Shown here in pieces: positions 1 through 64,000 of a stretch of 64,000 nucleotides of DNA. Within the stretch, counting starts at the first letter, position 1; every line of letters starts with the position of its first letter. The notes beneath the pieces are model-generated. The model was not told the origin of the DNA. It searched no databases and saw only the letters and a program-made list of their open reading frames with translations. The position numbers and the translations under genes are program-made. Source of the stretch: Nematocida parisii ERTm1 (Eukaryota; Microsporidia); contig NW_013524646.1 in the NCBI RefSeq assembly GCF_000250985.1, positions 407,913 to 471,912 on the forward strand. Direction: 5' to 3'.

Positions 1-119
1 ATGAAATAAAGAATGCACCAAGAAAGTATCCATTAAGATGGCAAAATATAAATTGGGAAGCCTCAGAGAAAGATATCTATAATCAATTATTAGCTAATTG
101 TCCTAAAAATACACGATAA
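1..119 (+). CDS. C-terminal end of a gene cut by the window edge
   Basis: A reading frame is open from base 3 to a TAA at 117-119 and encodes 38 residues. The composition is protein-like: charged and aromatic, with two Trp, a Lys-Tyr-Pro-Leu-Arg-Trp stretch, and an ending in Asn-Cys-Pro-Lys-Asn-Thr-Arg. It is followed by more than 1 kb without a gene, so it is probably the 3' end of a plus-strand gene that starts left of the window. I do not recognise the family. A chance open frame of this length in AT-rich DNA is possible. Confidence 0.4.
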   Translation, partial: EIKNAPRKYPLRWQNINWEASEKDIYNQLLANCPKNTR

Positions 120-1228
120 TAAAAAGCCAATGGCTATGAATTCTAGCTAGAGGCCAAAGCCTAAATCCAAGAAAGGTCTGCATAAAAAGCTCGCACAAAT
201 TGTAATTCTTGTTATACTAGGATTAGCATACAATATCTGCCATTCAAAAGGAATAAAGAATATAATTATGCCATATTCTATACTAAAAATAAAATATTAT
301 TTATACCTTACAAGAGCTACTTAAACTAACTTATTTTTAAATCCAATAAAAACATAATTATATATTTACTGGCTTAATAGTCCTATTCTTTACTATTCTT
401 AAGTATTCATAGAGTCTTATTATACTTTCAAGTATTAAAATATATAGTAATTTATTGATTAAAGTATAATTAGAACATAGCCAGATGTTCTAATTGTGAT
501 AAGCACACCCCTTTTATATTTTATATGCCATTCCGTATGCACTTAGAGTGGGTGTAATAAGTTAGTGCTATTGAATTCTGGGTTATACGCTATGAACAGT
601 GTATATCGTACTATAACAGTGTTTATGATAAATGTGTGTTGTATATATTTATATATGCATAGACATAGTAATACTCTATTTTATACTTCTATTATATTTC
701 CTAAATATATCCTGGAATATAGTATTATACGTATATAAATATACGAACCAATGGTATTTACAATACGTACTTAAGGATAAATATAAAATAAACACTTTAT
801 ATTTAAAAAAATAAAATACAGAATGGGATGTACATAAGTATATAAAACACAATATATAGACATTCAGGTAGTGTTGGCTTATTCATACGGTGTGTTAGTT
901 CATAAGATATACTAGACGGAATTATACCATATTTGCATTAGTATACGGGAAGTATGGGGCTATATTATGCTGTGAGCATTCTATGTTATTCTTTATATAC
1001 ACTATGTAGTATACTGTGCATATACATAGATATACTGTGTTATACTGGAAATATATCTAAGATTATCTAGACTTCTGTAATAAGATACTATCAGATCGCA
1101 GTGAATGTTTATTGGTCTTCTAATAAAAAGAGTGCAAGTGAATGGGTGGGCCTTTATCATTTTATAATTGGTCCTTGAATTAGTCTATAGAAAGGGGATA
1201 TTTGAAACGAATTCATACATTCAAAAGA
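120..1228. other. AT-rich intergenic region, no gene recognised
   Basis: About 1.1 kb, far longer than most gaps in this window. It holds many short TATA/ATAC runs and no convincing coding frame. The 60-codon frame at 632-814 is almost only Ile, Leu, Tyr, Val and Phe, as translated AT-rich DNA would be. I found no tRNA cloverleaf. A non-coding RNA cannot be excluded by eye. Confidence 0.6.
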
Positions 1229-2020
1229 ATGCAAGGCCCTATGACAGAAAATAATAATGTGCCGCCTAGAGTACTTGTCATTGACAGTCCATTGGCAACG
1301 CCTGACTTTAGAGCGTACAGAATACGGCAATTAATTGACGGGGTGACACAGACATCCTTTGTTAGAGTTCTTTCTATCCTATCGATAGCATTTAAAATAC
1401 TGCAAATAGGAATAAATGCAGCAGTACTTATTATTACACGAAATACAGAGACACAAACACCTTTTAAGCTATTTATTGTTGTATACACTGCATTAGTAGC
1501 CGCACACACAGTGTCATTTGCAATAAGACACTGGGGGTATATTTTCAACCAAGAACCTTTGGAATTCACACAAAGTGCAGAATCCACTCTGTTTAACAAC
1601 CTATTAGATATTTTAACACTTTTCCTGTACTTTATTGGGTTTAAGTGGTTGCAGCAGTACCATTCTTCAAAAGATGAAATTCCTATTCTGTACAACCTCA
1701 CTAGAATCTGGGTGTTCTACGGTATTGCTATTGTATTAGCACCAATATTCTCAGTTATTCTGATTCTTTTACTGCTGAATTATGTCCGGCCAACACTTCC
1801 CGTGATTGAGTACACACTCGGAGGAAAGATAAAAGAAGAAGATGCACAGTGTACAATATGTTTAGCACCATACGCCGAAAAAGAACAAATTAGAAAATTG
1901 CCGTGTAAGCACCATTTCCACATGACATGTATTGATGAATGGTTTGGAATAGATGATGTCTGCCCTCTCTGTAAGAGGCCAATCAACCCTCTATATGATA
2001 TTGCAGGTACATCTATTTAG
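1229..2020 (+). CDS. Multi-spanning membrane protein with C-terminal RING-H2 finger (probable E3 ubiquitin ligase)
   Basis: The protein has 263 residues from the first ATG; 1241 is an alternative start. About four hydrophobic segments fill residues 40-190. A textbook RING-H2 finger starts near residue 208: C-x2-C, C-x-H-x2-H-x2-C, then a closing C-P-L-C, with the usual Trp before the last pair. RING-H2 proteins of this membrane type recruit an E2 and ubiquitinate clients at endomembranes, such as ER-associated degradation or sorting ligases. The substrate and the compartment cannot be read from the sequence. The downstream gene SLD5 lies 110 bp away on the same strand. The fold call is firm; the exact ortholog is unknown. 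Confidence 0.85.
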   Translation: MQGPMTENNNVPPRVLVIDSPLATPDFRAYRIRQLIDGVTQTSFVRVLSILSIAFKILQIGINAAVLIITRNTETQTPFKLFIVVYTALVAAHTVSFAIRHWGYIFNQEPLEFTQSAESTLFNNLLDILTLFLYFIGFKWLQQYHSSKDEIPILYNLTRIWVFYGIAIVLAPIFSVILILLLLNYVRPTLPVIEYTLGGKIKEEDAQCTICLAPYAEKEQIRKLPCKHHFHMTCIDEWFGIDDVCPLCKRPINPLYDIAGTSI

Positions 2021-2088
2021 TTACAATATAGAATCTGTTGATTTATTGTGCTACACAAATAATTAGAATAATAAATCCTAAGCCAGAA

Positions 2089-2097
2089 TATAAATAG
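2089..2097 (+). promoter_or_regulatory. TATA-like element upstream of SLD5
   Basis: The sequence TATAAATAG lies 33 bp before the SLD5 ATG. The same nine bases occur just upstream of the trehalose phosphorylase start at 11947, which supports a core-promoter role. This is inferred from sequence only. Confidence 0.4.
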
Positions 2098-2130
2098 CCC
2101 GAAATTAAAATTAATAGAACTTTTTTAGAA

Positions 2131-2670
2131 ATGGAAAGACTCTCTGTGGTAGAATATTTGTCAATGCGGTATTTGAATGAAAGAGAATTTCAGAGACTGC
2201 TCCCATATGATGCGGATATTGTAGAAAGAGTAAAATTCTTGCTACAGCGACAGAAAGACCGGCAGAGAAAAGAAATACAAAGAAATAGAATAAAAGAACA
2301 TATTTACAAAATAGAAATAGAGAGAATTGAATGGCTCTTATCGGAGTATCTTTTAATTCGGATGGAGAAAATACGGAACAACTTTTATATAAAGGACGAG
2401 TCAATTCTATCACCACATGAAAAAGAGTATTACAGAGCATATATTAATTTAAACAAAGAGGTCGGTGCATACGTGGAGTTAGAGGATATTCCTGAGAGAC
2501 ACAGAAATAAAGAAGACTTGCCAGAAATACATGGAGTCTATGCACTGGATAATTTGCAGGATATTTCAATTGATGGAGAGATATTGACACTGTCACCCGG
2601 AGAGTTTCTTATTGGAAATATTTCTACATCAGAGGACTTAGTGAATGATTTGGGGGTTCTTTTGGTGTGA
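2131..2670 (+). CDS. SLD5: GINS complex subunit Sld5
   Basis: This 179-residue protein has the Sld5 pattern: an N-terminal helical A domain with a Glu-Arg-Ile-Glu-Trp-Leu-Leu-Ser-Glu-Tyr-Leu helix, then Arg-Met-Glu-Lys-Ile, then the characteristic Leu-Ser-Pro-His-Glu-Lys-Glu-Tyr turn near residue 93. A small C-terminal B domain begins near residue 145. Sld5 with Psf1-3 forms GINS, which joins Cdc45 and MCM2-7 in the replicative helicase. It is slightly shorter than the human protein (about 223 residues). The ATG at 2131 is the only sensible start and a TATA-like box precedes it. It converges on the histone deacetylase gene with an 81 bp gap. Confidence 0.8.
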   Translation: MERLSVVEYLSMRYLNEREFQRLLPYDADIVERVKFLLQRQKDRQRKEIQRNRIKEHIYKIEIERIEWLLSEYLLIRMEKIRNNFYIKDESILSPHEKEYYRAYINLNKEVGAYVELEDIPERHRNKEDLPEIHGVYALDNLQDISIDGEILTLSPGEFLIGNISTSEDLVNDLGVLLV

Positions 2671-2751
2671 ACCGAAAACAGTTTTAAATAAAAATCGGAG
2701 TATCCGAAAATAACAAAAAATAAATTTGGAATGACTTATATTTAAACAAGA

Positions 2752-4035
2752 CTAAGATGAGCGGATCGTTTCATCTTCAAAAGAGTACTCTATAAAGTGC
2801 TCTGACTCATCTACGTCCTTTTCTTTGAAAATTCTACGCTCTCTTAGCCTACTCCACATCTCTTCATTTGTTTCATCAGCTGTCTCCGTCATGAGAGATT
2901 TCATTGTTTGCAGGTTTTGTACAGAAGGGCGGCCTTCAATTCCTTTAATGTTTTCCAGAACCTCTTCGTATATTTTTTCTATATACTGCTTTGTGTTCTG
3001 GTTATCCATAGCCATGGGAAGTATTTCTAAAGTGTAATTAGGGTGGTAGTGGTCAAAATACTCCGTATACGGCAGCTCTGTTGCTACATCCACATCTGCT
3101 AATATGGCGGTTTCATATGCCCACGCCCTTGATACGTTTGAAATAGTGTACCCTCCGCCACCAAGAACAAGAATTGGAATATTCAATGACTTTACAAACT
3201 CAACACAGCCACCGTGGCCTTTGTGCGTTAAATTAAAACACCCTAATCGGTCACCCGCCAGAGAATCGGCACCGCACTGTAAGACTATAACATTTGGTCT
3301 GAACTTTTCAACAGCTGCGCCCACCACTGGTTTAAATATGGAAAGGTATGTGTTGTCATCAATTCCAGAATTCAATGGAATGTTTATGCTGTACCCACGC
3401 CCTTTCTCAATTCCAACATCTGTTACTGCGCCAGTACCAGGGAAGAATTCTCCATGCATGTGAAAGGAAATAGTCATAACTCGGTCACTGCAATAGAATG
3501 CTTCTTCTACGCCATCACCGTGGTGCACATCTATGTCAATGTACATAACCCTTTCATTATACCGAAGTAGCTCTAAAATACCTAAAACAATGTCATTCAC
3601 ATAACAAAACCCAGAGGCCTCCCTTCTCTTTGCATGGTGTAGCCCACCAGACCAATTAATTGAAACATCTGAAACCCCTTCATTTATGTGGGCTGCACCC
3701 TGTATTGAACCCCCTGCACTCTTCTGGCAGTATTCATACACCCCCTCGAAAACAGGACAATCTTCTATCATATTGTACTTTGACAGCTCCTTCTCCTTGG
3801 CATCTGCATTCTCTTTTCTAATGCCCTGCAAGAACTCAATGTAGTCATCTGAGTGGAATCTTGTCAGATCTTCAAATGATGCAGCAACAGGCGAATAAAC
3901 ATTCAGCCTCTTGAACACAGAGTAGTTCATTATAAGAGAGTGTGTAAGACGAATTCTATGAGGTTTCATAGGATGACCTGGTGCGTATTTGTAATTTCCA
4001 ATCTCTTGATCGTAGAAGTAAGAAATCTTCCTCAT
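2752..4035 (-). CDS. RPD3: Class I histone deacetylase (RPD3/HOS2-like)
   Basis: The protein has 427 residues from the ATG at 4035. It covers the whole arginase-like deacetylase fold. The active-site His pair is at 133-134, in the segment Gly-Leu-His-His-Ala-Lys-Arg-Arg-Glu-Ala-Ser-Gly-Phe-Cys-Tyr. Asp169 and His171 are zinc ligands in the Asp-Val-His-His-Gly-Asp-Gly motif, followed by a Gly-Ala-Asp-Ser-Leu third-ligand region and the Gly-Gly-Gly-Gly-Tyr loop. It removes acetyl groups from histone lysines as part of corepressor complexes. The acidic C-terminal tail is short. Divergent from pescadillo, with 171 bp between the starts. Confidence 0.95.
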   Translation of the reverse strand: MRKISYFYDQEIGNYKYAPGHPMKPHRIRLTHSLIMNYSVFKRLNVYSPVAASFEDLTRFHSDDYIEFLQGIRKENADAKEKELSKYNMIEDCPVFEGVYEYCQKSAGGSIQGAAHINEGVSDVSINWSGGLHHAKRREASGFCYVNDIVLGILELLRYNERVMYIDIDVHHGDGVEEAFYCSDRVMTISFHMHGEFFPGTGAVTDVGIEKGRGYSINIPLNSGIDDNTYLSIFKPVVGAAVEKFRPNVIVLQCGADSLAGDRLGCFNLTHKGHGGCVEFVKSLNIPILVLGGGGYTISNVSRAWAYETAILADVDVATELPYTEYFDHYHPNYTLEILPMAMDNQNTKQYIEKIYEEVLENIKGIEGRPSVQNLQTMKSLMTETADETNEEMWSRLRERRIFKEKDVDESEHFIEYSFEDETIRSS

Positions 4036-4206
4036 GTCTTCAAAAAGAAAAAGACACAAATAATATAGAATACAAATAATTAATGATAAATGAATTTATA
4101 ACAGAAATAGCAGAGAATGGCCACAAAACACCGCAATAAAAAGAATAAACTTGGGATTTACTTATATAGTTAAGAACATGCATAGGTACAGTATATATAT
4201 GAAAAT

Positions 4207-5631
4207 ATGAAAATTCTTGCAAAATTTATAATGGGCCGGTGGTACACAAATATAATTAAGAGAAGGACGTATGTGACTAGAAATGAAGCACTTATTTGCT
4301 TAAATTTAAAAGAAGAAGAATTTGACAGGTTCTGTGTACTAACTGACACACACCCTTTGGTTGCATCAAAGGACGAGCTTACTAATAAAAGCACAAAAAT
4401 CCAGTATGCAATAGCAGACATTCACAGAATAAGAGAGTCAGAGCCATACCAGAAGGGAAATCTAAAAAAAGAAAATGCGAAAAGAAGAAATAATTACAGA
4501 AGCACAGGAAGAGAGCATAAATTGAATTATTTAATGGATGAAAGAATAGATTACAACAGAATATTACTGAGTAAGTATCCATCCTTTGAAGAGATTTACG
4601 AAGACTTGGGTGAGGCACTGACCAATCTTATAGTTACAGAAAGAATAATAAGAGATAAATCAATTGACAAATTATGTATAAGGTTTGAATCAAATGTCAT
4701 AACAAAGATATACAGAGAATTGTCTATGTTTTACATGTACATGATGATAGTTAAGACAAATCCTAAGGTGTTTATAGGCAAGGAGGGTGTTTACTACAGT
4801 ATAGAAATTGGTGGGAGTGAAGTATTTTGGAGAGAGACCTATCCGCTTAGTGATATGGAAGACTCGCTTGGTATAAATTATAATGTGATTGTGCAGACAG
4901 CAGAGTTTAATGCATATTTACTAGAGAAGGTTAACTTTAAGTTATTTAAGTCATTGAATGAAGAGTATTTCATCGAATATATTAGAAATATACGAAGGAT
5001 GTATACAGACATAATGGAATATGTACCGATTGACGAGAAAATTAAAAACGAAAATTTATTAGAGAATAATGAATATATGATAAATGACTTTACAAAGAAA
5101 AAAGAGAAAGAGATTACAGATGGAAGGTCATTAAAGGACGAAGAGTGTACAAGAGAGGAGTTTGTACAAGAAAGAGATTCTGGGTCATTTGGTGCAATTA
5201 ATTTATATGAGATGTTTAGCTCTATTTCAAAGGAAATGTTGAGTAGGGTACCACCAAAGCACCGGTGCATATTTAACAAGGAGAAGGTATACTTATGTAA
5301 GAGTACAAATAGTCTAGAGCACTCACTTACTATGCTTATTATATCAGGAGGGGGAGAGATTCTTATTTCACCAGAAGGATGTACTTTGTATCTGTGTAGT
5401 GAAATACCAGAGAACTTTAGAGCTGAGTATAATTATGCACATCCACAGATTATTTATGACAGCTGTAATTTAGAGGAACTACAATCCCATTCCTTCTACC
5501 GACCAGGACAGAATTTACCACAGCATATTAGCCCATACAAATCAATGTTGAAGGAAACTGATTTAGACACGTTTAATATTTCACATAAGAAGAAGAGTGC
5601 GATAGAATCTATTATTAATCATAGGAAGTAA
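4207..5631 (+). CDS. NOP7: Pescadillo homolog (PeBoW complex, 60S ribosome biogenesis)
   Basis: A protein of 474 residues. The N-terminal pescadillo domain starts with Tyr-Val-Thr-Arg-Asn-Glu-Ala-Leu and the Phe-Asp-Arg-Phe-Cys-Val-Leu-Thr segment. The central block has the family's Lys-Val-Phe-x-x-x-x-Gly-Val-Tyr-Tyr pattern and Val-Asn-Phe-Lys-Leu-Phe-Lys-Ser-Leu-Asn. A BRCT-like domain lies near residues 350-430. Yeast Nop7 with Erb1 and Ytm1 processes 27S pre-rRNA for the large subunit. This copy is shorter than the roughly 590-residue yeast and human proteins and its acidic/basic C-terminal tail is reduced. A second ATG nine codons in could be the true start. Confidence 0.85.
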   Translation: MKILAKFIMGRWYTNIIKRRTYVTRNEALICLNLKEEEFDRFCVLTDTHPLVASKDELTNKSTKIQYAIADIHRIRESEPYQKGNLKKENAKRRNNYRSTGREHKLNYLMDERIDYNRILLSKYPSFEEIYEDLGEALTNLIVTERIIRDKSIDKLCIRFESNVITKIYRELSMFYMYMMIVKTNPKVFIGKEGVYYSIEIGGSEVFWRETYPLSDMEDSLGINYNVIVQTAEFNAYLLEKVNFKLFKSLNEEYFIEYIRNIRRMYTDIMEYVPIDEKIKNENLLENNEYMINDFTKKKEKEITDGRSLKDEECTREEFVQERDSGSFGAINLYEMFSSISKEMLSRVPPKHRCIFNKEKVYLCKSTNSLEHSLTMLIISGGGEILISPEGCTLYLCSEIPENFRAEYNYAHPQIIYDSCNLEELQSHSFYRPGQNLPQHISPYKSMLKETDLDTFNISHKKKSAIESIINHRK

Positions 5632-5866
5632 GAATTTATTAGTGAAAATAGACATTATAATTTGCCAGAAATGGAAATATCCATTAAAATAAAGAGCATA
5701 ATCTATAAACAAACATAAATAGTTTACAGTGTATTTTAGTACCAAACAGAAGGAGTTATAGCATAAACCAAAGAATATCCTGAAATTATCTGAAATTAGG
5801 ATGCAAGTAATTTGTGCTTTTTATTGTGTGATATTTCTACAGGCGTTGATGCAATCAGATGTACTA

Positions 5867-6742
5867 TTATAGTGGGGAGGTTGGAAGAGTGTCTTCATAC
5901 ACTTCTGGTTCTACTTTTCTTGTGTGCTGGAATTTAAGCCCGTCTCCCTGAGTGGTCCAGCTCGGTATAAACCACATATACCAGGACTCGCCCATAATTA
6001 TTTTCCAGTTTTGGTAGTACCCCATATCATAAGATATATTTGTGTTTTCAACAGGGTGCTTTCTCTCCTGGGGTGTTTGATTAATGCATATTGAATATAT
6101 ACACTCGCCCAAGAAATACGCTGTAAAAATAATTACTACTACTTGTAGAGACAGAGCTACAGTTATTGCTGCAATTTCTTTTTTCTCTGATAAGCTAATT
6201 AATAAAGAGTGAATAAAGCATCCAAAACTAATTAGATTCATTAGCATGAGGTAAAATAAGAAAACAACATAGAACTTATAATTGGTGAATCCAATGCATA
6301 AGTCGCACCATGTGAGGTGTTTATACATAAGAAGTAAGCACTGATGGCACTTGTCGCAATGATAACTACGCAGTGGCTGGGATGTATTGCATTTCTCACA
6401 TGTGTTCATTTCATGCTTGTATGCAAACATATACTCCTTTTCAAAGGGGTTAATACAAAGACTGCTGTCATCTGAATCCCCGTCTCTCTCAACAGCCTCT
6501 GGGAAGAGCTCATGCGTTGTGCAGTTCTTTGAGATAGACATTCTTAAGAATGAAAACCCTACTAGAAGAACTAGTGCTTGATATACAACAAATATACAAA
6601 GCACTGTAATAGATACTTCTTTGAGCATCTGTAGTGCATATATTGTATTATACGCAAAAAATATGTATATTCCACTGAATATGACTAATACTCGTTGTAT
6701 TGCATACCATATTGTCTGCACTGCATTTTTGTATTCGAACAT
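5867..6742 (-). CDS. DHHC-family membrane protein with degenerate catalytic motif (likely pseudo-palmitoyltransferase)
   Basis: A protein of 291 residues with four hydrophobic segments arranged two before and two after a Cys-rich domain, as in DHHC S-acyltransferases. Zinc-ligand positions are kept: Cys115, Cys118, His128, Cys129, Cys132, Cys135 and Cys149, with the Gly-Phe-Thr-Asn-Tyr-Lys-Phe-Tyr stretch that normally follows. The Asp-His-His-Cys signature itself reads Tyr140-Lys-His-Leu143, so the acyl-accepting Cys and the Asp/His that activate it are absent while the structural His is kept. Either it is a non-catalytic scaffold or chemistry uses another Cys such as Cys146. Divergent from the AN1 gene, with only 30 bp between start codons. 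Confidence 0.85.
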   Translation of the reverse strand: MFEYKNAVQTIWYAIQRVLVIFSGIYIFFAYNTIYALQMLKEVSITVLCIFVVYQALVLLVGFSFLRMSISKNCTTHELFPEAVERDGDSDDSSLCINPFEKEYMFAYKHEMNTCEKCNTSQPLRSYHCDKCHQCLLLMYKHLTWCDLCIGFTNYKFYVVFLFYLMLMNLISFGCFIHSLLISLSEKKEIAAITVALSLQVVVIIFTAYFLGECIYSICINQTPQERKHPVENTNISYDMGYYQNWKIIMGESWYMWFIPSWTTQGDGLKFQHTRKVEPEVYEDTLPTSPL

Positions 6743-6772
6743 AAATTAACCAAACAATTCGTTTTTTTATCC

Positions 6773-7051
6773 ATGAACAGTGTTCAGTCACGGAAAAGAA
6801 AGCTTCACAACGATGAAGATGTAAAAAAACAAGAAATAATTAAGTACGGAGTAAAACCAGGCGAGTGCTCATATTGCAGTGCACGCCTACGTATAACAAA
6901 CACATTTGGGTGTAAGTGCAAAAGAATATTCTGTGCCAAACACAGATACTCAGACGAGCACCGCTGTTCGTATGACTATAAAACAGAGAATATGATAAGA
7001 CTAGAGAAAGAGAATCCAAGGATTGTTCCATCTAGAATATCAAATGCATGA
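6773..7051 (+). CDS. AN1-type zinc finger protein
   Basis: A 92-residue protein. A complete AN1 finger occupies residues 32-65: C32-x2-C35-x11-C47-x-C49-x4-C54-x2-H57-x5-H63-x-C65. The N-terminus is basic (Arg-Lys-Arg-Lys) and the C-terminus is short. AN1 proteins bind ubiquitin, p97/Cdc48 or the proteasome in stress responses, but the partner here is unknown. The ATG at 6773 is chosen because the upstream extension overlaps the divergent DHHC gene. Its stop overlaps the next gene's start by 8 bp. Confidence 0.75.
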   Translation: MNSVQSRKRKLHNDEDVKKQEIIKYGVKPGECSYCSARLRITNTFGCKCKRIFCAKHRYSDEHRCSYDYKTENMIRLEKENPRIVPSRISNA

Positions 7052-8384
7052 GAGACTGTTAGTAGATTCTGTGTTTGCAGCTGAAATCTGTAATGTACCA
7101 CTAGCCAAAAGTAGAAATAGCAAATTTTACACGAGAATTTTCATGGAGTATTTTAAAAGAGTGCGGACGACTGAGCTGGATGGATTGCCATGGAATGAAA
7201 AACAAGAAGTGTCGGAGAAGGTTGTTGGGATTATAAGGAATAACGTAAACGAGATAATGCAAATTAACAGCCAAGCAAAGAAGCTAGAACTATTTATACG
7301 GTATTTATCAGTGGATGCATTGTCTGATTTAGTAGAGAAAGTGAGTGTTGTAGATGTTCATAATAAGAATATAACGTATGTACTTGAGACAATACTAAAA
7401 AAAATAGAACAGCAGAAGACACTCACTGAGTCGTGCACAAATCTGCTCGTAAGCATTAGCAATGGTATACAGAAGAACATAATGAAATCATTTAAAAGCA
7501 AGGGAACTAACCATATAATTAGAGTACTCTTGCGTATTAAGTACAATGTAGAGGGATTGATTGATTCAATTAAAAAAGTGCCAATTGAATATATTCTGGA
7601 AGACTCAACAAGAACAGCAACATTTGTTGAGTACTTGTCATACACGAGTGATGAAGAGAAGAGTAAAATAGTAAAACATTTACTTAGCATTTTAACAGTA
7701 GATCATCTTAAAGGGTACACTTCATTTTTGTATGAGAAGGTTTGTAAGTTATCAGACGATGCACAGCTAGACCAGATATTCCTTGTTATTAAACCAGCTG
7801 TGTTAGAGTTATGCCGTGATGAGGTTGGTAACTATTTCATGCAAACATTTATATCTGTGTACGACCCAGCGAAGGTGTACAAGATACTAAAGCCAGACAT
7901 CCACGGCTTTAATACGAACAATAATGTTGTACAGACTCTTCTAAAAAGGGCATCTGATATGGGATGCACAGATATTTTAGAGAGTGCCATCAAAAGATTA
8001 TTTACAATTGATACTATTATGCACACGCTTCTGTTTCACAAGACAGGAGGGTTTGACTCAAAGTCGTATAAGCTAGCTATAAAACTTATGTGCGCAAAAA
8101 CAAAGTATCAGAATGCACTTCAGATGCAGTGTGTAGCACTTTATGAGAGATACTGGTTATTTAACAAAGTAGGACAGGAGATAATTATATCCCTTCTAAG
8201 GTACACTAATATATCAAGTGAAGTAATTACTCTGCTTACCAGTACAATGACAAAGGAATTTATAGGAATACATGAGAGTAAAGGAGGAAGTGCACTATTA
8301 GATGCGATTTATGCAGTGGCCGACAGAGACACAAGAAGAAAAATTGCAATGGTAAGAAAGCGCAGCCATTCCTGCTTTGAGTAG
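7044..8384 (+). CDS. PUF-repeat-like protein, probably NOP9-type ribosome biogenesis factor
   Basis: A 446-residue all-helical protein with spaced degenerate pumilio-like repeats. Examples are a Lys-Ser-Lys-Gly-Thr-Asn-His-Ile-Ile segment, an Arg-Asp-Glu-Val-Gly-Asn-Tyr-Phe-Met-Gln segment, and near the end a Ser-Lys-Gly-Gly-Ser-Ala-Leu-Leu-Asp-Ala segment. The pattern is closest to Nop9, which binds 20S pre-rRNA during small-subunit maturation; other PUF-like proteins are possible. The first ATG at 7044 overlaps the end of the AN1 gene; a later in-frame ATG at residue 34 (7143) is the alternative start. The family call is from pattern memory only. Confidence 0.5.
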   Translation: MHERLLVDSVFAAEICNVPLAKSRNSKFYTRIFMEYFKRVRTTELDGLPWNEKQEVSEKVVGIIRNNVNEIMQINSQAKKLELFIRYLSVDALSDLVEKVSVVDVHNKNITYVLETILKKIEQQKTLTESCTNLLVSISNGIQKNIMKSFKSKGTNHIIRVLLRIKYNVEGLIDSIKKVPIEYILEDSTRTATFVEYLSYTSDEEKSKIVKHLLSILTVDHLKGYTSFLYEKVCKLSDDAQLDQIFLVIKPAVLELCRDEVGNYFMQTFISVYDPAKVYKILKPDIHGFNTNNNVVQTLLKRASDMGCTDILESAIKRLFTIDTIMHTLLFHKTGGFDSKSYKLAIKLMCAKTKYQNALQMQCVALYERYWLFNKVGQEIIISLLRYTNISSEVITLLTSTMTKEFIGIHESKGGSALLDAIYAVADRDTRRKIAMVRKRSHSCFE

Positions 8385-8646
8385 TTCTAGTGGAAAATAT
8401 TCATTAGATTCTTTTATATTAATAAAAATCACGTTATTACAAAATATAGCCAGTGCTTCCCTAATAAAATCACGATATATTCAGATGCCACAAATTATCA
8501 CATAATTTAAAGCAATTAGCATGGTTATATGGCATATAATGGCAATTACCTAAAGTGCAATAAATATAATTTTCTTTATTCGGGTTATGTGGAAAGCAAT
8601 AAATAATGATTTTATTGAAAAACAAGAAAAATTTTATTAGCATATA

Positions 8647-9777
8647 ATGGATAATAAAGACAGTTGGAGTATAGAACCTGATACACCTGGCCCAGTCCAT
8701 GCGACAGAACAAATATTCACAGACCAAAATATATTCAGTTCTTCAGGTTATACTAAAGCATATCCCACTGTTAAAGAAGAAAACTTAATTGATTTATCAT
8801 ATTCAGAAACTATTCCAACCGACGATTCTTTAAATTTTATCCTAAATAGTTCATTATTCAATGAATCATCACTAAAAGGAAACTTATCCACAGTCGGATC
8901 ACAAGATGAAATTCCCAAACAAGAAAGCATAAATTTAGATGAAGCCCAAGCTGCATTCTGGAATTTTGTACGCAACTTTAAAAAAACAATGGATCGTATA
9001 CTTAACTTACAAAAGATTAGTATAGAAGCCAGAACCAGTATACAACAGCACATGCTTAAATGTGAAGAAATTTTCAGTATACGCCCTGGGGTGTTAGGTA
9101 TAATAATTTCAATTATTCTATTACTCATGGGAGAACTATTAGTATACATTATATTTAAAATGAAAAATCCAATTCTAATCGGGTTAGGTGCTGGTGTAGT
9201 AATAAGATACTTATGCGTTAAAAAAACGAAAGATCCGTATGTTATAGGATTAGGTATTTCTATGGTGGGGTGTTCTATTATATTTAGCTTGTTCAATATA
9301 ATCAGGTATATTTTCATAGGATTGTACTTAATTATACTGATTAATTGGGTTGAATCAGCTAAGGTTAAATTGTACTTATCCGATGCGCTGATACTTTCTG
9401 CAATGATTATATCAAATGTATCAATTGGTTTTTTAAGTATTTGGATAGAAAACTCTGCTAGTAGTTGGTTCTTTTTTCTTTCTCTTTGCATTATGTCAAC
9501 ATTAGTTCTTATATTTAATGCTGGTATGATAAAATACGTATTTAACTGGTTAAAAGAAGTATTTGTAGAAGAAACGAGTGAAACCAGTCAAAACGACACA
9601 GAAGAGAGCCTGGAATCAGTTGATACAACAAAAAGTCAAGTCAGATTAATAGATATATTTAATTTCTCAAAAGAGTGGATATGTGTGCTTACTGCTGCTG
9701 GGTTTATTACGAGTGGAGTAGTCGTATGCAAATATATTTTAACAAAAAATTCACGAATATTACGTATTATTAGCTAA
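8647..9777 (+). CDS. Unknown seven-segment membrane protein with acidic N-terminal domain
   Basis: A 376-residue protein that I do not recognise. About 110 soluble acidic residues rich in Ser, Asn, Asp and Glu come first, then a short amphipathic stretch with a Phe-Lys-Lys-Thr-Met-Asp motif. Roughly seven hydrophobic segments follow from residue 145 to the C-terminus, with a charged Ser/Thr/Glu-rich loop near residues 310-335 before the last one. The gene stands apart, with 262 bp and 316 bp of AT-rich flank, which is generous for this window. The frame is certain from its length, starting ATG and sensible membrane topology; the function is unknown and possibly lineage-specific. Confidence 0.7.
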   Translation: MDNKDSWSIEPDTPGPVHATEQIFTDQNIFSSSGYTKAYPTVKEENLIDLSYSETIPTDDSLNFILNSSLFNESSLKGNLSTVGSQDEIPKQESINLDEAQAAFWNFVRNFKKTMDRILNLQKISIEARTSIQQHMLKCEEIFSIRPGVLGIIISIILLLMGELLVYIIFKMKNPILIGLGAGVVIRYLCVKKTKDPYVIGLGISMVGCSIIFSLFNIIRYIFIGLYLIILINWVESAKVKLYLSDALILSAMIISNVSIGFLSIWIENSASSWFFFLSLCIMSTLVLIFNAGMIKYVFNWLKEVFVEETSETSQNDTEESLESVDTTKSQVRLIDIFNFSKEWICVLTAAGFITSGVVVCKYILTKNSRILRIIS

Positions 9778-10093
9778 TTATTCACCAAATAGTCTAAATT
9801 TCCAACAAATTAATTCCGTAAATAGACATATTAATATTAGGATAGTATCCAATAGAATAGAATGAATTATACGATGTAAATAAATTTGTTATCGCAATTA
9901 TGATTGTTTTTATTTTGAAATATTTTTAAAAATCAGTTATAACAGAAATTCATGGATATCTGTTATTTTGCCATGGAATGTATCATATAATATACAAATC
10001 TACTGCTGTATACTGAGTAATATTGTATATTATACCTAATCTTTAATAAATATCAGTTATATTTATATTCAATTATTTTTTATATTTCTACAT
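9778..10093. other. AT-rich intergenic gap
   Basis: This gap of 316 bp between the membrane-protein gene and TSR3 is very AT-rich, with TATA-like runs. I see no open frame, tRNA or repeat worth naming. Confidence 0.6.
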
Positions 10094-10615
10094 ATGCCAC
10101 TTCTGTACTCATTCGATATGAAGCAGTGCTTTGCTAAAATGTGTTCAGCAGAAAAGCTAGTAAAACAGAAAATTGCCAAGTCTTTACAGCCTACAAGAAG
10201 ATTTGGAGGACTGGTTCTTTCCCCAAAAGGAACAAAAACCGTTTCACCACCAGACAGAAAATACATTGACAAGTACGGGTTGGCAGTGGTAGATTGCTCT
10301 TGGAATAAAGTAGATCAAGTTGATTTCACCACACTGCCTGTGATGAGAAACAGATTACTCCCGTATCTTGTTGCTGCTAATACTGTTAATTACGGAAGGC
10401 CGTGCAAGTTAAATTGCGTTGAGGCATTCAGTGCTGCTCTGTACATATGCGGATACAAAGAAGATGCAGAGAAAATACTTGAACCATTCCCATACGGCAT
10501 GGAATTCCTTAAAATTAACAAAGAACTCCTTGAATCATACTCTCAGTGCGAAACCGCAGAGGATGTAATTGCAGTACAAAATAAGTACACTTCTATTGGA
10601 AAAAATAAAGAATGA
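10094..10615 (+). CDS. TSR3: 18S rRNA aminocarboxypropyltransferase Tsr3
   Basis: A protein of 173 residues matching the Tsr3 core end to end: Gly-Leu-Val-Leu-Ser-Pro, then Ser-Pro-Pro-Asp, Gly-Leu-Ala-Val-Val-Asp-Cys-Ser-Trp, Arg-Leu-Leu-Pro-Tyr-Leu-Val-Ala-Ala-Asn, Asn-Tyr-Gly-Arg-Pro and Cys-Val-Glu-Ala-Phe. The fold is SPOUT-like. It transfers the aminocarboxypropyl group of S-adenosylmethionine to the hypermodified pseudouridine of 18S rRNA, a late 40S maturation step. The C-terminal tail of larger homologs is absent. The TGA overlaps the next gene's ATG (ATGA), so the two could share a transcript. Confidence 0.9.
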   Translation: MPLLYSFDMKQCFAKMCSAEKLVKQKIAKSLQPTRRFGGLVLSPKGTKTVSPPDRKYIDKYGLAVVDCSWNKVDQVDFTTLPVMRNRLLPYLVAANTVNYGRPCKLNCVEAFSAALYICGYKEDAEKILEPFPYGMEFLKINKELLESYSQCETAEDVIAVQNKYTSIGKNKE

Positions 10616-11496
10616 AAAAATGTCCGTACTGCTTCTCTAAAAAACTGGAAAATCTTAATGAAACTGTTTATTGCGATGCATGCCAATCATATTTCAGAAG
10701 AACACCAACTGAACTTGTCCCTATATTTATAGAAAACAAAGAAGTCTACAGAAAATACCAAAAGATAAGCGAAAGAAGAATTCTGTGCACAGTCTGCCAA
10801 GAAAGAAATGAAAATGAAAATGAAAAATTCAGAGCAGAGGATGAGCAAAGACTAAAATTAAATAAGCCAATAAAAAATGACACAAGAACACTTGTAAATA
10901 GTGGCCTGTGCAGAGAATGTGTGGAAAGAGTCAATAGTAAATTAGAAAGCGATAAAAACAAATACTACAGTGCATATAAATCATTTCTAATAAAAAAGCG
11001 AATATCTGGTACGGCTGTAATAGTTACAGCAGTGGCTCTTTCTAAATGGACAGGTGACTTTATTAGTTCAATTATCCTATCGATATACATGATAAAAGAA
11101 TTAAGAGGTATGGAAAGCGTATTAATAAGTTTTATATTCTGTTTTATATCTTATTTCCTAAAATACTCCGCTGTGGTTTTTTCTGTTGTAGTGTTTATTT
11201 GGTTATTCACTCGCAGGAGGTGCAAGGAAATAATTTATCTTAAATTTAATTTGGACGTGGAAAGGATCCAGAAAGATATTTTAAGAAAAATCAAAGGATT
11301 GCACATAGGAAAAGCAAAAGAATCAAATGAGACAGAAAATTTAAAAGGAAGAAGTTTTGTTCATACGGCGTATAATCAGCACATACGGCAGAGTGAAGAG
11401 CTTGATGAGATAGCAAAAGGAATTGCTTGTCTAAAAATAAAAGACACGTGGTATGGAAAGGTTGACAGATTGGTAGAATGGCTTGCAACAACATAA
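10612..11496 (+). CDS. Zinc-ribbon membrane protein resembling the Ima1/TMEM201 N-terminal domain
   Basis: A 294-residue protein. It starts with a C-x2-C...C-x2-C ribbon (residues 4-24), a second Cys pair near 59-62, and a Leu-Cys-Arg-Glu-Cys-Val-Glu pair near 99-102. This is the pattern of the Ima1 N-terminal domain of inner-nuclear-membrane proteins that couple to the cytoskeleton. Two or three hydrophobic segments follow at about residues 133-200, then a basic tail. Its ATG overlaps the TSR3 stop by four bases. The identity is an inference from Cys spacing plus membrane segments; another zinc-ribbon membrane family is possible. Confidence 0.45.
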   Translation: MKKCPYCFSKKLENLNETVYCDACQSYFRRTPTELVPIFIENKEVYRKYQKISERRILCTVCQERNENENEKFRAEDEQRLKLNKPIKNDTRTLVNSGLCRECVERVNSKLESDKNKYYSAYKSFLIKKRISGTAVIVTAVALSKWTGDFISSIILSIYMIKELRGMESVLISFIFCFISYFLKYSAVVFSVVVFIWLFTRRRCKEIIYLKFNLDVERIQKDILRKIKGLHIGKAKESNETENLKGRSFVHTAYNQHIRQSEELDEIAKGIACLKIKDTWYGKVDRLVEWLATT

Positions 11497-11974
11497 ACAT
11501 AACCCAAACAAGAGAAAATCAGTAATTAGTAATAAAGAAGAGTAAAGAAGTATTTAATAATTTATCACCCAGAATGAATTCATTAATATTAGTATATGCA
11601 GTGTAATAAATAAGTAAATACATGAGTAGAGATGGCTGTGCGGTGACTGGTTAATTAAATGAATAAATGATTAATTGTATGCATATCTGACTGAATAGTC
11701 AATTTACATAGTTGGCTGAATATGTTCAAATAATTGAATTGTTTAGGCTGTGTCTGAGCCATGCCTTATACATTATTAATAAAGAGGCTAATAGAATATT
11801 TATGCTTTAAATTTTAAAATATTTTGGGGTATCTTCAATATTCGGGGTATTTCAGTGCTTTGCCAGTGTTTTATGGATTGGAAGGTTTTAACACTTTGTT
11901 TTATCTTTTTCGGGTGTTTGGTTTTTGCTTAGCCTAACATTTCACCTATAAATAGTGAAAAGTTTTAGAATAAT
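11497..11974. other. Intergenic region ahead of the trehalose phosphorylase gene
   Basis: This 478 bp stretch has no open frame of note. The last 150 bp are T-rich on the plus strand with several GGGGTAT/CGGGT runs and end in a TATA box 20-29 bp before the next ATG. The rest is AT-rich with nothing I recognise. Confidence 0.5.
11946..11955 (+). promoter_or_regulatory. TATA-like element inside a near-palindrome
   Basis: CTATAAATAG sits 20 bp before the ATG at 11975. It is framed by TTTCAC on the left and GTGAAA on the right, giving a near-perfect dyad over about 20 bp. It is a likely core promoter for the trehalose phosphorylase gene. The dyad could be a factor-binding site or chance. Confidence 0.4.
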
Positions 11975-14278
11975 ATGGTGTATAAATCTATCTTCTTAGG
12001 GATATCAGTAGGTGTAAATACAACAAATCCTTCTTTAGACATTTGCATAGCAATTAATGATGGGCTATTCTCGCTCGGTACGAAATCGTACTCGTTTCCA
12101 ATTATTAACAGCACAGGAGAAAAACTGCGATCTCCTCTTATAACGCCTGAGCTAATGCAGGCACCAGAGACAAATGATAGTATGGAAATGGATGAAATAA
12201 GAGGGTTTTACATATCAATTGAAAAAAGAATCTGCTTGCCTGCATACTTCACTGCACCAACAGACGGAATTACCCGGCACATGCCTAAATCGGGTTTAGA
12301 GGAAGAATTGGCATTAGACTGTGCTAAGTGCTGTAGAGGAAGTACAGAGACAGAGTTTAAACAAGAAATTCCAAGAGAGTGCGTGCGCTTTGCTTCTAGA
12401 GCACCGCCGCTAATACGGGACGGCGAGTTAATGCTTAAAGGCACAATGCCAAAGAACTATGTGGCAGTTGATATGTTTAAGGAAGAAGTGTCGTCTGCTC
12501 TTATTAATGTCTTAATAGTAACACTGGACAAGTGGCTGGGAGAATATACAAAGGGGAATGCAGTGAAAATTGTTGGCCTTGGTTTTGCTTCAAGAATACT
12601 TAGTCATAATGAGCTTGGAGACAAGATAAAGTCAATTCTTTGGAATAAGTATGATATTCTTCCGTGCTTCTTTCCAAGTGACTGTGTTACACAAAAGAAG
12701 CAGTCGGAATTTCTTGCAAGAAAGTGTGCCTCACTCTTTCCAAACAACAACTTGTCTGTGCTTACAATAGGAGAGAATAACAAAGTAATTGTAGATTCTG
12801 GGTATATTTGGTACTGCTCAGTTGAGCACTACCGGCCATCAATTGGTGAAAAAAGCTATGAATTTATGCTGGATTTGCTGAAGGAGTCAGAATCAATGGC
12901 AGAAAACAACCAAAAAATAACATTCTTTAGCTCTACAGCACAGGGCGGCGGGGTCGCTTTAATGAGGCATTCTCTCATTCGGTACTTACAGATTATTAAT
13001 GTTGATGCTGAGTGGTACGTGTGTACTCCAAGCAGCTCAGTATTTAGCATAACAAAAATGAAGGTGCACAATGTCCTACAGAATGCATTTAATAACAGTG
13101 CACACACTAAAAGTGAGCTAGAAGAAAATGCAAGCAGCCCAGATGAAACCATTTGGCTAAGTGATACGGATAAATCAAAAATAGACAACTGGATAGAAAC
13201 GAATTACGCAGAGCACTGGAAAGAGCGAATTAAAAAGAGTACTGTTGTGGTTTTAGACGACCACCAGGTCTCTAGGCTTGCACAGCTAATAAAGCGAGAC
13301 TTTCCCAATATACTAATAATATACAGGTCGCATATACAGATCAGAACAGATCTCATGGGAAGGAGTACGGATAAACAGAATCTTACAGCAATTGATAACC
13401 TGTGGCAGTTTATGTGGGAAAGCCTTGTGCATGTCGATTATTTTGTAAACCACCCGTTCAAAGAGACTGTACCAGCAGATGTGCCCGAGTCTAAAGTATT
13501 ATTCCAGCCAGCAGGTACAAACCAGCTAGACGGACTGAACAAACCACTCAGTCTGCTTGCTAAGACGTATTACCAAAGGCTGTTCAATCAGATTTGCATA
13601 GATAATGGTGAGAATCCAGTTGATTTTAATCGGAGATACATTGTGCAGGTGGCTAGATTCGATCCATCCAAGGGGATTAATGATCTCTTGGATGCATATT
13701 ATGGCCTTTTCTGTGCGTATAAAAAATCCTTTCCAGAAAAGGAATTTGACATTGGCTTAGTATTCTGTGGGCACGGCAGTGTAGACGACCCAGAAGCAAA
13801 GACAATTTTTCATGCACTAAGTAAAAGGCTTGAAGCAAACAAATTTCAGGAGATCAGGCACCTTATTACAAAGATTTCTCTTCCCCCGGTTGATCAGCTT
13901 CTGAACTTAATCCTACAAAATGCATACATCTCCTGCCAGCTAAGTATTGCTGAAGGGTTTGAAGTGAAAGTCACTGAAGCCCTAATGAAACAAGTCCCAG
14001 TAATTGTGTACAATGTGGGAGGGCTTCCATTGCAGGTTAAAGATGGCGTTAATGGGTACATAATTCAAAAGGGAAATATTTCAGAAGTTACCTCTCGCTT
14101 GTTTGATCTTCTTACAGATGAGTCACACTATAAGCGTATTAAAGATGGAATAGCACCAAAGGACTTTATAGGAATTACAACACCATTTCAAGCACTTTTC
14201 TGGTTAAAAATGAGCAACAGAGAAGTGGCAAAGTCCCAGCGGTTTTATAAAGACTTTGCTAAAAAGTATCTGAATTAA
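11975..14278 (+). CDS. Retaining trehalose phosphorylase (fungal ccg-9 type, GT4 family)
   Basis: A protein of 767 residues with the two Rossmann-like halves of a GT-B glycosyltransferase. The first half carries Gln-Gly-Gly-Gly-Val-Ala-Leu-Met-Arg-His and Asp-Ala-Glu-Trp-Tyr-Val. The second half carries Val-Leu-Asp-Asp-His-Gln, Ile-Tyr-Arg-Ser-His-Ile, Leu-Asp-Gly-Leu-Asn-Lys and Tyr-Ile-Val-Gln-Val-Ala-Arg-Phe-Asp-Pro-Ser-Lys-Gly. The GT4 E-x7-E motif is Glu660/Glu668. This combination is that of fungal trehalose phosphorylase (Neurospora clock-controlled gene-9 and basidiomycete enzymes), which interconverts trehalose plus phosphate with glucose and glucose-1-phosphate. Trehalose is a major spore sugar in microsporidia. 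Full length, no defects seen. Confidence 0.8.
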   Translation: MVYKSIFLGISVGVNTTNPSLDICIAINDGLFSLGTKSYSFPIINSTGEKLRSPLITPELMQAPETNDSMEMDEIRGFYISIEKRICLPAYFTAPTDGITRHMPKSGLEEELALDCAKCCRGSTETEFKQEIPRECVRFASRAPPLIRDGELMLKGTMPKNYVAVDMFKEEVSSALINVLIVTLDKWLGEYTKGNAVKIVGLGFASRILSHNELGDKIKSILWNKYDILPCFFPSDCVTQKKQSEFLARKCASLFPNNNLSVLTIGENNKVIVDSGYIWYCSVEHYRPSIGEKSYEFMLDLLKESESMAENNQKITFFSSTAQGGGVALMRHSLIRYLQIINVDAEWYVCTPSSSVFSITKMKVHNVLQNAFNNSAHTKSELEENASSPDETIWLSDTDKSKIDNWIETNYAEHWKERIKKSTVVVLDDHQVSRLAQLIKRDFPNILIIYRSHIQIRTDLMGRSTDKQNLTAIDNLWQFMWESLVHVDYFVNHPFKETVPADVPESKVLFQPAGTNQLDGLNKPLSLLAKTYYQRLFNQICIDNGENPVDFNRRYIVQVARFDPSKGINDLLDAYYGLFCAYKKSFPEKEFDIGLVFCGHGSVDDPEAKTIFHALSKRLEANKFQEIRHLITKISLPPVDQLLNLILQNAYISCQLSIAEGFEVKVTEALMKQVPVIVYNVGGLPLQVKDGVNGYIIQKGNISEVTSRLFDLLTDESHYKRIKDGIAPKDFIGITTPFQALFWLKMSNREVAKSQRFYKDFAKKYLN

Positions 14279-14733
14279 CACAGTTAATATTTTGATTTAA
14301 TAAACAATTGAATGTAAAAAATAAAAAGTGTCCACTGTTCTACATAAAAATGAACACGTTCCTTTATTTGATAACTCTGAAATAAATCAAAATTAAACAA
14401 AATAAAAAAACACCAAGCACTCTCCATTCATTACACACTTAAACCAACAAACAAGCCAAATACAATTAATACAACAAATCAATCAAATACCGCATGTTAT
14501 AATAGCACAAACATACAATTTCACATAAATAATACAATATTTAGTAAGCCCATTCAGTTACACATGTACTAATATCCTCTACTCTAATAAAATTATATGC
14601 TGAAATATAGTATTATTACAGCAAGGACTGGTTACCATAGAGTATATCATTATACTAAGCATTAAATAAAAGAATTCTAAAGGAGTAAGGCTAAGAATAA
14701 AAAATATTTTTATTTTCAGATACTTTACATTTA
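14279..14733. other. Convergent intergenic gap, AT-rich
   Basis: This 455 bp gap lies between two converging genes. It is AT-rich and, on the plus strand, notably poor in G over 14380-14520, where A and C dominate. No frame, tRNA or clear repeat was seen. Confidence 0.5.
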
Positions 14734-16014
14734 TTATAGAAAGAATGTATATTCTTTATTCGGTGAATTATACTGTGATCTGCCAGAGAATGCATGCAAA
14801 GCAATAATTGCCTCTGATGATCCAGAATATGCACCGCACCCTTCTAGAAACCCAATTACTATACTGGCTCTATCTGGATGGATTTTACAGACGTGCACTA
14901 AATATTCCTCAGAAATAAATCTAGCTACAGCGCGCGGACTTCTCTCTGCAAGTGTTTCTATTAACGAAAATAACTCTTCAGATTCTGAGCACTCATTAAA
15001 AAACCTCTTTACATCATCAATCGTATTTGTACTCTGTAGAAATGGAGCCAGTCCTACTTTATACAAGATTCTAACAATATCTTTAATATAAAGCTTTCCA
15101 TCAGGCACAATATGCTTCATAAACACATACGGCATACAGCTAGATATTATCTCTGGCCGGTCTGAAAGATATAAAAGACATTTAATCAAATGCTTAGTGC
15201 TTTTAGTTCCTTCAATCCCAGCAAGAACTTCTTTTTTGTTGTACAGCGAGTCAAATTCTCTTTTAAAAAACCTTCCAAATACTTTAAGCTTATTTGAAGA
15301 TAAATCAGAAAGACCAAACAAAACTTCTCCTTTAAGATGGGAAAGTATCCATTCAATAGGTAATGGTGCTGCTGCCTCGTTCTCGGGTATTTGACTTCTT
15401 ACAGCAAGAGATTCAGCAGGTTTATTCCAACATAGTTCAGAATTATTTACAGTAGATATTTCACTGCACTTTACCGTATGCACTGTTCCCTCTATATGTT
15501 CTTGTTTATACTCCTGCCTTATTATATTCACGGTATTTTCAGTATTTCTTGTATTTGAAATATTTTCAGCATTTGAAATATTTTTAATACTTTCTGTATG
15601 TGCTTGTACTATGTGGCTATGGCTAGTAATATGCCTTGTACGCTCATGTTGGTTAATTCTAATGCTTCCTATACTAGACTGAGTTGACTGCGTGTGTGCA
15701 TTATCACCGCATAAAGAGTGTCTTTCATTTTTTATTCTTTTAATCATTCTGCTCTCTGCCTTCTCTTCTCTTAACTCTTCTTTTAGTCTGTTTATTTCTC
15801 TCTTCATCTCTTCAAGCTTACTCCCCATTTTAAGCCGCTCTTCTTTTATTCGCTCGCTCTCTTCTACCCACGCCTTTTCTCTCTCCATGCTATTCCTGTT
15901 GAGGATGTATAATTTTCCTTCTAAATAATCACTCTTTTCTTCGGGCGTCATACCAAAATATTCCGACTCTTTTCCTTCTTTTGCAGTATTTTCACTTTCT
16001 TTGGGTCTGGTCAT
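14734..16014 (-). CDS. Unknown coiled-coil protein
   Basis: A 426-residue protein that I do not recognise. Residues 1-30 are acidic. Residues 35-95 are a strongly charged Glu/Lys/Arg coiled coil. Residues 100-205 are polar and low complexity (Ser, Thr, His, Asn, Ile) and probably disordered. Residues 215-410 look like a compact helical domain that starts with an Ala-Ala-Pro-Leu-Pro-Ile-Glu-Trp segment. The layout suggests a structural or adaptor protein. Divergent from the uS2 gene, with 55 bp between start codons. Confidence 0.7.
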   Translation of the reverse strand: MTRPKESENTAKEGKESEYFGMTPEEKSDYLEGKLYILNRNSMEREKAWVEESERIKEERLKMGSKLEEMKREINRLKEELREEKAESRMIKRIKNERHSLCGDNAHTQSTQSSIGSIRINQHERTRHITSHSHIVQAHTESIKNISNAENISNTRNTENTVNIIRQEYKQEHIEGTVHTVKCSEISTVNNSELCWNKPAESLAVRSQIPENEAAAPLPIEWILSHLKGEVLFGLSDLSSNKLKVFGRFFKREFDSLYNKKEVLAGIEGTKSTKHLIKCLLYLSDRPEIISSCMPYVFMKHIVPDGKLYIKDIVRILYKVGLAPFLQSTNTIDDVKRFFNECSESEELFSLIETLAERSPRAVARFISEEYLVHVCKIHPDRASIVIGFLEGCGAYSGSSEAIIALHAFSGRSQYNSPNKEYTFFL

Positions 16015-16053
16015 TTTTATATTCTTTTCTGTTTTTCTTCTATTTTTTATTAT

Positions 16054-16057
16054 CCCC
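16054..16057 (+). promoter_or_regulatory. CCC-type motif upstream of ribosomal protein uS2
   Basis: A CCCC run 13-16 bp before the ATG. Short CCC/GGG motifs within about 15 bp of the start have been described upstream of highly expressed microsporidian genes. The uL11 gene at 57614 has the same type of motif. This is inference from position only. Confidence 0.35.
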
Positions 16058-16069
16058 TGGACTTATTAA

Positions 16070-16801
16070 ATGTGTGCAGCTAGAATACCAATACCAACAG
16101 ACTATTCAAAATTACTGATCGCAGCAACATGCCATCTTGGAGGACAGAGCTTAAACCACAAAATGAAAGATTACACATACGGTAGAAGACAGGACAAAGT
16201 TTACGTGTTCAACTTACAGAAGACATGGGACAAATTAGTTTTAGCAGCTCAGATAATAGTTAGCTACAAAAACAGAAAGGACATTGTTGTAGTCAGCAAC
16301 AAGAAGTTTGGTTACAAGCCAGCAGGAATATTTGCAAAGGCAGTAGGAGCCACTCACATCACCACTAGCTTTGTGCCAGGAACATTCACCAACAAAGCTT
16401 CCATTAAAGGCATCTCTGAGCCAAGACTAATTGTCACTGTAGATCCATTCACTGACAAACAGACCATCACAGAAGCATCCTTTATTAACGTGCCATGCAT
16501 CTCCTTAGCCAACACCGATAATGATGTAGACCTAATTGACTGTGTTATACCGTGCAACAACAGATCTGCCACCTCTATTGGAGCTATTTTCTTCATTCTT
16601 GGGCAGCTTGTTAAATACATGCAGGGAGATGTCGACATGACCAGCGAGATTAGACTCTTAGTTGACTCATACTTCTACAGAGACCCAGCAGAGATAGAAG
16701 CAGGAATGGCAGAGAAAGAAAAGCTAAAGGAAGAGGAAGAGAGAGATAGTGAAGTGGACTGGGAAGATAAACCATCTGCAGAAGAGCCAGTACAGGAGTA
16801 A
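16070..16801 (+). CDS. RPS0: 40S ribosomal protein SA / S0 (uS2)
   Basis: A protein of 243 residues matching uS2 along its length. It has an Ala-Ala-Thr-Cys-His-Leu-Gly-Gly-Gln segment near residue 18, a Gly-Arg-Arg-Gln-Asp-Lys-Val-Tyr-Val-Phe-Asn-Leu block, Pro-Gly-Thr-Phe-Thr-Asn, Glu-Pro-Arg-Leu-Ile-Val-Thr-Val-Asp-Pro and a Pro-Cys-Ile-Ser-Leu-Ala-Asn-Thr-Asp region. The C-terminus is an acidic tail. It is a core protein of the small subunit at the back of the head-body junction. Codon use is biased to C-ending codons compared with neighbouring hypotheticals, as expected for high expression. Confidence 0.95.
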   Translation: MCAARIPIPTDYSKLLIAATCHLGGQSLNHKMKDYTYGRRQDKVYVFNLQKTWDKLVLAAQIIVSYKNRKDIVVVSNKKFGYKPAGIFAKAVGATHITTSFVPGTFTNKASIKGISEPRLIVTVDPFTDKQTITEASFINVPCISLANTDNDVDLIDCVIPCNNRSATSIGAIFFILGQLVKYMQGDVDMTSEIRLLVDSYFYRDPAEIEAGMAEKEKLKEEEERDSEVDWEDKPSAEEPVQE

Positions 16802-16884
16802 CTTCAATAAATCACTATTTTAACATAGCACTATTTTTTACCAGGCACTCAGTAAAAACAAAACGAGAAGATATTCCGAAATTG

Positions 16885-16913
16885 CAGTGCATGCATGCAG
16901 CAGAAATGCACTG
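16885..16913. repeat. Short inverted repeat between uS2 and POL3
   Basis: CAGTGCAT (16885-16892) is repeated inverted as ATGCACTG (16906-16913) around a 13-base loop. It lies in a locally GC-richer patch of the 166 bp gap. It could be the uS2 terminator hairpin or a POL3 promoter element. Confidence 0.4.
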
Positions 16914-16967
16914 TGCCCGGGCTGTGGCTGAGTGCACGTATTTTTAATTTTGCGTTTTAAAACTTTT

Positions 16968-19900
16968 ATGGAGACGCCAGGAAGTATTATATTTCTGCCG
17001 CTGTATATTTATTACACAGTGACAGATGATGGACCGCAAGTGCACATGCAGGGAAAGACAGAAAGTGGAGAAGAGGTTGAGTGCACAGTATCTGGCCATT
17101 TGCACTATTTCTACATAAGCAAAGTGCCAGGAGAAATAATTAATGAGGAATCACTTAAGAAAGTGCATAAAGAGATAGTTAAAATCAGCACAGTAATTAA
17201 GTCTAATATATACGGATATTCAGAGGGAGAGAATGAGTACTACCAAATATATGTAAGAACACCTAAATTAATTCAGTCAGTGTGCACAGCAGTAAAAGAG
17301 CACTTTATTAGAATAGACAGAACGCATGAGCCCAGGAACGTATTCGAGACAAACATAGGATATATTATTAGATTTATGGTAGATACAGGTTTAGTTGGAA
17401 TGGGGTATGTAGAAGTGCTCCCAGAAACACAAGAACATAAAAACAACAAGCTACTTCTTACAGCAGACAGTACGAAAATATCTCCAAATAAGTCGGTGGT
17501 AAAGCTGCCCCCAATTAAAATACTTAGTTTGGACATAGAGTGTATAGGAGAGGACAATAAATTCCCAACACCACAGCACGATCCAGTTGTGCAAATAGGG
17601 AATGCAGTGGCAGTCTATCCAAGCCCAGTCATTATTGAAAAGGTCCTTTTCTGCACAAGGCCCACTAATCCCATACCGGGTGTTACTATTTTTTCGTTCA
17701 TGGATGAGAAAGAAATGCTTACTGCGTGGTCGCAGTGGGTTTCAGCACTTAACCCAGATGTGCTCACAGGGTACAACATAACACAGTTTGACATGCCGTA
17801 TCTGCTAAACAGGGCCAAGGCACTTGGACTGACAAAATTCAAATATTTCTCCAGAACAGACGAACCGGCAGAGACAACGCAGGGACTGTTTAAACAAGAT
17901 TCAAATAATTCTAATAAAAATGGGGATGCAAAGAACAGCACTTCTAATGAACAGAAGAGTGGATTTACAGCACCCGCCCTCCTGGTAGTGCCGGGCCGGC
18001 TAGTATTTGATATGCTGGATATCGTGAAAAAGGAGTTTAAACTGCACAGCTACTCACTGAACGCAGTTAGTTCTGTTTTTCTGGGTGAGCAAAAGGAAGA
18101 TGTGCACTACACGCAGATAAAGCCACTGTATAATGGGACAGATGAAACAAGGAAGAGGCTCGGCGTGTACTGTCTTAAGGATACTTATTTACCCATTAGA
18201 ATTATGTACACAAAAAATCTGTTCATTAATTACTGCGAGCTTGCACGGGTAACGGGTGTTCCAGTAGAGTTTTTGGTAAACCGGGGGCAGGGTATTAGAG
18301 TACTCTCACAGCTGCTTAGGCAGGCAAAGAAATATAATTATATTCTGCCGGTGATTATAGGGGCAGAGGAGACGTATGAGGGTGGATACGTAATGGAACC
18401 AAACAGAGGGTTTTACAGTAATCCAGTGGTAGTTCTTGATTATGCATCTCTGTACCCATCTATTATTATGGCGTACAATCTCTGCTACACAACTCTTCTT
18501 AGTAAAGAGCAAGTGGCGCACATGGATAAGGACGACTACACAGAGTCCCCCACTGGAGATTATTTCCTGCGCAGAGAAAAGAAGCCAGGACTGCTCCCAG
18601 TCATTCTTACCAGCTTATTAGAGGGAAGAAAGCCGTGCGTGCAGAGCTTAAGAACACAAAAGATCCCGAACTAAAAGCATCATTAAACGCAAGACAGCTG
18701 GCATTGAAGGTATCCGCTAATTCTGTATACGGATTTACGGGTGCCTCTAAGACAGGACTTCCATGCATACCGATATCTAGGAGTGTAACAGGGTTTGGAA
18801 GAGAAATACTGAAAAAAACAAAAGAGCTAGTAGAGAATAATTACAACAAAGGAGAAAGAGTGCACAGTTCCACGGCTGAAGAAGAAAATCAAGAAATAGT
18901 AGAAATAAAAAAGAAAGCCCCGTGGAATTTATTTGTAGCGTATGGTGATACAGATTCAGTTATGGTCACACAGCCAGGCCTTACAATAGAACAGGCCTTT
19001 CAAGTGGGAGAAGAAATATCTGAGTTTGTATCTTCTAGGCTGCCCAGTCCACTAACGCTAGAATTTGAGAAGGTTTACCACCCGTTTGTGCTTATAAATA
19101 AAAAAAGGTATGCGGGCTGCACAAAAACATCGGCAAAGGATCCCGGGCGGATTGACACAAAGGGAATTGAGACAGTGCGGAGAGACAACTGCCTGCTTGT
19201 ACGAGATCTAATGAAAGAGTGCATAAACAAAGTATTCCTAGAGGGCGATGTCGACGGAACAAGAAAGCTTATAAAAAGCCGAGTGAATGAGCTTCTGAGT
19301 AATAGAATAGGTATTAGTCAGCTGATCATTACAAAGTCAATCGCAAAACAAGGCGAAGATTACTCCGTCTCTCTTGCGCACGTAGCTCTTGCAGAGAGGA
19401 TGAAGAAAAGAGAGGGCACAGGACCAGGCCGCGGTGACAGAGTGCCGTATGTTATTATCCAAGGAAAGGGACCATTGCATGAAAGGAGTGAAGATCCCGT
19501 CTATGCACTAAAAAATAATCTACCAATTGATACGCTGTACTACCTAAAGAACCAGCTCACTAAGCCGCTTGAGAGACTTCTATCATACGTAATCAAGGAC
19601 ATACTTGACATCCTTAACCCACCAGCTAACTATATAATGGGCGTAGGAGCAAACAATAAAGTAAGAGAAATGCCCAAGGGGATAGCTGCATTCTTTAAAA
19701 AGAAGAAGACGTGCGTAATTTGCAGGTCAGGGATCTATCCAGTCTGTAAAGTGTGTGATAAATCGTATCCAGCAGTGCTTAGGCAGACGTATGAAGTACT
19801 CTTCGGGTTACAGTGTGCATACCACCTAATCATGAGAGAGTGCCAGGACATGCAAGATTCAAGGCATACCCCCATTGTGTGCAGTAACAGAGACTGCCCC

Positions 19901-20008
19901 GTTTATTACATAAGAATAGAAATGCTTAAAGAAATTGAAGAAGTACAAATTAGGTATAATCAGTTATTGGAACACAAACAAAAAATACCAGAAATCATTC
20001 CTGAGTAA
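16968..20008 (+). CDS. POL3: DNA polymerase delta catalytic subunit, interrupted by a -1 frame change
   Basis: Family B polymerase. Exonuclease motifs: Asp-Ile-Glu near residue 189, Asn-Ile-Thr-Gln-Phe-Asp-Met-Pro-Tyr, and Tyr-Cys-Leu-Lys-Asp. Polymerase motif A is Asp-Tyr-Ala-Ser-Leu-Tyr-Pro-Ser near residue 491; motif B (Asn-Ser-Val-Tyr-Gly) and motif C (Tyr-Gly-Asp-Thr-Asp-Ser) follow. The first frame runs 16968 to a TAA at 18672-18674. The conserved continuation lies in the -1 frame from about 18632, between motifs A and B, so one base appears missing near 18629-18632. The joined product would be about 1,010 residues, near family length. In the C-terminal CysB site the second Cys is Met. 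The ATG at 16968 is the first one consistent with the family. Confidence 0.9.
18626..18635 (+). other. Frame-change site within POL3
   Basis: The upstream frame reads GAG GGA AGA AAG, then leaves alignment. The downstream frame reads GCC GTG CGT GCA starting by re-using the G at 18632. The splice Glu-Gly-Arg-Lys | Ala-Val-Arg-Ala-Glu-Leu-Lys fits the delta family without a gap. The A run at 18629-18631 or the single G at 18632 is the likely place of a lost base. Confidence 0.75.
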
Positions 20009-20255
20009 TTCCTGCACTTATTCTATATTCTGTCTACTTTACAGTCTGCCATACGTGCCATTAAATAAATTCTATTTATAATACTCTCTATTAACAGGTG
20101 TAAATTAGCACTAAACCAAGAAATAGCCTTATTTATACAATAAACCATAAGAATAGAGTAATTACTGCAGGGACAGTTGAATGCTCACGTACTCTTGGTT
20201 ATGGAATAATTTGCACGGCGGTTGGTATTAAGTTTATTTTTCTGTGCTAATTTTT

Positions 20256-21296
20256 ATGATTATTCAGTCCTGTATACTGACAGCCGGGAAGGAGTGTAAA
20301 GCACCAGTTAAGTACGTGCCAACAAGGGAGACATTTGACTACTATGCGCACTACTACATGAAAGAGCCACAGGAGTTATTTGATGAAGTGAGTGGCACAG
20401 CAAACATAGAGAATGAGAGTGAAGAGGAAATAAGCAGCGAAGAAAAAGAAGACAATGAAATACGGCCAACTGACAGAATTGCAGTTGCACTAACCACAGA
20501 AGATGACGAGTTAAGACTTGACACGTATTTATTAGACAGTGAAACAAATGCATTCTATGTACACCACGATGTATTCCTGCACGGCATACCAACTGGTCTA
20601 GCAGTATGCGACAGAAATGAAGATCCACTCACTTTTGTATCAAACGAGGATGGAACAATTGCCATATACAGAATGTTCGTGACTAACCATTTCCTGCCAG
20701 ACGGTATAATACCAGCACATGCATCAAAGATAAACAGTATAGTTGCAGAGACAACAAGTATACTCACAAATGACGCAGAGACAATTAAAGCCTGGGATAT
20801 CACCACACAGAAGAACACGTTCACACACACCAGAAAACAAAAAGCAATTGCACTGAAGGATTCTTTAATATACTTCTCTGATGAGGCAGCTGCGTACATG
20901 GTGGACACAAGAGAAGGAAAAGAAGTCAAATTATTCACTGCACAGAATGGAATTACAAGTATTTCTTCTACTGGCAATTCTGTCACTGCAGGAACAGTAA
21001 GTGGAGATATCGTATACACAACCAGCCAAAGCAAAGAAAGAACCTTTGCAGCACACAGTAAGAAGATAAACAATCTTGTTGTGTCCATGGACAGGTATAT
21101 TGTATCTGCATCCAGTGATGAAACCATTTCTCTTTTCGACATGGAAAATGGAGAGATTGTAGAAAGAAGATCTACAGGAATAGAAAGTGTTACAGTGAGT
21201 TTACCAACTGATACCGTTAATATTTATGCATACGCAAATGAAGATGGCGAATTGTCCGCTGGGTCATTTGAGGAGGCCATATTAAGAATAGAATAA
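20256..21296 (+). CDS. PWP1: PWP1 homolog, WD40 protein of ribosome biogenesis
   Basis: A protein of 346 residues. The N-terminus (Met-Ile-Ile-Gln-Ser-Cys... then a Lys-Tyr-Val-Pro segment) fits PWP1. After an acidic linker (residues 45-75) comes the family hallmark: Thr-Asp-Arg-Ile, Thr-Glu-Asp-Asp, a Leu-Asp-Thr-Tyr-Leu strand and Tyr-Val-His-His-Asp-Val near residue 105. WD-type blades follow to the end, with an Ala-His-Ser-Lys-Lys-Ile blade start. PWP1 acts in nucleolar rRNA transcription and 60S assembly. It is shorter than the roughly 500-570-residue fungal proteins. It is 12 bp upstream of the ATR gene. Confidence 0.75.
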   Translation: MIIQSCILTAGKECKAPVKYVPTRETFDYYAHYYMKEPQELFDEVSGTANIENESEEEISSEEKEDNEIRPTDRIAVALTTEDDELRLDTYLLDSETNAFYVHHDVFLHGIPTGLAVCDRNEDPLTFVSNEDGTIAIYRMFVTNHFLPDGIIPAHASKINSIVAETTSILTNDAETIKAWDITTQKNTFTHTRKQKAIALKDSLIYFSDEAAAYMVDTREGKEVKLFTAQNGITSISSTGNSVTAGTVSGDIVYTTSQSKERTFAAHSKKINNLVVSMDRYIVSASSDETISLFDMENGEIVERRSTGIESVTVSLPTDTVNIYAYANEDGELSAGSFEEAILRIE

Positions 21297-21308
21297 ACTT
21301 TCTTTTTT

Positions 21309-24300
21309 ATGGATGAATTATTTACAAAGGAAAAAGTGCTGTGTAATGTGTCTTTGAGGGAGGATCCGCACCGGATATTTTTAGACTCAGCTGAGAGAAT
21401 TCAAAGCAGAAAAGTAGCAAATGCGGTGCTGGAGAGGATTGAAGAGGACAAATTAGAAGTATCCGAAATATTTATTTTTATGGGAGAGTTCATTAGAATA
21501 TCGAAAAAGCTTGCCAGATATGGATTTGTACAGTTAAAAAGGAAATTTGACGGGATACGGCTGATTAATTACATAATTGGGAAACCATTACAGTTTACGC
21601 ATAAGGAGGAGTCTTTGCTGAGGGAATTCATTGATGTTTTAGATTTAAAGATAAAGTCAGAGAAAGTGCCAGTCTTCTCACCTGAAATTGTGCAGGTGAG
21701 TGTTTTGTTCTACCTCGCGAAAAGATCGAAAGTTGTGGCACTTGAGATCAGGTACTCACTCCTTCTGATAGAGACCATAAAAAAAAGAAGATCGCACAGA
21801 ACACAGGAATATTTAGAAGAAATCGTTGGGGTGGTTAAAAGACAAATTGAGAACCGGGGGTATGTGGAGAAAGTGAAAGTGCTGGTAAAAAATGACTGGC
21901 CGTATGAGAAAACAAACCCGGCGCAGAAGGTCCTTCTGGGACTATTAAAGGAAGAATCGTGTCCATACGAAAATTTCAGCACTCGCCAGATTCCGATTCA
22001 CATGATTGATCCTTTATTTATACGGGACAAGCAGACAATCCACCTTCTTCCTGTTATTTTTTGTATAGAAAGGTTACTGGAGGAGAATCCAGACGTATCT
22101 TCTGTGCTAGTGCCTGAGTATATCGACTGTGTGTCTCCGCACTGTAAAGAAAGAATCAATTCAGAACATATCCGATATTATTTATTGCACAGAATGCGCA
22201 TAGATGCAGAGGTGGATAAGTTAATTGGGGAGACTCTTGTTCATTCTTTAATCGCAAAGAATATACTCCCCAGGGGCATCCTTCACTTGAAGAAGTACCA
22301 GACGCATAAATATCTTAATTATGTCGTTATTTCACTGAAGAGAATAGAAAAAAAGCAGACAGAGAGTAAAGAAGAGAAAGAGTTATTATTTTCTGTTCTT
22401 CACTGTTTTTCTATGCACGGTGCGAATGAAGAGTATGTGATTAGCCAAGCGAAGGCGGCGTGCAAGGAAAGTTCCGTACAGAAAATCCTTCTGGTTTTAA
22501 ATATTCTGTATAAGGTGCACGGGACTAAAAAAATAGGGTTTGCAACAGCTCTTCTGAGCCATGCACTCCTGAAGAGGGAAACCTCTTTTTATACGAAAAC
22601 AATTGTACGGGCAGTTGGAAAGAAGCACAGGAAAAGCTTAGAAATTGCAAAGCCACTCATTTTAGACCATTTTATATACCGGGCAACCGATGACTTAAAA
22701 ACAGATGCATTTGGCACACTTTCTTATTTATACGGGTATGCGTCAGTAAAGGAGTTTCTAGAGATGGAGAAGTACTATTTAGCGCCCAGGCTGTGGCAGA
22801 CAGAGCGTGTTGACGAGTACTATACAAACCTGCCGACTATTTTTATATACTATGCCATATATATACACGAAACAAAAAAGGGGGGCGGTCTTTGGGCAGA
22901 GCTAATAGAGCAGTTAAAGAACACGATGAATAATATTGGTGTGGAGGTGGCTGTTACTATATTCCTGGCAATTCCAGAGCCAGCCGGGTTCTTTAAAGAG
23001 TGCGGGATAAATATAAAGGACCTTCTGTTTGGCCACTCTCTTATATCCATTCTTTGTGCAACCAGGAAGGTTCTAGAAGAGAAGATTATCCCGATTAATA
23101 ACTGTGTGTTTAACCTAATCCATACGGCACTGTCATATACCTGCCAGCAAGACGGAAAGTATTACATACAGGAAGTACAAGAAATAATTCTGTTTCTGAT
23201 TTATACGGGGAATATTAAAGGAAAGGAGAGCTGCTGTGATATGCACTGCAGTAAGACACAGTTCTTTAATCAGTTAATCGAAAAGTCAGAGAAGCACGAT
23301 ATTATACAGAACAGGTATATGATTGCGCAGGACTTGTCCAAAGAACAGAAAATAATGATCGAGCAGTTAGTGGGTGAGGATACATCGCTTTATTTTGAAG
23401 AGGCATCTACATTTAAAGAAGCTGTTATCCGGATACATCCGTACTTGAAATTGCGAGCATCACTTGAATTTCTCTCTATTAAGAAAATACTCCCGCTGAT
23501 TTTAAAAGCATCCCACGCAGAGATACACTCCTTTGCTCAAAGCCACTGGGCACAGTGCCGGAGATTGATTATTTCTCTGTATAGGATGTACAGCGACTCA
23601 AAGGATAAAGAAGCTCTGCAGGCACTTGCGTGTTTTGGTATTTTTGGAATCGATGCGTTAGAGGAAAGAAACGATATTTCAGATGTGTTTCTGGATAAAA
23701 CCGTTAGGTGCGTGAATTTTGACTATGAAGAAAGGAAAGATTACATGGCTGAATTTTTGATTTTGAAAATATTTGTTCCCATCTACTACGAAACGCATGA
23801 TGATCTTCTGCAGTATATTATACAAGAACTTTTGAAAGACATAAAAACAAATAATTTCACTGAATTCACGGATTTATTAGGGAAATTGCAGACCTCACAG
23901 TATATTATAGAAATGGATGCAGGGCGGCTACAGGAAATAAAAAGCGAGAGGCAGTGTGCACCGTACAGAAGGGGAATATCACATGCACAGTTCCTGATAA
24001 ATGTAATTACAGCACTGGCACAGATTCCGGTTAAAAAGTATCAATTCCATATTCTACACGATACACTTGCGATTCTAGACACTCTATCGGGAAAGAAGTG
24101 GCCACAGCGGCATAAGGAGTCACTTCTTCAGTCATACTTATTTTTGATGATTTATTCTCTTAAGCCTTCACACCAAGAGAGTATTCGTGAGCACTTCCTT
24201 CCGATTTTCAGGGATATAAAAGCGGGTGCACTCGTGGATTTAGACATTCTTCGGTGCATTATATCAAGCGCACAGTATATGAACAGTATATTTACAGATG

Positions 24301-26765
24301 AAGAGTTGCTGCTTTGCAGTAGGCATGTGAAGGACAGGCACCTCACCATTAGAATCCTTGAAGTACAATTACAGGACTGTAAAAATTCAACGGAGAAAGA
24401 CGCACTTCTTACAGAGATACAAAAAGAGTATTTGAAGATAGAGGAGAAAGATGTAGTTTTTGGCATAAATGCTGAAATTACAAAGCTGTCACCAGTCAAT
24501 TTAGCAGCAGAGCTAAAAATAAATAACGAACATGCAAATTATGCATATCTGAACAAAGAGATCCTACAGCATAAGCCAGCCACATCACAGATGGATGCAA
24601 AGTATGAAGAACTCTTTAAATCAATTAGTGACGAAAAAACACCAACAGAAATATTTCAGAAGGCAGAGCATGCAATTCAAAAATGGGCATGCACTGCTCC
24701 ATCGTACTCTTTTGACAGGGATACATCCAGCTTAAAGTCATTCCTTATAGACATACACTTACTGCAGGACTGCCAGATTCTTCAAACAGTACCTCTGCCA
24801 AAGGCACTTCAAATAATCAAGGACAGGAGAGAGTTGCCTAGAACATATCAGTCACTCCGCGTATCAGAAATACACAGAAATCTGTTTCAACTCCTTCCGG
24901 CAGTTCCTGAAGTGGCACGCGCTGAAGAGGACGCTCTTCTTTACGGCGTAAGAATAGCAAGAAAGTCTGAGCAGTGCGAACTCTCCGAGAAACTTTTAAT
25001 CCGATCTATTCTAAAGGACGACTGGAGAGTGTTTTATGAGAAAGCAAAAATCCATTTAGACAAAAATAATAAAAGCCTGGCTAAGCAGGCTCTACAGCGC
25101 CTAATGGATAATTTGCCCATTAACAGTAAATATAAGGAGAAGGCAATCCTTTTAAATACAGAAATAGAAAATTCTGAAGAAATATATAAAAATGCACTTT
25201 CTTCGCTGAAGACAAATGAACGCTTATATTTTAGGTATGGAAAGTATCTGGAGAAAAAGCAGCCAGTACAGGCATTTAAAATGTTCTGCATGGCATTAGA
25301 GTGCGGAAGTGAAAAGGCACCTGAAATAATCCCTAAGCTTATTCATTACATCACTGGCACAACCAATCCACTATTTACTAGAGACAGCGTAGCTTCTTGT
25401 GCTACAGAAATGATGGATACTGTCCATAATGTAGACATTAAAATATTCAGGCGGTGCTACATCCAAATACTCACTCGACTCTCACATAAGGAAAAGACCG
25501 TGGAAGCACTTCTTCAGAAGATATCGCTTAGGCTGATTGAAGAGTTTCCATCTGAGTTTGCATGGCGAACTCTTTCTTTATTCAACAACAAAAAGAACAC
25601 TGCGATTCACAAACTAATAGAGAAGACCTCCTTCACATTTAGGAAATTATTCTCTGATGTAATGGCCTTTACACAGACACTTTCCAAGCTAAGTATGCAT
25701 TCAGCGGGCAGTGGGATGGTTTCAATCCCATCAATTCTAGGGGGGTCAATAATTGTCAGCAGAGGTATTCCTGCTCCATTTGATGACTTTTTATCTGAGA
25801 TCATCAGTATTTCGGATAATATGTACGTTTTTGCGACTCTTCAAAAGCCCAAGAAGATAGAGACCATTACGTCCACGGGGTGCTACAAGTCATTCCTGTG
25901 CAAGGCAAATGATGATCTGAGAAAAGATGCAGGGTTTATGGACTTAAACTTACTCTTGAATTCTCTGTTTCAGAGTGATAACAAGTGCCGTGCATTCAAC
26001 ATACGAGTGTATACTGTAGTGCCAATAACAGAGAAGATGGGGATAATTGAATTTGTAGAAAACCTTGTAACTCTTAAGGATATATGCAGCAAGCTGCACT
26101 CTACAGTGGGAATCAACATAAAAGAGATAGCAGCTGAATTTGGATTTACCAAAAAGATCGTTATGCTTGGCAGAAAGAATCTAGAAGACCTTTTAAAAAG
26201 AGTTTCTCCAGTGCTCCCAACATACTTTTTACGGCAATTCACACATCCAGTAGAATGGCTGCAGTCCAGGAAAAGGTATACAATAACGTACGCTGTAATG
26301 AATGCAGTTGGGTATTTAATGGGGCTAGGAGACAGGCACTGTGAAAATATTTTATTTGACAGCATCACAGGAGAGACCGTTCATGTAGACCTTAACTGTA
26401 TATTTGACAAAGGGCATGCACTCACTGTGCCTGAAACTGTTCCATTCAGGCTCACCCAAAACATAGTGGCGGCTTTTGGGCCAACAAAAGAAGAAGGTCA
26501 GTATAAACTTACGCTTGAAAGAGTTCTTAAGTTTTTATCAGCCAATAGAGACCTGATCGTTGCAAATCTTCTGGGATTCGTGCACGATCCATTAGGAGAG
26601 TGGACAGGAAGGAATAATACAAAAACAGCAATTCAAATAATCGAAAAAACAAAAGCTAAACTTGATTTTGATGACGAAATAACTAAATCTTCCGTCTTAA
26701 TTGAAAGAAGTACATCCTTAGACTCTCTTGGTAAGATGTACGTCTGGTGGCTTCCCTTTATATAA
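21309..26765 (+). CDS. MEC1: PI3K-related checkpoint kinase, ATR/Mec1 type
   Basis: A protein of 1,818 residues; most of it is helical HEAT/FAT solenoid. The kinase domain fills about residues 1,470-1,770: Leu-Gln-Lys-Pro-Lys-Lys-Ile, then Asp-Asp-Leu-Arg-Lys-Asp-Ala, the catalytic loop Gly-Asp-Arg-His-Cys-Glu-Asn near residue 1,673, and Val-Asp-Leu-Asn-Cys-Ile-Phe-Asp-Lys-Gly in place of the usual Val-Asp-Phe-Asn. These and Pro-Phe-Arg-Leu-Thr-Gln-Asn are ATR-type rather than ATM or TOR. A short FATC ends in Trp-Trp-Leu-Pro-Phe. ATR senses RPA-coated single-stranded DNA with its ATRIP partner. It is about 550-800 residues shorter than Mec1/ATR, from solenoid loss. Only 12 bp follow PWP1. Confidence 0.9.
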   Translation: MDELFTKEKVLCNVSLREDPHRIFLDSAERIQSRKVANAVLERIEEDKLEVSEIFIFMGEFIRISKKLARYGFVQLKRKFDGIRLINYIIGKPLQFTHKEESLLREFIDVLDLKIKSEKVPVFSPEIVQVSVLFYLAKRSKVVALEIRYSLLLIETIKKRRSHRTQEYLEEIVGVVKRQIENRGYVEKVKVLVKNDWPYEKTNPAQKVLLGLLKEESCPYENFSTRQIPIHMIDPLFIRDKQTIHLLPVIFCIERLLEENPDVSSVLVPEYIDCVSPHCKERINSEHIRYYLLHRMRIDAEVDKLIGETLVHSLIAKNILPRGILHLKKYQTHKYLNYVVISLKRIEKKQTESKEEKELLFSVLHCFSMHGANEEYVISQAKAACKESSVQKILLVLNILYKVHGTKKIGFATALLSHALLKRETSFYTKTIVRAVGKKHRKSLEIAKPLILDHFIYRATDDLKTDAFGTLSYLYGYASVKEFLEMEKYYLAPRLWQTERVDEYYTNLPTIFIYYAIYIHETKKGGGLWAELIEQLKNTMNNIGVEVAVTIFLAIPEPAGFFKECGINIKDLLFGHSLISILCATRKVLEEKIIPINNCVFNLIHTALSYTCQQDGKYYIQEVQEIILFLIYTGNIKGKESCCDMHCSKTQFFNQLIEKSEKHDIIQNRYMIAQDLSKEQKIMIEQLVGEDTSLYFEEASTFKEAVIRIHPYLKLRASLEFLSIKKILPLILKASHAEIHSFAQSHWAQCRRLIISLYRMYSDSKDKEALQALACFGIFGIDALEERNDISDVFLDKTVRCVNFDYEERKDYMAEFLILKIFVPIYYETHDDLLQYIIQELLKDIKTNNFTEFTDLLGKLQTSQYIIEMDAGRLQEIKSERQCAPYRRGISHAQFLINVITALAQIPVKKYQFHILHDTLAILDTLSGKKWPQRHKESLLQSYLFLMIYSLKPSHQESIREHFLPIFRDIKAGALVDLDILRCIISSAQYMNSIFTDEELLLCSRHVKDRHLTIRILEVQLQDCKNSTEKDALLTEIQKEYLKIEEKDVVFGINAEITKLSPVNLAAELKINNEHANYAYLNKEILQHKPATSQMDAKYEELFKSISDEKTPTEIFQKAEHAIQKWACTAPSYSFDRDTSSLKSFLIDIHLLQDCQILQTVPLPKALQIIKDRRELPRTYQSLRVSEIHRNLFQLLPAVPEVARAEEDALLYGVRIARKSEQCELSEKLLIRSILKDDWRVFYEKAKIHLDKNNKSLAKQALQRLMDNLPINSKYKEKAILLNTEIENSEEIYKNALSSLKTNERLYFRYGKYLEKKQPVQAFKMFCMALECGSEKAPEIIPKLIHYITGTTNPLFTRDSVASCATEMMDTVHNVDIKIFRRCYIQILTRLSHKEKTVEALLQKISLRLIEEFPSEFAWRTLSLFNNKKNTAIHKLIEKTSFTFRKLFSDVMAFTQTLSKLSMHSAGSGMVSIPSILGGSIIVSRGIPAPFDDFLSEIISISDNMYVFATLQKPKKIETITSTGCYKSFLCKANDDLRKDAGFMDLNLLLNSLFQSDNKCRAFNIRVYTVVPITEKMGIIEFVENLVTLKDICSKLHSTVGINIKEIAAEFGFTKKIVMLGRKNLEDLLKRVSPVLPTYFLRQFTHPVEWLQSRKRYTITYAVMNAVGYLMGLGDRHCENILFDSITGETVHVDLNCIFDKGHALTVPETVPFRLTQNIVAAFGPTKEEGQYKLTLERVLKFLSANRDLIVANLLGFVHDPLGEWTGRNNTKTAIQIIEKTKAKLDFDDEITKSSVLIERSTSLDSLGKMYVWWLPFI

Positions 26766-27096
26766 CCGAAAATCAAGAGTCAATTACATGGAAATCCTTC
26801 AACTCGCATAATTTCAATTTAAATAAAAATACAAAAATACCAAAGTATTCACATTAGAATAGAATATAATATTTTATGTACGGGTTATTTAAATTTAATT
26901 TATCTATATACAGCCGGCCGCCCATCACAGAACACCCAAACAAAGCAGAGGAGTAGACTTATGTGTTAGTTAGTTTATTATGGCAGGTTAAACAGTCTTA
27001 TTCAGGTGTGCATTAGATTCATCTGAGAATACGAAAATAATTTGTCACGGTGTAAACCGTTAGAACAGCGAAATACCCAGAAAACACCGATTGCAA
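26766..27096. other. Convergent intergenic gap
   Basis: This 331 bp AT-rich gap lies between ATR (+) and the SLC41-like gene (-). It has one GC-rich spot (GCCGGCCGCCC near 26912-26922). I see no frame or RNA gene. Confidence 0.5.
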
Positions 27097-28395
27097 TCAT
27101 GGCATAATAAAATACAGAGCACTATACAGCACGCATATACCCAATAAATCACTCACTGCATTGAGAATGGGTACAATATTATAAGAAACATCCATATTTA
27201 AGGTTTGAAGGATAAATACAACAATATTTGTTATGTAGTATAAAAGGATTATCTCTACATTTAAAAGAACTCCAAATAGAAGAACATACATCGTGGGTAT
27301 TCCAGTAAAGAAAATCCTTAAAAGACAGCACGCGAACAGTGCCAGGCACGTAGCAGTGAATATTAAAGTGTATAAAGTACGTACATTATTTGGATTCTCT
27401 ATATACTTGTCTGATTTTACATTATCCCCACTGCTGATTGAAATGACATCGGCACTGTCCTCACCCTCCTGTGCACTGATGTACGTAGTGACCTTGCCAA
27501 CGTATATAAGAATGACAGAACCAGCTATACCATTAAACAAAGGAATAACACACCCCATCCACGGATTAAATAAAGATAAAGTATTTATGAGATGGCCAGC
27601 TACCATTGTAATTATAAAAGCCAACCCAAGTGACCAAGACCCAAATAATTTCAATTTAGGCATGTGCTCCACTTGCGTATAAAGAACTCTAAGCAGCATC
27701 ACAATTAGTCCAATTAAAACACTGTTTGTTATGAACACTTGATAATAAAATTTTGGTAGGAAAATTGAAGTATTTCCAATTATTGCTGGGTACGCTTTGC
27801 TTATCTGCACATAAATACTTTCTGAAAAATAAATTAAAGAAATTGTACAGACATAGTCAGAGAGAGATGCAATAATAGGGAGTAGAATATTATCAGAGTC
27901 AAAATTAAAGCAAATACTTATAAATATACAGAATACCACACACATGAACGTACATATACAGCTACATGCACCAGCAAAGAAAGCAGTGGCAGATGTACTT
28001 ATTATAAATAGAAGGTTCTTCTGTATGTCATTTATAAGGAGTATCTCTAGTATATTTTTGTAATTAGAGCATATGCCTATAAGGATACTGAACCCTATTG
28101 AAACAAAGAACATGTTAAGCCCAGAGTCAAATACGTATTCAATTAAAGAAATTGTAGACATCGGGGTTCTGTTCAGACGAGACCTTTTAACAGTGCTGCT
28201 CATTAGGTCGGCATAGTTTAGTTCTATGTTATTCTTAAAGCACAGCATAGAATTAAGAATGAAGAGGTAATGCATGGGCTTAATATACTCTTCACCCAGG
28301 TGTGCGTGCAGTGTCATAGTCATAAGAAAAAGACCGCATAGTGAGATCGAAAGACTTGGCATAAGCTCTCTCATTTCCTTTATGTCGATAACCAT
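27097..28395 (-). CDS. SLC41/MgtE-type divalent cation transporter
   Basis: A protein of 432 residues with about ten hydrophobic segments in two repeated halves, as in SLC41 (eukaryotic MgtE-like Mg2+ carriers). Each half keeps a polar in-membrane signature. In the first half it is an Asn-Ile-Glu-Leu-Asn start and Asp-Ser-Asp-Asn-Ile-Leu-Leu-Pro-Ile-Ile-Ala-Ser-Leu-Ser-Asp; in the second it is Ile-Pro-Leu-Phe-Asn-Gly-Ile-Ala-Gly and Asn-Ile-Val-Pro-Ile-Leu-Asn-Ala-Val-Ser-Asp. It probably moves Mg2+ across the plasma or an internal membrane. The ATG at 28395 is used; it lies 25 bp after the nucleoporin stop on the same strand. Confidence 0.75.
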   Translation of the reverse strand: MVIDIKEMRELMPSLSISLCGLFLMTMTLHAHLGEEYIKPMHYLFILNSMLCFKNNIELNYADLMSSTVKRSRLNRTPMSTISLIEYVFDSGLNMFFVSIGFSILIGICSNYKNILEILLINDIQKNLLFIISTSATAFFAGACSCICTFMCVVFCIFISICFNFDSDNILLPIIASLSDYVCTISLIYFSESIYVQISKAYPAIIGNTSIFLPKFYYQVFITNSVLIGLIVMLLRVLYTQVEHMPKLKLFGSWSLGLAFIITMVAGHLINTLSLFNPWMGCVIPLFNGIAGSVILIYVGKVTTYISAQEGEDSADVISISSGDNVKSDKYIENPNNVRTLYTLIFTATCLALFACCLLRIFFTGIPTMYVLLFGVLLNVEIILLYYITNIVVFILQTLNMDVSYNIVPILNAVSDLLGICVLYSALYFIMP

Positions 28396-28420
28396 GAAAC
28401 AAAAGAATATGAAACCGAAT

Positions 28421-31400
28421 TTATTTTTTGAACATGAAAGAAGATCTCTTTCTGACTGTATCCTTGCCAGCAAAGGGGTTTACATATTCTGTGTTTCCAT
28501 CTTGATTACTGGAAAAAATGGATTGTTGGGGTGTTTCTGTTCCCTGGGGGGGTGTGCTATTCCCGGTGTTATTAAATAAGCTGGAGTTGGAGGGAGCCTG
28601 CTGGGAAAGGTTTGAGAACAGAGAGCTACCCTGTGGGTTTGAGAATAGTTGCTGCCTGTTTTCTAAGATATTTCCCGTGCTTCCACCAAATGGATTTGTA
28701 ATGGAATTCATTTGGCCTGTACTGCCTGAGAAAGTGTTTGTTAGTCTAGTGGGGGTCTGCACTGCACTTGTACTTGGCATGTTCATTGGACTGCCGGTGC
28801 TACTATTACTGAGCAGCAGAGAACTGGCCTCTCCTGTGGGTGGAGAAGAGTTTTGTGCCTCTCCAGTGGGTGGAGTGGTTAGACTATTAAACCGGCTGCT
28901 CATTGCGGACTGTGGAGTGCTTATAGTGCTTCCTAATCCCGTGCTAAATCCAGAAGTTCCTGTGGTGGGCTCCTGGCTTCTGTCGGATAGACTGCCCAGC
29001 GGCGAGGACTGCGAGTGCCCAGTATTTTGGCCAAATAATGAATTTGGCTTAAAACTGCTGCCAGTAAAAAGACTGCTCTGTCTCTGCCCTATCGGATCGG
29101 CCAGTCCATTCTGCTCACTGTGGCCCCGTGACACTTCTGGACTCTTCTCAGCAGGACTAAGTGGATTATTGGACCTGCTCGTAAAACTGTTTGACTCCAC
29201 AGAAGGCCGCTCAGTGCTTGGTGAGGCAAATGAGCTCATGCCGGACTGTGCTTGTGAAGGTGCTTCATCAGATGACTGGGATGGCCGTAAGATTCTTTTC
29301 TGGAATGCTTCTAGTGGTGATTGTGTATAATCATTCATTGAAATTCTGGATGGGTTGTTTGCTGGTGAGCCAGTCCCTAAAAAAGACTTCTTCTCATCTA
29401 ATCCCTCCTGATTAGCCTGCTTTATTCCCTGGCTTAGTCCCAGTAGTGTACTATTACTCGCCAGAGTCTGCTCCTGTTCTGTATTTATGGAAGTTTTTTG
29501 AACGGCATCAGATCCAGGACTGTTAAAGAGCATACTTCCAGTGGTACTCGCACTGCCAAACAAACTTTGACTGCCTAAATGGCCATTAGAACTTAATGGT
29601 TTGCCTAACAGGCTGCTCTGAGAAAAAGACGTGCCCTGAGACTTCTGCTGTACGCCATCCATGGTCTCTCTGGGAAGATTAATAGAGTCAGTTGATGGGA
29701 TACTTGACGAATCCATCTGAGTACTGCTGCCACCAAAACTGTTTCTGCTTTTATCACCAGATCCGGATAAAGAGCTATGCTCAGAATGACCAAATAATCC
29801 ACTTCCTAAATGACTGCCACCCACGGCACTTCCACTGCCAAATCCGAATTTTGGAGTATCTTTGAAACTGTTCAGTGCAGTGCCCCCAGTGGGCTTTGGA
29901 CTTAGTCCATCTGCCCCAGATAAGAATGAATTACTCCCACTAAGAACACTTCTATTACCCAGGGCAGTGGTTGATTTACTGTCCATTCCTGCTGTATTAC
30001 TGATGACTCCCTCTGGCTTATTAAGCCCAGCCATGCCTTTATCCGATTTAATGCTTTCTAATGGACTCTTAGTGGCATGGGATGGCTTATCTGTCTTTGT
30101 ATTATTTTGTTCAGTGGCCTGTGCACTGCCTGGTTGGAGTACGTGCGGTGTGGCTTGCTCTACATTTAAACTGGGCGTGTTTGACAGGTTGCCAGTGCCT
30201 TCCGATAATTTTGTCTTTTTAGCTGTTTCAAGTGACCCTTTATATAAATCCATGGCATTCTTATGGTGGTGTGGTTCATAGATGCCTTTGGATGTGTCTC
30301 TAATCGCATCGTATATAAGATCATTAAGTGCCTTCTGTGCTTCTGGAGACTTTCTTTTTGAGTGTATCATCTGATAGTCTTTACCGGCTCTTTCTCTGTC
30401 AATATCCTCGCTGATTTTAGCCATCTTCTCCCTAATTGGATCCTTCTGCTTGCTCTGCTCTACTTTCCTGAGCTCTTCTTCCTGAAGAAGTCGCAGTCTT
30501 TCTCTCTCTGCGTACTCCTCATTAAACCGCTTTCTTGCTTCATCTAGTCTTCTCTGCTGCTCTCTTTTCTCTCTCTCTTTCTGCTCTCTAATGATTCTTG
30601 ACCACCTGTCTGTTTTGTCTGCGTGGTACTGGTCTCTCTCTAGCCGACCGCCCTCTTTAATGAATCCCTTCTCTTTCATCTGCAGCTTCATCAGACTGGG
30701 CACCGCACCAGGGGGAATTCCTACTGACTTAACAATCCTGTTCTCTGCTGGGTGTATGCAGTAGTACGGCAAGTACTTGTCTTTTCTTGGGTCATCACGA
30801 AGACTGTACCGAAGAACATTCCTTTCTTTGTCATACTGTATTATCTCTGCATCGCTGTCTATGCTAGGATACTTCACAACCCCATCATCATCCCTAAATT
30901 TGTTAAACGGATTCAGACCAAGCGCCAGTACATCATCTACCCTTCTTAATTCTTTTTTTCTTTCTGCCTCCCAGTCAACACTCTCGTCATAGTCTGGTGC
31001 TGTAAACCCAGTAATGTTTATAGGCTCTAAACCCGTGTCTATCGCAATGCCTGCATGCTCTATACTGATCTCACTTGGCTTGACATACTTAACAGAGCTC
31101 ACTGAGTCGCCTTCTGCATTTGTATTTACATCAATGTCAGACTCTTCATACTTTCTCTTGTTCTTTCCTGCAATATACTGTATGAACTCAGTCTCCATCT
31201 CCTGGCTAACCACCTTCCCCTGTGCCAGTTCCTTAATAAACCGCATATTATCCATGTACTCAGGTAGGTCCTCCTCCTTTACAACAGTGTTTAGTAGTGA
31301 AGATATCTTGTCAATCTGCTCTTCTTCTAGCTCATCACCTTCCTCTATTATATCATGAATGTTTTTGTATATTCCCCGATACTCTCCAGGTGTAAGTGAA

Positions 31401-31516
31401 AATGCATCAAAATACAATTCTTCCTTATCTTCTGGTACGTCTGCTGCTATAAAGTCTGCTATTTTTTCAACTGCGGTATACGCAGCACTGACTAGTTTGT
31501 TAAACACTCCGTACAT
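28421..31516 (-). CDS. FG-repeat nucleoporin (NUP1/NUP60/NUP153-like layout)
   Basis: A protein of 1,031 residues. An N-terminal amphipathic helix (about residues 1-25) could bind membrane, as in yeast Nup1 and Nup60. Residues 30-310 are acidic and mostly non-repetitive. Residues 310-410 are a highly charged Glu/Arg/Lys helix. The rest is a long Ser/Thr/Asn/Gln-rich disordered region with scattered Ser-Leu-Phe-Gly, Ser-Leu-Phe-Asn, Asn-Pro-Phe and Gly-Phe-Gly repeats, the FG meshwork that binds transport receptors. The C-terminus is basic (Arg-Lys-Arg-Ser-Ser-Phe-Met-Phe-Lys-Lys). The exact paralog is unclear. Its start is 41 bp from the divergent HSF start. Confidence 0.75.
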   Translation of the reverse strand: MYGVFNKLVSAAYTAVEKIADFIAADVPEDKEELYFDAFSLTPGEYRGIYKNIHDIIEEGDELEEEQIDKISSLLNTVVKEEDLPEYMDNMRFIKELAQGKVVSQEMETEFIQYIAGKNKRKYEESDIDVNTNAEGDSVSSVKYVKPSEISIEHAGIAIDTGLEPINITGFTAPDYDESVDWEAERKKELRRVDDVLALGLNPFNKFRDDDGVVKYPSIDSDAEIIQYDKERNVLRYSLRDDPRKDKYLPYYCIHPAENRIVKSVGIPPGAVPSLMKLQMKEKGFIKEGGRLERDQYHADKTDRWSRIIREQKEREKREQQRRLDEARKRFNEEYAERERLRLLQEEELRKVEQSKQKDPIREKMAKISEDIDRERAGKDYQMIHSKRKSPEAQKALNDLIYDAIRDTSKGIYEPHHHKNAMDLYKGSLETAKKTKLSEGTGNLSNTPSLNVEQATPHVLQPGSAQATEQNNTKTDKPSHATKSPLESIKSDKGMAGLNKPEGVISNTAGMDSKSTTALGNRSVLSGSNSFLSGADGLSPKPTGGTALNSFKDTPKFGFGSGSAVGGSHLGSGLFGHSEHSSLSGSGDKSRNSFGGSSTQMDSSSIPSTDSINLPRETMDGVQQKSQGTSFSQSSLLGKPLSSNGHLGSQSLFGSASTTGSMLFNSPGSDAVQKTSINTEQEQTLASNSTLLGLSQGIKQANQEGLDEKKSFLGTGSPANNPSRISMNDYTQSPLEAFQKRILRPSQSSDEAPSQAQSGMSSFASPSTERPSVESNSFTSRSNNPLSPAEKSPEVSRGHSEQNGLADPIGQRQSSLFTGSSFKPNSLFGQNTGHSQSSPLGSLSDRSQEPTTGTSGFSTGLGSTISTPQSAMSSRFNSLTTPPTGEAQNSSPPTGEASSLLLSNSSTGSPMNMPSTSAVQTPTRLTNTFSGSTGQMNSITNPFGGSTGNILENRQQLFSNPQGSSLFSNLSQQAPSNSSLFNNTGNSTPPQGTETPQQSIFSSNQDGNTEYVNPFAGKDTVRKRSSFMFKK

Positions 31517-31557
31517 TGCTATTAAAAAAACATAAAAATTCAATTTCTTTTATTCCT

Positions 31558-32178
31558 ATGCACAAGTTCCTCAGAAATTTATACTCCGTGGTTTGCTCAG
31601 AGACAGATCCATCTATTGTCTGGAATGAAGAGGGGAATGGCTTTGTCATTTTAGACAAAGCAGAATTTATGAGAAACTCTTTCTCTAAACTGTGCAAGTC
31701 AGATGAATATGGCACTTTTATTAGACAGCTGAATAATTACGGATTCTCAAAGGAGAAGAGACTCGGTGTAGATGAGTTCACAAACCCTAAATTCATCAAG
31801 GGATCTCCACATTTACTTGAAGTCTTGAAGAGAAAGGCAATACTGCCGAATGAGAAAATAAATGAGCTGGCGATTGTGCAGAATAACCAAGCAGTTCTTC
31901 ATAATAATATGTCAGCAATGAATGAAATGAACAGAAAACTCTCCAGGGAAGTGTACATTCTTAAGAAAAAAGTAGACCAGCAAGACAGAACCATAAACGA
32001 GCTGGTGCGGGCATTCATAAGGATATTTAACAAACAAGAAACAAAAGAAGAAACACTCCGGCTAAAGGACAACACAGAAATAGGGAATATCCTGCTAGAC
32101 ATACCCGCACAGCCACCAGCAGAGTCTGAGGATATAAGCATAGATGAATTCTTGAATAATGAATTTGATCAAGTATAG
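31558..32178 (+). CDS. HSF1: Heat shock transcription factor
   Basis: A protein of 206 residues. A winged-helix HSF DNA-binding domain covers residues 1-92: a Phe-Leu-Arg-Asn-Leu-Tyr start, Ile-Val-Trp-Asn-Glu-Glu-Gly-Asn-Gly-Phe, Phe-Ser-Lys-Leu-Cys-Lys, and the recognition-helix end Ser-Asp-Glu-Tyr-Gly-Thr-Phe-Ile-Arg-Gln-Leu-Asn-Asn-Tyr-Gly-Phe. A coiled trimerisation region lies at about 115-165, then a short acidic tail of roughly 35 residues that could be the activation region. It binds inverted nGAAn repeats. The protein is much shorter than fungal Hsf1. The ATG at 31558 leaves a 41 bp divergent promoter. Confidence 0.9.
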   Translation: MHKFLRNLYSVVCSETDPSIVWNEEGNGFVILDKAEFMRNSFSKLCKSDEYGTFIRQLNNYGFSKEKRLGVDEFTNPKFIKGSPHLLEVLKRKAILPNEKINELAIVQNNQAVLHNNMSAMNEMNRKLSREVYILKKKVDQQDRTINELVRAFIRIFNKQETKEETLRLKDNTEIGNILLDIPAQPPAESEDISIDEFLNNEFDQV

Positions 32179-32520
32179 CCCAGGGCAATGCAGTTTTTAT
32201 TTAACCATGCGTAGCATTATACTGAAATGTAATTTTAGGTTAATTCGGGCTGCACTGCCAGATATTTATAGACTAAAGTTCAGTAATACTCTGAATCACA
32301 AACAGGCAATACACCAGAAGTATATACAGAATATAATCATTCCATAAATTATGAGAATGTCCATTAATTCTTATTTCTATTTAGTTCTTGGCCATAAATC
32401 TTTGTAAAGTACTGTATAAGATATGCTGAGAATTTATTAATCATCATAAATAAAATGAGAATTTGTGTGTTTCTGTACGGGGATATTTAAGGCGTACCGC
32501 GTATTCATTGAATATTCTTG
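32179..32520. other. Convergent intergenic gap between HSF and the VMA21-like gene
   Basis: 342 bp, AT-rich. A 62-codon frame (32159-32347) overlaps the HSF end and has no recognisable pattern, so I read this as non-coding 3' sequence. Confidence 0.5.
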
Positions 32521-32718
32521 TTAAGTGTTCTTTTTTGTTCTGAGCTCTTCTGATTCTGCCTTCCTCACTGCCAGTATAGTTATGAATATTATATAAAATA
32601 CCATAAATAACATAGAAATAAAGGATTTCCAAAGCGTATTCGCCCCAAGAACCCCCATAATAAAATAGGTCGATAGTGGGAGAACAGCTAATCCTGTGCA
32701 GACAAGCAGTGTATTCAT
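32521..32718 (-). CDS. VMA21: VMA21-like V-ATPase assembly factor
   Basis: A 65-residue protein with two hydrophobic segments (about residues 3-24 and 30-51). The first ends in Leu-Pro-Leu-Ser-Thr-Tyr-Phe, close to the Pro-Leu-Gly-Thr-Tyr-Phe of Vma21. The tail after the second is charged (Arg-Lys-Ala-Glu-Ser-Glu-Glu). Vma21 is an ER chaperone for assembly of the V0 sector of the vacuolar proton pump. The length fits the fungal proteins (about 77). Short size limits certainty. It lies 32 bp downstream of the AT-hook/zinc-finger gene on the same strand. Confidence 0.55.
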   Translation of the reverse strand: MNTLLVCTGLAVLPLSTYFIMGVLGANTLWKSFISMLFMVFYIIFITILAVRKAESEELRTKKNT

Positions 32719-32750
32719 AAATAAAATATTTTCAGTTGTTTTTTAATTTT

Positions 32751-34697
32751 CTACTCTCTGAAAAAGTTATCTATAATTATTACCATGCCACAGGCTAGGA
32801 CTGCCACTAAATTTGTTCTGTGCTTTACAATTCCTTGGATTGTGACTCTGTAATCATTTGGTGGAATTGGCTGGACATTTTCCACTAATGCATGCTCTTC
32901 TTCTGAGGTGGCTATGAATAATTCGTCATTCCTTATTTCTGTTCTGAGCACTTTCATGTACACCTTTGGGTCTGTTCTGTACGCAGATACGCACAGGGAT
33001 CCGTCCAGTCCGGAAGAGACAATAAATCCGGGCTTTATAAGAATTGCGTGTGAACATGCGTGTGGTGATGTTAGTAGCGTACTATTAGAAGATGCACAGT
33101 ATATTCTTCCCAGGCCGTAGAGTGAGTTACTTATGAAGAATGTGTCTGGTTCTCCTTCTAAGCCGGATACTACGTTTGTTCCTACTTTAGAGGGGACTGC
33201 ACATATTTCTTCAAAGTTTTCATTAATACAGTACGTCCTTCCGTTTGAGTCTACCACAATAATAGACGTGTCTGTGGTTTCCAGTGAGATAATTGGAGAC
33301 TCAAATGGCTTTTCTTTTTTATTCGCGAGATTAATTAGCACTCTATGACTGCATACGATTATTTCTCCATTGAATAGTGCGAAACTGACCACTTGTGCTT
33401 TTGTCTTAATTTCCTTGGATATTTCCAGTTTCTTCTCCTCTGTGAAAATAAGTTCTCTGAGCACACCGTCATTGAACAGCACAAGAACTGTCTTCTCTGT
33501 GTATGGGAGAAGTTTCCTGGGGAATCCGTACCCCTCAAAAGTTATCTCTGAGAGTATTTTGTTTCTGTTTAAGACAAAGAACATGGCATTTCCGGTGGAG
33601 AACAAGAATATATTTTGGGGTTTCCCAGACTCTTGCTGCTCATCTTCCTCATCTGCCTCTCCTTTAGTCCCAACTATCACGTGATCATCTACCACCGCCA
33701 GAAGAGTAGACTCTAAGTATAAGTTAAGGAAGGCAACTCTGCCCTGCTCGTAGCTTTGCATGTGCGGTAATTGCCGGCCATTGAAAACAATCGAGTCTAT
33801 TTTAAACCGCGATGCATCGTGCGCCTCGTCTTCCTTAACCCGCTTTACATCATCTTCGTCGTACTCATGCCTGTCCTCAGAGCCTATGCTGTATTCAGAA
33901 ATTGAGTCAGCCCCCCTCTTCTTTATTCTTCTTTTTTCGTGGCCCAGCTGGGAGTCATCGAATGTGAAAATGAAGTTGTAGTGCTGGTCTGGCATGCGCA
34001 TGAGATGGTGGGATATACCCTCCAATAAGAATCTGTTCTCTAAATTGAACTTTTTCTTGAAAATACTCTTCACCTCCTCATAGTCAAGAGGACCATGCTT
34101 TTCAACGTAGTCGTCTATTATTGACTTGAAAAAATGCGTAAACTTCCCGCAGTGGTACTTGTACGCCATTAAACTCTTGAACTGCCGGCCACACCCGGGA
34201 ATCCTGCAATAGAATATTTGGTTGCTCTCTGTAAATGTCTCTGGGTCTATAATGAGAGTCACACCCTTTGGGAAAATAGACAGAAGAATGTCCTTTAATA
34301 TGCCACCTTCTGCAATAACTTTAGATATGTCTAAAAGACCCTCATCGTGCACTATATCCCCAATTAGTCCGGCAGTGCTTACTTCTTCAGTCTCCTCCCC
34401 TACTTTTATCATTATGTCGTACGCCTCAAGAAGATCCACTGCATCTGCCATGTGCTCGCGCGTAATATGATCCCTCAGATTTTCCGTTGCTGTGCAGTCC
34501 ATATACCCACAGACTATTTTTTTACTTGACGGAGTGAAAATTGAATGCTTATAATACATTAAGTGTCTTTTGTATCCAAGACTGGATTGGTATTGTAGGC
34601 CGCATGCAATGTACGGGCATTTAAAACAAACAACATCCATTCGGTCCATTTTCTCTCCTTCCCGAGGCTTTCTTCCTCGCTTTCTATAATCTTGCAT
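32751..34697 (-). CDS. AT-hook / C2H2 zinc finger / WD-like propeller protein
   Basis: A protein of 648 residues. Residues 5-13 hold an AT-hook-like Arg-Lys-Arg-Gly-Arg-Lys-Pro-Arg. Three C2H2-type fingers follow: C-x4-C-x12-H-x5-H near residue 30, a shorter C-x4-C-x8-H-x4-H near 63, and C-x4-C-x12-H-x5-H near 166. From about residue 310 the strand-rich sequence with regular Ser/Asp turns looks like a seven-bladed propeller. This order recalls the TFIIIC subunit Tfc6/GTF3C2, a DNA-binding N-terminus plus propeller, but I cannot confirm it. It is probably a nuclear DNA-binding protein. Start codons are 78 bp apart from the divergent EAF7-like gene. Confidence 0.6.
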   Translation of the reverse strand: MQDYRKRGRKPREGEKMDRMDVVCFKCPYIACGLQYQSSLGYKRHLMYYKHSIFTPSSKKIVCGYMDCTATENLRDHITREHMADAVDLLEAYDIMIKVGEETEEVSTAGLIGDIVHDEGLLDISKVIAEGGILKDILLSIFPKGVTLIIDPETFTESNQIFYCRIPGCGRQFKSLMAYKYHCGKFTHFFKSIIDDYVEKHGPLDYEEVKSIFKKKFNLENRFLLEGISHHLMRMPDQHYNFIFTFDDSQLGHEKRRIKKRGADSISEYSIGSEDRHEYDEDDVKRVKEDEAHDASRFKIDSIVFNGRQLPHMQSYEQGRVAFLNLYLESTLLAVVDDHVIVGTKGEADEEDEQQESGKPQNIFLFSTGNAMFFVLNRNKILSEITFEGYGFPRKLLPYTEKTVLVLFNDGVLRELIFTEEKKLEISKEIKTKAQVVSFALFNGEIIVCSHRVLINLANKKEKPFESPIISLETTDTSIIVVDSNGRTYCINENFEEICAVPSKVGTNVVSGLEGEPDTFFISNSLYGLGRIYCASSNSTLLTSPHACSHAILIKPGFIVSSGLDGSLCVSAYRTDPKVYMKVLRTEIRNDELFIATSEEEHALVENVQPIPPNDYRVTIQGIVKHRTNLVAVLACGMVIIIDNFFRE

Positions 34698-34775
34698 ATT
34701 TTACAGGGGTGAAAATATTTCGCTTGTCTATATAATTCTACAGTATAAGAATACGCCGTGTGAAAATATTTGCTA

Positions 34776-35036
34776 ATGACTGTTCCATCCGAAGTGGTAA
34801 TGAACATTCGAATTCTAAAGGCACTAAGCGACGTCTTCCCAGAAGGACCCGCCAGACACTTTATTATGGCAAGCACTCTAAGAAAGTTAAAAAAACCAAA
34901 CGCCATTACTGGAGATATGCTATGGAAATTTCTCTCCACACACTACTCCGTATCTGAAGAACTCTCCATCCCAAACTCATCCAGTAATTATATCTGCTTC
35001 ACACTTGATGATTACTTGTCACTGCAGAGTAAATAA
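34776..35036 (+). CDS. EAF7/MRGBP-like subunit of the NuA4 acetyltransferase
   Basis: A small protein of 86 residues. It matches the CT20 (Eaf7/MRGBP) core: Ile-Leu-Lys-Ala-Leu, then Glu-Gly-Pro-Ala-Arg-His-Phe-Ile-Met in place of the usual Pro-Val-Gly-x-x-x-His-Phe-x-Met, then Met-Leu-Trp-Lys-Phe-Leu-Ser-Thr-His-Tyr in place of Ile-Trp-x-x-Leu-x-Thr-x-Tyr, and a final Pro-Asn-Ser-Ser-Ser-Asn-Tyr stretch. Eaf7 forms the TINTIN module with Eaf3/MRG15. The acidic tail of larger homologs is absent. Only the core domain remains, so the call rests on a handful of residues. Confidence 0.5.
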   Translation: MTVPSEVVMNIRILKALSDVFPEGPARHFIMASTLRKLKKPNAITGDMLWKFLSTHYSVSEELSIPNSSSNYICFTLDDYLSLQSK

Positions 35037-35241
35037 GTACTTTCCCCGTACAGCTCAGTTAATTACACATTTGGTATTTTTGTTTTTCTGAATTTGCTAT
35101 AATTATATTCAGGTATTCTATTATTACCCAGTATAGAATACAAAATGAAAATAAATAAATACTAAATAAAGGACCAAGCCGTAGCGCAGACTTCCCAGGA
35201 CAGGACAACATACATAAAAATAAATTTCAAACTTAGAAAAG

Positions 35242-36732
35242 ATGGTTTTTATGAAGAGTGCCACGAATATGTTTGAGTACGCATTACGAATAATTCACTC
35301 GCATTATAATGAAAGCATGCTTACATTTGGAGTGAAAGAGTACAGGGCCATGGATGGGATAATGATTATTTTCATGCAATCTATTGTGTACATTGCACTC
35401 TCAGCACTATCCCTTGCCATGAATCCCAGGAAGAAGAAGTTTTCTACTAAACCAGGAAAGTCTGTGGATACAGCTGGAAAATATTCCAGGGTAGTTAAAC
35501 GGACTAAAACCACCGATTATGGGATTGATGATATAAGAAGCTCACACAGTTTAAGGGAGCACCTTAATCAGTGCAGATTAATTATAACCATACTTGCACT
35601 GGTTGCTATAAATATTTCAAATAAGCTTATGCTGTATAAAAGCCTAGACCATATGTCATACCCAATGGTTGCTGTTATTCGATCATTTAGACTATTCCCT
35701 AGTCCTTTAAGTATTATTGGGAGTATTGTATCTTACAGAATCCTTATGTCTACGAGTATGGCTACAATTGGGATATTCATATACTTATTCTCACCGGAAG
35801 AGGGTGTAGAGAGTATTTACTACTTGAAGAAGTTAAATGCGCTGGATGATCCAAGAGCCATCCAAGAATATGATAAAGTTAAGATCGTCCGGATGTCCCT
35901 TCGATTTCTTTATTTTTATGCCAGAGATGTTCTTTCCCCGTACGATGCGTCTAATGAAGAGGACGGGTTTATTGATAAAATTATAAATAATGAATTGCCA
36001 CTACAGGATTATTCCAGGCCTCTTAAAGAACAAGCCAGGACTTATTACAGAACTCTGCTTTTATTACACGGAGACAGAGGAAATGAAATTATTGGTAAGG
36101 AAAGGATTAAAACCGTATTTAAGAAAATCATGGGAACAAATGATAAATTGTACACTCCAGAGATGAATTACCTTGCACTGTCGTTCATTAAAATGATATC
36201 CACAGGGAAGAATGATTTGTACTTTCACGCATTTTTAGAGAAAAGGAAGATTATCGCTGCATCGTATTTAGCATTTCACTCTTTAATGGAAGTGGCCATG
36301 GAGACGGGACAGATAATTATATGCCAAGAGTTAGGAATCCAGTCGGACCTTTTTGTGTTTGGGATTAATTTGTTAAGTGCAGTGAGCCTCTGCTTTATTT
36401 TACTTCTGTACAGCTTCCATGAGAGTGACTGGTCTCCATCATTCAAAAAGGATATATTCATTGCATCATGTGCACTTTACTACATAAGAAGACTCTCCTC
36501 ACAGGAAAGCTTTTTATCCCAAAGGAAGGACAATACAAGAATGAGCCTTCAAATTGGCATGAAATTCTTTTCTCTGTTTTTATCTACTATTTTCTACGGG
36601 CACAGTTTTACTATAGGACAGATTATAGGTCTTGTCTTTATGTTTACATCCTACCTGATCAATATAAACATGCACTCAATTCTTCTTGCCAGATGGACAC
36701 TTTCTGGTCACTTAAGAAAAAAGTGCGTATAG
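35242..36732 (+). CDS. UAA-type (SLC35B-like) nucleotide-sugar transporter with a large inserted loop
   Basis: A 496-residue membrane protein. Residues 120-200 match the UAA family: Ser-Asn-Lys at a helix end, Met-Ser-Tyr-Pro-Met-Val-Ala-Val-Ile-Arg-Ser, then a helix pair. Residues 410-480 match the family's last repeat: an Arg-Lys-Asp-Asn-Thr-Arg turn, Phe-Phe-Ser-Leu-Phe-Leu-Ser-Thr-Ile-Phe-Tyr-Gly-His, then Gly-Gln-Ile-Ile-Gly-Leu-Val-Phe. Between them, about residues 195-330 form a soluble, charged helical insertion that ordinary members lack. Normal members are about 320-400 residues. It probably carries a UDP-sugar into the ER or Golgi; the substrate is unknown. Confidence 0.6.
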   Translation: MVFMKSATNMFEYALRIIHSHYNESMLTFGVKEYRAMDGIMIIFMQSIVYIALSALSLAMNPRKKKFSTKPGKSVDTAGKYSRVVKRTKTTDYGIDDIRSSHSLREHLNQCRLIITILALVAINISNKLMLYKSLDHMSYPMVAVIRSFRLFPSPLSIIGSIVSYRILMSTSMATIGIFIYLFSPEEGVESIYYLKKLNALDDPRAIQEYDKVKIVRMSLRFLYFYARDVLSPYDASNEEDGFIDKIINNELPLQDYSRPLKEQARTYYRTLLLLHGDRGNEIIGKERIKTVFKKIMGTNDKLYTPEMNYLALSFIKMISTGKNDLYFHAFLEKRKIIAASYLAFHSLMEVAMETGQIIICQELGIQSDLFVFGINLLSAVSLCFILLLYSFHESDWSPSFKKDIFIASCALYYIRRLSSQESFLSQRKDNTRMSLQIGMKFFSLFLSTIFYGHSFTIGQIIGLVFMFTSYLININMHSILLARWTLSGHLRKKCV

Positions 36733-36897
36733 ACTATTTACATTGTGTAATAAAATATGCGTATGAATATGGTATTCAGCACGCCCAATAATAAATCTTA
36801 TCTTGTCCTGTATAATTTCTGTACATCCGTGATTATTTATGGGCTTCATTACAGAAATAATTCTATTTTTAATAATTTCATTTTAATTTTGTTTGTT

Positions 36898-37709
36898 ATG
36901 CTGTCACTTAGAAAGGCAATTGTAGTGCACCCACTGGTCTTACTCTCAGCCACGGATCATTACAGAAGAATGGACCAGCCAAGAGTTGTTGGTACTTTAT
37001 TGGGGAAGGTGGAAAATGGAGTTGTCCATGTGACAAATTCATACGCCGTGCCATTTGATGAGCTAGAGGACAATCCGAATGTATGGTTCTTTGACACGTC
37101 TTATAATGAGAATATGTATAAGCTGTTCAATAAGTAAATAATATGGAATCTATCATTGGGTGGTACCACACAGGAGAACACTTGCATAAAAATGATTTAC
37201 AAATTACACAGACATTCCGGAGTTATTGCAAAGACCCAATCCTGGCAGTGATTAATGTAGAGAATGCGCATGAAGGGAGTCCTGTTAAGTGCTATAAATT
37301 AGAAAGGGAGAGTACAACAAATAATGAATCGACACAGTTCGTGTTTGCACATGTCCCGTTTGAAATAGAGGCAGAAGAAGCCGAGGAAGTGGGTGTTGAA
37401 CAATTAGTAGAGGAAATAAAAGATATAAACATTGGAGATGTAGAGAATAAAATATGCCGAATAAAACAGGCACTGGCAGAACTGTCAAATGGACTCAGTA
37501 CAATAGAAGAGTACTTGCAGGCAGTTGAAAATGGAGACAGACCGTACGACCCAGAAACAATGAACTCAATACAAGAGTTAATGAATAATATCCCCAGAAG
37601 AATCCCAGGAGAAATGAAAGAGTACCTCGATGAATTAGACATAAACAGCTTTATATGTGCAACTGTTAGACCAGTTGTGCTCCTAAATGAGATTGAAAAG
37701 AGTAAATAA
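36898..37709 (+). CDS. RPN8: 26S proteasome lid subunit RPN8, interrupted by a -1 frame change
   Basis: The first frame (36898-37137) has the Rpn8 start: Val-Val-His-Pro-Leu-Val-Leu-Leu-Ser and Phe-Asp-Glu-Leu-Glu-Asp-Asn-Pro-Asn-Val-Trp-Phe-Phe-Asp, ending Asn-Met-Tyr-Lys-Leu-Phe-Asn-Lys then TAA. The next frame continues Val-Asn-Asn-Met-Glu-Ser-Ile-Ile-Gly-Trp-Tyr-His-Thr-Gly, exactly where Rpn8 continues, then Glu-Glu-Ala-Glu-Glu-Val-Gly-Val-Glu. The two frames differ by -1 at 37131-37137. Rpn8 pairs with Rpn11 in the proteasome lid and has an inactive MPN domain. The joined protein would be about 270 residues against 324-338 in human and yeast, with a shortened C-terminus. The first ATG giving a family-like start is at 36898. 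Confidence 0.9.
37131..37137 (+). other. Frame-change site within RPN8
   Basis: The sequence is TAAGTAA. In the first frame AAG is followed directly by the stop TAA (37135-37137). In the second frame the codon before GTA (37134-37136) is a TAA at 37131-37133. The switch must therefore occur between AAG and GTA, re-using the G at 37134. The join Lys | Val-Asn fits the family. Confidence 0.75.
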
Positions 37710-37740
37710 ATGTGTTCCTTGGCTTATAATTTTGATTTTT

Positions 37741-37787
37741 AAATTTAAAGCGTACAGATTGTATTTTTATATGTACACTTTAAATTT
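37741..37787. terminator. Imperfect hairpin between convergent RPN8 and TOP2
   Basis: AAATTTAAAGCGTAC (37741-37755) is repeated inverted at 37773-37787 with one C/T difference that still allows a wobble pair, around a 17-base loop. It lies 32 bp after RPN8 and 43 bp after the TOP2 stop on the other strand, so it could serve both transcripts as a 3'-end signal. Function is inferred from position. Confidence 0.5.
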
Positions 37788-37829
37788 AATTATTAAATTT
37801 TGATAGAGTTCTTTATTTTCATTAAGTCC

Positions 37830-40800
37830 TTAATCATCCTCATCTGTGCTCAGTAAGGTTCGATTCCATGGCATGGTTTCTGATTTTGAAGAGGTCACTT
37901 TCTTACTCCCTTTTGCTTTGCTCGTGTGAGAAGGACTTGTCATACTGTCATCTACTGTGGTGTGTGAGAAGTCGCTCTCACTGTCCAGGACTGAAACCTT
38001 CTCCTTTTTATTCTTTGGCGGTTTCTGGGGGTTGTTTTTGATTTCCTTGGAAATTACGGGTTGCTTGATCTTCCTGCCTTTTCTTTTTGGTCTGGGATTG
38101 TCGTCATTCTTTACTGATAAGTCTAGATGCTTTAAAAACTCGTCTAAATCAGATATCCACATGTCCTCAATGGAGATGTTCTTTAGTGTGTTATACTCCT
38201 TCCTCTTTGTGCTTGACTCATTCTCTAGCTTGTCTATTCTCTCTACAGTAAGTGAGGCAATTGACATGGTTAGGAGGTAGTCGTAGGAATTGTCCTTTTT
38301 TGTGTACTCTTTATCAGTGAGTTCCTTAACAATATCAGCAGACTTTCTTTTGACTATTTTTAGAGTGTCTGCTACTACTTCCTTAATAAACCTAACTTTA
38401 TTCTCTAGGATGGTCATTTCAACATTCAGCTTCTTCAATAAAAAGTCTTTTCTCCTGACGTATAAATCTCTTCGTACGGGGTAGAACTCTTTGAGTATCT
38501 CACTGGGGCTGGTATATTTCTGTAGGACACCTTTGCTGTTGAATGCTACCATATTAGCAGTTGATATTTGACTGCTGAGCTTGAAGACCTTTGGTACATT
38601 TACTTTTTGTTTGGACACTATCACTTCAAAGTATACTTTAGTGTCTGTGTTATACTCTCGGAAGTCTTTTATGTCGCCGGACTCTATTAACGTCTCTAGG
38701 AAGTCTTTGTAGTTCTGAGTCCATGTACCGATTGGGAGTTCTAGAATGTTTATCTTACCAGTCTCAAGTTCAAAAGTACCTGTAGTCCTGTACTTTCCAC
38801 CTCCTAAATCTTCGCACTCGCCTGCAAAGCCTTTGTACCACGGCATCATATCCTCGGGTTCGTGGCCATTTATCATTCTTTTAACATTATCCACTATCTC
38901 AATCGGATTATATGATGGAATGCATGTACTCCATCCTGTACCAATACCTTCTGATCCATTCACTAGAACCATCGGTATAATTGGAATGTACATATCAGGC
39001 TCTACCATTAGATTGTCGTCCTTTAAGTAGTTTAAAAGATGGTCGTCTTGTTCTCTGAATATGTACCTGGTTATTTGCTGCAGTGCAGTAAATATATACC
39101 TAGGACTGGCTGCATCCTTTCCACCCTGTAAACGGGTTCCAAACTGTCCAATAGGCTGTAACAGAGGAATGTTGTTCGATCCAACATAGTCCTGGGCAAG
39201 ATTTACAATTGTTGAGCATAAACTCTGCTCCCCATGATGGTACGCCGAGTGCTCTGAAACATAACCTGCCAGCTGTGCCACTTTAATTTCAGACTTGAGC
39301 TGCCTCTTAAAGCAACAGTAAATAATCTTACGCTGCCCAGGCTTCATCCCATCAATTACATTAGGGATCGACCTAATATTATCTGCAAGTGAGAAGTGGA
39401 TTAACTCTCTATCGATAAAGTTCTTTATGGAAATAGCCTGCACCCTGTTATCCAAATACGTCCCAGGAACAAATTCCTTAAGCCACACCTTTCTGGACTC
39501 AATTCTCTTCTTACTGAATGCAAGTTCTATTTTATCCCTGTCCGTGGAGTCCATGGGGATGAACTCTTTAATGTGGAAGTCTAGATTGGAGAAATAGTCC
39601 TTGGCATCCTTGGCAGTGCTTGTACCCAGACCCTTGTAGTACTTGATTTTCCATCCATTTTCTCTGCCTTCAGATGTCTCGCACCAGGACTCAAATTCTG
39701 GAATTGTGAAGAAGTCCCTGGACATGCTCCCCTTTGTTGCCCGTACGATCGGGGTGATAAACTCCTGTAAGAACCCTTTGATTTTAAGAAGAGATGGGAA
39801 GAAATGGTCAAGCATGTTTATGATCAGACCTTTAATATGACTCCCATCATGGTCTTGATCCGTCATGATCATTAAATGCCCATACCGCAGACTTTCTGTG
39901 GTTGCATACTCCTTCCCGTGCTGGAGACCCATGATTTTCTTGATGTTGTTTATTTCCATGTTCTCCATTAGCTGCTTATGCGTGGCTTCTCTTACATTCA
40001 AAAGCTTACCCCGCAGAGGAAATACTCCATAATTATCCCTTCCTATGACAGAGAGACCACTCACAGCTAAAGATTTAGCAGAGTCTCCTTCAGTTAGTAT
40101 TAAAGTGCACTGAGCAGCATACCGCGTGCCTGCATTATTTGCATCATCAAGTTTTGGAATTCCTCTGAGTTTGGATGTCTTATGGCCATCTGTCTTCTTA
40201 AGCTGCTGCGTCTGCTTGGCTCTGGCAGCGTATGCCGATTTCTCTACAATCCCACTTTTCATTATTTCAGATATAAACTTGCTCCCTAGAGTGTGCTTAG
40301 ACCCAAATGATGACTGTTTTAGCGTGAGAGTCTCCTTGGTCTGTGAGTCAAATGCAGGATTCTCAATCAGACAGTTCAAGAACAGAAAGATATTGGCTTT
40401 CACCTGTATAGGCCGTACTACCAGTCCTTTCTCTACCTTCTTTGCCTGCTCCACCACAGCAGAAACAATTTGGTCTGCAATATAATTCACATGCGTACCC
40501 CCCCGTGGCGTGGATATCCTATTTACAAAACTCACGTGCTGGAACTGCTCATCCCCTAGGACATATGCAATCTCCCACCGGCCCTTGGACTCGTACACTA
40601 TCTCTACATCATTATCAAAGAACAGCTTTATGTACTCTCTGAAATTACTCACGGGAATCTTCTCCCCATTAAAGTACACAGAAATATCCCCAACAGTCCC
40701 TGCTAAGTCATACACTCTCTTCATAATCAGGGACATAAAGTCGTCATCTATCCTCTTCATACTGAACTTGGCTAAATCCGGCTGGAATGTGACTCTTGTG

Positions 40801-41378
40801 TACTCCTCCCCAGTGAATGGTTCAATCTCTGGCTCTTCCTTTTTTAACATGTTATTCGTGTATACTTGCCTGAACTTCTTCTTGTTCTTCTTGTCTGCTG
40901 TTTCTATGACAAACTTAGTACTGAAAATATTACAGAGCTTTGCTCCGTACCCATTCCGACCACCAGTCATTTTCTTCTCTGCATCATCATAGTTAGAAGA
41001 CGTCAGTAAGTGCCCAAAAATAAGTTCTGGTACATACACGTTCTCCTTCGCATGGATAACAACAGGTATTCCCTGGCCGTCATTACTAACAGAAATTGTC
41101 GAGTTTTTTATGTCCACATCAATACGAATCTCTTTCATTCGCTTGTCCCTGGTCTTATTATCAGCTGCATTCACTAGAATCTCGTCAAATATTTTGTAGA
41201 GTCCTGGGGTATACGTAACCTCCTTCCTTACCATTTTCATCTTGTCAGCACACCATACGTACATAGTCCGTGTCTCTGGCTGTACAGATCCTATGTAAGT
41301 ATCCGGCCGTAACAGAACGTGCTCAATTGGTGTTTTCTTCTGGTATATCTCCTCTACTGTCTTTGGTTTCTGTGACAT
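37830..41378 (-). CDS. TOP2: DNA topoisomerase II
   Basis: A protein of 1,182 residues. The N-terminal ATPase has Arg-Pro-Asp-Thr-Tyr-Ile-Gly and Gly-Gly-Arg-Asn-Gly-Tyr-Gly-Ala-Lys-Leu. The TOPRIM domain has Glu-Gly-Asp-Ser-Ala-Lys and Asp-Gln-Asp-His-Asp-Gly-Ser-His. The winged-helix domain carries the DNA-cleaving Tyr at about 761 (Ala-Ser-Pro-Arg-Tyr-Ile-Phe-Thr). The C-terminal tail from about 1,090 is basic and Ser-rich with likely nuclear signals, shorter than in yeast. It passes one duplex through another to decatenate chromosomes. The ATG at 41378 is used because the upstream extension lacks an ATG and is not family-like. Confidence 0.97.
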   Translation of the reverse strand: MSQKPKTVEEIYQKKTPIEHVLLRPDTYIGSVQPETRTMYVWCADKMKMVRKEVTYTPGLYKIFDEILVNAADNKTRDKRMKEIRIDVDIKNSTISVSNDGQGIPVVIHAKENVYVPELIFGHLLTSSNYDDAEKKMTGGRNGYGAKLCNIFSTKFVIETADKKNKKKFRQVYTNNMLKKEEPEIEPFTGEEYTRVTFQPDLAKFSMKRIDDDFMSLIMKRVYDLAGTVGDISVYFNGEKIPVSNFREYIKLFFDNDVEIVYESKGRWEIAYVLGDEQFQHVSFVNRISTPRGGTHVNYIADQIVSAVVEQAKKVEKGLVVRPIQVKANIFLFLNCLIENPAFDSQTKETLTLKQSSFGSKHTLGSKFISEIMKSGIVEKSAYAARAKQTQQLKKTDGHKTSKLRGIPKLDDANNAGTRYAAQCTLILTEGDSAKSLAVSGLSVIGRDNYGVFPLRGKLLNVREATHKQLMENMEINNIKKIMGLQHGKEYATTESLRYGHLMIMTDQDHDGSHIKGLIINMLDHFFPSLLKIKGFLQEFITPIVRATKGSMSRDFFTIPEFESWCETSEGRENGWKIKYYKGLGTSTAKDAKDYFSNLDFHIKEFIPMDSTDRDKIELAFSKKRIESRKVWLKEFVPGTYLDNRVQAISIKNFIDRELIHFSLADNIRSIPNVIDGMKPGQRKIIYCCFKRQLKSEIKVAQLAGYVSEHSAYHHGEQSLCSTIVNLAQDYVGSNNIPLLQPIGQFGTRLQGGKDAASPRYIFTALQQITRYIFREQDDHLLNYLKDDNLMVEPDMYIPIIPMVLVNGSEGIGTGWSTCIPSYNPIEIVDNVKRMINGHEPEDMMPWYKGFAGECEDLGGGKYRTTGTFELETGKINILELPIGTWTQNYKDFLETLIESGDIKDFREYNTDTKVYFEVIVSKQKVNVPKVFKLSSQISTANMVAFNSKGVLQKYTSPSEILKEFYPVRRDLYVRRKDFLLKKLNVEMTILENKVRFIKEVVADTLKIVKRKSADIVKELTDKEYTKKDNSYDYLLTMSIASLTVERIDKLENESSTKRKEYNTLKNISIEDMWISDLDEFLKHLDLSVKNDDNPRPKRKGRKIKQPVISKEIKNNPQKPPKNKKEKVSVLDSESDFSHTTVDDSMTSPSHTSKAKGSKKVTSSKSETMPWNRTLLSTDEDD

Positions 41379-41689
41379 GAAAAAGAAAATATCCAAGAAT
41401 CGAACTAAATAATTCCCGTCTCTAACTAATAAGTAAAATATCAAGAGACCTCCACCCCGAATTAACCCGAAATTCAAAATAACAAAACTTATAACACATT
41501 GAGTATTTAAATTTAGAAGATTTCAGATTGTTTTCTGATTTTTACTCTTTGAGCAGAATTATTTGTTCCCGATGAATGAAAATTCTGATAAAAATTCTTT
41601 ATATTTATAGGTTACGCAGAATATCAAAAAGATCATGCAATAAATAAAATAAGGATGTAACCCGGAATAACCAACACGGTGCATAAAAC

Positions 41690-41738
41690 ATATTACACAA
41701 TTATTATTAATTCAAATATTCTGGTAATTGTGTAATAT
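41690..41738. repeat. Perfect 14 bp inverted repeat
   Basis: ATATTACACAATTA (41690-41703) returns inverted as TAATTGTGTAATAT (41725-41738) around a 21-base spacer. A perfect stem of this length is unusual even in AT-rich DNA. It lies about 310 bp upstream of the TOP2 start codon. Confidence 0.6.
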
Positions 41739-41760
41739 ATTTAAATTTAAAATAGAACAT

Positions 41761-41861
41761 AATATAATGCACATATACTATTATATTATGTACAGAATGA
41801 ATTATTACACATAGTACAATAATTAATGAAAATTAACCAGAATATAATACACATATACTAT
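41761..41861. repeat. Direct repeat pair, 21 bp, 80 bp apart
   Basis: AATATAATGCACATATACTAT at 41761-41781 and the same with one change (G to A) at 41841-41861. Both are in the gap upstream of TOP2. Possible factor sites or the remnant of a duplication. Confidence 0.5.
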
Positions 41862-42037
41862 AAAGTAACAGAACTTTATAGTAATATACGCATAAGTACT
41901 GTAAAATATACATAATAAGAGATGCCTGAAAACAGAGTAAAGGACTACTCATACAGAATAATAAATAACCAAAGAGTGCACATATAAAATAACCAATGAA
42001 TATTCGTACATACATAATAATTACAGTTTATTACATT

Positions 42038-42493
42038 TCATAGGTTCTGGTTGACAATTACACCAGCAATAATTATCATTTCCAGCACAAGGAATAATAG
42101 TCCCCGTATGAAAAACGATAACATATCTATGGGCTCTTTTGTGAATAGGAAAAATATAATCATGAATAGCATAGAGCACACAATCGATGAGATGGTTATT
42201 ACAATATTATCTGTAAAATTACAACAGAAATGAAGGGCAAAGAATATTAAAAACAGCAGAAACAGAAGAACCAGGAAGTAAAAATAAAAGTAAGAATAGA
42301 ATAATAATGCAATTTTGTCAATTGACAATTCACTGCACAGAATAAAACTAGTGGCAATTATATAATATAAGTCATACGTACTGTATACAGTATAGTACAC
42401 AGTAGAATACACCACAAGAGAGAAACACAATAATATAGTTAGCATTTCTCTAATACTAATAGAGACAAGTGAATCAAATATAAGCACAGTCAT
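42038..42493 (-). CDS. Small unknown multi-spanning membrane protein
   Basis: A 151-residue protein beginning with ATG, four or five hydrophobic segments and short polar turns (Ser-Ile-Arg-Glu, Glu-Leu-Ser-Ile-Asp-Lys, Phe-Thr-Lys-Glu-Pro-Ile-Asp). The family is not recognised. The DNA is AT-rich, which by itself gives hydrophobic frames, so I keep this as a probable rather than certain gene. It is divergent from the amino-acid transporter, with 313 bp between starts. Confidence 0.45.
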   Translation of the reverse strand: MTVLIFDSLVSISIREMLTILLCFSLVVYSTVYYTVYSTYDLYYIIATSFILCSELSIDKIALLFYSYFYFYFLVLLFLLFLIFFALHFCCNFTDNIVITISSIVCSMLFMIIFFLFTKEPIDMLSFFIRGLLFLVLEMIIIAGVIVNQNL

Positions 42494-42806
42494 AGGATAA
42501 AATAAATATTTTATATTTAAGAGTAATACCGCAAGTACTCCTGTGATAATCCTATTAAATGGAAAATAAAGGGATGTACTTAAATTTAATAATTCTGTGG
42601 AATAAGCGTATTCTCACTACTAGTAGTAATAGATTATTATTCAAATGAGAATTTCATGTGTAATAGTCCATTAAAAATGAATTATTCTAGTGAAATATGC
42701 AGAAGTGCTCTGAAATTCAATAGAATTTAATAAAGGAGAAACTGTGCCACTATCCAGGGGAGAGATTAATAGGGGTATTTATACAGAAAATTTATCTAAA
42801 ATTAAT
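42494..42806. other. Divergent intergenic region
   Basis: 313 bp of AT-rich DNA between the small membrane-protein gene (-) and the amino-acid transporter (+). In-frame codons continue upstream of the transporter ATG but without an ATG, so the shorter start is used. No clear promoter element was recognised. Confidence 0.4.
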
Positions 42807-44087
42807 ATGGTAAAAGAAGCACAGAGGAGTAATACGCTGACAGTTAAACAGGCCGTGTTTCCAATGATTGGATCTATACTGGGATCTGGTGTACTAACAC
42901 TGCCTGCGGCTGTAGAAGCATCTGGATATTTATTATCTGCGCCCATACTTATTTTTGTGTCTGGTATATGTGCATTTACACTGTACCAGTTAGTGCACTG
43001 TGCTAAAGAATTGAATACAAGGAGTCCTTCATACTTTAAAGTATGTCAGAATACGCACCCCATACTGGGATATATTTCTGAAGTGTGTATAGGCGTACAG
43101 GGATTTGGGGCAATTACTGTATACCTTTTAATTTTAAAGGAGTCTATACTGTCTCTTATTAATATGGTGGATACTGTTGATTATATGCCGTATAATATTA
43201 TGTGCAGTGCACTTCTTCTTATAATCCCGACTGTTCTTGCTATGCAAAAGAGTTTGAAGAAACTTGCATTTATATCTGTACTGTCAACTATTTCAGTTAT
43301 TTTCCTGTCTTCTGTTGTTCTTCTCTCAGGAATTCTGGCACTCTTCCTCCCAAAAGGATCAATTTCAACGGATAGATTAAACATAGCCACAAAAGAGCCT
43401 GCAGGGCTTTTTAAAGCCCTCAGTGGATATATTTTCGGACTGGGGTGCCAGCAGAATATGGTAAAGGTCTTCTCACTGCTAAAAAACCCAACAAAAATAA
43501 ATGGAGCAAAAGTAGGAACGTACGCTATTGTAATAGTCAGCATCGCATACTTTTTTGTAGCAAATGGTGGATACATAGCAGGAGGAAATGGACAAAACTC
43601 GTCAATCCTGGACGTTCTCTCAAATACAGAAAAACCCTTCCACAAAATAATTATGACAAATTTTGGAGATACTTGGGGAGGGACGTACTTCCACTTAATT
43701 ACAATCTCAAAATTGGCCATGGTAATTGTACTACTCGGAGCATACCCATTACAACTGCACCCAACCAGAGACTCTATAATTACCTTCCTAAGCATTATAT
43801 TCAAAAATAACATATTCAGAAATAATCCAAGAGTAGTGGAAGTATTAATCACAAGTATAATGACAATAACAGTGTTCATAGAATCACTCTATAAGATTAA
43901 GTACATATTTGTAATGAAACTTATAGCAAGCACTGCAAGTTGTTATATAATGTTTACTCTCCCAAGCATAGCATACATCTACTCACAAAACAAAGTTAAA
44001 TTATTTGATTATACCTCTAAAGGCATACTCATCGGAAGTATCCTATTCTCTATTTGTTCAACATACCTTCTACTGCACGAAAAATAA
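42807..44087 (+). CDS. Amino acid transporter, AAAP/SLC38 family
   Basis: A 426-residue protein with about eleven hydrophobic segments. The family start is clear: Val-Lys-Gln-Ala-Val-Phe-Pro-Met-Ile-Gly-Ser-Ile-Leu-Gly-Ser-Gly-Val-Leu-Thr-Leu-Pro near residues 14-34, the Gly-Ser/Gly-Val break in TM1 used by LeuT-fold carriers. The rest follows the AAAP layout to a short tail. It would import or shuttle amino acids; microsporidia depend on host supply, so this is likely a nutrient carrier. Substrate is unknown. The ATG at 42807 is the first in frame with the family start. Confidence 0.8.
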   Translation: MVKEAQRSNTLTVKQAVFPMIGSILGSGVLTLPAAVEASGYLLSAPILIFVSGICAFTLYQLVHCAKELNTRSPSYFKVCQNTHPILGYISEVCIGVQGFGAITVYLLILKESILSLINMVDTVDYMPYNIMCSALLLIIPTVLAMQKSLKKLAFISVLSTISVIFLSSVVLLSGILALFLPKGSISTDRLNIATKEPAGLFKALSGYIFGLGCQQNMVKVFSLLKNPTKINGAKVGTYAIVIVSIAYFFVANGGYIAGGNGQNSSILDVLSNTEKPFHKIIMTNFGDTWGGTYFHLITISKLAMVIVLLGAYPLQLHPTRDSIITFLSIIFKNNIFRNNPRVVEVLITSIMTITVFIESLYKIKYIFVMKLIASTASCYIMFTLPSIAYIYSQNKVKLFDYTSKGILIGSILFSICSTYLLLHEK

Positions 44088-44261
44088 TAATTAAATCCAT
44101 TTATAAAGCTACAAATTATATAAAAATAAACAATCACTGATTAGTGCCTGACACACTTAAATTATTCTAGTATTGGATCTCTTAATAATGAAAGGAATCT
44201 ATTTACATGGAGATAATTAATATTTTCATTATTATTTATATTATTATTTAGATTGTTTACA

Positions 44262-45077
44262 ATGAAGGAGTGCTCAGTGAATCTTTTGGAGAGAATATAC
44301 ATAAAGAAAGAATATTTGGTGTGTCACACACTTTGCAACCAAATAGTAAAAATAAGGTTCAAAAAGTATTCACTCATCCGGCCTGAAGTTGCCATAAAGT
44401 ACTTTAAGTGCATTGCCAGAAGGTTTGGGAATTATGCAGTAGATAAAGAAGTTGTAAGAATTTCGAAAGAGAGTAAATTACTACTTGAAAGGATCGCACA
44501 TAAAGAACTCTCCAGCACAGGCATCTTAATGTCTAACCTAAAAATAAATGGGTTTGCCAGAATATCCTGTATAACAGAGAATAAATGCGGGTGCAATGAG
44601 TGCTTGGAAAAAGAAAGAAGAGTTCTTGCAATAAAGGAGTACTCACTTGATGGATATTCCTACGAGGACTTTAAAAATATAATCAGCCTAATCAAAAAAA
44701 ATGAAAAAATCAAAACCAAGATAATGCAGCAGATGCAGCAGTATAATAAATACGGGGTTAGGACCACTAGGGAAGTATACGACAGATTCTTTGGGTGCTA
44801 TAACTTAAAGGAGAAGCGGGCTGGCATACGGCCATTTATACAGAAAGGACCGTGGACCAAAGAGAGTGCGAATAAGTTGATTCACTCGTATAAAACTGCA
44901 ATGTCAATTAGAGAAATGTCATTTTTTGTGATTCTGTATAAGACATGTCATCCCTCAGCTAATTTCATAATGTACAATAATACACAAATATATTACACCC
45001 TAATAATACACAAAATAGACTTAAAGACAAAGTATGAGCTAAGACAGTACATAAAGAATAAAATACACAAAAAATGA
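44262..45077 (+). CDS. Unknown protein with a Cys-rich centre
   Basis: A 271-residue protein, basic, helical. A central Cys cluster (Cys-Gly-Cys-Asn-Glu-Cys near residue 112) could bind zinc. A Lys-Gly-Pro-Trp-Thr-Lys-Glu motif lies near residue 205. I do not recognise the family. It is only 15 bp upstream of the MCM9-like gene on the same strand, so the two may be co-transcribed, but this does not show a shared function. Confidence 0.6.
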   Translation: MKECSVNLLERIYIKKEYLVCHTLCNQIVKIRFKKYSLIRPEVAIKYFKCIARRFGNYAVDKEVVRISKESKLLLERIAHKELSSTGILMSNLKINGFARISCITENKCGCNECLEKERRVLAIKEYSLDGYSYEDFKNIISLIKKNEKIKTKIMQQMQQYNKYGVRTTREVYDRFFGCYNLKEKRAGIRPFIQKGPWTKESANKLIHSYKTAMSIREMSFFVILYKTCHPSANFIMYNNTQIYYTLIIHKIDLKTKYELRQYIKNKIHKK

Positions 45078-45092
45078 AAAAAACAGAAGAGA

Positions 45093-46721
45093 ATGGGGGA
45101 CTGGGAGGATTGTCACGGTGGAAATAGAAATAATGAAAATACTTTACTATCCAGGGGGACTGGAGAAGGAGTAAAGCGCAGTGAGAGAGATAATTTGAAT
45201 TCTATCGATATAATGGAAGAGTATGAGAAGGATCCAGAGAGGGCACTTAAACTAATTGAGTCATTGAGGTATGCGAATATGCCACTGTGTAATATTCCGT
45301 GTGCATATGATATTTCTGCGTATCCATCATCTAAGCACTATAACCAGCTTGTGTCTGTGTACGGTACAGTGATGAAGATGGGGCTGCTTAAGTTTAAGAT
45401 GGTTGCGGATAAGGAGATTGACTACCAGGAAATAAAAATACAGGAGAGGAATACGATGTACGTCCCAAGAACAATAACTGTACAGTTACATAATAAACTA
45501 ATAAATAGTTGCAAGCCAGGGGAAGTGATTAGAGTTTCTGGGGTTGTTGAAATTCTCTGGCGTAGATTGAAGCTTGGATGTCCAATAGAGTGTGAATACG
45601 CACTGCGTGCAGTTGAAGTAACCCACCATACAATAAAAACAGAATCTGAGCCTATCATGCTGCCAGAGAATGAATTTGACCTTCTAATAGAAGTAATCGA
45701 TAAGTATGCACCTTCCCTGGCTGGGATGAGACAGGCTAAACTAGCCCTGCTCATATGTACAGTCGGCGGGCAAGAGAGCAGTAAAGACTCACAAATAAAA
45801 GAGCATGAAGACGGGAGTGTTAAAGAAAGAGAGAGTATAACAACAGAACAAATGTATTATGAGTCGCAGAGTAAGAACAGAGTATCTTCCCATATTTTAC
45901 TCGTTGGGAAGACAGGGTCAGGGAAGAGCACCCTCCTTAACTTTGCAGCTAAAACTGTTGTACCAGCAGTAAAAACCACAGGAAATTCCTGTTCATCCGC
46001 AGGACTCACAGCATGCGCCACAAGAGAGAATAAAGAATGGATGATTGAACCAGGAGCAATCCCTCAAGCAGACAGGGGAATATGCTGTATCGATGATTTT
46101 AACAGTCTACAGAAAGAAGAGAAAGCATCGATCCTTGAAGCAATGGAGCAACAAACCATAACAATCGCAAAAGCAGGAATCCTCTTAAAATTAGACACAC
46201 GCTGTACAATAATAGGAGCAGCCAGGCATAATACAGAACCAGAATGGGCACTCCCCTCTCTTAAACTATCCCCACCACTCCTCAGCCGATTCGACCTTAT
46301 CATGGGGCTAGATGACCTCCTCGCATCAGATGAAGAAATAGCCATTAAAAACATAGATAAAACACCAGAAGATGATTCCGCTGTATTTATCCATAACTTA
46401 ATAGAACAAAGAAAGAAAATCCCAGTGACACTCTCAGAAGAGTCCAAGCGTATAATTGAAGTATACTACAGAAAACAAAAGGAAATAGATAATATAAGCA
46501 TAAGAGCACTTGAAAGCCACATACGACTCTGTGAGGCATACACTAAACTACAAGGACAAGACGTAGTAACTGAAGTACACGCACTAATGATAGTACTACT
46601 GCTTAATTCAAGCCTGAACACAAAGAGACTCTGGAAGTACACACTCGATGGAGTGATCGGCTCTAGGAACCTCTTGAGTGCAGCACTTCTCCATATAAAA
46701 AATGACTTACTCCCAGAATAA
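45093..46721 (+). CDS. MCM9-like helicase lacking the usual zinc finger
   Basis: A 542-residue protein. An OB-type N-domain (about 80-180) is followed by the AAA+ core: Walker A Gly-Lys-Thr-Gly-Ser-Gly-Lys-Ser-Thr at 272-280, Walker B Ile-Cys-Cys-Ile-Asp-Asp-Phe at 330-336 followed by Asn-Ser-Leu, and arginine finger Ser-Arg-Phe-Asp at 398-401. The Asp-Phe-Asn-Ser-Leu and Glu-Ala-Met-Glu-Gln-Gln-Thr-Ile-Thr-Ile-Ala-Lys-Ala-Gly block, and the C-terminal Arg-Ala-Leu-Glu-Ser-His-Ile-Arg-Leu-Cys-Glu-Ala, are closest to MCM9 rather than MCM2-8. The zinc-finger insertion is missing and Walker A differs from the usual Gly-Asp-Pro-Gly. In animals MCM9 with MCM8 acts in recombination repair. It converges on the SGF73-like gene with a 20 bp gap. 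Confidence 0.65.
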   Translation: MGDWEDCHGGNRNNENTLLSRGTGEGVKRSERDNLNSIDIMEEYEKDPERALKLIESLRYANMPLCNIPCAYDISAYPSSKHYNQLVSVYGTVMKMGLLKFKMVADKEIDYQEIKIQERNTMYVPRTITVQLHNKLINSCKPGEVIRVSGVVEILWRRLKLGCPIECEYALRAVEVTHHTIKTESEPIMLPENEFDLLIEVIDKYAPSLAGMRQAKLALLICTVGGQESSKDSQIKEHEDGSVKERESITTEQMYYESQSKNRVSSHILLVGKTGSGKSTLLNFAAKTVVPAVKTTGNSCSSAGLTACATRENKEWMIEPGAIPQADRGICCIDDFNSLQKEEKASILEAMEQQTITIAKAGILLKLDTRCTIIGAARHNTEPEWALPSLKLSPPLLSRFDLIMGLDDLLASDEEIAIKNIDKTPEDDSAVFIHNLIEQRKKIPVTLSEESKRIIEVYYRKQKEIDNISIRALESHIRLCEAYTKLQGQDVVTEVHALMIVLLLNSSLNTKRLWKYTLDGVIGSRNLLSAALLHIKNDLLPE

Positions 46722-46741
46722 ATCACATCAGTAATACGCGT

Positions 46742-47335
46742 TTATTTTTTAGTGTACTTCCTGTCATTCTGCATTCTGTATATCTTCAACGGCTGAAAGA
46801 ATAAGCTGCGTACAGCCAGTGTGTCAAACTTAATCTCAGGTAAGTAGAAGGTCTTCTCAATCACAGGGACGTGTGACAGGATCTTACTGCATATTAAATC
46901 TTCTAGCTTATTATTTGGATCTTCTAATTTCTCTCTTTTATCAAGTTTAACCTCATCCTTCTCAATCTTCCTTTTCTTCCTCTCCTCAATAACCCGCTTC
47001 ACAAGGACATCGTATGGGAGAGACCTCTTTGTGATGGACCTTTTCATTATAACAGAATGTACTTTACAATTAAGACTCCTGGTGCAGTCAGTGCCAGTAT
47101 CAATATCTGCCACTCCACAGTGCGTGTCATAGAATTTTGTATTCTCTGGCTCTGGCTTCTTGTCGGGCACACTGCATACGTGACTGGGAATGTCCTTCTT
47201 AAGAAGAACTTCTTCACATAAGTCACAATAGAATGGCATATTATCAGTGGGTATCCTGTGAAGATGTGCCTGGGAGGGTGGACAGTCCCCTAAAGTAGTA
47301 ATTATCTCATGGTTTACAGCTTCATGGTTGGCCAT
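46742..47335 (-). CDS. SGF73: SCA7-domain protein (SGF73/ataxin-7-like, SAGA)
   Basis: A 197-residue protein. An N-terminal Cys-Asp-Leu-Cys pair followed by His/Cys around 36-55 forms a small zinc site. The SCA7 knuckle is C-x10-C-x5-C-x2-H at about residues 73-93, then Lys-Arg-Ser-Ile and Arg-Ser-Leu-Pro-Tyr-Asp-Val-Leu, typical of the domain. SGF73 anchors the deubiquitinase module to SAGA and helps couple transcription to mRNA export. This copy is a minimal form of about 200 residues against over 650 in yeast. The start is 8 bp after the upstream gene's stop. Confidence 0.75.
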   Translation of the reverse strand: MANHEAVNHEIITTLGDCPPSQAHLHRIPTDNMPFYCDLCEEVLLKKDIPSHVCSVPDKKPEPENTKFYDTHCGVADIDTGTDCTRSLNCKVHSVIMKRSITKRSLPYDVLVKRVIEERKKRKIEKDEVKLDKREKLEDPNNKLEDLICSKILSHVPVIEKTFYLPEIKFDTLAVRSLFFQPLKIYRMQNDRKYTKK

Positions 47336-47343
47336 TTAAATTC

Positions 47344-48156
47344 TTATTTATTTGCGGTAAATTCACAGTGAAATAAAATATTCCTGTGCTGTACGCCGAG
47401 CCTCCTTAAATCATCAAATGAAATGGGCTTATTAGACCAGACATAACAGTATAATAAGCCATATACACGTACGTGTAATACATTAATAAGAATATTATCA
47501 TAATTATGCGTAGACTTAGATGGAATACTGCCCATGGGTACACTGAGCAGTATCACATGGTAGTATACGGCACTATCACATGGATTAGTAGGAATGTTCA
47601 TACGTTTATGCTTATTAGAACCCGTACTTGATGCACCTTCTGATATACGCGTACTTTTATTAGTCTGTTTATTACCTGATCCATTATACGGGCCTGTCTT
47701 GTGAATGGGTCCCTTTGGTGTATGCTTGGACGTACGTGCTGAGGGTGCCTGTGAATTATCCTGTAAAGTAGTGGAGTCCTTATTAGAAGTGCGTGATGTA
47801 TGAAATCTATCCTTGGTTGATTTATTGTTTAAGTGCTGGCCCTTGAAGGAGTTATTCGGGTTCGGATTATTCTGTTTTAAACCCGTACAGGAACCTTCTC
47901 CTTCTGATGAGCCCATGGGCTCTGAAGACTTTTCTACTTTAATGGTTATCCTGTCACGGGATAGCAGAAGTGTCTTAGAGAGTTCACTGAATGGGCACGC
48001 AGGGAATAAATAATGCGAATTACCACCAAAGTGTAATAGATACTCCTTTATACCCGCTTCATTATTAAACATAGTCATAAACATACTCTGCGTCTTATGC
48101 GAGAGAGACTTAAAGTTGTCCTCAAATGATTCCATTCCCATTTTATAGATGTACAT
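47344..48156 (-). CDS. Unknown protein, possibly the 3' part of a frame-broken gene
   Basis: A 270-residue protein. Its N-terminal 65 residues look folded; residues 75-185 are polar and low complexity (Ser, Asn, Lys, Thr, Gly); the last 75 look folded again. The frame stays open for 24 codons upstream of the ATG at 48156, to 48228, with protein-like content (Arg-Ile-Pro-Ser-Thr-Arg-Glu-Glu). This overlaps the end of the upstream frame at 48192, so the two may be one gene split by a -1 frame change. Alternative ATGs are at 48141 and 48135. The family is not recognised. Confidence 0.5.
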   Translation of the reverse strand: MYIYKMGMESFEDNFKSLSHKTQSMFMTMFNNEAGIKEYLLHFGGNSHYLFPACPFSELSKTLLLSRDRITIKVEKSSEPMGSSEGEGSCTGLKQNNPNPNNSFKGQHLNNKSTKDRFHTSRTSNKDSTTLQDNSQAPSARTSKHTPKGPIHKTGPYNGSGNKQTNKSTRISEGASSTGSNKHKRMNIPTNPCDSAVYYHVILLSVPMGSIPSKSTHNYDNILINVLHVRVYGLLYCYVWSNKPISFDDLRRLGVQHRNILFHCEFTANK

Positions 48157-48188
48157 CTTGTCGTCAGCCGGGATTTCTTTACTGAATG

Positions 48189-48536
48189 CTAGTTCTTCTC
48201 TGGTACTTGGGATTCTAATGGGCCGGAATCATTCACTGCGTATACATCTTTAATACGAATAAAAGGGACCTTATCAATCCTACTGGAATCTTCTAGGGCA
48301 TTAATAATCGGATCAGTCGGTCTTAGAAGTAGAATATTTGATTCAACTGGGAATGGTGCCATGCCCTCTGGTGGTAGAGTATGGATTAATACGTTTTTTA
48401 TCCTTTTTGCTGCATACAGTTTGTCTGACATGTACGTAGTGCCAAACTCAAAATCTTCTACGATTACATCCTGCCCCTTTGAACTCCAATACGCTTCTGT
48501 ACACTCTGCAATCCCTGTGCCGTAAACGGTTTTCAT
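48189..48536 (-). CDS. Unknown small protein, possibly the 5' part of a frame-broken gene
   Basis: A 115-residue frame starting with ATG at 48536 and ending in TAG. It is acidic and mixed strand/helix, with an Ile-Leu-Leu-Leu-Arg-Pro-Thr-Asp-Pro segment. It sits 32 bp upstream of the preceding entry on the same strand. The last 12 codons overlap the upstream extension of that frame at 48192-48228. Joined, the product would be about 400 residues. As a stand-alone gene it is also possible in this compact genome. Confidence 0.45.
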   Translation of the reverse strand: MKTVYGTGIAECTEAYWSSKGQDVIVEDFEFGTTYMSDKLYAAKRIKNVLIHTLPPEGMAPFPVESNILLLRPTDPIINALEDSSRIDKVPFIRIKDVYAVNDSGPLESQVPEKN

Positions 48537-48591
48537 TCTGAATGAAACTTGCCTGGTTTTATTTCGGGGTTCTCATGCGGTGATTTAATAC

Positions 48592-49347
48592 TCACGGGAA
48601 TGAAACACTGAAAATATCCAGAATGGTTCTTAAATCGTCCTCATCCACTTTCTTACTGGCGAATTGTGAAATAATCGATATTGAAGACTTAGACAGGTAC
48701 CCCGTGAATAAATGGTGGTTCTTTGCAACATACTTCAGAAGAGAGGATAAAGACTGGTCTAAACCAGGTGGAAGATAAAACTGTAGCATATCCTCTCCTA
48801 ACTCTCTCTTCATAATGGGAAGTACTTTCTTATAGTATACAGCAGAGGCCACACAGGCAGTGTTCTTCTTTATAGTGCCTACATGGTCATCTTTCATCTC
48901 ACACTCCATAAACGAGATTTGGAAGAAGTTTATAATTTCCGTGTACAGTGCACTGGCAGTTTTATTCTCTACTGACATGGAATGCATGCCAAAATTGGCG
49001 TTGTTCGCTTTTAGGCGGAGGGCCGTGTCATCGGATAGTAAAAGGAGTATTTTATTGTTTTTGCATGAAATGACTATTGAATCATCGTTTGTGTCTCCCT
49101 TCTCTATAATCGCAGGTTCTATAAATATTTTGCAGTTTTCTCGGGCATTTTCCTGTTCTAGAAAGAGGATTGCTGCTCTTGCACTGGGATTGTGTACTTT
49201 TAGTGCGTCTAATTCTCTTATTACAGTGCACGGTATAAAAAAGCTAATGTTCACATCCTCTATTAAGAAGGACAAGTGCCGGATTATTTGTAGCTTCCCC
49301 ATAAGAATGTTTGTATCTACAGCAATAAGAGCTCCGGTGTAGTGCAT
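48592..49347 (-). CDS. PIN-domain endonuclease-like protein (SWT1-like)
   Basis: A protein of 251 residues. The PIN domain begins Ala-Val-Asp-Thr-Asn-Ile-Leu near residue 9, with the usual first catalytic Asp, continues with Ile-Pro-Cys-Thr-Val-Ile-Arg-Glu-Leu-Asp-Ala-Leu-Lys and Ala-Arg-Ala-Ala, then Asn-Asp-Asp-Ser-Ile near residue 87 and Leu-Ser-Asp-Asp-Thr-Ala-Leu near 105. The pattern resembles Swt1, a perinuclear RNA endonuclease that clears defective mRNPs. A C-terminal helical region follows. The start at 49347 is the first ATG; it lies 33 bp from the tRNA-Lys 3' end. Confidence 0.65.
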   Translation of the reverse strand: MHYTGALIAVDTNILMGKLQIIRHLSFLIEDVNISFFIPCTVIRELDALKVHNPSARAAILFLEQENARENCKIFIEPAIIEKGDTNDDSIVISCKNNKILLLLSDDTALRLKANNANFGMHSMSVENKTASALYTEIINFFQISFMECEMKDDHVGTIKKNTACVASAVYYKKVLPIMKRELGEDMLQFYLPPGLDQSLSSLLKYVAKNHHLFTGYLSKSSISIISQFASKKVDEDDLRTILDIFSVSFP

Positions 49348-49374
49348 TGACAGGGTATAAAAATACTCGGGATA

Positions 49375-49380
49375 AAAAAG
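49375..49380 (-). terminator. Pol III terminator of tRNA-Lys
   Basis: On the minus strand the tRNA 3' end is followed directly by a run of T (C then TTTTTT), the standard RNA polymerase III stop. Confidence 0.7.
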
Positions 49381-49453
49381 CACCCGATACGGGACTCGAA
49401 CCCGCGACCCTTGGATTAAAAGTCCAATGCTCTACCGACTGAGCTAACCGGGT
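49381..49453 (-). tRNA. tRNA-Lys(UUU)
   Basis: A full 73-nt cloverleaf on the minus strand. The acceptor stem pairs over seven positions with one G-U; the D arm carries TAGCTCAGTCGGTAGAGC, the anticodon loop is CTTTTAA with anticodon UUU, and the T arm has GGTTCGAGTCC. The discriminator base is G. No intron. A-box and B-box promoters are intact. The tRNA sits in the 180 bp between the PIN gene (-) and the ABC transporter (+). This is the only tRNA I find in the window. Confidence 0.95.
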
Positions 49454-49528
49454 TTCAATAATCTGTATTCCTACAGCCCCTGTCCGTCCTCCATTTGATT
49501 GTATAAAAGAAATCTTTTCCATGCACGC

Positions 49529-51451
49529 ATGCACGGGGATTTTTCTGAAGTACCGGAAATAAAAGTGTGTGAAATATGCGAAGGAAATAATGAAAAAAAA
49601 GAAATTCCAGAAGATGAGTCGGGCCACTTAATAATAACAAAGAGGACGGTCATGCACTGTGCCAAAATTATTTATAATGTATTTCTATTCTCATTGGCAA
49701 CTCGCAAGGCATTTGCATTATCGCTTTTCACGGTGGGGTTTGTAATATGCATGATATGCAACCATGCAACAATGACAACTATTAACTACCAGGCGGATAC
49801 TATTGACAGTCTGGCCAGGAATGAGCCAAATGTTATGAAAACTGTTATTCAAATGGTGGCGTGGGTTACAGTGGCATCAGTCATGAGAGAGTTGTACTCC
49901 CTCTGCTTTACACTGTTTATTAACCATACACTGCATAATATTTCAACTGCACTGTTTTATAACACCATATACACGATATCACCTATTTCATCCGTTCGCA
50001 TTAACAGAATAATTGACAGAGGCAACAGAGGAATACAAAATATGCTAATTAATATACTGGTTAAAATACTTTATGGGGTGACAAGTATTATCATAATATA
50101 TAAGAATCTGATGGAGATGGATTTGAGATATGTCTGTGTGATAACAGGGTTTAACGTAATATATCTGGGTGTAAGCTTTGTCCTTCTTAAGATCAGGATA
50201 AGGAACAAGACATTAATGAACAAATATGATGATCTCTACAGTAATAGTATTATTGAGTGCCTGGCGAATAAAGAGTCGGTTGTTGTAAATAATACGGAGA
50301 AACAGGAAATATATACATTTGATCTGCACTTAACCCGGTTCTTGCAAATATCCTTCTCAGACAGGGTAGTCGTGGCTGCCTTAAATGTGTTCCAGAAGTT
50401 TATATACACTCTCCTGCATATAACTCTGATGGTATACGTGTACATGTATGGAGAGAATAAGTTGAATGATGCAGTCAAGCTTATGTTTTACTTGAAGAGG
50501 CTGGACAGAAATCTTATGAATGTCGCAATTGCAACAAAAACCGTATTTGTAAGGTATGTGGACTGTGAGATATACATAGAGTACATACATAAACTATCAA
50601 AGCACATGGAGCCACCTGTTGTACAAGTAAGTAAATCTCCCCTACCATCATTAAATGAAGCCGGGCAGAGTAATAGTCAACTAGAGTATAAATATAATAG
50701 TACAAGCCAAATGGACAGTGAGAACAGTACATTCCACACTAACAGAACCCACACAGAGGAAATTCCAGAGTGCCCCTCTGCTCCGGGCACTAAAAAAGCA
50801 CCAAAAAGAAAAGTGGCAGTTGAATTTAAGAACGTAAGTTATTGGCCAGAGAATTCATGTAAAGAGCTCATTAAAGACTTTTCATGCAGAATATTCGAGG
50901 GTGAGAAGGTTTGCCTGATTGGGAAGAGTGGGAGTGGAAAGACAACTTTACTCTCCCTCCTGCTTAAGCAGAAACCGTACACGGGAATAATTGAAGTATG
51001 CGGAGTAGACATCCGAGAAATGACGAAAGATAATATCACGGAGAAGATTGGGATAGTGCCACAAGAATCAGCACTTTTTAATAACACGCTTATATACAAC
51101 ACAGAATACGGAAGTGCGCCAAACCAAGCAAACCTTTCAAGTATCCTTGAGGACACAGCAGTCAATGAAATCGTAGAGTCTAAAAAGAATGGATATGATT
51201 ATACGGTGGGAGTAGCAGGAAGAAACCTGTCCGGTGGCGAAAAACAAAGAGTATGCCTGGCCAGATGCTTATTAAGAGACACGGGCATAATTATCCTGGA
51301 TGAAGCCACGTCTAAATTAGACTGCCTAACTGAAAATAAAATAATCTCCTCACTGTGCAGCCAGAACAGAACAGTGATTATAATCTCACACTCTCCTTTA
51401 ATAGCAGAATTAATGGAAAGAATAATCATCATAAATTCAGAGAATAATTAG
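49529..51451 (+). CDS. ATM1: ATM1-like ABC half-transporter
   Basis: A protein of 640 residues. About six hydrophobic segments cover residues 40-340. A family-typical Asp-Arg-Gly-Asn-Arg-Gly sits in the first half, as in Atm1. A low-complexity linker (about 370-430) precedes the nucleotide-binding domain: Walker A Gly-Lys-Ser-Gly-Ser-Gly-Lys-Thr-Thr near residue 465, signature Leu-Ser-Gly-Gly-Glu-Lys-Gln-Arg near 568, Walker B Ile-Ile-Ile-Leu-Asp-Glu-Ala. Atm1 exports a sulfur-containing compound from mitochondria needed for cytosolic iron-sulfur assembly; in microsporidia the site would be the mitosome. The first ATG at 49529 gives no obvious classical targeting helix. Alternative: a plasma-membrane or vacuolar B-type transporter. 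Confidence 0.7.
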   Translation: MHGDFSEVPEIKVCEICEGNNEKKEIPEDESGHLIITKRTVMHCAKIIYNVFLFSLATRKAFALSLFTVGFVICMICNHATMTTINYQADTIDSLARNEPNVMKTVIQMVAWVTVASVMRELYSLCFTLFINHTLHNISTALFYNTIYTISPISSVRINRIIDRGNRGIQNMLINILVKILYGVTSIIIIYKNLMEMDLRYVCVITGFNVIYLGVSFVLLKIRIRNKTLMNKYDDLYSNSIIECLANKESVVVNNTEKQEIYTFDLHLTRFLQISFSDRVVVAALNVFQKFIYTLLHITLMVYVYMYGENKLNDAVKLMFYLKRLDRNLMNVAIATKTVFVRYVDCEIYIEYIHKLSKHMEPPVVQVSKSPLPSLNEAGQSNSQLEYKYNSTSQMDSENSTFHTNRTHTEEIPECPSAPGTKKAPKRKVAVEFKNVSYWPENSCKELIKDFSCRIFEGEKVCLIGKSGSGKTTLLSLLLKQKPYTGIIEVCGVDIREMTKDNITEKIGIVPQESALFNNTLIYNTEYGSAPNQANLSSILEDTAVNEIVESKKNGYDYTVGVAGRNLSGGEKQRVCLARCLLRDTGIIILDEATSKLDCLTENKIISSLCSQNRTVIIISHSPLIAELMERIIIINSENN

Positions 51452-51477
51452 TCGTATTAAACCAGCAAGTACCATAC

Positions 51478-51541
51478 AGTCAATTTACAGCGTATACAAG
51501 TACATGGATAGTCAATTTACAGCGTATACAAGTACATGGTT
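51478..51541. repeat. Tandem duplication of a 32 bp unit
   Basis: Two copies (51478-51509 and 51510-51541) of a unit that begins AGTCAATTTACAGCG and ends with ACATGGAT or ACATGGTT. They differ at one base and abut directly. A recent slippage or unequal exchange is likely. Confidence 0.85.
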
Positions 51542-51746
51542 AGTATACATACACTGAATACTCAGAAACCCAAAGATTAAATTTAAGAGCACCGCATGAG
51601 GTGCGTGGTACACCTTGAATTTAGACGTATCTCCTAATTGTTTTTGGTTATTGTATATGCTGTTAGTAATAAATACAGTAATTTTCAGTTTAATACGGGC
51701 TTATCCATAAAATACGTTTTCACAAAATAATTTTCATTTCACACCT

Positions 51747-51810
51747 CAGAATATAAATGGCAGTGTACAGGTGCGGCATCAGAGTGATCGGTGGACATAT
51801 TTATATTCTG
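51747..51810. repeat. 12 bp perfect inverted repeat around a 40 bp GC-richer loop
   Basis: CAGAATATAAAT (51747-51758) is repeated inverted as ATTTATATTCTG (51799-51810). The 40 bases between are clearly richer in G and C than the flanks. It ends 86 bp before the EDC4-like ATG, so it could lie in the 5' untranslated region, be a promoter element, or be a small structured RNA. Confidence 0.65.
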
Positions 51811-51896
51811 GCGGAGAGTGCTTTAATTTTATCTCTTATTGTTTTCTGTGGATTGAATTCATTATTTCACATTATTTTCTTTTGCAATAATTTATT

Positions 51897-52859
51897 ATGC
51901 TTCAGCAAGACGAGCAGCTAGAATTATCCGCGGCGCAAGAGAGGGCAGATGTACCCTCGCACAGAAAGGGTGATTTGGACAACCTCTATGAAAGAATAGA
52001 GAATATGGTAAGAGAAAGAGAGGAAAAGGAACAGAAAAGAATGAACCAATTGCTGGCTGCAATATCTGAGCAGCTTAATAAAAATGTGGTGGCACTCTTT
52101 GAAGGCGTAATACAGAAGGAGATACGCGGACCACTCACACAGAAAATAGAGAAGATGGTTAGCTCACGGATTGACTACAAAATGAAAGAGGTGTCTAATG
52201 TGTGCAGCACAGCACTTGTGGCTGCAGTGGAGGGAAAAGCACTTGCACAAACAATTAGCAAAACAATTAAAGCAGGCATTATTGAAGGGATAGTTCCTGT
52301 GGTGGAGAATGGGATGAATGAAATACGCCTTCAGATTCTGGACAGAATGAAGGCCATGCCAATGTGCGTTGAGAAGTTTGAAGATGATTTGTCAGAGAGT
52401 AAAGATGATACTTTTGATATAATGGTGGACACATTAAAGGGCTGTGATGACCATATTGAAGAGCACCCGAAGGATGTAATTATTCACTTATTAGAGACGG
52501 ATATTGCAGAGTGCTTTACATATGTCATAGGATCAAAGGACCCAGAAATATTCCTGTTTCTACTTAATAAGCTACCACCGGATGCAGAGATTGACATGTC
52601 AAACAGTCTGCTAGTACAGTTTATACAGCAGATGATACTGTTCATAGGAGCCGGATGGAGACAGGCCAGTCTTCGCAGTCGGTACACAATCTTCCTTAGT
52701 AATGCACTCTCCCACATACAAAGAGACCAACTGACAGAAGAAGACTTAAACATTCTGCGCGATAGTATTTTGAATCTGTTAAAGGGATGCCCGTCATTTG
52801 GAGGAAGTCCGAATGAGCGGCATATGCTGGGTCTTATGCAGGAGATGGGCTTATATTAA
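51897..52859 (+). CDS. EDC4/Ge-1 C-terminal-like protein (mRNA decapping scaffold)
   Basis: A protein of 320 residues. Residues 25-150 are a long heptad-type helix, with repeated Glu-Ile/Leu-x-x-x-Leu/Ile spacing as in the EDC4 coiled region. Residues 190-300 form a compact helical domain: Ala-Glu-Cys-Phe-Thr-Tyr-Val-Ile-Gly-Ser-Lys-Asp-Pro-Glu, then Leu-Leu-Val-Gln-Phe-Ile-Gln-Gln-Met, then a Tyr-Thr-Ile-Phe-Leu segment, matching the EDC4 C-terminal domain that binds DCP1/DCP2. The WD40 half of EDC4 is absent here, though some fungal Ge-1 relatives also vary. Followed at 31 bp by an unknown gene. Confidence 0.55.
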   Translation: MLQQDEQLELSAAQERADVPSHRKGDLDNLYERIENMVREREEKEQKRMNQLLAAISEQLNKNVVALFEGVIQKEIRGPLTQKIEKMVSSRIDYKMKEVSNVCSTALVAAVEGKALAQTISKTIKAGIIEGIVPVVENGMNEIRLQILDRMKAMPMCVEKFEDDLSESKDDTFDIMVDTLKGCDDHIEEHPKDVIIHLLETDIAECFTYVIGSKDPEIFLFLLNKLPPDAEIDMSNSLLVQFIQQMILFIGAGWRQASLRSRYTIFLSNALSHIQRDQLTEEDLNILRDSILNLLKGCPSFGGSPNERHMLGLMQEMGLY

Positions 52860-52890
52860 TGGGCAATTAAAGTTCTGTTTACATTTTAAT

Positions 52891-53778
52891 ATGAGCGCGG
52901 ATGACACGGTTTCCAGCAGTACAAAAGAGTATGCATGCGTGATAATGACAGTCGGACACTTTTCCCTGGGCTTATTCAGCATAGTGGACAGTGCAATTGA
53001 ACATTATAATACAGAACTCGCAAGAACCGGATGTAAATTACGAATTACCCTAGCGAACCAGCTGGGGGAGTGGAGGCATTTGTACAGCCTTCTATTTTTT
53101 ATGTATGAGAAAGGGCCTGCATTATTTAAGATCCATAAAGAAAAGGGTCGGCAGTATATCATAGGCAGCCCAATGAATATAAAAAGACTTATAAATGAGC
53201 TGGCGTATGCAGAATCCTCAGACATAGACACAAACACTAGTGAAGATAACTATTTGCTGAACTTAAGTACGCTTGCAGTACTAAATCATATGGGATCTTC
53301 AATTGAACTGAGACAAGAAGCTGCCAGACTCATTGCAGAGTACATTTGTACTAACTTAACAGTGCCATTTGACAGGTTCTTTATACAGGCATCTATAAAC
53401 AAGGAAAGAGAACTCGCTGAAGAACTTGCCATGCAGTGTAAGCTTGTTATTGACCGTAAAGTAGGAGAATACTTCGGAGTGGATAGTTTTTTAGGGTGGA
53501 GTAAAGATAAAGTCACAGAAGTAATGATAGAAAGATTGAATAATCTGTATAATGAATACACAAATATAAAATTAGAGTACGTCCCCAGGATAGATGTAAA
53601 AACAAAAAGAAGTATTCTTAAGCAGTTGAGTACAAGCAGTGAAGTAAATTCAGTAATTAAAGCAATAAAAGCAGTATTTCATGACTTAATTGATGGGTGC
53701 AATGACTACTCATTCGTAACAACCTGTCTAATTAATAACTTACCCCCATCAATTATCCATATGGGCACAAATCAATAA
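52891..53778 (+). CDS. Unknown protein, helical
   Basis: A 295-residue protein beginning at the ATG of 52891. The in-frame extension upstream lacks an ATG and overlaps the EDC4-like gene, so it is not used. Mostly helical with a few hydrophobic stretches (Leu-Gly-Leu-Phe-Ser-Ile), no clear membrane segments, and no motif I recognise. It could be transcribed with the EDC4-like gene, 31 bp upstream. Confidence 0.6.
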   Translation: MSADDTVSSSTKEYACVIMTVGHFSLGLFSIVDSAIEHYNTELARTGCKLRITLANQLGEWRHLYSLLFFMYEKGPALFKIHKEKGRQYIIGSPMNIKRLINELAYAESSDIDTNTSEDNYLLNLSTLAVLNHMGSSIELRQEAARLIAEYICTNLTVPFDRFFIQASINKERELAEELAMQCKLVIDRKVGEYFGVDSFLGWSKDKVTEVMIERLNNLYNEYTNIKLEYVPRIDVKTKRSILKQLSTSSEVNSVIKAIKAVFHDLIDGCNDYSFVTTCLINNLPPSIIHMGTNQ

Positions 53779-54691
53779 ACATTCTCATATAACCCTTCTT
53801 CCTATTATACAGTATACATATGCAATAGACTAATACAGTATATGTATAGTATATGTATAGTGTACAATAGTACAGCATATATAATAGATTAATACTATAC
53901 AGTAGTACAGCATACAATGGTACAGTATATGTATATACACTAGACTAATACTAGTACATATAGACTAACCAATACTAACTAATAGAGTAGTACATATACA
54001 TATAGACTAATACTACTATTATACTTATACAATACACTAGTATACATATACAATAGACTAACTAATACATATACAATAGACTAATACTAGTACACTAGTA
54101 CATATACTCATACAGTACACTAGTACATATAGACTAACTAATAGAGTAGTACACTATACACTAGTACTGTATATACAATAGACTAATACACTAGTACTGT
54201 TTATACAATATATACTTATACATATACAATAGACTAACTAATACAATATATACTAGTACAGCATATACACTACTATTACTTATACACTACATATATACAC
54301 TAGTATACTTATACGTACTACTGGATAGTTTATTATATATCATTATTTATTGCTACTTGTGTTATAAATAATAATAAATTATCACCAGATACCTGGAATA
54401 TAAGAACCTCCCGTATTTATACTTTAAGAAACCCCAGGAGTGAATCCTTATCAAAATGATCCTGTAACTAATCAAATAAGAATGTAAATATACCATAAAT
54501 CGTATACACTATGAATACGTGCGAATATTCAACCATACACCATCACACAGCCACGTACATTCTTGAAATTAAAAGTTGCACAATACTCTTCTCCCGCATA
54601 TTTTACTATACGTGTATCAGTAAATACCCGTTATTTAATAATAATAAAAATTTTAAATAAAATAAATTATTCTGTTTATTTCCCCATAAAT
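53779..54691. other. Convergent gap dominated by a degenerate repeat tract
   Basis: 913 bp between converging genes. About 53,800-54,330 is the repeat tract listed next; the rest (54,330-54,690) is AT-rich with no frame that I trust. The 62-codon frame at 54563-54751 overlaps exportin-1 and is rejected. Confidence 0.6.
53800..54330. repeat. Degenerate tandem repeat (minisatellite-like) tract
   Basis: About 530 bp built from imperfect copies of pieces such as AATAGACTAATAC, CACTAGTAC, ACATATAGACTAA and TATATACAATAGACTAA. G occurs mostly inside TAG. Neighbouring copies differ by small insertions and single bases; one pair, at about 54,157 and 54,190, is nearly exact over 25 bases. No coding frame. 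It is the longest such tract in the window and is not seen elsewhere in it. Confidence 0.8.
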
Positions 54692-57574
54692 TCAAACAGT
54701 CTTGATTTTAACACGGAAGTCATTTATCGCCGTAAGAAGACCGCCGTGTGAATCAACATCCCGGTAGCACCGGAAAATGAACTCCTCAATGCACGCCGGG
54801 TTAATGTGCGGGAATACCCCGTGAAGCTTCCCACCAAACACTTCCAGTACCTGCGACTGAGAAGCACACCGGCCGTCTATGCTGTACCTGATTAACAGGG
54901 ACAGGGCCACAAGCAGGGCACTCATCCCGCCCTCATGATCCTTATCAAGGGCAGTCCCCAGCACGCACTCTAATAAGCCCATGAACCCCTGCCTGATTAT
55001 CTCAATAGAAGTCTTCTCTATCACCTTGGCCAGTACGCGTATGCACTCTTCGTATACTTCCCTGTTTGAGTGGCTCACCCCCATCGCCAGCCACTCGATC
55101 ATCTGAAGATTGTTCATCTGCGGCTTTGTATGAATGGATGCACAGAGCATTTTATAGAACGCTTTCATCTCCTCCTCCCGCTCCTCAGGTGCTGCAAACA
55201 CTTGCGGTGCTATGGCCGCTGAGACACTTTCCACTAACGGGGCTGTGCCCTCAACGGTCCTTTTACTTAGCTCAGCGAGCAGTCCTAATTTCTCAATCGC
55301 AGCAGGTGCGTCGACCGTAAGAGGGCATGCGAATACCTGTGACCAGAGACTCATGAACTCACCGAGTATAAAGTTAATCGAGAAAGTCCTCCCGATCGTA
55401 GTGTACACCGAGAGTATCTCCTTCCTGAGGATTATAAGTGACCTGTTCAGTACGGCCGGCTGTACAGCCCCATTCGGCAGTGCACTGTATATCGCATGGA
55501 CTTGACTGAGTGCCTTCCCAATCACTGGCTCACGCGAACTGCTGAACTCCTCGGATATCTCTACCGTGCACACTACTTTAATCAGCCTAACCGCCCTGAC
55601 CACTTTATGAATACTGTCCGCACTGTCAAGCACCGGCGTGAATAAGTCCATGAGGGGTAAGTGCAGCAGCTTATCAATGTGCTCCTCAGAGAGGTACGAG
55701 AGGGCTTCAAATAGAACTTCTGCTAAGTACGGCTTTAGTACATTCAGAAGCTTAGGCATATGCGGGAATACGTCTAGGATGTAGCACTGCTTGCCTGCAG
55801 CCAGTGGAACTCGGAGTACGTCATGGCAGGAGGACATAATCTTTAAAAGCGTATCACACGCCATCTCTGACACACCGACTAAGTCCACATCAATAATGAA
55901 CTGGAGCATCTTATTGCAAATGGCTTCCAGCAGGAGCGGGTACGTCTTAAGGTACAGCGGATTCCTGACTAAAATATACATAAGGCATGAAGCCACAACG
56001 GCCCTGTTCCCCTCCTCATCTGCTTCTTCACACATTGCCAGCAGGCCCTGTATACTCTGTGTTAAGAACTCTTTCTCGCCCATTGGGCTGGACGTGCCTG
56101 CTATACTCCCTGCAGCCCAGGATACTTTATTCAGTCTGTCACGTGTCCACTTGCCTGTCCGCAGCTTGTTAATCTCACTGCAGAAGTACGGCCCAAGACC
56201 GCCCGGTGTCATTGAGGATATGTGGTATACTAACTCGTTCATTTCCTTATGGTGCTGGATGGATTCTGTATCAACTAGCTTCTCCAGGATGATCTCACCA
56301 TCCTCATTCTCTGCGATAATCACTTCTTCAGGTCTCTGCATCTGCGCCACCAGGACGGGCACTAAGCTGCTGAGAATCTCTGTATAATGCGTCCTTCTGA
56401 GGCCTGCAGGTGGCTTGCTCGGGGCAGGCACGAACGGGAATTCTAAGAACAGATCCTTAACAAACATCGACCAGAACTCCAGGCACAGCCGGAATAACTC
56501 AAAATCAGTCACTTGGGATATCTCCAGCATCAGCTGCAGGGGAATCGTCGTATTGCACGGAGTCTTCTCTAGTTCTTTACAGTACTTATACGCAATCCCA
56601 TAAAACAGAACCACCTCCCTGATAAGATTAACGTCCTTTGGAAGGAATGATGCATAGTGCGCCTTTATCCCGCCAGTGTGTGACGCATTGAACATCCTGA
56701 AGTACTTCTCAAAGAATGCCCCTACACCCACAAAACACTTCCTGAGCACACCAATAAAAGCCTCCGTTGAAGTACACGCCTCCTTGCGGGTGAATACACT
56801 CCGGATCACTTGCACTGCATGCGTCGCAAATTCAGACTCAATGTACTTTACAACTACATCCAGTAGAGCCGGCTGGAATAAGCACTCAGCGGGTAGCTGC
56901 GGTACCATAATCAGCAGAAGGTTTAATGATGAAATAGTCAAGTCATTAGGCACGTATATCTCACCACTGCTTACTTTCTCCAGGATATTCACGACCATTT
57001 CGTAAATACTCCCCAGCTCATTCTTCATCTGGGCCTGCAGGGCACTCACACGCTCACTCACCAGAGACTCATTAAAGTTAAACACGGTATCACACAGCAG
57101 TGCCAGAAGATTGAAACTGTTTGCGCATACGCTGCAGTCCCCTTTACTTGCATCTAATAAGTCGCCTATTAAGGTAGGCCACTTCTCTGGCCACTCCCTC
57201 TTTATTATTTCAATTAATACCTGGTTGAACTGCTTGACTAAAACTTTGCTTTCTGCCTGGGTCTGTGTGGCCAGGTCTAATATCTTGTCTACAACATACT
57301 CCCGGGCACCTTTCTTCTGCTCCTCTGTAAGCATTGTCCAGCGTATTTTTACTGCCCTTTCAAGTACTTGCACTGCAAATACTTTTGCCCGTGGGTCCCT
57401 GCTGTCCTTCACTACAGCTGCTGTGTGCGCCCAACTGTCTGGATGCTCTCTGTACCGAAGCAGTACAGTTTCTGCTCTCTTGTGCTCTTTGTCCATTGGG
57501 TCATAAAATGTCTTTATTACAAAGTCAAACAGCTCTACATCAAACTCGTCTGTGCACTCCAATAACTTTTCCAT
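54692..57574 (-). CDS. XPO1: Exportin-1 (CRM1)
   Basis: A protein of 960 residues. The N-terminal importin-beta-type helix pair with Arg-Ala-Glu-Thr-Val-Leu is followed by HEAT repeats to the end. The central cargo-groove region has Met-Ala-Cys-Asp-Thr-Leu-Leu-Lys-Ile and, at Cys515, the Cys that in human is the leptomycin B target (Leu-Leu-Ala-Met-Cys-Glu-Glu). It carries NES-bearing proteins and ribosomal subunits out of the nucleus with Ran-GTP. It is about 110-120 residues shorter than yeast or human. Codons are richer in G and C than in neighbouring genes. Start codons are 39 bp apart from the divergent uL11 gene. Confidence 0.95.
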   Translation of the reverse strand: MEKLLECTDEFDVELFDFVIKTFYDPMDKEHKRAETVLLRYREHPDSWAHTAAVVKDSRDPRAKVFAVQVLERAVKIRWTMLTEEQKKGAREYVVDKILDLATQTQAESKVLVKQFNQVLIEIIKREWPEKWPTLIGDLLDASKGDCSVCANSFNLLALLCDTVFNFNESLVSERVSALQAQMKNELGSIYEMVVNILEKVSSGEIYVPNDLTISSLNLLLIMVPQLPAECLFQPALLDVVVKYIESEFATHAVQVIRSVFTRKEACTSTEAFIGVLRKCFVGVGAFFEKYFRMFNASHTGGIKAHYASFLPKDVNLIREVVLFYGIAYKYCKELEKTPCNTTIPLQLMLEISQVTDFELFRLCLEFWSMFVKDLFLEFPFVPAPSKPPAGLRRTHYTEILSSLVPVLVAQMQRPEEVIIAENEDGEIILEKLVDTESIQHHKEMNELVYHISSMTPGGLGPYFCSEINKLRTGKWTRDRLNKVSWAAGSIAGTSSPMGEKEFLTQSIQGLLAMCEEADEEGNRAVVASCLMYILVRNPLYLKTYPLLLEAICNKMLQFIIDVDLVGVSEMACDTLLKIMSSCHDVLRVPLAAGKQCYILDVFPHMPKLLNVLKPYLAEVLFEALSYLSEEHIDKLLHLPLMDLFTPVLDSADSIHKVVRAVRLIKVVCTVEISEEFSSSREPVIGKALSQVHAIYSALPNGAVQPAVLNRSLIILRKEILSVYTTIGRTFSINFILGEFMSLWSQVFACPLTVDAPAAIEKLGLLAELSKRTVEGTAPLVESVSAAIAPQVFAAPEEREEEMKAFYKMLCASIHTKPQMNNLQMIEWLAMGVSHSNREVYEECIRVLAKVIEKTSIEIIRQGFMGLLECVLGTALDKDHEGGMSALLVALSLLIRYSIDGRCASQSQVLEVFGGKLHGVFPHINPACIEEFIFRCYRDVDSHGGLLTAINDFRVKIKTV

Positions 57575-57608
57575 GCTATAAAAAGAGTTGATTTTTTAAT
57601 TTTTTATA

Positions 57609-57611
57609 CCC
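57609..57611 (+). promoter_or_regulatory. CCC motif upstream of uL11
   Basis: CCC ends 2 bp before the ATG at 57614. Same class of signal as the CCCC run upstream of uS2. Inference from position and from what is known of microsporidian promoters. Confidence 0.35.
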
Positions 57612-57613
57612 GG

Positions 57614-58102
57614 ATGAATAAAGTTGAAGAGGTAAAATACGTTAGATTAAGAGTAGTAGGAGGAGAACCCGCAGGAGGAGCATCTCTGGCACAGAAAGTA
57701 GGACCACTTGGATTCAATGCCAAGCAGGTGGGTGAGAACATTGCCAAGCAGACCAAGGAGTACATGGGATACAAAATTGGAGTACTCTTGACAATCCAAG
57801 GGAGACAGATGGACATCACTGCAGAGCCAGGGACATCCGCACTTATTCTTAAGGAACTTAAGGAGCCCCCAAGAAACAGAAAGAAGGAGAAGAATGTCCA
57901 GCATAATGGATCCCTCTCCCTTGATGCAGTAGTCCAAATTGCCAAGAAGCAGAGAAGCAAGTCATACGCTAGAACCCTTGCAGGAACAGTTAAGGAGATA
58001 CTTGGTACATGCCTTTCAGTTGGTTGCTTAGTAGATGGTGAGTCACCAAAGGAAATAACCAGAAAGATCCAGGAGGGGGAGATAACAATTGCAGAAGAAT
58101 AA
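57614..58102 (+). CDS. RPL12: 60S ribosomal protein L12 (uL11)
   Basis: A protein of 162 residues matching uL11 throughout: Val-Arg-Leu-Arg-Val-Val-Gly-Gly-Glu, Pro-Ala-Gly-Gly-Ala-Ser-Leu-Ala, Gly-Pro-Leu-Gly-Phe-Asn at about residues 31-36, and a C-terminal RNA-binding domain with Ser-Tyr-Ala-Arg-Thr-Leu-Ala-Gly-Thr-Val-Lys-Glu-Ile-Leu-Gly-Thr-Cys. It forms the base of the stalk near the GTPase centre. Codon use is rich in C-ending codons, as in uS2. The next gene starts 25 bp downstream. Confidence 0.95.
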   Translation: MNKVEEVKYVRLRVVGGEPAGGASLAQKVGPLGFNAKQVGENIAKQTKEYMGYKIGVLLTIQGRQMDITAEPGTSALILKELKEPPRNRKKEKNVQHNGSLSLDAVVQIAKKQRSKSYARTLAGTVKEILGTCLSVGCLVDGESPKEITRKIQEGEITIAEE

Positions 58103-58127
58103 ATAATTCATTTTCTACAAATAATTC

Positions 58128-60740
58128 ATGAAATATTTTCGAGTGCCCGCAGTGCCCACGGTGAGTGACCAGCTCCTGTTTAGATTATCCCAGGAGGGTG
58201 ATTTACAGGCTGTAATAGAAAAGGTCTTAAGTGAATACTTTACATATAATGAGTACACAGCGGGCAGTTTACGGCCGGCTGCCAGGGACGTATTGATTTC
58301 TTATATAAGCAGAAGGAGACTCTCACAGAAAACAGAAAAAAATAATAATAATGAAAATAGAAAAAATGGCGAAGGACCACTTGCTGTGGCAGATGAGTTA
58401 TGGAGTAAGATTGTAGAGTACTCTATTACTGGGGTTGAACCAGTATCTGTGCTTATAGGGTGTGAGGGAGAATCTGCAGATATTTCTGTTTCGTGTGTAA
58501 TACATCTGGACAGTATGCGAGTGCAGTGTGAGGAGTTTATAGATAAAATATCTGGTGGTGTGTCCCATAAGGCATTCTCGCTTTCTAAACTGTGGTCATT
58601 CGGGAAGGCATTAATAGGGGACTCGAACACTTTTTTAAGTAAAATACTCTTGCATGGAATGAATAATCCAGAGAATATTTCGGCATTTGCTGAGATAATA
58701 GGGAGTAAAGAAAGAGTGCCAATTCTAACAGAGATATACGTACTGGGTAAAATTAAATCACAAGAAGAAATAGGTCCAGAGTATACGGAGTGCAGTAGTA
58801 ATTCATTTATAGAGTCACTGAGGTATATTATATTCCTGTACAGGCACGTACACTACGTCACTGGGAGTTGGAAGGAATCTGCTGTATCCACAGTAATCAG
58901 TCAGCTAATGAAAATAGAGTGTAACCATGAAGTGGAAGTCAGAGTTATTCTGAATATAATACTGCTGGATATATTACAGGAAAGTAAAGAGGAGCAAGGA
59001 AGAAGACTTCTTTTACTAACTGATACTATCTCTATACTAGAAGGTATTCTAACGGAGTATGCAAATAGTTCAGATATACTTGAGTATTGTATGTGGTTAT
59101 GTACAGAGGCAGAGTGTATAATGGATGTACCACCGTATATAAGAGATGATTTAGTGGCCAGAATCGTAAGAATATGCATTATTTATGGCCGGCCCACTTT
59201 ACTGGTTAATGAATTAGAGAGGAGTACGCATTGGTTTGACTACTTTTTTTTAATACAAGAATATTATAAGTCTCAGAATATTCCCATGGAAATAACTCTG
59301 ACGGAAAAGGCTTTATTAGGGATAAATATATACAGAAGCATAAAAAACAGAAAGGGGCAGGAATTGTTAAAATCAGAAGGTATCTGTAATAACGGAAATA
59401 TAAAAAAGCGGGCACGTATCAAATATATAGATAAAGCAGTAAAACCAACGGATAAAATATATTCTGGTGAAAGAGTGGTAATCCATGCGTGTATTCCGAT
59501 GGATGAAATAAGTAAGATTAATGGTGATTTAGTGTATTCAGTATACTTAGAGGTGGATAATCGCAGAGTAAGTATAAGTACTGGGAAAGCAAGAGTGTCC
59601 TTTATTAATAAAGGAAGTGTGGACAGAATCATTCCTATTACAAGGATTATCGTAGAAATGGGTGGTGGTACTATTATAATACCAGTGAATTATACAATAA
59701 AAGTACTTCCTGTGGTGTATATTACACCAGTGGTATTATATAGTTATACTGTCACACCATATGGAATGACAAAAGTATATGCAAAGGGAATTACTCCAAC
59801 AGTAAAAGACCTTCTTATACACAGTACGGGCGTAGGGTATAAACCAGCTAGAAAGGAAATATTTTATGGAGTGGATTTTATTGGTCGTAAAATACGAATA
59901 CACACTCCACATTCGTATGTGAGTGTGCCTAAGCCAAGAATATCGTATAGGGTAGGAAATAATTCTGATATAAAGTATAGCATATCAGGTGTATGCGATA
60001 AATTACATATTTACAACGGAACCATAAACAAAGCTAGAAGTACAATTAGAGTGAACAACCGCCGAGTAGTAAATTCCAGTGAAGATGACACTCCGGCTGA
60101 TTCAGAGAATGTACCAAGCCTAGTTGAAGTGGGAATATATGACTTAATATCACATAAAAAGATTAAGAGTAAAGAATACTCTCCAATAGAACTTGTCATT
60201 AGGTACTGGCTATACAGAAAGAACAGAATATTATACTTACTAAAACCCTTTACACGGGATAATCCGTGTACGTTATTAGATGCCCTGCCTGTATGCCCTA
60301 TACTCGCCCCAGTTCTTGTATTACACTGTAATAACACAATAAATATAAGAAAAGTCCCTTTAGAGCCAAATATAACAAACCCATACAACTTACTCGGAGA
60401 ATGGTCTTCTCTTAACTCTCTCCTGGACACTTGCTTATTTGAAAGAAAAGCCAATCAAATCAATAAATTGATCCATACACTTTCCCACGGCAATACACAA
60501 GATAGTGCCGTACACACAATCAGTAAAGACAGAATGCGTATCTGGTATACAAATACTGCATTAGTCAGAGCTACCACAGTCTCTGATGGTATAATCATAT
60601 ACATACAAAATTATTCAGCATATTTAACAGTTCTTTGTATAATAGGAATGAAAATAACTCAGGCATTCCCCATGGGCAGTGTTATATACAGAAGTAATGA
60701 GTCCATAGACAGTCTATCAGTTATTATGAATACAGTATAG
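58128..60740 (+). CDS. Large unknown protein
   Basis: An 870-residue protein that I do not recognise. Residues 1-420 look helical with solenoid-like periodicity; from about 440 to 690 the sequence is strand-rich (many Val/Ile/Thr/Tyr alternations and Gly turns), as in beta-sandwich or ear domains; residues 690-870 are mixed. Such a helical-then-sandwich order occurs in coat and TRAPP-type trafficking proteins, but I see no motif to assign one. It is 25 bp after uL11 on the same strand. Confidence 0.65.
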   Translation: MKYFRVPAVPTVSDQLLFRLSQEGDLQAVIEKVLSEYFTYNEYTAGSLRPAARDVLISYISRRRLSQKTEKNNNNENRKNGEGPLAVADELWSKIVEYSITGVEPVSVLIGCEGESADISVSCVIHLDSMRVQCEEFIDKISGGVSHKAFSLSKLWSFGKALIGDSNTFLSKILLHGMNNPENISAFAEIIGSKERVPILTEIYVLGKIKSQEEIGPEYTECSSNSFIESLRYIIFLYRHVHYVTGSWKESAVSTVISQLMKIECNHEVEVRVILNIILLDILQESKEEQGRRLLLLTDTISILEGILTEYANSSDILEYCMWLCTEAECIMDVPPYIRDDLVARIVRICIIYGRPTLLVNELERSTHWFDYFFLIQEYYKSQNIPMEITLTEKALLGINIYRSIKNRKGQELLKSEGICNNGNIKKRARIKYIDKAVKPTDKIYSGERVVIHACIPMDEISKINGDLVYSVYLEVDNRRVSISTGKARVSFINKGSVDRIIPITRIIVEMGGGTIIIPVNYTIKVLPVVYITPVVLYSYTVTPYGMTKVYAKGITPTVKDLLIHSTGVGYKPARKEIFYGVDFIGRKIRIHTPHSYVSVPKPRISYRVGNNSDIKYSISGVCDKLHIYNGTINKARSTIRVNNRRVVNSSEDDTPADSENVPSLVEVGIYDLISHKKIKSKEYSPIELVIRYWLYRKNRILYLLKPFTRDNPCTLLDALPVCPILAPVLVLHCNNTINIRKVPLEPNITNPYNLLGEWSSLNSLLDTCLFERKANQINKLIHTLSHGNTQDSAVHTISKDRMRIWYTNTALVRATTVSDGIIIYIQNYSAYLTVLCIIGMKITQAFPMGSVIYRSNESIDSLSVIMNTV

Positions 60741-60910
60741 TATTATAATACTTTCATATGATTGGTTTGTCTAAATTGCATTATGCCTACATATAATAAA
60801 TATTACATGTTCCAATATAAATATCTTACTGTTAATAGTGCTTACTGTTAATATTAGTATTAGCCGTATACTCGTTTAAATAATTATTTTTATTATACAG
60901 AAATATTCTT

Positions 60911-61228
60911 TTATAATTCTCTTATAGTAACCAAAGAATTTCCTATTTTTGTTTTGACTTCCTCCTCTTTTTGCATTGAAGCATCAAGCACCCTCTGCGC
61001 TATTTCTGCTCTTTCTGTTGCTCTTCTTCTATACTCCTTTCTCTTTTCCTTTTTGGCTTCTCTCTTCTGCTCTTCCATCATTATGTACTTCTGCTTTTTG
61101 GCAGTTATTTTCCTTTTTTTCTGTGCTTTAAGATATGCTTCTCTCTCTGCTTCTACAAATACTAATGAAGTTACTTTTTCTTTGCATAATTTTGCTTTTG
61201 TTCTGTCTTTCTTCCTGGTTAGTCCCAT
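60911..61228 (-). CDS. NOL12/RRP17-like nucleolar protein
   Basis: A 105-residue basic protein. The start Met-Gly-Leu-Thr-Arg-Lys-Lys-Asp-Arg and the segment Leu-Val-Phe-Val-Glu-Ala-Glu-Arg-Glu-Ala-Tyr-Leu followed by Lys-Lys-Arg-Lys, then a highly charged helix, match the Nol12/Rrp17 family, which is linked to 5' processing of 60S pre-rRNA. An upstream in-frame ATG at 61312 would add 28 residues of no clear type; the family-like start at 61228 is preferred. The protein is about half the human length, with the C-terminal half lost. Confidence 0.6.
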   Translation of the reverse strand: MGLTRKKDRTKAKLCKEKVTSLVFVEAEREAYLKAQKKRKITAKKQKYIMMEEQKREAKKEKRKEYRRRATERAEIAQRVLDASMQKEEEVKTKIGNSLVTIREL

Positions 61229-62121
61229 GCACTGAAAATTTTGCGTATGCTTTAACAAGTATTTAAACAGAATTGTTATTATTTCTCCTGCTGTAATACA
61301 CAGAATGTCCATGGAATATTGAATATACCCATAAACACGCTATAATCATAGTAAATAATCCAGTATTATCATGAATTTATTGTAAATATGGATTTAGGTT
61401 ACTGAAATAATTTATAAAGTGTACACACAGTAAACATAAAAATAGAAAAGTGAAGGATTTATTATTTATAGAATTATGTGAATATTTCAGTAATTATAAG
61501 CAAAACCAAATATAAAACCAAATAAACTGCATAAATACGAATAAACATAAGAAACCAACATATAATACGTTTGTTTATATCAATATAATCGACTATATCG
61601 TATGTTTTCAATATTTATTCTATTCATGGGTTATTTCAGGCCATGCAGTGAATATATCTCTATTTACAGCGAATAAGTAGACTGATTGTTGGGTTTGCAT
61701 AGTGAGGTCCAGAAGTCAAACAAAATGATGATGTTTAGAGTGCCAAAATTTGTGAGTGACAGCTTTTATGATCGGAAGTCGCCTATATAAGGGCAGCCTA
61801 TATTCAATAAGGAAGAAGTTTTCGTATGCCTAAGTATTTAAGGAAAAAACAGTTCTGATAATACAGTAGAAATACTTGAATTACCTTCAAATACGCATAA
61901 AATGAATATTTTAAATAATTTCAAATATTAAAAATATTAAAAATTCAAATTTTCGTATTGTAATACAAAGGCATAACTAGCAGAATAATTAGTGGGATAG
62001 GGCCAAGTGGATAATATTGGATAATAAATAGAGAAAATGAGTTATTTTATGATATGAAATATAATTTAGTCATATGGTAAATGAAGTCACGTGGCCCTGT
62101 AATAGCATTTATTTATAGCAA
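61229..62121. other. Long gap with an orphan TATA-like element
   Basis: 893 bp between the NOL12 5' end and the HECT 3' end. AT-rich for most of its length; 61,640-61,830 is noticeably less so. It holds a TATATAA at 61784-61790 with no gene behind it. No coding frame above background. A non-coding RNA is plausible and not proven. Confidence 0.5.
61784..61790 (+). promoter_or_regulatory. Orphan TATA-like element
   Basis: TATATAA within GCCTATATAAGGGC on the plus strand. There is no plus-strand gene for at least 300 bp downstream. It could drive an unannotated RNA or be chance in AT-rich DNA. Confidence 0.25.
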
Positions 62122-63954
62122 CTAAAGAAGGAAGAACCCTTCTGTGTTACTTATTGCTAAATCCAATTTTTCCTTTAATTTCTTCTTATTAGAATATTCT
62201 GGGATAAGAAACGTATTAAAACAGGTCTGTGAAGAGGGAAGGCGGTCAGTGTCGCCGCCATTTCTCATAAATACAAGAGCCATTCGGCTGAGCCCTCCAG
62301 AAGGTGCCCTATCAGTTCCTGTGACAAAACGCAAAAACTTTTTCTGCATTGTAATGTCGTACTGCTTGAATATCTCCCAGAATGACTGAATAAGTTCAGA
62401 ATCTCTCCTGTACCCATTATAGATTGTGTATCGCTCTAATTCTTCCATATTTATGCATTCCATTCCTCCTATTAGTATGCTCAGCTCACATGGCAGTAAA
62501 GACTTAATGAAAGTGTCACCGCATATCCTCCAAAGACCTTCTTTAATTAGTGCAAATGCCGGTTCTAGCCGAGTTTCTAGAAGTTCCTTACAATACACCT
62601 GAGTGAACTCTTCTATATTGTGATGGGATACCTCATGTACTTTGCCGTTTAGTGTATACTCAAGAGAAAGAGAAGAAACCTCTTCTGGACTCATTTCTTT
62701 TATCTGTGTAAGTGTCTGGTATATCGTGGGTTCAACTGTTTTTAAGTCCTCAAATGTCCCAGAATAGCCCAGAAGCCTTTTATAAAATACTTGCGGGAAG
62801 TAAAAGCAAAGAACAGCTCCGTTGTATGCAGCTAATCCAAGAATGCTTCCAAGAATTTTATACTGTGTTTTTCTTTTTTCTAGCTCTTCATCAGAAAAAT
62901 GGTTAAACCAAAGGCACCCATTGCTCTCCCGGAAAATATCCCACTCACCAAGAGTCTTCTGACTAAGAATTTGAAAGAATTCTTTTTTAATACCTCCTGA
63001 GTCTATTCCATCTTCACCCACAAATTTTATCTTTAACTGTTTCCACGCGGTCCCTTCTTCAAGGGACTCCAGAAGTCTCAATGAGTCCTCTACAACAGAT
63101 TCTCTCCCCACCTCAAGATTAAGATACGGATCTACCTGCCCTTCAAACATTGACCGGAAAAAGGCATCTTGTAATTCTGCCTTCATTCTGTCGGTGTTCT
63201 CTATTTGAATTAAATCAGACTTGGCTGGCATGTCAAGTATAAATGGAAAATCAAAAATACTGTGGCTTCTCTCTTTGTGGTAGCGCACTTCGGCCTTGTA
63301 GTTTAGTAGCCGAGAAAACCTTCTGTTAACAAACATAGAGTGGTGTATAAGGCCGGTTTCAACAGAAAACTCGTAAAGCCCTTTAAGACTCTTAAGTATT
63401 GCTAGAAGAAGAGTTCCCTCTCTCATATTTATCACACTGGTATTGTCTATCACAATAATAAGACTCTTAATTAGATCAATTAGCTCGTTTATGCAGAGTT
63501 TGTTAGACGCATAGCACAGAGAGTCACAGTGAGGATATTCGCAGTCCTTCAAAGTTTCATTGCATAAAGGACACTCTTCAATAACTCTTGAGCATAATTC
63601 TTTCACTGGGATGGGCCGAGTAATGACAGGAAACTCTTCGTGCTCTTTAAATCCACACTCTGGAACCTTTTTGTAGCTGAACCCGCCCAGCATTTTATTA
63701 CACCGGTCCATGCACAGAATATTTTCAGCTTTAGTCACCTGGCAGAGCATCTCAATTGACTCTAAAAACCTAATGAAGTATTTCTTCTCAAACTTAACAC
63801 ACTCCTTCACCGCATTAAATAGTTTGATTATCCTAATGGTTGTGTGTATAGAGTACCCTGCCTTCAGCCTATTTAATTCGTGATAGAACAGTCCTTGAAG
63901 AACAATTGCTTCTGTTTTTGCTTTTTTCTTATGAATCACCCGCGCTAGCTCCAT
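62122..63954 (-). CDS. HECT E3 ubiquitin ligase (UBE3A/HUL4-like)
   Basis: A protein of 610 residues. An N-terminal helical half contains a Cys-rich segment (Cys-Pro-Leu-Cys then Cys-Glu-Tyr-Pro-His-Cys, about residues 130-150) that may bind zinc. The HECT domain fills about residues 290-610: Asp-Gly-Ile-Asp-Ser-Gly-Gly-Ile-Lys-Lys-Glu-Phe-Phe, Ile-Leu-Gly-Leu-Ala-Ala-Tyr-Asn, and the catalytic Cys578 in Leu-Pro-Ser-Ser-Gln-Thr-Cys-Phe-Asn. It accepts ubiquitin from an E2 on Cys578 and passes it to substrates. It is much shorter than UBE3A (about 850) or Hul4 (about 890). The ATG at 63954 is the first in frame. Confidence 0.9.
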   Translation of the reverse strand: MELARVIHKKKAKTEAIVLQGLFYHELNRLKAGYSIHTTIRIIKLFNAVKECVKFEKKYFIRFLESIEMLCQVTKAENILCMDRCNKMLGGFSYKKVPECGFKEHEEFPVITRPIPVKELCSRVIEECPLCNETLKDCEYPHCDSLCYASNKLCINELIDLIKSLIIVIDNTSVINMREGTLLLAILKSLKGLYEFSVETGLIHHSMFVNRRFSRLLNYKAEVRYHKERSHSIFDFPFILDMPAKSDLIQIENTDRMKAELQDAFFRSMFEGQVDPYLNLEVGRESVVEDSLRLLESLEEGTAWKQLKIKFVGEDGIDSGGIKKEFFQILSQKTLGEWDIFRESNGCLWFNHFSDEELEKRKTQYKILGSILGLAAYNGAVLCFYFPQVFYKRLLGYSGTFEDLKTVEPTIYQTLTQIKEMSPEEVSSLSLEYTLNGKVHEVSHHNIEEFTQVYCKELLETRLEPAFALIKEGLWRICGDTFIKSLLPCELSILIGGMECINMEELERYTIYNGYRRDSELIQSFWEIFKQYDITMQKKFLRFVTGTDRAPSGGLSRMALVFMRNGGDTDRLPSSQTCFNTFLIPEYSNKKKLKEKLDLAISNTEGFFLL

Positions 63955-64000
63955 TCTTAAATATTCTTTTTTTGAGTTTTCATCAGTGTAAGGTTTTGGC

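What the first reader, a model, noticed from the sequence alone, without database searches (positions are those of the whole stretch)
5867..6742. DHHC-family protein that keeps the zinc ligands but has lost the catalytic motif
The Asp-His-His-Cys signature reads Tyr140-Lys-His-Leu143, while the Cys/His residues that bind the two zinc ions and the downstream Gly-Phe-Thr-Asn-Tyr-Lys-Phe-Tyr are intact. As I recall from the DHHC20 structure, the first three functions (Asp, first His, Cys) are catalytic and the second His is structural; exactly the catalytic ones are gone. The read frame is open and unbroken, so this looks like a retained non-enzymatic scaffold rather than decay. Cys146, three residues on, could be an alternative acceptor.
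Basis: partly seen in the sequence, partly recalled or inferred. Interest (0 to 1): 0.75.

Follow-up and report, generated by a model that had tools for sequence, protein, structure and literature searches.

The report
Conserved dead palmitoyltransferase in nematode-infecting microsporidia
A membrane protein that looks like an enzyme which attaches fatty acids to other proteins has lost its active site in every sampled member of the parasite genus Nematocida, yet its fold is kept about as carefully as in the working enzymes, so it probably now works as a scaffold or adaptor.

The parts
5867..6742 (-). gene for the 291-aa pseudo-DHHC membrane protein (P0001)
6296..6400 (-). cysteine-rich domain, residues 115-149; eight predicted zinc ligands C115 C118 H128 C129 C132 C135 H142 C149
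   Evidence: all 8 invariant in 20 of 20 orthologs, hypergeometric P = 1.8e-7, relatedness ignored; also invariant in all 104 rows of A5
6314..6325 (-). former catalytic motif, residues 140-143, Tyr-Lys-His-Leu in place of Asp-His-His-Cys
   Evidence: [YFVI][KR]H[LS] in 20 of 20 orthologs
6305..6307 (-).
6269..6292 (-). Gly-Phe-Thr-Asn-Tyr-Lys-Phe-Tyr, residues 151-158, entry to TM3
   Evidence: F152, Y155, K156, F157 invariant in 20 of 20; G151 17, N154 19 of 20
6443..6451 (-). Asn-Pro-Phe, residues 98-100, in the TM2-CRD loop after an acidic/Ser stretch; N-terminal end of a predicted helix 99-109
   Evidence: 20 of 20 orthologs; before the CRD otherwise only in P0128 among 122 non-family proteins; helix, where pLDDT is only about 63-74
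6065..6076 (-). TTxE equivalent, residues 223-226, Thr-Pro-Gln-Glu
   Evidence: T223 19 of 20, E226 20 of 20, second Thr replaced by P/L/I/Q in 20 of 20
5939..6010 (-). PaCCT-type C-terminal segment and GDG tail, residues 245-268
   Evidence: N245 W246 G251 W254 W257 P260 G266 G268 invariant in 20 of 20; D267 is D 16, N 4

Best explanation
This is a pseudoenzyme of the DHHC S-acyltransferase family, nearest by similarity to the ZDHHC2/15/20 type. Shown: in all 20 orthologs found the catalytic Asp, first His and Cys are replaced by an aromatic or aliphatic, a basic, and a Ser or Leu residue, while the zinc ligands, PaCCT segment and cytosolic loop motifs are kept. Supported by two trees: an ancestor like P0128 had an intact DHHC and lost it on the stem leading to these 20. 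Inferred: it no longer forms the acyl-cysteine intermediate and works without catalysis, as a membrane adaptor that binds client proteins, acyl-CoA or one of the two intact DHHC enzymes (a ZDHHC3/7-like and an Erf2-like one) and so localises or regulates S-acylation. Which partner it binds is unknown.
Against: No activity, expression, localisation or partner data. dN/dS not estimated. Yeast Swf1 and Pfa4 keep partial activity when the DHHC Cys is changed to Arg (Gonzalez Montoro 2015, as cited in PMC8107437, passages read), and Erf2 with its first His changed to Ala still autoacylates (as cited in PMC8059564, passage), so loss of single motif residues does not prove inactivity. The active sister is 27-32% identical to members, on a long branch, from an unnamed source, and flagged for unusual letter make-up. 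The AF2 alignment contains 84 DHHC-bearing proteins, so the model shows fold compatibility, not zinc binding. The second Thr of TTxE is variable in active DHHC proteins too (T in 17 of 83), so its loss is weak evidence. Identity is lower than in the P0022 family in 6 of 28 pairs; the CRD (69.3 against 77.9%), the TM2-CRD loop and TM1 are less conserved than there.
Confidence: 0.65

Rival explanations
1. It is still an acyltransferase that works without an acyl-cysteine intermediate: it positions acyl-CoA in the cavity and a substrate thiol attacks directly, with Lys/Arg141 and Arg125 perhaps holding the CoA phosphates.
For: Cys-to-Arg mutants of yeast Swf1 and Pfa4 keep partial activity (PMC8107437, passages). 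Position 141 is basic in 20 of 20 and Arg125 is invariant. The fold matches the DHHS20-palmitoyl-CoA structure.
Against: Here the Asp, the first His and the Lys151 position are changed as well as Cys; mutation of the first His abolished Ras acylation by Erf2, and of Asp-His abolished autoacylation and substrate acylation by Akr2 (PMC8107437, passage). The only invariant His near the former active site is the zinc ligand His142; whether invariant Asp147 could take part was not examined.
Confidence: 0.15
2. An alternative nucleophile replaces Cys156: Cys146, or Ser143 where present, or another cysteine near the active site.
For: Ser at 143 in 7 of 20, including P0018-P0020; Cys146 in 6 of 20.
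Against: Leu at 143 in 13 of 20 and no Cys at 146 in 14 of 20; the only invariant cysteines are zinc ligands. A shared mechanism cannot use a residue that most members lack.
Confidence: 0.04
3. A dying gene: the motif was lost and the rest is drifting.
For: Position 144 is highly variable (11 residues in 20 sequences); codon-bias score below the 18 compared window genes; the CRD is less conserved than in the P0022 family.
Against: 20 orthologs predicted as proteins of 238-315 aa (only P0010 is N-terminally short; their DNA was not seen), 43 invariant positions of 279, zinc ligands 8 of 8, identity above the intact paralog in 22 of 28 pairs.
Confidence: 0.03
4. A non-catalytic protein whose job is unrelated to S-acylation, for example a trafficking adaptor through the invariant Asn-Pro-Phe loop.
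For: NPF 20 of 20 after an acidic/Ser stretch; before the CRD also in P0128 and in no other of 122 proteins. NPF as an EH-domain ligand is recalled knowledge.
Against: NPF was present while the motif was still intact (P0128), so it did not arise with the loss; it starts a predicted helix and may be structural. No EH or SHD1 domain was found in G000, but no control genome rang in those searches, so this says little.
Confidence: 0.13

Closest known systems
Human ZDHHC20 and zebrafish ZDHHC15 (ZDHHC2/15/20 group)
   Different: Catalytic Asp153, His154 and Cys156 replaced in 20 of 20; Lys151 position Leu/Met in 20 of 20, His140 position not His in 19 of 20; 17-20% identity in the fold alignments.
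P0128, intact-DHHC protein from an unnamed sequence-archive contig
   Same: Sister in two trees; shares NPF, Asp147, PaCCT and GDG tail.
   Different: Has Lys-Met-Asp-His-His-Cys and Thr-Thr-Ile-Glu; organism not named.
DHYC and DQHC variants (yeast Akr1, Akr2, Pfa5; T. cruzi TcPAT1; Giardia gla_8711; human DHHC13)
   Same: Natural departures from DHHC (PMC8107437, PMC5967602, PMC4109852; passages read).
   Different: Those keep the Asp and the Cys; the passages describe DHYC as functional in Akr1. Here Asp, first His and Cys are all gone.
Laboratory DHHS mutants (7khm hDHHS20; the catalytically inactive DHHC15 of 6bms)
   Same: Cys-to-Ser with the fold and, in 7khm, bound palmitoyl-CoA (sequences, titles; DHHC15 described as inactive in PMC8059564, passage); Ser at this place in 7 of 20 natural orthologs.
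   Different: Laboratory mutants of single proteins; they keep the Asp and the first His.

Membership tests
DHHC S-acyltransferase family (PF01529), as a fold | DHHC domain above Pfam's cut-off | tested here: met
   68.4 bits against 28.7; 20 of 20 orthologs match the family at E up to 0.01
DHHC S-acyltransferase family (PF01529), as a fold | eight Cys/His ligands for two zinc ions | tested here: met
   8 of 8 in 20 of 20 orthologs; zinc itself not tested
DHHC S-acyltransferase family (PF01529), as a fold | four-TM fold with the CRD between TM2 and TM3 | tested here: met
DHHC S-acyltransferase family, as an enzyme | Asp-His-His-Cys (or DHYC/DQHC) with catalytic Asp and Cys | tested here: not met
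   Y/F/V/I at Asp and L/S at Cys in 20 of 20
DHHC S-acyltransferase family, as an enzyme | TTxE motif | tested here: not met
   first Thr 19 of 20 and Glu 20 of 20 kept, second Thr 0 of 20; second Thr also variable in other DHHC proteins (17 of 83 have Thr)
DHHC S-acyltransferase family, as an enzyme | PaCCT Asn (DHHC20 Asn266) | tested here: met
   N245 20 of 20
DHHC S-acyltransferase family, as an enzyme | autoacylation and acyl transfer | not testable with these tools
   needs biochemistry
ZDHHC2/15/20 subfamily | groups with ZDHHC2/15/20 rather than other subfamilies | tested here: inconclusive
   best PDB profile matches are DHHC20/15 and seven source names say ZDHHC2/15/20, but no tree against a full set of human or yeast subfamilies was built
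Pseudoenzyme (conserved, catalytically dead homolog) | catalytic residues lost in all orthologs, with an intact relative | tested here: met
   20 of 20 found lack them; intact sister P0128
Pseudoenzyme (conserved, catalytically dead homolog) | kept by purifying selection | tested here: inconclusive
   met at protein level: identity above the intact paralog in 22 of 28 pairs; codon-level test not run for lack of DNA
Pseudoenzyme (conserved, catalytically dead homolog) | no enzymatic activity, but a function | not testable with these tools
   needs biochemistry and genetics

The most novel reading that the evidence does not exclude
A parasite genus has turned one of the only three DHHC proteins found in its genome into a non-catalytic, zinc-folded membrane subunit, perhaps through a Ser (DHHS-like) stage, that binds acyl-CoA, clients or an intact DHHC partner. 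It would be a natural pseudo-palmitoyltransferase clade with a sister that still carries the full motif, showing what the DHHC fold does apart from catalysis.
Probability: 0.5. Interest if true: 0.7.

Novelty: new variant of a known kind. Interest (0 to 1): 0.56.

Why it matters
The natural departures from DHHC in the papers read here (DHYC, DQHC) keep the catalytic Asp and Cys. A family that has dropped Asp, His and Cys together while holding the fold gives a natural test of whether the DHHC fold has a job apart from catalysis, and of the claim that some DHHC proteins can act without the Cys. It does so in a genome where only three DHHC genes were found. It also bears on database names: seven of the 20 orthologs are named 'palmitoyltransferase ZDHHC2/15/20', an activity the sequence does not support.

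Tried and rejected
Cys146 as acceptor: rejected, 6 of 20. Ser143 as a general nucleophile: rejected, 7 of 20. Lys141 as acyl acceptor: unlikely, Arg in 4 of 20. Neutral decay: rejected at protein level. Sequencing artefact: rejected.

Led nowhere: an EH-domain (PF12763) or SHD1 (PF03983) partner for the NPF loop; none found in G000, but no control genome rang, so absence is not shown. Acyl-protein thioesterase PF02230: none found; that control rang in 10 of 14 genomes. A first AF2 model from 12 sequences was poor (pLDDT 50.7) and was not used. dN/dS: no codon sequences of relatives were available, so not done. Loss of the second Thr of TTxE was at first taken as support; one search showed it is variable in other DHHC proteins too, so it is discounted. 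Protein searches reach only relatives sharing 5-residue words and similar length, so the lack of orthologs outside the 20 plus P0128 is not proof of absence.

Literature: none of the ten searches listed a paper whose title or abstract start describes a DHHC protein lacking the motif. Three found no paper; four listings were capped (20 of 28, 20 of 52, 20 of 440, 15 of 20). The library is open-licence only, so this is no claim of priority. PMC4109852 names Nematocida once in its main text, in a dataset list.

Full report
What is there. The ORF at 5867..6742 on the minus strand encodes 291 aa without a stop. It matches PF01529 (DHHC) at E = 8.4e-19. Residues 140-143 read Tyr-Lys-His-Leu where the family has Asp-His-His-Cys, and the eight Cys/His ligands of the two zinc sites are present. 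By passages I read, Asp153, His154 and Cys156 of DHHC20 are the catalytic residues (PMC8059564; PMC10622425) and His155 binds zinc (PMC10622425). The list of the eight ligands in DHHC20 numbering is recalled; the residues themselves are read from the alignment.

Genome. The window lies in a 3.98-Mb, 11-contig assembly. A paralog from the same assembly (P0022) is named as Nematocida parisii in the database. PF01529 finds three genes: this one, L001 (P0022, 276 aa) and L002 (P0023, 225 aa); both others read Met-Asp-His-His-Cys. The search is six-frame and scores only its best candidates, so three is a lower bound. P0023 is closest to yeast ERF2 among solved structures (E = 4.4e-17). P0022 is closest to DHHC20 among solved structures, with ZDHHC9 near behind, but its relative in N. 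minor (62% identical) is named ZDHHC3/7/25. An Erf4-like protein sits on contig 8, just under the curated cut-off (28.6 bits against 29.3). So intact S-acylation enzymes, and probably an Erf2/Erf4 pair, exist beside this protein.

Orthologs. A protein search with the sequence, then with the alignment of its hits, gave 20 members (P0001-P0020, 302 to 519 bits) and then dropped to 55 bits for P0021. Of the eight named species in the taxonomy, N. ironsii and N. ciargi are not named among the hits. The motif column by column: position 140 Y 14, F 3, V 2, I 1; position 141 K 16, R 4; position 142 H 20; position 143 L 13, S 7. Zinc ligands are invariant in 20 of 20. With 43 invariant positions among 279 usable, all eight zinc ligands being invariant has hypergeometric P = 1.8e-7 (this ignores relatedness). 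Cys146 is Cys in 6 of 20. No cysteine other than the zinc ligands is invariant; the next most conserved is Cys74 (15 of 20).

Not decaying, at protein level. For eight species or isolates (seven from named sources and the window's) with both genes, pairwise identity in this family exceeds that of the intact P0022 family in 22 of 28 pairs, and that of the intact P0023 family in 6 of 6 pairs among four species. Seven of the 28 pairs involve P0010, an N-terminally short protein of 238 aa; without them the count is 15 of 21. The six exceptions all involve N. displodere, N. homosporus or AWRm77. By region in the same eight, TM2 (63.1 against 39.6%), TM3 (55.7 against 47.2), the TTxE-PaCCT segment (64.4 against 55.9) and the tail (66.4 against 39.9) are more conserved than in the P0022 family; the CRD (69.3 against 77.9), the TM2-CRD loop (57.7 against 70.0, few aligned letters in the P0022 family), TM1 (43.7 against 49.2) and the four-residue TM3-TM4 loop (8.1 against 29.5) less; TM4 is equal (31.0 against 31.5). 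This mixed pattern fits a protein whose catalytic core is relaxed but whose body is still used; that reading is inference.

When it was lost. Among proteins fetched by the paralog search, P0128 (311 aa, unnamed sequence-archive contig) scores 150.4 bits with the family profile, the next non-member 109.9. It has an intact Lys-Met-Asp-His-His-Cys and Thr-Thr-Ile-Glu, yet shares with the family an Asn-Pro-Phe before the CRD (1 of 122 non-family proteins) and Asp at position 147 (2 of 122, the other being P0059). It is sister to the 20 with support 99/98 (61 rows) and to the ten used with 96/96 when residues 136-148 are left out (33 rows). flags P0128 for unusual letter make-up, and its branch is long (1.46 and 1.34). 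If the placement holds, NPF and Asp147 predate the loss, and the loss of Asp, His and Cys most simply happened on the branch to the 20, which is itself long (1.27 to 1.49 changes per column). Leu/Ser at 143 needs three changes on the tree. Ser is in P0018-P0020, which form the first split (unresolved), and in two further pairs, so a Ser stage, like the laboratory DHHS mutants, is likely but not proven. The change reaches beyond the tetrapeptide: the Lys151 position is Leu or Met in 20 of 20 (Lys or Arg in 109 of 122 others), and the His140 position is not His in 19 of 20 (His in 76 of 83 others).

How it most likely works. The two-step reaction uses the Cys as acyl carrier and, in DHHC20, Asp and His to activate it (PMC8059564). 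None is present, and no replacement nucleophile is shared. I therefore take it as catalytically dead in this chemistry (about 0.8) and as a retained adaptor or regulator (0.65). The main rival is cysteine-independent transfer: Swf1 and Pfa4 with Cys changed to Arg keep partial activity, cited in PMC8107437 (passages); the original paper is not held. Erf2 with its first His changed to Ala still autoacylates but does not pass the acyl group to Ras2 (cited in PMC8059564). Against the rival, here Asp, first His and Cys are all gone together. Candidate partners are the two intact DHHC proteins, acyl-CoA (Arg125 invariant, position 141 always basic) or an NPF reader; no call tests the first two, and the two domain searches for an NPF reader were uninformative.

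Novelty. Natural variants met in the passages read keep the Asp and the Cys (DHYC, DQHC). The listings of my searches showed no description of a DHHC protein lacking Asp and Cys (several capped), but the library is open-access only and I do not claim priority. I file it as a new variant of a known kind: a pseudoenzyme branch of the DHHC family.

Noticed in passing
window 16968-20008, + strand: The DNA polymerase delta catalytic subunit lies in two overlapping frames (stop-to-stop 16932-18674 and 18530-20008); the first holds the exonuclease domain and the start of DNA_pol_B, the second more of DNA_pol_B plus zf-C4pol. An essential gene with a broken frame: assembly error, intron or frameshifting; observed only, not mended.
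   Followed up: partly
window 6742-6773: The pseudo-DHHC gene and an AN1-type zinc-finger gene (6773-7051, PF01428 E = 1.5e-8) start head to head with 30 bases between their start codons, so their promoters must be shared or overlap the genes.
   Followed up: no
L004:1465-1833 (G000 contig 8): Erf4-like 122-aa protein (PF10256, 28.6 bits, just under the cut-off of 29.3), perhaps partner of the Erf2-like P0023.
   Followed up: partly
P0128: Intact-DHHC sister of the family from an unnamed 1655-base contig; its organism is unknown and may mark a lineage close to Nematocida.
   Followed up: partly
P0010 (Nematocida sp. AWRm80): The database protein starts at the residue equal to Met68 and lacks TM1 and nearly all of TM2; probably a gene-model start error.
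   Followed up: no
window 8647-9777, + strand: 376-aa protein with several hydrophobic stretches and no Pfam match at E up to 0.001.
   Followed up: no
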